Positions 1-43,474 of a stretch of 43,474 nucleotides of DNA are shown piece by piece (the stretch's first letter is position 1; the number at the start of each line of letters is the position of its first letter). The translations under genes were made by a program, and so were the position numbers. Below the pieces are notes generated by a model that was given only the letters and a program-made list of their open reading frames with translations, made no database searches and was not told where the DNA came from. The stretch spans positions 1 through 43,474 of the forward strand of contig JAMYWO010000309.1 of NCBI GenBank assembly GCA_024220525.1, in the 5' to 3' direction. Origin of the DNA: Cochliopodium minus. Taxonomy: Eukaryota; Discosea; Himatismenida; Cochliopodiidae.

Positions 1-73
1 TTTTTTATTTTTTATTTTTTATTTTTTATTTTTTATTTTTTATTTTTTATTTTTTATTTTTTATTTTTTATTT
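1..73. repeat. (TTTTTTA)n heptanucleotide microsatellite at left edge
   Basis: About ten uninterrupted TTTTTTA units. It lies directly 3' (on the minus strand) of the splice donor that ends the last WD40 exon of the NACHT gene, so it is probably intronic. The same heptamer in the same orientation occurs at 34527-34603, beside the orphan WD40 exons. Confidence 0.95.
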
Positions 74-79
74 GTTTAC

Positions 80-3000
80 CCTTTAAACTTTTTTATTTGC
101 TTTTGGTTTTGGATGTTGAAAATTCTGATTGCGTTGTCACCTCCACAACTAATGATTTCATTGTCATTTTTTGGATTGATCAGAACGAAGTTCACTTTGT
201 CTTTATGCCCTTCCAAAATTTTGACTTGCTTGTCACCTTTTTTAATATCCCTAAAAAAAAAATATTTAAAAAAAAAAAATAAAAAAAAAAATTAAATAAA
301 TAAAAATTAAAATTAAAATTAAAATTAAAATTAGAAATAAATTAAACTTTTAATGTTTTCTTTTTACCACAATCTAATAGTACAATCAACACTACTTGTG
401 ATTACTTCTCCTTCATTTTTTTTGTTTGGAAACAGAAAAGTTATTCTGTCTTTGTGACTATTCTTTGCTTTCTTGAGTTTGTACTTGCTCTGGGAAGAAT
501 CATCCAATTTCCATATTCGCAGGGTTTTGTCGCTACTCCCACTGATCAACTCATACTCGTTTTTTGGGTTTAAAAGGATGAATTTCAAGCTAGAGACATG
601 TCCGTGGAATATTTTGGTTTGTTTTTCGATTTGGGTATTCCTTTTTTAAAAATAATTAATAATAATTTTTTTCTTTCCAGATTTTTTTAATTATTTAAAT
701 TTTTCAAATTTTATTAATTCATTTACCAAATTCTTATCGTCCTGTCTTTGCTTGCACTGATTATTTCATGTTCATTTTGGGAATTAATAAGAATCAAATC
801 AACACTCTCAGTATGTCCCTCAAAAATTTTTGTTTCTTTACCACCGGCCAGATCCCTAACAAGAAAAATCAATGATTTTTAAAATTGAAATTTTTTTTAT
901 TAAAACCAGGTCCTGATAGTTTTGTCTTCACTGCAACTTATTAACTCGTTTTTATCCTTAGGGTTGATCAATATTTTATTTACACTTGAAGTGTGTCCCT
1001 TTAGTTTCTTGAGTTGTGATTGATTTTCAATGTCCCTTTAAATAAGATAAAATCTATAAAAAATTTGGAGAAAAATATAATATTTTTTGGGACCATATTC
1101 TAATGGAGTTGTCTCTGCTGCAAGTGATGATTTCGTTGGAATTACTAGGATTAAACAAAACAGAATGTATATCTAGTTTATGCCCTTCAAAAATCTTCAG
1201 CTGCTTTTCGCTTTGGATGTTCCTAAAAAAAAAAAGTTTAAAGAAAAAAATTTCAAAACCAAAAAAAATAATTTTCAAAACCAAATTCGAACGGTACAAT
1301 CATCACCACAGCTTAATAAAATATTAGAGTTATTTGGATCCAAAAGTAAACAATTTATTTTATTAGTATGTCCTTCTAACAGCTTGGTTTGGATTCCATA
1401 CTGAGTATTCCAAACTCGAATGGACTTATCGTGGCTTGCGCTTATTAGCTCATTTTCGTTGTTGGGATTTAATAAAAAGATGTGGACTTTCCATGTGTGA
1501 CCTTCCAACACCTTTGATTGTCTCCCTTTTTTTGTATCCCTTTACAATAACAATAAAATTAATAAAATTAAAAATTAAAAATATAAATTTACCAAACTCT
1601 TATCGTACAATCGTCTCCACAACTTAACAATTCATTTTCTTTTTTGGGATTATACAAGATTTGATTAATGAAAGATGTGTGTCCTTCGAATTTCTTTATG
1701 ATCTCCTGTGTTTCAAACTTTATTTTCAAGATGCTCCCATCGTAAAAAGAAGCGAATAAATGTTGATTGTTTTTGTCAAAGGCAATACAAGTAGGAACAC
1801 TTTTAAATTTGAAGAAAGGGTTTTGAGAAAAATTGATATCGTTCATCAAACAGCCGTTGAATTCAACGTTTGTTAGATTAGAAAAAGAAAAGTCAACTCT
1901 TCTCAAGTCACAATTAATAAATTTGCTCCCATTAAAATTTGAGTTCCTCAAATCAGCTCCACAAATTCTGATACCATCGTATTTTCTCTCAAACAGTGGA
2001 AATTTGGAGTGATGAAGAAGGGAGATAGAATTAGAAGAGGCAATCTCTATTTTGTCGTTGGTTTTGGATTCATCTATGACACTGTACAAGATCTCCTGAA
2101 ATGTTCTCTTATTTTTGTCTGTTTTGTAGACTCCAGTTGAGTTTTTTTTCTCGTGGAGATCCATTAAGATTGAATCAATAATGAAATCAAAAATTGAAGG
2201 TTCATCATTAAGACTTTTCTCATTTAGAAGGGAGATCAAGAATGCTTTCTTTTTGTCAAGATATTTAGGTGTGGCTCTTTGAAATGACTGGATCGCCCTG
2301 ATAAAGAACTCCGAAACGAAAAACTCCCAAATTGATTTGTGCATGAAAGAATACGTGTTCTCCGATGTCTGCTTGATCAAACAACAATATCTTATCAACT
2401 CAAGATCCTTATTGTTTTCATCATCAAAAAATATCTCCCATTCCTTCATCTCGTTTTGATCATCTTCCACCAACAAAAACTCATCACTACTGTCCGCCCT
2501 AAACATGTTCTTTCTTTTATTTACAATTTTTTTTTTGATGTAAGTCACTTCAAAAACGTTTTTAGAAAACATTTTCTTGGCTAATTCCACTGAAAAGTTA
2601 ATAAATTGAGAGTCCATGTCTTCAGGAACCTCCTTGTTTTGTTTCGCGAGCTTGGATTTTTGCCTCTCAAGCCATATTTTGCCAAATGTTCTGTAAATCT
2701 GCAAAAGAGGTATTTCAATATCTTCTTTCACATCCAATTTATATTCTTCGACCAATGATGGCAAAGAAATGATAGAAATTTTCAAAAGAAGAGGATTAGA
2801 CAAAGTTTCAACACCAATTTTATAGATGTACTCCAAATACTTCTTGTGCTCTTCCCATTGTGTCTCCGCTTTCCTGTTGACAAAAAATTTTTTCAAAAAT
2901 AGATGGATATCGCTACTTTGGAAGGGTTTAATAAATATTTTGAGAAATAGTTGCGAAGGGATTTCAGTTCCTATCGGATAAAAATACTTTTCACGATCTT

Positions 3001-6000
3001 CTGCATTATCGCCCAAAGAACTGAGATATTGGCTCCTACAAGTGATGATCACCTTACAGTTCCACTCAAAAAGCTTATTTTCTTTGAAAATATTTTTGGG
3101 AGGAGTTTCCTTTGCTGCCCATCCAATTTCGTCATATCCATCCAAGATAAAAATAAACTTTTTGTTTTTTTTCAACCATTCTAATTTCCTATCCGCAACA
3201 TCATAGTTCTTGAAATAATTTTCGATCAATTTATCGATCTCGTTTGGCTTCACAGTCGATAATCTTATCCACACAATAAAAAAATCACTAGCCAATTTAT
3301 CTTCCATCAAACATTTTGTTAAATAAATACTCATTGTTGTTTTTCCAATACCTTTGTTCAAAAATTCAAAATATGAGAAACGTAATTTATGTTCATTAAT
3401 GACTATATTACCACTTTCTCCAAGTACAAGCAAAAGCTTCTTGTTGGATTCATGCAAAAACAAATCTATTTCTCCTTTTTCTTCCTCGGAAGTGAACACC
3501 AGGCGCAAAATATCACTCTTTTCACTTCGAGTAGATTTGGGGAGGACATATAACAATAGTTCTTTCTCTTCTTGTTGGTATATTTTCATAAAGTCTTCTT
3601 TGATGAGATCCTTTAAACCTAAAAGTTTATGTGAGTAGATTGATTTAATTAAAAAAGAAACACTTACCAATCAACTCTAAGGACTTATCCAGTCTAATTG
3701 GACTTGAACCAGGAAGACCATGTTCGATTTTTTCATTAGAAAGGTGATTTTCATGAATAATGTCAAAAACAATTTTGGTATTACTATCTATTAAATTTGT
3801 TTTCATTGGGCGGGTTGGTGAAAGATACTCCTTTATAATTTTATCATTTCTTATATAATTAATGAAAGAAATGTGGTTATTTTTGTAGAGATAAGCAAAT
3901 ATCCTGATTGATTTTGTAAATTTGGAGAAAATGAGAATGGGAGGTTTGTTAGGAAATATGTAATGTAGTTCCAACTTGCGCATGTCAATCAACAATCCAA
4001 TGGTGGTTTGATCTATAAAATTCATTTCGTTTTCATTTGATAAAATGCCTAGAGGGTTGCAAATTGTAACAGGACCTAGGTTCATTAATATTTTTCTGAT
4101 TGTCATATATTAATAAAAAAAACTATTAATTACCAATAGCCCAAACTTTGTCAAGGCTTGTCACTTCTTCATTACATTCAACGTCTCCATCAACAGAAGA
4201 ACAAATACCCAAATACAAACCCTTTGAATTATGTAAAAGAATTTCTACATAGTGTATAAAATTATTTTCTGATTTGCTTTCAAGACTGGCGCTGATTTTT
4301 GGAGATTCGAAAATTTGTTCAGAAACAATATAATTATCATCCATATCATTATTTAATGCAGACTTGTTGTTTTCTTTAAACTCCACTTTTGAAGTTTTGC
4401 TTTTCCAACTTATTTCAAGGAATTTCCCTTTAGAGGTGACAAAGATTGAAGGTCTGTAGTGGGGATTAGGAAATTTCTGAAGATCGTAATAATAATCAAA
4501 CTCAATATCCAGCCCAAAATTTTTATATTTAGTTATTGTGATTATAGCTTCATCGAACAAGCAAGAGAAAATGTGGATAGGTTCATCGGTCAATATTCTC
4601 AAAAAGAGAAGTAGTTTGTTTTTAAAACAATAGTAAGCTTCTTTCTTATCAAAATTAAGAAGGATTCCAACATCATTCCCATTCTTCAGTTCATTGGAAA
4701 ATTTTTTAGACTATAAAAAAAAAAAAAATTATCAATAAAAAAATTTAGTTATTTTACCTCAGGAACAAAAAAATTGGTTTGATCGTAATAAAAACTTTCT
4801 TTAGGTCCTTTAAAAAAGTTTAAAAATTATTCTAGTTAATAAGTAATTAAAGAAAATATTACCCACTGCCCATAGATGATCAGAGTTTTTAGGGCCGACA
4901 TTGTAATCCAATTTAGATCTTGTGGTTACACCTAAGTATATATTCTCAAACTTACAATTGAAAAATAATTGTAATTTTAAAAGATAATTATGAAAATTTA
5001 CAATGTTATCAAGGTGAAACTCAATGTAATGTATCCCACTCGAAAAAGATTGCTCTGAGATTATTGAATTTTTTCTAGTCGTTTCATTGTACAGTGTCTT
5101 TTTATCATTGCTAATTGTTATCATGGAGCCCTTACGTTCACAATCCCAATTCATTTGGTTCTGTTGGTTGATATTACTTATATTGTTGTTTCTTAACAAA
5201 TTTTTCATTTGCTCGAAAATATCTTCATTACTCTTGAAAAACTTTGAAAAAAGTTCGCTTTTCACTTTTTTCTTTATAATTGTTTTACTCTTGAAATCCA
5301 AAATTGAAAAATCATTATCCGAAACAGAATATTTAAATTTTTCTTGCATATAATGAGAAAAACTTTGAAAAATTTACATGATTTAAAAATATTTAAAAAA
5401 AGATTACCTAAACTCAAAGTCTTCGTAATCTACAAAAAAATGAAACTTGAAATTCTCCATCCAAAAGTCCTTTGCTATCAAGAAATTATTGTTAAAGATT
5501 AAAAAAAAATTTATTACCATCTTTATTTGCATTTTCGAAAAAAAAATCATTCATTTCTACAATAGCTTCTTCTTCAATTTTAATGGGAGAATCTTCATCA
5601 TTGGAGCTGATTATTTCCACAACTCTTTTTTCGATGGTTGATTGTCCAAAAAAACTCACATACTGCTGCAGTCTGATGATACTCGATCCTCCAAAAGAAG
5701 CCTTGAAATATATCTTTAGAAAATTGATTTCCTCAATTGTTAAATTCTCACTAATAAATAAATTTAACGTTGAGAAATATAAATATATTTTATAAAGAAT
5801 TTACTCTTCCTTCCTTGATAAATTGACTTTCAAAATGATTCTAAATATATATTAATTCAAGCAAATAAAAAAAATGAATAAAATCACTTATCGAACAAAT
5901 CATCCAAATTTGCCTCTTTCTTTCCAGTAAAGTAGAATTTCCAAAAATCTTTCAAACTGACATTGCTTATTTTGTCTATAATGGAATTGACAAGATCCTT

Positions 6001-6006
6001 GTTCAT
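80..6006 (-). CDS. SPRY-SPRY-NACHT-pentapeptide-WD40 NTPase (3' end outside)
   Basis: Likely a cytosolic STAND-type (NLR-like) signalling NTPase. Exons: 6006-5888, 5840-5805, 5750-5518, 5474-5408, 5362-4863, 4807-4758, 4710-4134, 4075-3668, 3618-3412, 3351-1593, 1539-1282, 1222-1094, 1035-907, 855-727, 640-368, 250-80; phases agree throughout. Domains by residue: helical N-terminus 1-200; two SPRY-like domains about 215-420 and 430-660 (LWAVG then VGILLNFDK; VWAIG then IGLLIDM); NACHT about 720-880 with Walker A GESGIGKTT, Walker B FIFILDGYDE and VIITCRS; helical NACHT tail (FMHKSIWEFF); pentapeptide repeats about 1195-1250 (GADLRNSNF, CDLRRVDF); then ten WD40 repeats, the first degenerate. 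The ATG follows an 18-A run. The last exon stops inside a WD repeat (KKFKG) at a GTAAAC donor; reading through instead gives TAA at 78-76. The continuation is probably the exon set at 34479-33448. SPRY plus WD40 suggests ligand or partner sensing, which is inference. Confidence 0.85.
3352..3411 (-). other. 60-nt in-frame intron splitting the NACHT P-loop
   Basis: The intron runs from GTAATA to ACAAAG and has no stop in the gene's frame. Splicing joins GGA GAA AGT G to GT ATT GGA AAA ACA, giving a perfect Walker A GESGIGKT. Retention would insert 20 residues into the loop without shifting the frame. Confidence 0.8.
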
Positions 6007-6114
6007 TTTTTTTTTTTTTTTTTTAATATCAATAAAGTTTAATTAATTTTTTTGAATTCAAATATTAGATGAGATTTGAATTATTAAAAACAATATTGTT
6101 TTTTTTTTGAGTCA

Positions 6115-6137
6115 AGGATAGTAATCTCTACTATCCT
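6115..6137. other. 9-bp perfect inverted repeat (hairpin)
   Basis: AGGATAGTA at 6115-6123 is the exact reverse complement of TACTATCCT at 6129-6137, with a 5-nt loop (ATCTC). It sits in the short intergenic stretch between the start of the NACHT gene and the N at 6170. It could be a terminator or RNA hairpin of a gene broken at the N, or chance. No tRNA or other known RNA fold was recognised here. Confidence 0.5.
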
Positions 6138-6169
6138 ATCCTGGTTCAGTGTGTACTTTTTGCATCAGT

Positions 6170-6170
6170 N
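6170..6170. other. Single N; probable contig junction
   Basis: One ambiguous base separates the upstream region of the NACHT gene from an (AAAAAT)n run that interrupts the SH3-RhoGEF-MORN gene. The MORN gene loses its 3' end exactly here, so the N probably marks a scaffold join rather than one uncertain base. Confidence 0.7.
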
Positions 6171-6249
6171 ATAAAAATAAAAATAAAAATAAAAATAAAA
6201 ATAAAAATAAAAATAAAAATAAAAATAAAAATAAAAATAAAAACAAATA
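6171..6249. repeat. (AAAAAT)n microsatellite in MORN-gene intron
   Basis: About thirteen hexamer units with one imperfect end. It begins at the N and lies inside the intron that follows the last visible MORN exon (donor at 6258). Confidence 0.95.
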
Positions 6250-6258
6250 AAAGGATAC

Positions 6259-9200
6259 CTTTTCCGTGAAACATTCCATTCAAAAAATCACCTTCATAAT
6301 AACCTATCCTGAAAGACAAAGTACCATAACCAGTCATTTTGTCATCTTGAAACATTCCCTCATACTTTTGGGTTTTGCTTTCGTAAGTACAAAAACCGTG
6401 TCTCTTTCCATCACTAAACTCTCCCGTAAAAGTTTCTCCCCTCACATGTTTCAATACTCCCTAATTAAAAAAAATTAAAAAAAAAAAAAATAAAGAAAAA
6501 AATTAAAAGCAAAAAAATAAAACAAAATAAAAATACATTAAAAAATAAAAACAATAAATTTTTTTTTTAAAATATAATAATTAAAGAAAAAAAAAATTAC
6601 TTTTCCATGAAGCTTTCCTCTTCTAAACTCACCAATATATACATCACCAGTTATGTACTTCAACTCACCCTTCCCTTCTTTGATTCCGTTTATGAAATCA
6701 CCAGTATAAGTTGTCTCGAGGTATTCGTGGGTTCCTGTCCCGTGCATGTTGCCCAATTTCCACATTCCACTGTATCTTCCTCCCCAAGGAAATGTGTAAG
6801 CTCCCTTTCTCTCATCTTTATCTTGACAAGCTAAAAAAAAATTTGGGAAACGATTTTAAACATGACTGTTAATAAAACAAAGAAAAACTCATATTAATAT
6901 TTTCTTGAAGATAAAAAATATAAAAATCAAAATAAAAATTAAAAAATTAAAAATTCGATTCAAAAATCGAATTAAAAAAGAACAAAAAAAACAAATGAAA
7001 AAAAAAGCTACTTAATCCTTTCTCTTTTACAGCGGTGTTGTGCATCTGTTCCAAAACATTGAAGACTTTATCTTTTATTTCCTTGATCTCGGGGACCACC
7101 CACAAAGCCAATGAATCGGGCCCGATGATCTCGAACTGATTCTGCATGTTAACAAGCCACAACAGCTCAAAGGGCCAGGCAATTTCATTGTAAATATACA
7201 TTCCTACACCATTTACTTTTAACTAAGAATAAAATAAAAAATAAATAAAATAATTGAAAAAAATAATTTATCAAAATTTTATGAAAAATTAATAAATATT
7301 TATTATTTTATGAAAAATTTTAAAAAAATAAACAATTAAAATTTTTAAATGAATGAAAAAAAAAAATGATACTTTGTTGGATTGTGTCAACAAAATAACA
7401 ATCATATCATTAAATATAAACAACTCTCCTTTTCTCTTGACTTTTTCAATCCTCAACTTGACATTGTAACACTCTAGAAGTTTGCGGTAAGGAGCCAAAT
7501 ACTTTGACAACTGCTCATTCTCAACTATCTTCACACTGTTAGCGTTTTCACCAACACGAGTGTTGATCAGTTTATTTACGTCGACCAATTCGTTACGTGC
7601 TTTTTCTAGGTTAGCATAGTCCGGATGTTCCACTGGTGTATGTTTAATCAAATCTTTTAGCAATAATTCGTATCTCTTTTTCATAAAAAAAAAATTAAAG
7701 ATTGAATTGCATATTTATGTGGGAATATTCAAACATTAAAGATTGAATCATTAAAAAAAATAAAAAGTCAAAAATGGAACATTTTTGATAATGTGAAATA
7801 TAATAAATGTTACTAATAAAGATATTTTATTTTTTATTAGGGTAATTTTTACGGGCATTCTCTGAATAGGAGTGATGAGCAAACTAAACATATCCAAATT
7901 GGACTTATCCAACATCTTTCCTTCATCAATAGCTCTTGCGAAATCCACATTTGACTGCAACTCGCTATCAAGGTATTTACTCTTCAAATCATATGCTTTG
8001 GCATAATTGATGTAGATTTTGAAAAAAGGAGCAGTAGAAAGGAAAAGTTTTCCAATTTGGGTTCTGTTAGGATCCCATTTGACCATTGCTACACGAAGTT
8101 GACCTAATTTTAAATTGATAGAAACAGGAAATGGTTATTTTAGATGAAATTCTTTTTTTTTTTTACCCAAGAGTGTTTTAGAAAGATTGATTATGCTTTC
8201 CAACTCCAAGTTGAAAAAAATTTCGAAAATTTGAGGATGAAAATAACCGTCCTTTAGGCGCTCCCAATAATTTTTATAGAGTGATTCTATTTGCTCAAGA
8301 TATCTTTCTTCTGTGCTCACTATTTCTTGTGTGATTTTGGTCCTTTTTTCTCCTATTAGAAAAATAATTTCCACAAAAAATAATAAAAATGACGAATAAT
8401 TGAAAGCATATTTTTAAAATAAAAAAAGTACCTTCCGCCTCAGTCAACGTAACAGATGGAAGGTTTAAAGTGTTGGTGGAAGACCTCTGAAGAACGGTGT
8501 TATCTTCTCTCACCTGAGACCCACGATTGAGCTTTAAAGGAGCAGAAGAGCTCAAAGGATCAACATTGTTTATTCCACCATGTAAATTTAGAATGGGAGA
8601 ACTCAAATTAGAATCGTTTGTAACAAATTGAATACTTTCGTTACTTGTGTTGATAATATCTGTGTTTTGTAATTCGTTTTTATTTTTGATAGGTGGTGTT
8701 GGAAGTTTGGGTACATTTGGGATCTCTCGGAGGGATTGTAGCTTGGTGGGGTTGCTGTTGAAACTGACGGATTTGTGAGCGTTCTGCCTCGACACGAACC
8801 TTTCTGCTATTTGATTCTCTTTTTTCTTGGGTGGGAGAGGCACTGGCTTCACTTCTATGCGGATGTAGTTGAAAGGTACAAAGCCTGTATTAATAAATGA
8901 AAAAAATTTGAATTTAACACAAAAATAATTGAGTGGATTTATCAAGTTAAATGATCATTAAAAATAATATTATTTTTTTTTCTTAAAATCTAAATTAACA
9001 AACCCACATTCCCATTCTTTTCTAGTTCCACTTTGTACCATTTATCATTACTCTTTTCCAATATCTTCATGCGATCGCCTTTGCTGAAAGAGAGCATCTT
9101 GGGAAGATCTACTTGGAGATCATAAAGAGCCACAGCTTGTTTAAACATGAAATTTTTTTTCTTTTTTTTTTTTTTTTTTTTGAATAAAATTTCATTGAAT

Positions 9201-9821
9201 AAATAAAAATAAAAATAAAAATTTTTTTACCACTGGCATTTTATTAGGTACTTTTTTTGGACTCGGCTTTATTTCATTCAAGGTGATGGATCTGTTCCTC
9301 TCTTCCTCTTTCATCTGCACAGTGCCCCTTTTTAGCTCCTTTGGAATCAATATGTTAGATGCAGATCGAAATTTGGTCTGTGTTTCATTATTATTATTAT
9401 TATTGTGAATGGAAGTATTTTGAGTATTTATGATCATATTATTGGTTGAATTGGATTTATTTAAATTTTGTTGAGGATTGGAAGTATTATTTGTATCGTT
9501 TGTATTATTAGGTATATTTGAATTAATGTTGGTATTGAAATTACTAATATTCGTGCTATTTGATTTATTTGTGTCAATATTGTTTATTGTGGTTATATTT
9601 CCCACATTATTATTTGATGTGTTTTCCATCGATACATAATTAGAAGGAACATATCCTCTCATCTTGGTTATGGGATTGATGGCGATCCACCAATTGAGAT
9701 CGATGTTCTTATTCTCCAGAATCAATCTGTCTCCCTTCTTGAAACCCAATTGATTGGGATCAGATCCATTAAAATCATGGATACAATTCAAATAGATGGT
9801 CTTTCCATTGTCAGAGGACAT
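6259..9821 (-). CDS. SH3-SH3-RhoGEF(DH)-PH-MORN protein (3' truncated)
   Basis: Putative Rho/Rac guanine-nucleotide exchange factor. Exons: 9821-9231, 9160-9004, 8884-8432, 8352-8167, 8103-7853, 7675-7373, 7222-7012, 6830-6601, 6460-6259. Exon 1 holds an SH3 domain (LGFKKGDRLIL, RGYVPSNYV), then an Asn/Ser/Thr-rich linker. A second SH3 (AVALYDL, MLSFSKGDRM, GFVPFNYIRI) precedes a Pro-rich linker. The DH domain starts at ITQEIVSTEERYLEQIESLY and contains the hallmark TPIQRMPRYELLLKDLIKHTP, rebuilt across an intron (20-residue core PIQRMPRYELLLKDLIKHT). A PH domain follows (GELFIFNDMIVILL), then six MORN repeats (YTGDFINGIKEGKGEL, YIGEFRRGKLHGKGVL and so on). MORN repeats suggest membrane docking. 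The last exon ends in phase 1 inside a MORN repeat, and the rest is lost at the N. Exon 1 could be a separate small SH3 gene, because an ATG at 9148 precedes the second SH3; the donor GTAAAA and matching phase favour one gene. Confidence 0.8.
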
Positions 9822-10115
9822 CTTGTTTATAAATTTTTTTCAAATCAAAATTTTTTTTTAATATTTTATATTGAACAAGATATGAAAATTCGAAAAGGCC
9901 AAAATTAATTATTTTGCGAGAGGAAGTCTAAATTATTTCAGTTGATTGGAGATTTTTATTTTTGATCTTCAAATTATTCTTTTGTTAAAAATATTTGTCG
10001 GTTATTGTATACAATAAAAAAAATTTTTAATTTTTCTAAATATCCCTCTTTTTATAGAGAAATAGATATACTTTTTTTTTTTTGATGAATCTAATGTGGG
10101 ATTCATTGTATCGCA

Positions 10116-10550
10116 TCATCCTCTCAAATTGACGATGACATGCAATAAAGATTTCTGTGTAATATTTTTATCTAACAATGTTACAAAATCATTCAAAACA
10201 ATGCCCATATATATCAGTTGTATTTCTGTATGTTCCAATCCAATCAATGGTCTCAATTTTTTCTTCACAGATAGAATGGAATCGTATGGAGATACAGTTA
10301 TTTGATTGACATTACCGTTGATGGATCTTATATTAAGCAAAAATCTATTTTCTTTATCAAATAATTTGGTATCTACCATCTTATTATCATTGTTGAAGAA
10401 TAAATTCTCCATTTTCTTCCTTTTGCAATTTCTATTTTCAGTATTTTCATTGAAATCTCTCTTTGTATTCATTCTCTTGATTGGCGAGGAAATATTCAAT
10501 ATACTGCTATGAATATTATTATTATTTTCATCATTCGAGGTATCCATCAT
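10116..10550 (-). CDS. Ubiquitin-like protein with basic N-terminal extension
   Basis: A single-exon gene of 144 residues. Residues 1-65 are Asn-rich and carry basic clusters (SPIKRMNTKRD, NRNCKRKK) resembling a nuclear localisation signal. Residues about 70-144 align with ubiquitin: SILSVKKKL for the first helix, IQLIYMGIVLND where ubiquitin has RLIFAGKQLED, and LLHVIVNLRG at the end. The protein stops immediately after LRG, so it has one terminal Gly instead of the Gly-Gly needed for normal conjugation, and the position of ubiquitin Lys48 is not Lys. It is therefore probably a non-conjugating or atypical ubiquitin-like adaptor. Substrates or partners cannot be inferred. It could alternatively be a divergent NEDD8/ISG15-type modifier. 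Confidence 0.75.
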   Translation of the reverse strand: MMDTSNDENNNNIHSSILNISSPIKRMNTKRDFNENTENRNCKRKKMENLFFNNDNKMVDTKLFDKENRFLLNIRSINGNVNQITVSPYDSILSVKKKLRPLIGLEHTEIQLIYMGIVLNDFVTLLDKNITQKSLLHVIVNLRG

Positions 10551-10997
10551 TTTTTGATTTTATGTATCCTATAATAGATAGATTTAAATTTGATATTGGA
10601 AGAATTAATTTGCTTACTGTTAAAAAAGGTTATCAATTTTTTTTTATTTTTCTTGATCAAAAATAATTTAAAATATTCTCTTGGAATTAATTATTTCAAA
10701 ATATTTACTAATCTAAAAACACATATTTGGTATATTATACTTCTTATAGAAATATTCATATTCTTTAATTCTGTCAATTCAAGCACCACCCAATTAATAA
10801 TCGAATATATTTCCAAATTAATATTTAATCCTCAAATGATAAATTGGCTTATCAAGCAAAATAATAGTCTGATTTGAGAAAAATTAAAGTGAAAAGGGGA
10901 TATACAATAAAATATGTTTATTCAAGAGGAGAATTGAAGGTGAAATTCAAAAGGACAAATAATTAGTATATATGAAACAAAATTTGGAAAAAATAAT
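10551..10997. other. Intergenic, 447 bp, no gene seen
   Basis: AT-rich stretch between the upstream side of the ubiquitin-like gene and the stop of the SNARE gene. A 95-codon plus-strand frame exists (10590-10877), but its composition is low-complexity Ile/Leu/Phe/Asn and it shows no domain. It presumably holds the promoter of the ubiquitin-like gene. Confidence 0.6.
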
Positions 10998-11963
10998 TTA
11001 AGTCAGATTGGTGAGGATAGCAAAAATGAGAGAGATCAGCGTGGATACAGATAGATTATAGAATATGCTGGAGGAATCGGAAGTGAGGATGGTGAGGGGA
11101 TTCTTGTTCTTGTTCTTAGGCAAGACCGCAAGCACGATAATCACAACAATCAAGGTTACCAAAACGATGAAACAGAAAGCCCTGACGATCCAATCTTTTG
11201 CAAGATTTCTAGCAATCACTCTCAATTGTTTCACAGCATGTTTCAATCCCTCCTTGATATCTTGAACATCATCTGCAATCTTTTTCAATTGTTCTTCTTG
11301 TCTTCCTAATTCAGCAATAGTCTCCACTGCTACTTGCTTGGAAGACTCTATATCCTTCAATTGTCTCTCCAATGACATGATAATATTATCCTGAACCTCT
11401 ATACCCTGTGAGATGAGCTGCTCTGACTTATATTGTTCTGCATGTTGGAGAATGATGTCGTGTTTAGTGGATACATTCCCCGTTTGTATATTCAATTCAT
11501 TTATTTGTGGGATCAATTTATTGATTTGACTTTGATAATCTTCTCTCCTCTAGAATTGGGACATAAAACCAAATAAAATTTTATTCAATTTGATTTTTTT
11601 TTGATCATTATAATAATGCATATTTTTAATTCGTTGGAAAATTTTTTTTTTTTTTACATTCTTATAAATGGTTGATATTCCCTTTCTTGCTCTTATTTCC
11701 AATGAATATGATTCCAATAATTCATTTGCTCTTTTTAATCTATCTTCAATGAATCTAACTTTCTATAATTTAGAATGGTATTATATAAACGTCTGAAAAT
11801 GATTTGGTGAAGGATATTTAATTCTTACATTTGATTTCAATTCCCCTGACAATTTAGGTGCAGTTTTCAAGGCCATTCTCATTTCTGTTAATACTTCTTC
11901 CAATTCATTTCCATATTCATTTAACTCTTCCAAATCGTCATCATAATCTTCCATTAACTTCAT
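10998..11963 (-). CDS. NPSN-like Qb-SNARE
   Basis: Membrane-fusion SNARE of 263 residues; exons 11963-11829, 11762-11658, 11549-10998. An N-terminal helical region (DLEELNEYGNELEEVLTEMR, DRLKRANELLESYSLEIR) resembles the Habc bundle of Vti1/NPSN proteins. The SNARE motif spans about residues 140-200 with the zero-layer Gln near 164 (AELGRQEEQLKKI). A strong transmembrane segment follows at about 201-223 (FCFIVLVTLIVVIIVLAV). The tail after it (LPKNKNKNP) recalls the extended C-terminus of plant NPSN11. A second hydrophobic stretch at about 241-260 (LSVSTLISLIFAILT) is unusual for a tail-anchored SNARE. Vti1 or another Qb-SNARE is the main alternative; NPSN is preferred because of the tail. 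It would act in cytoplasmic membranes together with Qa, Qc and R partners not found here. Confidence 0.7.
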
Positions 11964-12241
11964 TTTCTATTGGATTTTGTTGAGTTAAAACTTTGATTTT
12001 TAAAAGTGGGTAATGGTATTTTTTTACTGCCCTTTTTTTTAAATATATTTATTTTAAATTTTGAAAGGGATTTTTGAATGAAGAGTAAGAAACTTTAGGT
12101 ATGGGTATTATAAGTGAATTAAACAAGTAAGTGGAAATTGGGAGTCATAATTATCAATAAACTTCCTTAACTTTATGAATACAAATCTGAAAATATCGAG
12201 AAAATTCACATAAACAAAATTTTATTTTTATAAATTTTTTT

Positions 12242-13189
12242 TTATCTCAAAGGAGAAAACTTATGGTTCGGATTATCTTTAGAGCATAAGTTGGAACGTG
12301 CACATAAATCACATAATTTCTTTTTGCAGATCAAACACTCGAGGGTAGAAATGAGATCTCCACAAATGATGCAAACCAAGAACTCGTGCTTTTGTTTGAA
12401 CAGTTTGTACTCTTTCTTAGCTGCTTCCTCTCTCCAATACTTTGTAATAAATTTGATCAAAATCACAACACATCCAATAGCAATGCAGGCTTTAAAGATA
12501 AAAGTTAAAGTATTTTTTATATTGTTTTTAAAGATCCAAAAAATTAATCAACTCGTACCTGATAGCCCCACTTCTATTCCTACTACAACATCTACTACTG
12601 TGAATATACTATATTTTTTAGTAGAGGATGGACACTTTTCAAAGTTCCTTTAAAGTTTTTTGAAAGCAAAATGCTGAGTTTTAGTTTTTTTTTTATTTTT
12701 ATTTCTTGCCATGAATCTCTTGGACAATTTATATTTTGTGCATCTGTTTTATTTCCGATTGTGCATCCATGATCAGTACACCATCCACAATATACATTTG
12801 ATATGCCTATAATTTTTATCAAAAGTTAAAGAAAATTATGGCCAAAATAATCTTTTCATTACATTCATCACAACTAGAATAAGTTACACAACAAGTTCTA
12901 TATCCAGTCAATAAACAATCTTCTTTTTTCGTGCATTTATTTTCTGATAAACAAAATACACATTTTTTATCAAATACACATTTCCAACAAGTATCATAAT
13001 TACATTCATCAGTTTCATTTTTCAAATTTATCTTTGTATTATTTTTATCTACAACATCTGAGTTTTGTTATTTTATAATTGATTGGTATATTGATTTTAA
13101 TAGGTACCATTACTAATATATAATTCTGAATAAACAACTATGATACAAATGATAAAGAAACAAAAAGATTTTGAATTATATATCTTCAT
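12242..13189 (-). CDS. PSI-like single-pass membrane protein with cytosolic zinc module
   Basis: A 236-residue type I membrane protein; exons 13189-13108, 13057-12863, 12806-12710, 12647-12559, 12489-12242. The third intron uses a GC donor (CATG then GCAAGA). A signal peptide (FCFFIICIIVVYS) is followed by a Cys-rich ectodomain with PSI/plexin-like spacing (CWKCVFDKKCVFC, CDEC, YCGWCTDHGC, CPRDSW, KCPS). A transmembrane helix lies at about residues 136-165 and is split by the last intron. The cytosolic end is a compact Cys/His cluster (CIICGDLISTLECLICKKKL, CDLCARSNLC, then NPNHKF) that looks like a B-box or RING-type zinc site. It may be a small adhesion or sensor receptor; its ligand and function are unknown. 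The start follows a 13-A run. Confidence 0.7.
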
Positions 13190-13362
13190 TTTTTTTTTTT
13201 TTGAAATACTTGGAAGTAATAGTTTCTTTTCTCATTGAAAAGGTGGTCATAATTTGTCAAAGCTGCTTCTGTAAAGTGTTGATTTTTGAATTATTTGAAA
13301 AAATAAAAAAAAACTTCAAAATTAATATCAACCAATCTATAAATTTCTTTCTATATTTACAA
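13190..13362. promoter_or_regulatory. Divergent promoter region, 173 bp
   Basis: The only space between the start codons of the PSI-like membrane gene (minus) and the longin gene (plus). It is very AT-rich, with a T-run at 13190-13202 next to the minus-strand ATG. No specific motif is claimed. Confidence 0.6.
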
Positions 13363-14364
13363 ATGTCAAATGGGGAAGGTATTAAATCAATTTGGAGCAT
13401 AACGTATCGAAATTAAACACAAATTTAATTATTATAGTAGTGAATTCAAATGCACCAAATGAAACTCAAGAAGAATTGATGCCACCATCAATCATTTATT
13501 CATTGATTGCAAGAGGATCGGTGGTATATTTAGAATATTCATTGCGTGAAGGAAATTTTGTAACACTGGCAAAAAAAATTTTGGTATCAGTCAAATCTAA
13601 TGATACAAGAAGGACATATGCAGATAAATCTGGAAAGTAAAAAATAATTCTTAAAATTGATTCTTAAATTAAAAATAAAAAACATCTTTCAAAGATTCGT
13701 ATTTCATTATATCGTGAAAGATGAAATAGTATATATGTGTTTTGCAACGAAAAATCAACCAAAGAAAGTTTGTTTTAATTATTTGGAGAAAATTCAAGAA
13801 GAATTCATTAAAAAATACGATATTACACAAGTAAAGGAATGTGAAACAAGCAATGCATCTCAATTTCACGAATTTCAATCAATCATTCAACATTATATGG
13901 TATATTTTTCCACTATATAAGAGAATTAATTGATTAACAAAAAAATCATTATTAATTTAAAATGCTGATTTCCAATCATTGAATATATTTATTATTTTTA
14001 AATCAAATAAACTTTTATCAAATAAATAAAAATAAATATCCTGATATTACTCTTTTTTATTGAGCAATATCTTTCTTGTCATAATTTTTTGACATATATA
14101 TATTTTTTTTTTTAGAAACAATTCAGTGAAATAGAAACACCAACAACCACAACAACACCAACCAACCATCAACAAGAACTTTCGAGAACAAGTACCTTTT
14201 CTCAAAATAATGAAAATCCTCAAGTTACTCTCGATATGCCAGTTAAAAAAACTGTTGCACCTTCTAAAGTCAATAACAGACTCACTGATCCTTTGTTAGT
14301 AGATTCTCAAGGTGTTGATAATCCAAGCAAGGGTGGTTATTGCTCTTTTTGTTCTATTTTTTAA
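13363..14364 (+). CDS. Longin protein with CaaX-type terminus and no SNARE motif
   Basis: A 222-residue protein; exons 13363-13378, 13438-13636, 13695-13899, 14116-14364. After a short N-terminal extension, residues about 20-135 form a VAMP7-type longin fold (SIIYSLIARGSVVYLEYS, GNFVTLAKKIL, rebuilt GKFVFHYIVKDEIVYMCF, FNYLEKIQEEFIKKY). VAMP7-type proteins normally have a coiled SNARE motif and membrane anchor next. Here there is only a Thr/Pro/Asn-rich linker, and the protein ends in GGYCSFCSIF. The last four residues fit a CaaX prenylation box with a second Cys three residues upstream, reminiscent of the lipidated end of Ykt6. Likely a membrane-tethered regulatory longin, comparable to phytolongins in having lost the SNARE motif. 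The 216-nt third intron is longer than most here. The lipid anchor is inferred. Confidence 0.75.
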
Positions 14365-14440
14365 AGATAATTTAAACAAATTTTTAATATAAATCATTTT
14401 TTGTCGTGTATTTCGTATTTCAAAAAAAAAAATAAAAAAA

Positions 14441-15103
14441 ATGGACCCAAATCAACAAAATTATCTGAGACAATACTATGATCCATTTTCTAGGTAAATA
14501 CTTCGAATTCTGAAATTTATATATTAATTTCATTCATCGTTCATTTTAAACCAAAATTTCTATCATAGCCCAATGATGAAAAATGATTTCTTAGTAAAAG
14601 GGGAGATAAATATAAATCATGGAAATATAGATGGGCGAGATTAAATTATGATGGAATGTTAATGTTCTTTGAATCGAGTAATTTCAGTTTTTCCAAAATT
14701 AATTTTATTGTATTCAATAATCAAAGAATTGAACAAAAGAATATTACTAATAGTAGATCTAAAGTTAATGGAGAGAATCAAAGTTATTAATAATAAAAAG
14801 CTCAATAAAGAAATTATCATTTTACAGTTTGAGACAAGGTCATACCACCTAAAGGCAGACAGCAAAAAAGAGTTAAATAGTTGGTTCGAGGTCTTAAAGG
14901 GAAGGATTTGTAATTGGAGTATCAACAACCATAATTTGTTTGATAAACAACTTATCGAGAAAGATTTTGTGTTTTTCATGTTGGTATTTAAAGAATTTCG
15001 GAAGAAATACTTAAATGGCAAAATCGTCCCTAAACCTTTGTTATATATCATTTTCTCTCTTTATGTTGACCCAGTTTACAGTTGGAAGGGCAAAGATCTA
15101 TAA
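14441..15103 (+). CDS. Small PH-domain protein
   Basis: A 170-residue protein; exons 14441-14493, 14595-14677, 14727-15103. A short Gln/Tyr-rich start (QQNYLRQYYDPF) leads into a PH domain at about residues 17-105. The domain shows KRGDKYKSWKYRWARL (basic beta1-beta2 loop, WKYRW), GMLMFFES, an acyl-free middle part, and the C-terminal helix with its invariant Trp (KKELNSWFEVLKGR). The two splice junctions are fixed by domain continuity and phase. The 65 residues after the PH domain match nothing I recognise. It probably binds phosphoinositides through the basic loop, which is inference. It lies 76 bp downstream of the longin gene on the same strand and has its own A-rich leader before the ATG. 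Confidence 0.75.
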
Positions 15104-15252
15104 TTAAATATTCTTAATTGAAAGTTTTTGTCGATAAATGGATTTTTTTTATTGATTTTCTTTCATTGATACATCAAATGGTTCAATTTAATTCAATATA
15201 TATTTTTTTTGGAAATATTTTATAAAAATAAAAATATTGAAGATAGATAAAG

Positions 15253-18200
15253 ATGGATAAAGAGGATGATTCACCTTTTTTCAAAATGTATTCAAAAAAT
15301 AAGAAACTATTTTCGAATTTGATTCTTGCATGGTTGAATTTGGTAATAATACAATAATAAATATTAGATGTTAATTAAATTTATTCACAAGGATGATTTG
15401 TTGAATTTGATCAAAATAGATAAGATTATGAGAAATACAATCTTATCTTTAGAGAGCATTTGGAAGAAATTGAGCCTTCAAAAATTTAATTATTTCTTAG
15501 ATAAAACCAACAATCATACAGAAGAATTTCTCAAATTTCTTGTCAATAATGGAATAAATAAGGTAAAATTCAATGGAATATTCAAAATTTATAAATTAAT
15601 TTATTCAAATTAAAGCATATAAATTTCCTTGATCTTTCTTATTCTGATATCTCGATCTATCATTGTGAATGGATTTTGAATGAATTTCCAAATCTTGAGG
15701 GATTGGCGTTGTATAATTGCAAGGGAAACATGAATGAAAAGAACATGGAAAAAAAGCAATATCCAAAAATCAAGGTGTTGAATCTTGGATCTACTGATTA
15801 TGTTGATATGCAAACTTCGTTTCATTTGAAATTCATTTCAAGATTCAATAATTTAGAAGTGAAAAAATATAAAATTAAATTAATTTTATTTTACAAATAT
15901 ATTTCAAAAGATAGGAATATTTTCTGGAGGATCAGATGCTGTTTTATTTACTGATTATACATTCCTAAAAAAATTAAGGATATTGGACGTCACTAATTGC
16001 TTCGAAATAATCGATTATACGAGAATGATCCTTCCTCCTTCTTGTGAACTCCTTTTTATCAATTATCCAACTTTCTTATGTAATTTGATATAGTTTTTAA
16101 ATATTTTTTACAAAATTTTTTTACAAATTGAAGTTCAAGATGAAGAAAAAGAAGCCCACAATATATTTGTAAATAAACACAAGAATCTGACCATCGTTGA
16201 CAATGACTTGATATATACTCTCCAATACAGTAAAACTGAAGAAGAGATATTAAATACAATTTCAAACAACAAACCGTTCGTTAAAAATCCCAACTTCACA
16301 TTCAGAATAAATATCTTGCAACTTGCGATTAAAAAAGAATGTCATGTGTCTGTCATTCAAGCTATTTTAGATTTGAAAGTGGATCCAAACGCTTATTCTT
16401 CTCTTCCTAGATTAAGTCTTCCCAAAAATGATCTACATAATCCTCTTTCTCATATTCGTAATAAGTACAAAAGAAAAGAAGACATCATCAATCCTTATTT
16501 CCCTCTTTATCCAAACTTTATCCAAACAAATGATATAGGCATCTTGATATGTGAAATACGTAAATTACTTTATTGATAATAATTTTTTTTAATTATTTTC
16601 TATTTTTATAAACATTAAACATGGCAGCTGGTTCCAATTCAATTCATTTTTGCGTGAATTCTGAAAAAAAATGTGAATACCTCAAAGTTTTGTTGGAAAA
16701 AAAGGGAGATATCAACTCTAAAACTCTCAGAGTTTATAATCAAAAATCATTTGGAACCGGTTCTACTCCATTGATGCTGGCTTCGTCAAAACATGATTAT
16801 GATTTAATGGTATTGATTTATTTTTCAATCATTTTTTTAATTTATGTATTGATTATTCTAGAAATTTTTGATCGAAAACAAAGCAGATGTAAATTCTGTT
16901 AATGGTAAATTTCGAAATAAAAAGATTAATTTAACAAAAAGAGTTTTTATATTAAAATTTTTTTTAGATCAAGGATGGAATTGTTTGTTTTATTTGGTTC
17001 TCAATAAAAATTCAGAAACAAGAAAAGTAATTATTTCAAAAATTTTTTTTTTATAGTTATTTTAAATAAAAATTTCCAAGTGTATGAGACTTCTTGTCAA
17101 GAATGGCTGCAATATCTCGCACATTTCAACAGACAACAATTCTGTTTTTTCATTGGCAGCTCATTTTTTGGAATCAATGGATATTTTCAAAGAAATCATC
17201 AATTTGGGATTCAATCCTCCCAAAGAACACTTACCTCATTTATTTTATACTTCCACCAAAAAAAATGGTCAGTTAGTAAATTGTTTTTCGGGAATTGAAA
17301 TAAAGGGAGAAGAGTTTTTGAATCCTTTGAATCCTCTCCAAGTTTCAATTGTAAACAAGTTTGTAAACAAAGATTATTTGGAAAAATACAAATGTTTCAT
17401 CAATCTCAAAAACAACTTTGGATACACTGATTTGCATTATGCTTGTTTTTGTTTATCGAATAATATCTTTTCCAAGCCCACTCATAAAGGTTTTTCGATC
17501 ACTCCTTCCAACATGTAACCTTTTTTTTTCTTTCTTTTTTAAACATCAATTAATTATTATTAAAGGTTTGATGAGTGTAGTTTTGAATGTATTAATCAAC
17601 TTTTATTGAGGGGATCAGATCCAACAATATTAACTCCAAAGGTTGAATTTCTTTATATCAATTTTTAACTTAATTTATAAAATTTTTTATATTCTCTAAA
17701 TTTATCTTTCATTTTAAAAAAAGAAACAAAATTCACTTTTCATTTTGGTTTCATCCATCGTTAATGAAAACTCTGGGAATTTATCGCACAAACAAAGTGG
17801 ATTTAGAGGAATATCTCTCAATTCTATTAATTATGGAATCTACCATGGTTTTTACATTGAAGGAATTAAAAACATGGTGGAGAATGTGAAATTGAGAGGA
17901 GAAAAAGAACTTTATGATTTCATTAATAAAAAAGATGAAAATGGTGTCACTCCCTTGCACATCGCTAGTTTGAGAGATGAAACTATTATTTTCGATTATT
18001 TGATTTCTAATGGGGCAGATGTCAATGCTGTCGACAACAAAAATAGAACTCCATTTCACTATCTCTTATATTCTTTTTTTCAAGTAAAAATTTTTTATTT
18101 GTTAAAATTTTTGATTTTTAATAACTTTTCATTACTTATAGTACAACTTTGACAGAAAAATATTTGAATCAAAGTTTACTACTCTTTTGGATCATAAAGC

Positions 18201-18635
18201 AGATTGTTCAATGCAAGATTCTGATTTCAACAATGTAATCCATTTTTTGTGTGAATTCAATGAATTTGATCTTTTGAAAAAAATTGATTTGAAACATATT
18301 GATCTCAACAAATATGATTCAAGGGTAATCTAGTTTAAAAATAAATAAATAATATTTAATAGCAATAAAACGATTTTAAAATATATTTTTTTTTAAAAAA
18401 TAATTTAGGGATACACTCCTTTGATAATTTCGATCTATAAAGCTTACAAAAATATTTTTGATCATCTTGTTCAAAATTCTGCAGATCTCCTTTTTCCTGA
18501 CAGGAACGGGAACTATCCCTTTCAACTTTGCTACTTGAATCCTAATCTTGTAAACGATTTATTGTCACATCAGCAACAGGTGGGAGAAGAAATTGAAAAC
18601 TTGGGATTTGAACATAGAATTTTGTAACAATCTTA

Positions 18636-18666
<31 letters not shown>

Positions 18667-20370
18667 TTTATTTTTATTTTTATTTTCATTTTTTATTTTT
18701 TATTTTTTTTTTCTTTAATAAAAAAGATATTTTAGATACTCTCATCGTTTGAATACCAATTTTATTAGAGATATCTATTTAACTCACTCTGGTCAAGAGA
18801 ACAAAGGACAAAAACTAAAAATGCTGGAATATCTCTTAGAAAATGGTGGATATAATCAAAACTTTTCCTTTGACCGTAATTATTTTGTTTTTGTTCATTT
18901 TTCTTTCTTTATTTTCACAATTTAAATTAGTAAAAGAACTTCTCAGCAAAATTTTGAAAGTGGAATGTTCAATTAGAGTACCTCTTTTTTTTTGAAAGTT
19001 TTACTAATCAAAATATTCATTATTTTTCTAATTTAAATATTCATTTTTATTTATAATTTTTTATATATGTTTTTTTATTAATTAAAATTTTCATTTTAAA
19101 ATGAATTAGTGCAAAAACCCAGTCTTGAACGAAACCAATTCCAAAATCGAAAAAAATAATGGAGAAATCACCATCAAATTCCTCAAAATGCTGCTCAAAA
19201 GAAACCCCAAAGAGGAAGAAAAAGTATTTGAAGAAACTGTTGGAGATCTCCTCTCTTGCTTGGAAAACTCCTTAAAAATCAACCAAAATCCGTCCAATTA
19301 TTTCAAGGAAACCTACTCTGGAATTTTTATAGGACTCAAACCTTTTCTTTTTGAAGTTCTCCAAAATTTTCTTGATAATGGTCTTGACATCAGCCACGTC
19401 GTTGATAGTCCAGGAGAGTATCAAAATATTTTTTTATTTCTTGTTTTATTTTTCATTTTTATTTGTTTTTTTATTTTTTTTTTTATTTTTTTTTAAAAAA
19501 AAGATTCAATGAAACAAATATGGGATTTAGTTTGATTGAATTGGCCTCAAAATTAGACTTTCGAATTTTTTTCTTCATGTTGGACAATGCCCGTAAGGAT
19601 GTACTTGATAGATTGGATCCAAATGCAAAAAATAAATATGGTAAATAGAATAAAATAAATAAAAAATAAAAAATAAAAATAAATACAATTAAAGAAAAAA
19701 TAACTAATCTAAAATGTTTTAATAAAAGGAGAATTATTGTTAGGAAATATTTTGGAAGCTCTTTTATCGCACAAAGAAAAATTTTTTCACGATGTTTATG
19801 TTCATTTAGAAAAAACTCTCAAAAATCTCAACTTTTCTATGAAGTGCCAAAACATTCATGGAAATACCCTTCTGATTTTGTGTTCGCAAAATTCAAAGCT
19901 CTTTCGTTATTTGCCTTTATTTTCCAAATTTGTTGAATCAGAAGAGGATTTTTTTGTTTGCAACAATGTTGGGAGAAATTTGTTTCATTATTTTTCATTG
20001 GAAATGAAAGATATTTCTCAATTTGAGTATTTGGTACCAATCTTAGATCATCCAAAACTTGCGAAACTGTAAAAAATTTTACTTTTTATTTTTTTAAATA
20101 TTAATTTGTTTTTTTTTAAGAAAATTTAACTTCTTGTTTGATTTGAAAGACAATGGTGGATATACTGCTTCTCAAAACTTTCCCCCTTCTATTCTTCACA
20201 TTTTGAAAGACACTTCTACAACTTCTTTGCAATTTAAGTTTAAAAATTTACTTTCTCAAATAAAAAAAGATCCATTTGTTGATCCTCTAAAAACTTTCTA
20301 TAAGTACAAACCAAAGTTTTCTTGCTTAGTTCAAAGAAAAAATGATGATGAAAATTCAGTTTTGTTTTAA
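15253..20370 (+). CDS. F-box-like / LRR-like / ankyrin-repeat protein
   Basis: A 1301-residue protein in 19 exons (15253-15342, 15368-15562, 15616-15858, 15911-16079, 16134-16559, 16628-16809, 16862-16904, 16968-17026, 17081-17514, 17566-17641, 17724-18083, 18142-18324, 18409-18623, 18727-18875, 18931-18977, 19110-19417, 19504-19640, 19729-20068, 20121-20370). The N-terminus resembles an F-box (ILAWLNLMLIKFIHKDDLLN, then SIWKKLSL). Residues about 85-240 look like leucine-rich repeats (INFLDLSYSDI, FPNLEGLALYNC, IKVLNLGS, LRILDVTNC). The remainder carries scattered, divergent ankyrin repeats (GSTPLMLASSKHDYDLM, KFLIENKADVNSVN, GVTPLHIASLRDETIIFDYL, GYTPLIISIYKAY). It is possibly an SCF ubiquitin-ligase adaptor with an ankyrin target-binding array. 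The first intron would be only 25 nt; the alternative is a start at ATG 15368. It converges with the EDEM gene, 84 bp apart. Confidence 0.75.
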
Positions 20371-20454
20371 TTTATCTTTTTAAATAAAAATATTACCAAG
20401 AAAGTTCAAAATATAAAATAAAATTTTTTTGAATAATTATTTATTTATTTTTAT

Positions 20455-23400
20455 CTACTTGAGATTGTATTGTTTCTTTAAGTGAGGAAAATTAGAAATG
20501 TGAGCCTCCTTCATTTCAAAAACAGGCAACAAATGAGCCTCAGTGTTAAAAGTGTAGTCTCCTTGAGTGACAAAGTTGTCAAAGTCAAACAAAAGATATA
20601 AATATTTTAAAGTCTCCGCTAAGAAAAAGCTATCCATGATGTCGTCAAGGCCAAAGTTGGCGACGGTACGGATGGAAGCGAAACCACATTGAGATCTTGT
20701 TCTTTCAATGGTGTTGACAACCTTTTCACCAAAGTCGATCAAGAATTCTTTTCAAAATAAAATAAAAAATAAAAAAAAATGTTTACAAAATGAAAAAAAA
20801 AATAAAACCTTCTTTTGTAGTTTTAAAAGCGTGGTAAAGACTTTCAGGAAATTCAGGACGCAAAGGATAACCCTCATTAGCGATAGAAGCATGACCATTA
20901 CCAACCATGGACAACTCTGGCAATGCTCCGAGTTCATTCCACACGTTCATGATAGCTTTGAGGTTGTCCAAAGCGATTTCTGTTTCCCCATCAAGTGCCA
21001 AGACACCCTAACCAGAAAATTTTTTTTTTAATTATTACATTTTTTATTTTTATTTTATTTCAATTTATATTTTTATATTTTTTTATTTTATTTTTTAATT
21101 ATTACATTTTTTATTTTTATTTTTTATCTCATTTTATATTTTTTATTTTCTTTACAGGAAAGAAAGCAGCAAGACTGGGAAAATGGTTAGTACCATAGTT
21201 GAAGAACATTTTGCTCTCTTTGTTGTAGAGGGAGGAGATGATTTGGGTCTTTGCTTCCTTCCACATGGTTTTGTAGTCGTCATCATTGAACATGTATCCT
21301 GCTTTGTACATGTACTCGTATGCAGAGTCCTTAAAAAAATTCATGAAATAAAAAAATAAAAATAAAAATAAAAATAAAAAATAAAAAATGTACAAATATG
21401 TTAATAAAAAAATAAAAATATAATTTTAAAAAAATATAATTTTTAAACAATAATGAAAATAAATTAAAGTCTTTTTAATAAAAAAATAAAAAAAAATAAA
21501 AATAAAAATAAAAAATAAGAAAATAAAAAATGAAAAATAAAAAAAATTTATAAATAATGAAAATTTATAAATAAATAATGAAAAAAAATAATTTGTTAAA
21601 AAGGAAAAAAAAAGTTACCATATGACCACCAATTCCTAATCAATAAAATTAATTTTTATAAATTATTTTTATTAATTTATTTGATTTTTTTATATTTTAC
21701 CTGTAGGAGGACCAAACATCCAAGCCAAGTTGTCAATGTTGATGTGGTTTCCCATCAAACTTCCGCTGCCAGACTTTCTTGCTCCCCAAACCTTTTGCAT
21801 GGTATTCTTTGCAATCTTGTCCCATTTAGGTTCTCCTGTTAATCTAGACAAAAGACCAAACTCTAAAGCGAATGTACCTTTATGAAAAAATAAAATAAAT
21901 ATGAAAAAATAAAATTGAAATAATAATAAATAAAAAATAAAAATAAAAAATGAAAATAATAAAATAATAAAATAATAAAATAATAAAATAATAAAATAAT
22001 CAAATAATAAAATAATAAAATAATAAAATAATAAAATAATCAAATAATCAAATAATAAAATAATAAAATAAAATAATAAAATAATCAAATAATAAAATAA
22101 TAAAATAATAAAATAATAAAATAATAAAAAATAAAAATAATAAAATAATAAAATAAAAAAAAAAAAAAATAAAAAATAAAAGATTAAAATTTTTTGTTTA
22201 CATGCACAAGCTGAGCAAGTGATTCTACTTTCGTGCGGAGAAACTCCTCTTCTCAAATTGATCTTTGAAAAAAAAAAAAAAAAATAAAAAATAAAAATTT
22301 AATTAAATATAATTTTGAAATACAAATAAATAAAATATATTTTAAAACGATCATTTTTTTTTTTTTTACGGCACCAAAGTTGACTCCAGTAGGAGTATCA
22401 AAGGCAAGGTACAACCTCTCTGCCATGTCTATTGCAAGACCGAGAAGTTCTCCTTTGTATCCGGGAACCATATTTTTTTCAGGATCACTGGCAAGCATGT
22501 GGCCAGCTAACAAACCTGTGAAAATAGAAAAAAAAAAAAATTTCAATCTATATTATTTAATAAATTTTAAATTCAAAAAATTAAAAAAATAATTTTTTTT
22601 TTTTTTTTTTTTTTTTACCTCCTACAACTCTGATGTTGGTCTCAAAAACACTCACATCTTTGTCAAAGTCAAAATTTTTGACTTCTTTTATCAACAAATT
22701 TACTAAGGAAAAAGAAAAAAAAAATTATGAAACAATAAAAAAAATACAAAAATAATGAAGAAAAATAAAAGAAAATATTTTAAAAAATATTGGAAAGTAA
22801 AAAAAAAAATGTTTTTAATTTTTTTTTTTTTTTATAAAAATTACCAATTCTCCTGAACTCAGTGACGTTCCCCATGATAGCCACAGTGTCCATACAATCG
22901 ATCAAAGTCAAATAGACGCCACCAAACTTGGAGATACCACTACAAGAGATGGGTTTGAGCTCGTCCAAAGGGAAAGCCTTCTCGAGGTAGCTGTTGTAAG
23001 CAAAGTAGAACATCTCCTTGACCTTGGCTTTCAATGTCTCTGCCTTCTTTCGGGTCTCAGCGCTTATCGATTTGAACGCAGGGTTCTTCTTTTGCTTGAG
23101 CTCCTCGCTTTGTGGGGCTTGCTTTTCTTCTATGCTTTCTTGCATCTGGATGCTCTTTTTGAAGTCTTCGAGGATCTCTTTTTCTTTGTTGCTTTGATAG
23201 TTTTTGTATTTCTCCTTGTCTTCTTTGTCATCATATGGCTTGGTTTTGTTTTCGATCACCACTGGATCTTTTTTGACTGGATTTTTCTCCATGTTTTTGA
23301 CTATCTCTATATCATTGTAAAAATGATGAGTGAAAATGTTGATTAATTTAGATATCTGATAAATTGAGATGTAAATTATGATTGTATTTGTTGATTAATA

Positions 23401-24126
23401 TTGATCTTTTATCGATCATTTTTACTGAATATAATAAATTTTCATTATATTGAAAGGAAGATTTTTCTAATTTGAAAATTCTTTTACCTTCATATTCTTT
23501 TTTCTTGTTAGCTATCAATTCCTCTTGATCTTTTGCATATGTTCTACCTCTTCCTCTCTTCTTTGTTTCTTCTTCTCTTTTTGGTTTGATATCATTCTTT
23601 TCTTGTATTTTTCTTTTATCATGATGTGTATCATCTATTATTTTTGAAAATTTAGAATGGCAATTAAATAATCATACAAATATTATGTCTTTGTATTATT
23701 TGACTTTTAATATGATATCCATTATGGTTATCATCTATAAAATATTCTATTATGATACGTGTATAATGTTTATATTAAAATAAGATTTATAGTTTAAATT
23801 CTACCATTTGTTTCAATTTCTTTATTTTTCTGCATCACGGATATGAGATCATTTTCATGATCTTTTTTTTTAAGTTTTGGAGCACCTATTGGCTCATGAT
23901 GTAATCCATCATTATCCTCCTCAATCACTTTATTTTTCTTTTCATTGATGGGTTTTTTGATGCTGTTTGAGATTTTTTTGGGGACAAATTGATTGGTCTC
24001 TGAGATATCTTTTACTGGAGATTCAAATTTCTTCATATTTGATATTATCATCATTGTAAACCAGATGAATAGCCATATCATCAAAATCATGGAGATCCTT
24101 TTGGATCTGGTGTTCAAATTAAACAT
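20455..24126 (-). CDS. EDEM-type GH47 alpha-1,2-mannosidase-like protein (ERAD)
   Basis: A 693-residue type II membrane protein in 11 exons (24126-23805, 23634-23488, 23306-22845, 22702-22619, 22515-22370, 22262-22202, 21877-21701, 21635-21619, 21329-21156, 21007-20809, 20747-20455). A transmembrane anchor at about 12-30 (ISMILMIWLFIWFTMMIIS) is followed by a long charged luminal stem to about 245, then the GH47 fold. It resembles EDEM more than ER mannosidase I: MFYFAYNSYLEKAFPLDELK, CSACACTFALEFGLLSRLTG, MDSFFLAETLKYLYLLFD, FNTEAHLLP. Catalytic acids known from GH47 are visible: Glu in VFETNIRV, Asp in MDSAYEY, Glu in LRPEFPES; the calcium-binding Thr is in FNTEAH. The usual MESFF is MDSFF. 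It would trim mannose on misfolded glycoproteins in the ER and mark them for degradation. The eighth exon is only 17 nt. Confidence 0.9.
21955..22150. repeat. (AATAAAAT)n octanucleotide microsatellite in EDEM intron
   Basis: About twenty imperfect octamer units with occasional AATCAAAT variants, inside the intron at 22201-21878. Read on the minus strand it gives a spurious long Leu/Phe/Tyr/Ile frame. Confidence 0.9.
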
Positions 24127-24184
24127 TTTTTTTATTTATTTCGTTCAAATACTATTTTTATAATAAAATATTTGAAAGGAGAAA
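24127..24184. promoter_or_regulatory. 58-bp head-to-head intergenic region
   Basis: All the sequence between the ATG of the EDEM gene (minus, 24126) and the proposed ATG of the giant Hsp70-Roc gene (plus, 24185). It must hold both 5' leaders and probably a shared promoter. It is almost pure A/T, with a T-run beside the EDEM start. Confidence 0.6.
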
Positions 24185-27100
24185 ATGGGTATGTTTATAA
24201 AAATGCTTTAATTAAAATAATTAGAGCTTTTGAAAATATATTAGAAGTTGAAGTGATAACGATTGATTTTGGAACCACAAAAACAAGATTTTCTTTAAGA
24301 TTGAAGAATAATGAACATCCAATCACTTGCAATAGATGGAATGGGATTAATCAGGTGTCTAATAATGAATCTATACTTATTTACTCAAATAAAGAAGAGG
24401 ATAATAAACTTATCGCATATGGATATCATGCAACAGAATTAATAAAGGAGAATTCATCAAATGAAAAGGGATTGGATGTGATCATTCATAGCAATTTTAA
24501 ATTGCAATTATTCAAAAAGAATAAGAAGGAAGCGGGAAAGAAATTGATAACGGAATATCTCAAAAATATAAAAGAGGATTTAATAAAAATGATTAGGAAA
24601 GAATATCAATACAAATTGACAGATAATACAAAATTTATATTAACTGTAAAAATTATATTATTTAATACAACGTGGCCAAAATTTCATACATTTGTTTAAA
24701 CAAAGGTGAATGATGTATGGGATATTGAACACAAAGCGATGTTTAGAGAATGTTGTCTTGAAGCGGGATTATATAAAACAAAAGATAACAGTTTTAAACG
24801 TTTCGAAATGGTGAATGAGTCAGAAGCGGCCATCAATTATATAGTAAATTCCAAATTTTGCCAAGGCATGATAACGGAAGATTCTCCATTTATTCTTTTG
24901 ATTGCTGGGGCCGGATTTGTGGAAGCATCTTATTATAGTTTTGATTCATTTCTCATGAAATTGGTCCAGTTAGGTCCTTCTTTGGGGGATTGTTGTGGAG
25001 GACAAAAGGTCGACACTAAATTTTTGAAGTGGTTTCATTCTTTGATAGAAGGGAACGAAAAATATGAAGACTTTTATCGGGAATACAAAAATGATAGTCA
25101 TTTCATCCAATTTGTTAATAACTGGAAAGAAGTTAAACATTCTTATAGTGAAGAGACACCAAGATATTATGTAAAGATTCCCCTCTCGTTGCAAAAAGTG
25201 CTTGTTTTCAAAGGGGAGTACGAAAGTATGTTTGTAAGGAATAAAGTTGTAGTGACAAAGGAAAGGATGATCTCTTTTTTCGAAAAACCGTTGAAAAAGA
25301 CCGTTTCTTTTATTAAAACAATTTTGAAAGGGAACAACAATATAAAGGAGGTGATTTGTGTTGGTGGGTTCATCAATTCAGATCTTTTGTTTTATTCCTT
25401 GCAAGACAGATTTGAAAGAAAAGAGTATAACAACAAAACAAGAAAGATTATAAGATTATTTGAGTCCGAAAGCGCAATCGTATCTGGTGCTTCTTATTCT
25501 TTTGAAACCATCAACTTTAAAAATGAAGAATACGAGATTACTAGATATTTGGAAAACTACATATTTTCAACGAGGCCTATTTTGATTGATAATTGCCATT
25601 CTCCTTTCAGTTATTTCGAGAAAGGAAACTACGAGCCACATTTCAAACACTCTTTTGATTTAAACAAAGATGATGAAAATATTGAGGCACTCTATCTTCA
25701 CAAAGTAAAGGAGAGCAGGAGATTTCTCGAATTTCAAGAATTTCACCTTCCCATCAACTTTGGGAATGAAACTGAAATGGAAGTTGAGGTGCACTTTGGC
25801 GGGTCTGAATTGTATGCTTCATTTTCAACGAATTCCAAAATCAACATCTTTTTCAAAGAAAATTTTGAACAAGGTAATTAATAAATATGATTTAGGTTTT
25901 TATTTATTTATACTTCTTTTGTTAGAAGAGAAAGACCATTTGAAACTATTGAAAGAATTAGGTTTTATTGATATTGATAATAACAAAAAATTCCTCAAAA
26001 ATGGTGATATTTCGATGTTGGTTGATCAAAATTTTATGGTGAATCCCCTACATCTCATGTTCGTTAAAAAAAGTTATTACAAACAAATGATCGAAACTTT
26101 TTTTTATGGGAGAAACGATTATTATAAATTTGGTGATTCTCCATTTCTCAATTTGACCTTAAAAAGTAACTTAAACTTTGAATATGTCAGATTTCTTGTT
26201 GATAATAAATGTGATGTTAATTTGAAGGACAAAAACAAAAACACTCCTCTCCATATTGCTTGTTCTCTTGGAAATATATCTTATGACATTGTAAGATTGT
26301 TGGTTGATTCTAATACTGATTTAAATATTAAGAATAAAACATCAGATCTACCTCTTCAAATATCTCTTAAAAATAGTAACATTTCTTTGGAAATTATTGA
26401 ATTGTTATTCGAAGGTACCAAATTCGATACAAACCAATGCAACCTCCTCCATTTGGCTGTTTCTAACAAACATTTTAATGTTGAAGTAATAAAATTTTTA
26501 TTGAACAACATTGACGTCAACACAGTCGATCAATTTGGAAACACAGCTCTTTTGGTTTACTTTGAACGTAAACACCTCAACATTGAAAATATAAAGTACT
26601 TAATATCTGCGAAAAGTGATGTATTCCGCAGAAACATAAATGGTGAAAACATCCTTCATAAATTATGCAAGAGAAAGGAAATTCCTGATATTCAGATCAT
26701 TGATTTTTTCGTCCAAAACAAGGCGGACATAAATTCATTTAATAACAATAATAACACACCTCTCCATTACTTAATTCAAAATAAAAATGTCACCCTTGAA
26801 ATTTTAGAATATTTCTCCGAAATGAAATGTGATATAAATCTAAAAAATAATCAGGGTGTTTCTATATTTTCATCTTCACTCAAAAACAAACACATTACAT
26901 CTGAATTACTCAATTTTTTGATTGAAAAAAGAGCAGACTTGAATGCGCTTGACAATGAAAATAATTCTCCTTTCCACTACATTTGCCAGAACAAAAATCT
27001 ATTAAATCATATAGAGATAATTGAGTATTTAGTCGAAAAAAATTTGGATTTGAATATCAAGAATTCCTCGATGCTTACAGCTCTTCACCTTCTTTGTCAA

Positions 27101-30100
27101 AACAACCATATTTCTTACGATGTAATCGAGTTTATGATCGAAAATAAATCAGACACAAGTGTATTTGATAAATATCTTTGTTTACCTCTTCATTACATTT
27201 GTACGAATAGAAATATTTCCAGCCAAATGATTGAGTATTTGATAACTGATCAAAGCAATTTGAATATCCAAAACAAGAACAAAAACACACCATTTCATAT
27301 TCTTTGTGAAAATGAGATGATCAACCTTAATCTCATCAAGTTTTTCGTCGAAAATAAAGTGAATATAAACACAAAGGGAAAATTTGACGAAACTCCTTTT
27401 CACTTGTTATGCAAAAACAAAAATGTAACAATTGAAATTGTAGAATATTTTTTTGAGAACAAAGTAGACATAAATATGAAAGATAGGTACTTAAATACTG
27501 CTTTTCACTATGCATTTCAGAACGAAACAATCTACATTCCTATTTTAGATGCTCTCATTGAAAAAAAATTGGACATCAACACAAAAAACGAACTATTGAT
27601 GACTCCTCTTCACTTGGCTTCTCAAAATAAAAATATTACAATTGAAATAATCGAATTTATGGTTGAAAATAAAGCAGAATTAAACACTCTTGACAAAAGC
27701 CTCAACTCTCCTTTTCACTACTTCTGTCAAAATGAAAATGGTACTATTGAAATGATTGAACATTTAGTAGAAAATAAAGTGGATATGAATCTCAAGAACG
27801 AAAACGAAATTACACCTCTCCTTTACTCTTATCTCAACAATTATTTTACTTTTGATATCATAGAGTATCTCATAGAAAATAAGGCGGGTGTCAACTTGAA
27901 GGACAAGTATCATGACTCTTTAATTCATCTGGAATGTAAGAATAGGAACATTTCCCTCGAAAAAATAGACTTTTTCATTCAAAACAAATTGGACATCAAC
28001 ACGAAAAACGAACTATTGATGACTCCTCTTCACTTGGCTTCTCAAAATAAAAATATTAGCAAAGAAATTGTTGAGTTGATGATTGAAAATAAAGCCAATG
28101 TCAACATCATGGACAAATATTCTAATACTCCTCTCCACTATGCGTGTGGTAATGTTAACAATAATGTGATTGCTTGCCTCGTTGACAATAACTCTGATTT
28201 GAATATTAAAAACGAACTTGATAAGCATGCTCTTGAAGTTTTGCAAGATATAACGGGATTTTCCTCTTCTATTTTCTTGTTGTATGACTCTCATTTTGAG
28301 GTAAATAATGTATTAATATTTACTTTTCTTTTTAATTATTTTTTTTTAGCTTAAAGAAGGACATGAGATAACCAAATTTGAAATATCCAAACATTATTTA
28401 TACTGTGACAGTAAATTGGAGGACATTTTCAAAGATATTTTCGTCAAAAATCTGTCATATTACAACAGCTTTCAAGTTGAGAAGATGAAGATAGTAGATT
28501 TTACAATAAATAAACAAGATCTAGAAGTGATCGATGACACTTTTTCAATCAAAGAAATTCTGGAAAAAAACAGCATTACTGCAGAGAACGGGGTGAAGAA
28601 GATCTTTCCTAAAATTTCGATTTATTTTAGTGCCAAAATTCCTTGCAACACAGAAAGTTGTGAGTATGTTGATGAAAATGGATTTTCTTATTCAATGAAC
28701 AATTGTAATTTCCTTTATCAAAAATAAAGTATATTTATTAATTTTTTTCCAGGTAAGTTCAAGGATCGAAGGCTTTTTGAAGGAAAGGGAACAAAGTATG
28801 ATCAAAATAAGAAAATTTTATGGGATGGAGAATGGAAAAATGTAATTTCAAATTATTTTAGTTCCTAATTATAAATATCATAATTTTAGGGAAGAGAATA
28901 CCAAGGAGTTGGTAAGTGTTTGTATCTTGAAAATGGAATTATCAATTGGGATTTCGAAGGGAAATTGGTTGGTGGCGAACCAGATGGATTGGTCAATTTG
29001 GAAAATAAAGAAATGAACTTCTCATACAAAGGAAGGTTTGAAAAAGGGATCAGGAACGGGAAATCAATAGTCATTGAACATGGAAAAGAATTTTATGTAC
29101 ATTACGAAAATGGAATTGAAACAAGAAGAGAAAGAATTTTTGAAGGACTGAGGATTGTTGTTTTGGGTTATTTTTTTTTTAATAAACTTTTTTTTTTTGT
29201 TATTAAATCATTTAAAGGAAATGAGAAAGTTGGGAAAACTAGTTTGATTGAGAACATTCTTTCTTTCTCAAACAAAAACAAAAACAAGTTTGATGATTAT
29301 AAAATAAAACATTGTTCAGATGTTGTGGATATCTCGCGCTGGAATGAAAACGACAACAACTTTAGTTTATGGGACTTATCATCAAATGGAGACTACCACA
29401 TCTCCTATCCTTTTATAATTCAAAAAGGATTTTTCTTTGTTTTGATGTTTGATTGCTCGTTGGAACTTGATGTTATCATATCTGGAAATAAGATAATGTA
29501 CTGGCTCAATTTTCTTCAAATACAGATCGGATCTGATGTTAGGTGTGTCAATTCCTTTTTGATTTTACTAATTTTTTAAATTTTTTTTAATCAGATTGAT
29601 GTTGATAGCCAATAAATTAGATATACTTGAGAAAAAGTTTGAAGGAAGCAAAAACAGAATTAATGATAGGATCCAAAAAATACAAAACAGTAATTTATAC
29701 CTTTATTCAAAAATTAATTCAATTAATCACCATTTCCTTTCTCTATTAGTTTTGGAAACAATCGTAAAAGAAAACAAAATCAAAATAAAGTTTCATAAAT
29801 TTGAAAATGAGAGAAAATTCAATCAAAATGAAGAATACAATTCACAAGATTTGTATGTGAGTGATGGTCTTCTATTTTCCCCTATTACCAATAAAGAAAA
29901 CGATCCTACTTTTGAAAGAATATACAATGATCTTTTGTCTACTTGTACTTCCATTGATCCTGGATACAACAAAAAACATATCATGGTCTACGAACTCATC
30001 CAACAACTTTCTGTTAACAAAAAATACATCATTGAAATATCATCAATTCTAGATCACTTGAAAAAGATAGAATCAGGAGATTATAGAATTGAAAGAGCGA

Positions 30101-33100
30101 GTGTAAGAAATTTGGACGAAACTGATGAAGAGGAAAGAAAATTAGCAAGAGATTGCACAGAAAATTTTGACCAAGTATTGTGTGAGCTTGACAAATTGGG
30201 AAGTATAATTTATTGTTTGGAGAACAAAGGTTTTGTCATAAGTGATACGATTTTATTGTCAATAGTAAAGCACAATATAAAACTAATTTTAATTGTGAAA
30301 ATATTTTTTAAAAAAGGCATTTAAAGCAATAATTGACATTGGAAGAAAGAAAATTCAGAGGATAATGGAGCAAATTTTTGAAAGATTAAGAAATGAAAAC
30401 ATTGAAGAAAATGAAGAAATGTTGGAAGAAGATTTATTTCAATACTTCAGCACATTTAAAGAATTAGATGATGAAGAGACCTTCCCCAAAACGGAAGAGA
30501 GTTTCTTTTTGTTTATGAGAAAGTTAATGAAATGGATAAAGGGAGATGCTGATAACAACTTGGATTTTGGGGATATTTGGCAAGATGTTGAGGAAAGAGC
30601 CAAATCTAATGTTGATAAAATAAGTTTTACCACATTGATTGGGATATTCAAATTTTTAGAGTTCAAGTCGAGACAAGAGAGTAAAGAGATCTTTCTTGAA
30701 GTTATAGAAGAAAACTTTTCCAACAAACACTCTCAAGAAACATCCCAATTATTCCTGGCCATGGATCAAGAAGAACTTGAAAATAAGTTGATACAGGAGG
30801 TCTTGGGCTATGATTGCATCGAAAAAGAGAAGATTTATCTGATTGATCTGCTGAATAAATTAGGTGTATTAAATTTCCTACAAAAGAAAACATTGATCCT
30901 CATCGATAATGATGAGGTAGAAGAAACAATCCAAAATTTTCACTATGTACCCCTTTTGTTTCCCAAATCAAAGCCTTTTCACATGATCTTCCAAAACGCA
31001 GGGAATGAGCTTGAGGATGGGAAACAGACAGAAGACATCATCAAGATCAACGAGTGGTCTATGGTCTACTTCCTTCCCTTCAAGCCCTCATCAACCTGGA
31101 AATTGTTATTTGTAAAAATAAGGGATGCATGTATATCAAAAGGAAACAATTTTCGTATGCTAAACGAATTTTATTGGAATGATGGTAAAAAAAATCTTTT
31201 AATCTCTTAAATATAATATCTCTTGTTATCATTTAAAGATGTTTGATCATAACGAGAAATTATTTGCATTTTAATACGATTCAATATACTAAATGAAAAT
31301 AACAATGTATATTTGAGATTATAACTCCAATATATCGATGTTTGTGTTCAAAATATGTGATATTCAAGACACATTTATAAAAGGGAAAATTAAAAAGTAA
31401 ATCGGATTCTATAATCTTTTTATTTTACAAACAATTATCATTTAGGATTTCTCTTTTACTTTGACAACACCCTCAATTTCGAGACCACCATCATAGATCT
31501 CAAATTTTTGGAGGAGTGGAACGTACATAACCAAAACCACGTGATGATGAGAATCAAGATCAAAACCAACGAGAACAGCCATATTTTCTTCCAACCCATA
31601 CACAACGCTATTAAAAGTTTCGTCGAGAAGTATATGGACAAAGAAATTCCGAAGAGGATCAAAGTTAAGTGTTTTAGAAAAATCAACGATTTCAACAATC
31701 ACACCATCCAAAATTACAGTGTCTCCCGCCATTCCATTGTCCAAATATTCCCAAGAAACAGTGTTTTGGAAAATATTATTAAGAGTGAGCCTACCAAAGG
31801 AGAGAAAAGTGTATTATTATTTTTTATTTTATTTTTATTATAATTTTTTACTATTTTTATTTTTATCTTTTAGTCTTCAGGGTGTATGTTTTGTCGTTTT
31901 GATGTAACTTTGGATGAATTTGTGGAGGAATGTGGGAAATGTTCAAACAGAGTCGTAATAGAAAATCAGTTTGCCGTCATCAAAGTCAGTTCCAAAAAAA
32001 AAAAAATTCAAAATATATTTTAATCATAAAATCTTTTGGAAATTTAGATTGTAGCAACCAAAGGTAAACAAATTTTTTTTTCAATTTTTATCCATTATTC
32101 ATAAATATCTTATTTTAAAAAAGATCATGAAAGGATTTTCAAAGCACTACACTTTGAATCAAAGACTTATGTAGCAATAAGAGAAAGAACAGACGACGAG
32201 GAAAAAACAGTGTTAATGTGGAAAAGAAAGATGGAAAACCTCAAAAGAATCCAAAAAGAAATACCAACCCTTAACACTCGTAGGTTAATTTGTGTGCTTG
32301 ACGATACTTCCTATGAAAACGTAGAAGAAAAATATATGGTGCAGGAGTGGATTGAGGGAGACAATTTGAAGATGTTGCACCAAAATGTTTTTCGCGAGTT
32401 GGAGTGTGCGATAGAGAGAGAGAAAGAGTTTGTCAGGATGATGTTGATTTTATTAAATGAGCTTCAGAAGATACATGTCTCTGATTTCATTCACAGGCAA
32501 AAATTCTATTTCATTCTAAATTTTTTTAATCTTTCTTTCATTTAAAGAAATCTTTCTCTCGAAAATCTGATGTTTTACAAAAAGGAAGGAAAATATTTCT
32601 ATATGATCATCAATTTCGAAAAAGCGTTCCACACAAAAATGGACAGCATCAAACAAATATCCAAAGTAAAGAACTCTATTTATTCCTCTCCCGAACAAAA
32701 CACCAACAAAGAAAGCTTCAAAAGTGATGTTTTTTCGTTAGGAACATGCTTCGATAAAGTTTTGGATCTCATTTCTTTGAAAACCAAAATTTCAAGCGAA
32801 ATTTCGGATGTGATATCGAAAATGAAAGAAAATCAAATCGAAAAAAGAGTTACAGTTCAACAGTGCAAGGATCTAATTCTTAAATTTGTCCAACGAAACT
32901 ATCAAAAGAATTTTATCAACAAGTATTTTTACGAACAACCTTATTTGACGGAAAATTTGAACAATCTTAAGCTGCAGATCTATTTGGAAAAGGGTCATGA
33001 TAATGAAGAAGTATTTTTGGATAAGCAAGAGTTAATTGGGATCATTAAGGACAAAAACAACGAGATTCAAATGCTGAATAAAAAAAATGAAGAACAACAA

Positions 33101-33403
33101 AACAAATTATCGTTGGAGAGAGAAGAAAACATAAAGAGGAAAAACAAATTGTTGAAACAAATTAACATCAAGTACAGCAAAAAGTTGAAGAGACAATCCA
33201 AATTGACTGATTACAAAAATAATAGTGAGATTTCAAATAATTTTGTCAAACCTGCTGAAGATTCAAATTCTTTGGCCACTCCTGTACAATATTCTGTTGA
33301 AGTTCCCAAAAAGTATACTTATTGTATAGTTGTTTACAGCATCTTCTTTGTCATTTTGTTCGTTTTGATCTTTCTTGGATTTTTATTCGACAATGACTAC
33401 TAA
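24185..33403 (+). CDS. Giant Hsp70-like/ankyrin/MORN/Roc-COR/pseudokinase tail-anchored protein
   Basis: ROCO-family protein of 2750 residues; 15 exons (24185-24188, 24245-24645, 24706-25873, 25926-28300, 28350-28704, 28753-28841, 28890-29166, 29218-29542, 29595-30264, 30317-31184, 31446-31810, 31874-31984, 32048-32063, 32124-32496, 32548-33403) sum exactly to whole codons. By residue: HSPA12-like Hsp70 ATPase fold 1-525 (VITIDFGTTKTRFS; ILTVNDVWDIEHK; VICVGGFINSD), phosphate-2 loop degenerate (IAGAGFVEASYY); about 20 ankyrin repeats 615-1300; MORN-like segment 1440-1540; Roc GTPase 1550-1690 with GNEKVGKTS and ANKLD, DxxG altered to DLSSNGDY; COR about 1860-2290 (HYVPLLFP, FYWNDG); CxxC pair 2300-2335 (CMFC, CGKC); kinase fold 2340-2590 with HRN for HRD and NFE for DFG; coiled coil; C-terminal transmembrane segment (IVVYSIFFVILFVLIFLGFLF). 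The intron at 32497 has a GC donor. Probably a membrane-anchored GTPase scaffold. The 4-nt first exon is the least certain part. Confidence 0.85.
27567..27638 (+). repeat. Near-identical 72-nt segment, copy 1 (ankyrin repeat 14)
   Basis: Matches 27987-28058 with one mismatch (A at 27583, G at 28003). The two encode the same residues, including KNELLMTPLHLASQNKNI. The spacing is exactly 420 nt, that is 140 residues or four ankyrin repeats. Confidence 0.9.
27987..28058 (+). repeat. Near-identical 72-nt segment, copy 2 (ankyrin repeat 18)
   Basis: Partner of 27567-27638. Flanking repeats have diverged strongly, so this short block is younger than the array and points to recent gene conversion or unequal exchange. 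Confidence 0.9.
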
Positions 33404-33447
33404 ACAATCAAATATTAAATAAAATTAAAATTAAAAATTAAAATGAT

Positions 33448-34479
33448 TTATTTCGAATTCAATTGATTAATTAGTGTGAGATTAGATTGTGAAATATCGT
33501 TGATATCAATCAATTTTAGTCCATCACAAATTAGGAAATCGTTCTTGTTGGAGGATACATCAATTAGCTTGAATCTTTTTTCGACCTCTTCAAAAATAAA
33601 AATCATGGTGATGAGGCTGAACTGTTTGGATTCAACATACACTCTGATTTGGTTGATTGATTCTTTGATAAAGAGGATTTGAATAATCCGATAACCAAGA
33701 CGTATGTTCGATAAACATTCCCCATTTTGAAAATCCCTTGGATAGAAGAAAATAATTTAATTTATAAAATTTAATTTTGAATTTTTTGACCATAATCTAA
33801 TAGTATTGTCATAACTGCATGTGACTAATTGATTTTTGTTTTTGGGATTGAACAAGAAAAATTTGACACAAGAACTAAACCCCTTCAAAATTTTGACTTG
33901 TTTTAGTGACAAACAATCCCTGATTACAGATTTTAGCATCAATTTATTTTTAATAAAACAAACAGGCCTGAAAACAAACTACAATAAAAAATTTTACCAT
34001 ACAACAATTGTGTTGTCCATACAAGAACCCAAGACTTCATTCTCATTACTTGGATTAAACAAAATGAAAATGATCTTATCTGGGTTGTTGAGAATAGCTC
34101 TTTCTTTTTTTTTTTGGACATTCCTTTACAATGAATAGAGATATTCATTATACAACAGTTATAAATTTTAGACATCTCGAATGTTTTAAAAAATGTTTAC
34201 CACAATCTTATGGTTTTATCATGACTACAACTGATCAATTCATTGTTTTTAGGATTGACCAACAATCTGTATATTTTATCTTTGTGTCCCTTTAAAATTC
34301 TGGTTTGTTTTTGGGTGTTAAGATCCCTTTTTTTTTAAAAATAATATATATTTAAAAAAATGAAATAAAATGAAATAAAATTTTAGTACCACACTCTGAT
34401 AGTATTGTCATTACTTGCACTGAATAATTCATTCTCGTCATTTGAGTTTATCAAAAGATGATTCACATTACCAGTATGA
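33448..34479 (-). CDS. 3' part of a WD40-repeat gene (5' truncated)
   Basis: Exons 34479-34390, 34326-34201, 34123-33998, 33919-33791 and 33736-33448 encode four WD40 repeats and a C-terminal tail ending at TAA 33450-33448. The repeats contain NELFSASNDNTIRVW, NNELISCSHDKTIRLW, NEVLGSCMDNTIVVW and NQLVTCSYDNTIRLW. They share style, exon length (126-129 nt) and phase (TG|G of the terminal Trp) with the NACHT-WD40 gene at the left edge. The first exon opens in the middle of a WD repeat (HTGNVNHLLIN) after an intron holding (TTTTTTA)n; no 5' part exists upstream before the N at 34604. The tail (IRLGYRIIQILFIKESINQI, then KLIDINDISQSNLTLINQL) may close the second propeller or form a separate end. 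Best explanation: the missing 3' end of the gene at 80-6006. Alternative: a 5'-truncated paralogue. It converges with the giant gene, 44 bp apart. Confidence 0.85.
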
Positions 34480-34526
34480 CTGTTTGATATTCAATTTCAA
34501 ATTTTTTAATTTTTTTATCCAAGTTA

Positions 34527-34603
34527 TTTATTTTTTATTTTTTATTTTTTATTTTTTATTTTTTATTTTTTATTTTTTATTTTTTATTTTTTATTTTTAT
34601 TTT
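34527..34603. repeat. (TTTTTTA)n microsatellite, same unit as 1-73
   Basis: About ten heptamers with slightly shorter terminal units, abutting the N at 34604 and lying in the intron 5' of the first orphan WD40 exon. Confidence 0.95.
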
Positions 34604-34604
34604 N
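34604..34604. other. Single N; probable contig junction
   Basis: Left of it is a microsatellite in a minus-strand WD40 intron. Right of it is an open plus-strand coding frame. Both genes are cut at this base, as expected of a scaffold join. Confidence 0.75.
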
Positions 34605-34754
34605 GAATCTAATACTCCAAACAAAAAGAGAAAAACTAAGGTTTTGTATACCTCTCAAAGGGAAATTATCCCAACTAATACTAACACTTTATATCACAAA
34701 GTTTCTTCCATCACTCAACCTTGTCCCTCCCAAATATGTGAAGATCTTCCTTAA
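34605..34754 (+). CDS. Orphan C-terminal coding end (5' missing)
   Basis: An open frame of 49 codons begins at the base after the N and ends at TAA 34752-34754. It starts ESNTPNKKRKTK (NLS-like basic cluster) and ends PSQICEDLP. Its base composition is clearly less A/T-rich than the flanking intergenic DNA, which supports real coding sequence. It may be the last exon or part of it; an acceptor AG at 34639-34640 would shorten it. No family can be named. Its 5' part is not present in the window. Confidence 0.45.
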   Translation, partial: ESNTPNKKRKTKVLYTSQREIIPTNTNTLYHKVSSITQPCPSQICEDLP

Positions 34755-35223
34755 ATATATTTAAATAAGATTTTAAATTAAATAATTACTTTTCCAAATT
34801 CCTTTTCTTTTTTTTGAATACCTAATATCTTCACTTTTGTCTCCAAAATCAAAAGATTTTCAAAAATTCAATTTCAAATATTAAAAAAATAAATCGAAGA
34901 AATTTAATCTTTTTTTTTTAACATAAAAAAAGGCTTTTTATTTCAACCATTTTCATATCTGGAATCTTTGTTTCTCATTGTAGTTTTAATGAACTTTCTA
35001 TGTGACAGAAGTGAACATCTATGTTCCTTGATAAATCTTTAACTAAAAAACTTATGAAAATATTCAATTAAAACTTACAAAAGAAGACTTTTTGGGCAGA
35101 AAATAAGATAAACTAAAAGGCCTTTTCATAAACAAATAGTACTTTTCTTTAATTTATTTTTTATTGATTATTTTGATTTTTTAAATTTCTTCGTGGATTT
35201 GAAAAAGTTAATTTCAAAACTCT
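34755..35223. other. Intergenic, 469 bp, no gene seen
   Basis: Very AT-rich DNA with homopolymer runs between the orphan coding end and the stop of the START-domain gene. No open frame with coding character,, RNA gene or repeat was recognised. Confidence 0.6.
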
Positions 35224-36438
35224 TTAATTGAATTTTTTTTTGAGAAATTCTTTGTAACCCTTGGCAGTGGATTCAATAGCAGCAGGCATTGCTTTATCAA
35301 CCTTTAAATGATCAAAATCAAATAAAAAAAAAATTTAGAAAAATAAAATTAAAAAAAAAACAATAGAAATAATACCAAAGAAGTCATCAACCAACCTTTA
35401 AGATTAGTGTGCCAAACACAATCGACTTCATAAACGGTATCCTCTCCTTCTTTAGATTGTTTTGCGATCATACCAGAAGAGTAGCCACATCCACGAACGT
35501 ACTCTTTGAAGGAAGAATTATTTAAAATTAATTTAAAATAATCACTGTTTTAATTCTAAAATTTTTTTTATTTTTAATTCTAAATTTTTTTTTTACTTTT
35601 GTTTTCTTTGATCTCATCATGTTCAATGGAACCTACATTCAGTTAAATAAAAAAAATTAAATTTTAGTTTTTATAAAAGATTTACCACCACAAACAGTAA
35701 CAGTACCATCTTCATCGATCCAATATTCCCTCAAAAAAATAAAATCACGGGAAGATATAAGACCAGCTAGCAAAATTAAAAAAAAAAATTTAATTTAAAG
35801 AATAAAATAGTTTTATGAAGAGAAAAAATTTCTAAGAAGAGATTGTTCATTTTTTTTTTTTACCTAATGCAGGTTGAGTAACATTGTAATCAATGGTTCT
35901 TGTCTTTGTGATTCTTTTAAAGACCTTTGTATCTTCGTGGGTGGATTCTTGTTCCCATTCTTTTTTTCCCTTTGGAGTTTAATGTTTGATGAAAATAATA
36001 AAAAAAAAAAAAAAATTTACTTCTATATCGTGGAAAGTATCTTCAAAGATTGAAGAAAAATTAATTAAAAGTAAAATATTGGCATAATTATTTCTTACCA
36101 ACAAAATATTGTGCTGTTAATCTTTTGAAAAATGTTAAAAATGTTTATGATATTTTTTCTTTGAATTCACCCTTTGGCAACGAATCTGGCTTTATATCTC
36201 CATGCATTCACTTGAAAGGATTTATCCTATAAAAAATATTTTTAATCATAATCAAGGATACAAGAAATGGATTAATGACAATAATTCAACTTATGAATGA
36301 ATGCATTCTTTTTTTTACTTTCAAGGTATAGATGGTGCAATTTTCACTCTTGGAAGTTTCAACCCATTTGTCCGATTCGAGTTTTTCCAAAAACCCCTTT
36401 TTAATTTCTTCAACCTTTTCTTGATAATCATTCTCCAT
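35224..36438 (-). CDS. START-domain lipid-transfer protein
   Basis: A 215-residue, single-domain StAR-related lipid-transfer protein in nine small exons (36438-36319, 36226-36171, 36121-36099, 36040-36021, 35969-35864, 35766-35686, 35632-35597, 35503-35376, 35301-35224). Visible START features: the opening helix (EEIKKGFLEKLES), KWVETSKSENCTIYTLK, NAWRYKARFVAKG, TRTIDYNVTQP, the family hallmark ISSRDFIFLREYW, then VRGCGYSSGMIAKQ, VYEVDCVWHTNLKGWL and the closing amphipathic helix (KAMPAAIESTAKGYKEFLKK). No signal peptide or membrane segment, so it is probably cytosolic and shuttles a sterol, phospholipid or ceramide; the ligand cannot be read from sequence. Two exons are only 23 and 20 nt. 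Length matches minimal START proteins such as the STARD4 group. Confidence 0.85.
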
Positions 36439-36693
36439 AATGTTGATGTCTATTCAGAAATTTCTCTTTTTTTTTTTTTATAAATTAAATTTTCATCTCA
36501 AAGGAAAATAAAATAAATTAAAAAGCTATTACTGCAATCAAACTCAATTCCTCTTTGAGAAATTTTATTTTGATTACTGTATTCTTTAAAATTTTTTGAA
36601 TGAATTTCATTCAAGCAGCATCGCTTCAAAAGAATAGTAAAAAAAAACAAGTTTAGTTTGGATAGCTGGAATTTAAGTTTAAATTTTTTGATA

Positions 36694-38392
36694 TTATCTT
36701 TCATCGTTCGAAGAATATTCCTCAAGAGGAAGTTGGTGAAGTTGATGGTCATTGACAAGCTCTCTGTTGTTTCTTCTCTTGTTATAAAAAGCCATAGTAA
36801 AAGCTCCAAGGGCAGCACCAGTGATGAGAGCTAAAACAATTAAAGCCTAGTTGAATAAAAATATTTGAAAATAAAAAATTTAAAAGATAAAGTTCAGTAA
36901 ATTAGAATTTTTACGATGAAACCGGGTAATGCAGACCTTTTTATTGGCCCCTTTGTTGGGGATGCTGTTGGAATGATTGTGGATGGAGTTGCAGGAGTGA
37001 TATATTTATCAACAGAGGCATAACCTATCAATATATAAAAAGTGAAAAAATAAGAAACTATTTAAAAGTACACATCATGATGGCCATTGCGTCAACCTGT
37101 CTAATATCATTTTTGTACAAACTAATCACTTCAAGAGTTGAATTGATAGATAAGTTCATTTTGTTGTAACATTCCGACATAGAATAAATGTACCCTTAAT
37201 AATTTTTTAAATAATAAAAATAATAAAGAAAAAATAAAAAACGAAACCTCCATTCCCTTCAACATAAGTAGGAACAGATTTACAAAAAAGAACGTTGTCA
37301 ATATAAGCACGTATTTCAAGAGAGTTGGAGTGCAAATGACCGACACAACCAACTAAAGCACCTTCAATAGGACTTTTCCAAGTTCTACTATTAACCTGTA
37401 CAATAGGGTTATTGTCTCCCACTATTAACATGTTACTGTTACATGATTTTCCGTTTCCAATGGTGAGCCATACTAAAATGAATGTTTTTTTTTTTTGATG
37501 TTTGAAAATTCTTTGAAAAACTTACTAGGCCTGATGAAGATCATATTTGGAAATTTCACCTTATTTAATAAAAATTAAAAAATTTTTCAATTAAAACTTT
37601 TTAATGGCAGTTACATTTTCTGGAATTTCCACGTAATCAACTTGGTAGGTGAAATAAACGGATTGACTCACATCGGATTGAGACTTTAAGTGGTAGCTTG
37701 CCATCCAAGTGTAGTTACTCTCAGATAAGAGATAATGGTTGTCTGGGAAGTCTCCTCTAGTGAATTCTGAGAATAGTAAAAAAAAAATAGAATTTGAAAA
37801 AAAAAAAAAAAAGAGGAATTAATGAAATTTTTTTACCTCCTATTGTTTCAAAAAATAAAATGTAAAATAAATTTAAATATTGAGATTTTTTACCTCCTGC
37901 TCCTGTGAAAATCTTTAAAAAAATTAATATTTTTGTGAATGTTTAAGAGAAATAAACTTTACTTCGTAATCTTTAGGACACAAAAGAGAAAAGATCTTGT
38001 AGAAAACAAAAATGATGTGGTGGTTGTAAACTACTAGTGGGCTCACTGCTTCTGTGGAGTCTGTATAATTCAAACCAAAATTGATCCCTTTGATAGCTAT
38101 TTTTCCAGGTGGTCTTTGTACTGTCAAAACAGTTTCTGCATGTTGATGAGGAGGAACCTTTTTTTTGAAAATTATCATTTAAGAAAAAGTGAAATATTTT
38201 TTAAGCGAAAATTTTTTCAACAAATTATAAAAGAATTTGGAAATTTCCAAACTATTCTTTTTTATTGTCATATTTTCTTACAATTATTGGCCCTATTTTA
38301 AATGTTTTGGTGAGTATTTCTTGCGAACTAACGATGGATGAAAAAAGGAAAAAGAAATATAAACAGATTATTAAATAAAAAAATATCTTCAT
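36694..38392 (-). CDS. Type I membrane glycoprotein of unknown family
   Basis: A 373-residue protein in nine exons (38392-38282, 38157-37963, 37912-37894, 37766-37615, 37559-37526, 37472-37248, 37194-37072, 37024-36915, 36846-36694). It has a signal peptide (IFFYLIICLYFFFLFSSIVS), a 270-residue ectodomain with several N-glycosylation sequons (NYTD, SNYTW, INSTL) and at least five Cys, a Thr/Pro-rich stalk (TPATPSTIIPTASPTKGP), one transmembrane helix (ALIVLALITGAALGAFTMAF) and a short cytosolic tail starting KRRNNRE and ending EEYSSNDER. The stop-transfer charge pattern supports type I topology. I do not recognise the ectodomain, though its strand-rich alternation suggests a beta-sandwich. 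It may be a cell-surface or lysosomal/phagosomal receptor. The start follows an 11-A run. Confidence 0.7.
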
Positions 38393-38528
38393 TTTTTTTT
38401 TTTAAATAATTAGCTGAGGGGATTAAAAGAATATCTGATATCAGAGAATCTTGTTCATTGAATAGTAAAAAATAATAATAATCAAATTAAATCATAAATG
38501 AAATTTTAAAAATTCTTGAATTTATTTT

Positions 38529-41500
38529 TCAATTTAAATGCAAAGAAATGTTTGGTAGCTCAGGCGGGAGGGGATATAGGATCTTGTTGTAAATGATCGC
38601 GTCTTGCTTGAGGTAGTTGTCACCTGCACCTTGGAGTTGACCCACAATCTTGGTGCCTCTTACTGATTTTACCTGCAAAGCAGAAATTTTCCTTCCATAT
38701 TCCCATTTAGTTTCTTTTGAAATGAAAGAAATTTTAAAATAAAAAAATGGAAAAAAAAAGGATCTAAATACCAAAAATAGTCCCATTTGCTGTTGTAAAT
38801 TTTCCAACACCTAAAAAAAGAATTTTTAATTTTTTATGACCTCTTTTGAACTTTTTAAACTTTTTTCTTTTGAATGTTTTAATAACATTTTCAATTTTAA
38901 TTTAATTTTTAAATTTTTTTTTTTCAACAAAATTTTTTTTACCATGGATGTAACCCTCAGAAACTTCACCTTCATACTTGTCATTGTTAGCAAAATAAAT
39001 AGTTGTGTTCTTCCCATGGTACTTGTCGTTTTCCCAAAAACCTTCATTTTTAAAAATGAAAAAAAAACCAAAAAATCAAAAAAAATCAAAAATAAAATCA
39101 AAAAAATTAAAAAATCAAAAAATCAAAATTTCTTACCTTCTACTCTTGTGATTTGAGATGAAGTTGAAGTAAAGACACCTTGGCCTTGTTTCACGCCACT
39201 TTTGAAGTTGCCTTTGTACACCCCACCATCTACGTAAACTATTTCTCCCATTCCATCCCTTTTGTCCGCTTTAAACTGGCCTGTGTACACAGAATTATCT
39301 AAATAAATCATTTTTCCTTCTCCTAAAGAACATAAAAAAAATAATACAAAATAAATAAACAATGATAAATAAATATAATAATTAATAAGATCAATTTTTT
39401 TGTTTGCCTTCTTTGATTCCGTTCTTAAAATACCCATCATATGTTTCATTGTTCATTACCAATTTTCCTGATGAAAAAAATAAAAAATAAGTAAAAAAAT
39501 AAAAAAATAAAAAAATAAATAATAAAAAATAAAAAATAAAAATAAAAATAAAAATAAAAATAAAAATAAAAATAAAAATAAAAATAAAAATAAAAATAAA
39601 AATAAAAACAAAAATTAAAATAAAAACAAAAATAAAAATTAAAACAAAAACAAAATGTTACCATACAACCTGTATGTTCCTACCAACGAAAACTCTTTTG
39701 TTTCGAAATCTACCAATTTGGAGTTTGGAACGAATTGATGACTTGCAACGTTGTAAGCGTACTCAAGAAAAGAAGGAGAAGAAATGGAAGAGTGCTTTTG
39801 AATTGCACGAAGAACGTCCTCTTTTTTGCATTGTTTAACTTCTTCTTCATTGTTGAGAACAGCGTTGTTGTCGTTAAAAATTTCAGAGAGTTGTAAATCG
39901 TCAAAAGAAATGAGAAGAGGTTCTTCTTTTGACTTTTTTAATTCTTCTTTTGACTTTGTTGGTTCTTTTTGTTCTTTTTTATTTTTTGTGACAGGATCGT
40001 TGACATCAAAAGACAAAAGATCTTTGTTTTCAGATTCAAAAGCAACAAGTTGATTAGAGTTGTTATCATTATTTGATTTTTTGATTGGATCGTCGAAAGA
40101 CAAGAGATCGTTTGTAGAAAAAGAAATTAAATCAATCTTTCCTTTATCTTCATTTTGCTCATTTCCGAAATTAATCAGATTATCTTTTTTAATATTAAAA
40201 TTATTATTATTATTATCATTTAAATTATTATCATTTAAATTGTTAACATCCTCATTATTATTTTTGTTTTTATCATTTAAACCCAACTCATTATTTTCTT
40301 TTTTATTATTTAAATTTTCAATATTAGATTTCTCAGAGGGAGCTGTCTGTTTCCTTTTCTCGTCGATTCTTTCCTGCTTTTGTTGTAATTGGCACATATT
40401 TTCTAAAAACTCTTCGTAAAGAATATGGAGGATGTCGCTTTTCTTTTTCTGGGATTCTAGAAGACTATCCTTGTATTTCATTTTCTCTATTTTTGATTTT
40501 GAAAATATTTCGGTAGTTACTCTTTGTACTATCTCCACCCTAAAAGAAGAAAAAAAAAAAACGAATTATAAAAAAATAAAAAATGAAATAAAAAATAAAA
40601 ATAATAAAAAAAAAGTGAAATTAAAAGTTAAAAATTAAATATTAAAAATGATAAAATAAAATTACCAATTACAATTTTTTGAAAGAGGATTTATCTTTAA
40701 ACAGATTAATTTTTTTTGGAAAAAAAACATTAAAATTTTTTCTTACAGTTTCATACGATGCTTTTGATTTGTTAATTTTTTATAAAAAAAAAAAATTGTT
40801 TTTTACCATTTGCTCTGGCTTGAATTCCTATCCCATGTTTATTGATTATCAGCCAACTTTCTTCATGAGAATCCCCGAAAATCACTTTTAAAAAAATTTA
40901 ACTAATAAATTGTTGAAAAAAATAGTTAATAAAATTTCATATTATAAAATAAAAAATTATAAATAATAAAAATAAAAAAAATTGTTTAAATATGTCAAAA
41001 AAACTTTTAAAATAAATAAAAAAGCTTAAATAAATATTTAAAGAATTAAAAATATTTAATTAAAAAAAAACTTTTAAATATGTCAAATATTTACTAAAAA
41101 AAAGTATTTAAATTAAAAAAAACTTTTAAAATATAAAAAATTAAATAAATAAAAAAAAAGTTTTAAAATTTTTTAAAATTTTTTTTTAAACCATCCATAG
41201 GTAAGAGTATTTCCAACAAATTGGCAATTTTGAGACGAGAAGAAGGATGCATGGAAACAAGCACAAGGAAAGGAAAGAGACAACCCTGCTCAAAAGCGTT
41301 CTTCCTGTAAAGAGAGTCGCGCTGAAGATCAACGAGGAAAGTTTCGTTGTATTTTTCGTAAGAAAAACTTTCTTTTTTTTTGATTTCCAAGTTGATCCAT
41401 TCATCTTCCAATTCAATTTTTGTTGGCCTGTTTTTCACTGTTTTGAGCGAAAATCTGTTGTTTATTTGGTTGCACACGATACATTGCTTTGAAGTGAATA

Positions 41501-42926
41501 ATATGCTTTTGCATGTCATTCCTACTTCACATTTGCACTTTGATGTTTTGGATTCGCAGTTGCTGCACTTATAAGTGTCTTTGTCTTTTAATTAATAAAA
41601 TTTAATTAAATTATAAATTTTTGTTAAATAAATTTTTTTCTTAAAAAAATTAAATTACCAACAAAACCCTTTTTTTTCAAATTTATTTTTTAAATTTTCT
41701 ATTTTTTAAATTTTGTAAACATTTTTCTTTAAAAAACCTTTAGTTCTAAAACATGAAATGACTTTGTAACGCACCAACTACAAAACCCTAAAGAAGAAAA
41801 ATAAGCGGATTGATACGATATTAAAAATTAATAAGACTAAAATTCCTTTTTAAAAAAATTTATAAAAATAAATAAAATTTAAAAAATTCTTTATAAATTT
41901 AAATTAATAAAATTTTTTTTAAAAAAAATTTTTTTTTTGACCTACTACTTTTGGTAATTCATTCTTTTGTGCATTTTCCCATGAAGAAAAAGTTTTGTCA
42001 CAAACAATACAAAGCTCATCATCTATATTGAGGTTTCCCTTTGCGAAATGTTTACATAATCTGCAGGGAACAGATCTAGCAAAACAAGATCCGCATTTGT
42101 AGACATCCCTCATCCCTATTGCTCCTTTGATGTAATAGGTGTGTTTGCATTCTTGGAAGCACCATGAACAATTTCCTATCTTGTTAAGATTTTCCAAGTT
42201 TCTTTCTGATTGGGCGAAACATCCATTGCATTTGAAGCAGAGTGCGTCTGATGCTTTTCCGTACGATCTTGTCATTGCTTGATTTTTTTTTATTAAAAAT
42301 AAAATTTCAATTCAAAAGGGGTAGAATCAATCTGAATCTATTTATTTTGGATCAATTTTTATATCTCAACATAAGATACTATATTATTGATCAATCGTAT
42401 CCAAATTATAACATGATATGTATTATGTTGATTAATACTACAAATTTTCATTGTTTACAGAATTGAGATTGAAAATTTTTTTAATGTATTGTTTTTTATT
42501 AAGATATATTTCAATATTATATCTCCAATCATCCATCATTCTTCATTTCAATGAAATTATAATTGTATTCAATGAATATGGTTTCTCAATGAATTTATAT
42601 ACCACGCGTATCTTTTAAATTTGAATCTATACTTACATAATGAGCATGCCAAGCATTTTGTGGTTTCTATTTTGAAGCATTTGAAAATCTATTTGTTAAA
42701 TAAAGCTTTCAAGAGATCAAATTATATTTTCACCTTTTTCACAATTTGCACATTCATATGTATTTCTTTGTAAAAAAGATTGATTTATTTGTCTTTGATT
42801 GCTTTACAGAAAATAAATTGCAAATATTAATAAATATAGCCCAAAATATAGTATTATAATTTACCATTTTTTCCAACACCATGAACACCATCGAACAACC
42901 GAATTATTAATATCTTTTTCATCCAT
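38529..42926 (-). CDS. Cys-rich zinc-repeat protein with acidic linker and MORN repeats
   Basis: An 833-residue model in 13 exons (42926-42865, 42801-42734, 42666-42637, 42277-41942, 41584-41192, 40884-40807, 40760-40673, 40539-39662, 39467-39408, 39322-39137, 39041-38943, 38810-38772, 38713-38529). The N-terminal third has about three copies of a Cys pattern, CxxC-x6-CxxC-x14-15-CxxC: YECANC, KCLAC, LCFKC; YKCGSC, PCRLC, LCIVC; YKCSNC, KCKC, QCIVC, with CSWC linkers, consistent with zinc binding. Conserved-looking blocks follow (SLYRKNAFEQG, VSMHPSSRLKIA, FGDSHEESWLIINKHGIGIQ). The long exon is charged and Asn-rich, with repeated adaptor-like motifs (LISFST, LLSFDDP, LLSFDVND, LISFDDLQ). The C-terminus has four to five MORN repeats (YDGYFKNGIKEGEGKM, YTGQFKADKRDGMGEI, YKGNFKSGVKQGQGVF). 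The intron at 39407 has a GC donor. Function unknown; a membrane-associated scaffold is plausible. Three introns exceed 300 nt. Confidence 0.65.
39489..39645. repeat. A/T microsatellite, mainly (AAAAAT)n, before the MORN exons
   Basis: Hexamer array inside the intron 39661-39468 that separates the acidic-linker exon from the first MORN exon. It has the same unit as 6171-6249, which also lies next to MORN exons. Confidence 0.9.
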
Positions 42927-43006
42927 TTTTTTTTTATAATTATAAAATTTTATATAATCCGAAATTTCTTTTTTAAAAATACAATTTTAATTTAATTAGA
43001 AAGACA

Positions 43007-43474
43007 TTAATTGAACTCTGTCAATTTATTTGCTGAATGTAACTTATTACTGTTGTCATTAGTAACTTTCGAAGGACTTTTTGGCTCTCTGAAATATAGC
43101 AGTTGAGGGGTCAAAATGAAAACACTGAAAAGAAAGTAAAGAGTATATGTACAAAATAAAGGTCTGATATTAAACCCTCCGCTATATATTTCATTGATTT
43201 GTATGATGGTAGGAATTAAAATGAGAATAATTCCTAACATCATCACAGATACCAACGGAATTATTCTTTTCATCATGGAACTATTGTAGGTTCTTAGTCT
43301 TTTGATTATCAAAGTTGCAACAAAAAGAAAATACACTCCTGATAGTCCAAAAGACAAAATACTCATCAATATCACTGTTTTTAAGATTCGGACATTCGTG
43401 TCATAAATTGCAAAGTAAATAGCGTTGACAGTGTACAATATCCAATACAATGCACAAATAGAAACTTTTTTTTA
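43007..43474 (-). CDS. C-terminal part of a multi-pass membrane protein (5' outside)
   Basis: An open frame enters from the right edge and ends at TAA 43009-43007. About 155 residues are visible with roughly four hydrophobic helices: around LYWILYTVNAIYFAI, TVILMSILSFGLSGVYFLF, SVMMLGIILILIPTII and FCTYTLYFLFSVFILTPQLL. Basic loops (KRLRTYN, MKRI) sit between them. The tail after the last helix is short and polar (REPKSPSKVTNDNSNK). The layout resembles the second half of a seven-helix receptor-like protein, but no diagnostic motif is visible, so it stays unassigned. No start is in the window. Confidence 0.65.

What the first reader, a model, noticed from the sequence alone, without database searches (positions are those of the whole stretch)
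24185..33403. A single 2750-residue protein fusing Hsp70-like, ankyrin, MORN, Roc-COR, zinc, pseudokinase and tail-anchor modules
Fifteen exons join in phase to a whole number of codons with recognisable domains throughout. Known ROCO proteins carry ankyrin, LRR, kinase, WD40 or MORN parts. I know of none that begins with an HSPA12-like Hsp70 fold and ends with a membrane anchor. A chaperone-like sensor linked to a GTPase switch and a dead kinase on a membrane could be a new type of stress or damage receptor.
Basis: partly seen in the sequence, partly recalled or inferred. Interest (0 to 1): 0.92.

Follow-up and report, generated by a model that had tools for sequence, protein, structure and literature searches.

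The report
Hsp70-headed ROCO receptor with silenced enzymes
One gene of a single-celled eukaryote joins an Hsp70-like head, ankyrin repeats, a ROCO GTPase core, a dead protein kinase and a membrane tail; it looks like a membrane-bound sensor or scaffold that has lost its enzyme activities, and the same genome holds a second such fusion that was probably assembled separately.

The parts
24185..25873 (+). Exons 1-3: Hsp70-like domain (residues 1-525), nucleotide-binding part plus beta part; changed phosphate loop IAGAGF in place of DAGGGT
   Evidence: gene model; paralog profile to DnaK; model and PDB alignment; motif table
25926..28300 (+). Exon 4: ankyrin cap and repeats (residues 525-1316)
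   Evidence: Pfam Ank_2 1.1e-81; 18 hits of a loose repeat motif
28350..28704 (+). Exon 5: linker without family match (residues 1317-1435)
28753..29166 (+). Exons 6-7: degenerate MORN-like region, ends at the start of the Roc P-loop
   Evidence: by eye; Pfam none in the window, MORN 2e-5 in paralog C75
29154..29807 (+). Roc GTPase domain (P-loop GNEKVGKTS intact, switch II WDLSSNG changed, NKLD intact)
   Evidence: Pfam Roc 4.5e-11; motif table
29808..31808 (+). COR region (exons 9-11), intron 31185-31445 is the longest
   Evidence: homologous to paralogs that hit COR-A/COR-B
31881..31984 (+). Exon 12: Cys4 (CxxC...CxxC) zinc-ribbon-like motif
   Evidence: conserved pattern in paralogs; no family hit
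32048..32959 (+). Exons 13-15: pseudokinase (VAIR for VAIK, HRN for HRD, NFE for DFG)
   Evidence: Pfam Pkinase 1.4e-8; motif table
32960..33316 (+). Coiled-coil-like region
   Evidence: sequence, by eye
33317..33382 (+). C-terminal transmembrane helix (residues about 2720-2741), six residues from the end
   Evidence: hydropathy

Best explanation
One gene encodes a tail-anchored ROCO protein with an Hsp70-type head. Shown by sequence: the domain order, the one-gene continuity (through paralogs), and the loss of catalytic motifs in the Hsp70, Roc and kinase parts. Inferred: the protein sits on the cytosolic face of an internal membrane; the Hsp70-like head and the ankyrin array bind a ligand or client without an ATPase cycle; Roc-COR serves as the dimerising hinge; the pseudokinase passes the signal on by binding and allosterically steering an intact ROCO kinase paralog (such as the C83 type) instead of phosphorylating. 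It is thus a pseudoenzyme receptor or scaffold built on a ROCO chassis whose N-terminal module was exchanged.
For: Gene model open over 15 exons. C96: one 1,004-codon frame spans Hsp70 residues ~134-400, ankyrins and MORN part. C19: one 1,284-codon frame spans MORN-like part, Roc, COR, zinc motif and kinase. C81 and C218 show the same Hsp70-then-ankyrin order without Roc. Hsp70 fold. Catalytic motifs changed in the window but kept in 11 of 11 paralog kinases read (2 of 13 paralog loci had no kinase coverage), 8 of 8 covered Roc switch II rows, and 8 of 10 Hsp70 paralogs (the other two, C96 and C218, are changed too). Terminal hydrophobic helix. ROCO proteins as nucleotide-dependent dimers: passages of PMC4104024.
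Against: No transcript, protein or localisation data. Loss of enzyme motifs could mark a gene on the way to decay, though 2,747 codons are open. COR, MORN and zinc parts of the window copy reach no family threshold of their own. P-loop and NKxD of Roc are intact, so GTP binding may persist. The ligand, the membrane and any partner are guesses. A structure model of a paralog's Roc-COR-kinase core failed (pLDDT 46).
Confidence: 0.4

Rival explanations
1. Two neighbouring genes: an Hsp70-like gene ending at 25881 and an ankyrin-ROCO gene starting at an ATG in exon 4.
For: The Hsp70 frame runs into a stop at 25879-25881 if intron 3 is not spliced. Intergenic distances here can be tiny: the next gene upstream appears to start 58 bases away (by eye). 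C83 is an ankyrin-ROCO gene without the head.
Against: In C96 the same boundary lies inside one uninterrupted frame. In the window the ankyrin cap lies upstream of the first in-frame methionine after the stop and would be lost. C81 and C218 have the same head-cap order.
Confidence: 0.05
2. Active ROCO receptor: the altered motifs are tolerated, Roc still binds and hydrolyses GTP, the head still uses ATP, and the protein signals.
For: Roc P-loop and NKLD intact; some Hsp70 adenosine-loop residues intact (CVGGF).
Against: Kinase lysine, HRD aspartate and DFG aspartate are all replaced; Hsp70 DAGGGT and Roc WDFAG changed.
Confidence: 0.15
3. Regulatory decoy: the protein binds intact ROCO paralogs or their ligands and holds them inactive, without a signal of its own.
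For: Loss of all three catalytic motif sets while the fold and about 48% identity to the intact paralog C83 core remain.
Against: No data on interaction; the added Hsp70 head and tail anchor suggest a sensing or placing role of its own.
Confidence: 0.25
4. Decaying gene: a fused paralog that has lost function.
For: Catalytic motifs lost in three domains at once.
Against: Open reading frame and plausible splice sites over 15 exons; every exon with more than 5 whole codons scores as coding with codon statistics from paralogs, none of the introns scores above 0.006.
Confidence: 0.1

Closest known systems
ROCO family (LRRK1/2, DAPK1, Dictyostelium Roco; bacterial and archaeal Roco)
   Same: Roc followed by COR and a kinase, preceded by repeats; paralogs hit Pfam Roc, COR-A, COR-B, Pkinase; the Roc-COR profile's only PDB hit is a leucine-rich-repeat protein, 4wnr (E 0.0048), an archaeal Roco by recall
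   Different: Hsp70-type head, C-terminal membrane helix, silenced kinase and altered switch II. Passages of PMC11378527 list LRR, ANK, WD40, TPR, kinase, death, TIR, helicase, DEP, RhoGEF, PH and CARD partners, no Hsp70
HSPA12-type Hsp70
   Same: Hsp70 fold; one HSPA12-looking protein P0001 matches the paralog profile (8.4e-21; label recalled from motifs)
   Different: Fused to ankyrin-ROCO; phosphate loop lost
Oyster DED-TRADD-N immunity proteins with HSP70 domains
   Same: HSP70 domain used as a module beside ankyrins and signalling domains in an immunity setting (one passage of PMC8195603)
   Different: STAND, HEPN or AIG-GTPase partners, not Roc-COR
Brown algal ROCO candidate immune receptors
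   Same: Lineage-specific ROCO diversity with variable N-terminal repeats (passages of PMC11378527)
   Different: LRR heads, no kinase or Hsp70

Membership tests
ROCO | Roc domain | tested here: met
   Pfam Roc 4.5e-11, above cut-off
ROCO | COR directly after Roc | tested here: met
   indirect: no Pfam COR hit in the window, but its exons 9-11 align to paralogs that hit COR-A (3 of 7) and COR-B (2 of 7)
ROCO | canonical switch II / GTP hydrolysis | not testable with these tools
   hydrolysis not testable; the motif is changed to WDLSSNG
Hsp70 / actin-like ATPase superfamily | Hsp70 fold | tested here: met
Hsp70 ATPase (working chaperone) | DxGGGT phosphate-binding loop | tested here: not met
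   IAGAGF in the window, DAGGGT in 8 of 10 paralogs
HSPA12 subfamily | closer to HSPA12 than to other Hsp70s | tested here: inconclusive
   one HSPA12-looking database protein; no subfamily model available; PDB hits are ordinary Hsp70s
Active protein kinase | Lys of VAIK, Asp of HRD, Asp of DFG | tested here: not met
   VAIR, HRN, NFE; 11 of 11 paralogs read keep all three
Tail-anchored membrane protein | single transmembrane helix within about 30 residues of the C terminus | tested here: met
   hydropathy peak at 2723 of 2747; insertion itself not testable
MORN repeat protein | MORN profile match | tested here: not met
   0 families for the window region, MORN 2e-5 in C75

The most novel reading that the evidence does not exclude
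This lineage repeatedly builds receptors by putting a catalytically silenced Hsp70 in front of ankyrin-ROCO chassis: the Hsp70 peptide-binding fold has been turned into a recognition module, swapped like leucine-rich repeats or lectins, in at least two separate fusions, and in the window copy all enzymes were silenced to give a pure membrane sensor or scaffold.
Probability: 0.3. Interest if true: 0.78.

Novelty: new variant of a known kind. Interest (0 to 1): 0.58.

Why it matters
ROCO proteins include LRRK2 of Parkinson's disease; how N-terminal modules, Roc-COR and kinase talk to one another is still debated. A natural ROCO in which Hsp70 head, GTPase switch and kinase are all altered separates scaffold from enzyme roles. 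An Hsp70 fold used as a swappable recognition module on a receptor, assembled more than once, would be an unusual example of how single-celled eukaryotes make new sensors.

Tried and rejected
Separate-genes reading: rejected mainly on C96. Two of three protein-database searches gave nothing: long proteins with the Hsp70 region (5,575 candidates) and Roc-COR (7,999 scored); the third gave one HSPA12-looking protein. The two empty searches are weak evidence of rarity, as the collection's eukaryote coverage is unknown. Identifying the host by rRNA: eight attempts with family RF01960 did not complete; an anaeramoebid was considered from memory only, and passages of PMC11550330 neither support nor exclude it. 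The structure model of the C19 Roc-COR-kinase core had pLDDT 46 and was not used. The Hsp70-half tree neither supports nor rejects a common origin of the C306 and C96 heads (AU 0.52 against 0.48). Cap comparison: C218-C96 also score well (122), so the two cap classes rest mainly on the shared insert. tRNA and Rfam scans of the window found nothing. Print searches: no paper of the library holds all of roc-cor, ankyrin and hspa12 (listing); of 10 listed of 225 only PMC8195603 holds both 'roc domain' and 'hsp70 domain', and its passages put them in unrelated places; three of 187 papers held all five terms, of which only PMC8195603 was looked into; some searches gave listings only. Subscription papers and preprints on bioRxiv were not searched.

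Full report
What is there. The window is the whole contig C306 (43,474 bases) of an unnamed 44.65-Mb eukaryote draft in 598 contigs. On the + strand, 24185-33403, I rebuilt a 15-exon gene of 2,747 codons without internal stop. Introns are short and very A+T-rich; each exon with more than 5 whole codons scores as coding with codon statistics taken from paralogs, while the introns score about zero or below (best 0.006).

One gene or several. Transcripts were not available. Paralogs give the best test. On C96, Hsp70 residues about 134-400, all ankyrin matches and the MORN match fall in one uninterrupted frame, L039 1980-4991, 1,004 codons. On C19 one frame of 1,284 codons carries the MORN-like part, Roc, COR, zinc motif and kinase. 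In the window the kinase C-lobe, coiled coil and tail share exon 15. Together these cover every joint except the exact splice points.

The family. Roc-COR of the window gives 71 matches on 36 contigs (60 of 138 candidates scored, so a lower bound; a few are Roc only), the kinase-tail part 78 matches (94 of 102 candidates scored). Members read here have different heads: ankyrin (C83), leucine-rich repeats (C4), MORN (C75), RCC1-like by eye (C127, C75). L-type lectin matches lie beside ROCO matches on 4 of 8 lectin contigs (C96, C325, C185, C87); in C96 the lectin sits between Roc and COR-A. C-termini differ too: coiled coil, ankyrin (C83), PH on C96 (4.6e-16). So a fixed Roc-COR-zinc-kinase chassis carries exchangeable parts.

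The Hsp70-like heads. Two searches gave 24 matches on 11 contigs and 36 on 14. I fetched flanks for 10 contigs besides the window; C1, C48 and C125 were not fetched, and C404 and C542 end soon after the match. Roc, COR and kinase matches followed only on C96. C81 and C218 have head plus ankyrins, C318 head plus Sel1 repeats, and in the others neither ankyrin nor ROCO matches were seen downstream of the head in the fetched stretch.

Two fusions. A tree of the Roc-COR-kinase core puts C96 with C325 (100/100) and C306 near C83, C63, C33 and C88; C306+C96 is rejected (AU p 0.001). C325 has no detected head. The joints differ: C306 keeps the whole head including the beta part and an ankyrin cap with an insert of about 30 residues shared with C81 and C218; C96's match to the head stops at residue 400 and its cap resembles that of C83. 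Recombination between ankyrin arrays of a C81/C218-like gene and a C83-like gene would make the window gene (inference). The tree of heads cannot decide, and one fusion with later losses or swaps is not excluded.

Silenced enzymes. Hsp70 phosphate loop: DAGGGT in 8 of 10 paralogs, DAGAGK in C96, KAGAGS in C218, IAGAGF in the window. Both ROCO-fused heads are changed, as is one of two head-ankyrin proteins. Roc switch II: WDFAG in 8 of 8 covered paralogs, WDLSS in the window; P-loop and NKxD remain. Kinase: Lys, HRD-type Asp and DFG-type Asp in 11 of 11 paralogs read (C153 has HTD and DYG; C302's DFG was misaligned and read directly; C33 and C88 had no kinase coverage); VAIR, HRN and NFE in the window. 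C96's kinase looks intact. The pseudokinase is therefore derived within the family.

How it may work. Shown: architecture, family, motif losses. From established knowledge: ROCO proteins are thought to act as nucleotide-dependent dimers (passages of PMC4104024). Inferred: tail anchoring on an internal membrane, ligand or client binding by head and ankyrins without an ATPase cycle, dimerisation through Roc-COR, and allosteric action of the pseudokinase on intact ROCO kinases. A decoy role is the main rival. I put the identity as a single Hsp70-headed ROCO protein at about 0.93 and the mechanism at 0.4.

Known or new. Passages of two papers on ROCO proteins and the print searches named under Tried and rejected showed no Hsp70-Roc fusion. 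Hsp70 domains as modules of immunity proteins are reported for oysters (passage of PMC8195603). I file this as a new variant of ROCO. The host is not identified.

Noticed in passing
window 1592-3670 (-): A frame with NACHT (9.3e-7), pentapeptide (1.2e-7) and WD40 (2.2e-9) matches, an NLR-like protein on the same contig; the genome has 26 NACHT matches.
   Followed up: partly
L039 6285-7629 (C96): L-type lectin domain between Roc and COR-A of a ROCO protein (4e-12); lectin matches also lie beside ROCO matches on C325, C185 and C87.
   Followed up: partly
window 22783-24126 (-): Divergent neighbour with a glycosyl hydrolase 47 match (1.2e-13); by eye a transmembrane-anchored first exon starts at 24126, only 58 bases from the start of the studied gene.
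   Followed up: no
L042 1546-3298 (C318): Hsp70-like domain followed by Sel1 repeats (2.3e-23), another module combination.
   Followed up: no
window 33448-36000 (-): Downstream neighbour on the opposite strand reads by eye as WD40 repeats, 45 bases after the stop codon; Pfam found nothing in the one frame tested there (33451-33756).
   Followed up: no
G000 C432:15882-17946: Three Roc/small-GTPase matches in tandem within 2.1 kb.
   Followed up: no
G000 C1:633812-634150 (-): A Roc match inside an uninterrupted frame of 14,711 codons, far longer than any other frame listed.
   Followed up: no
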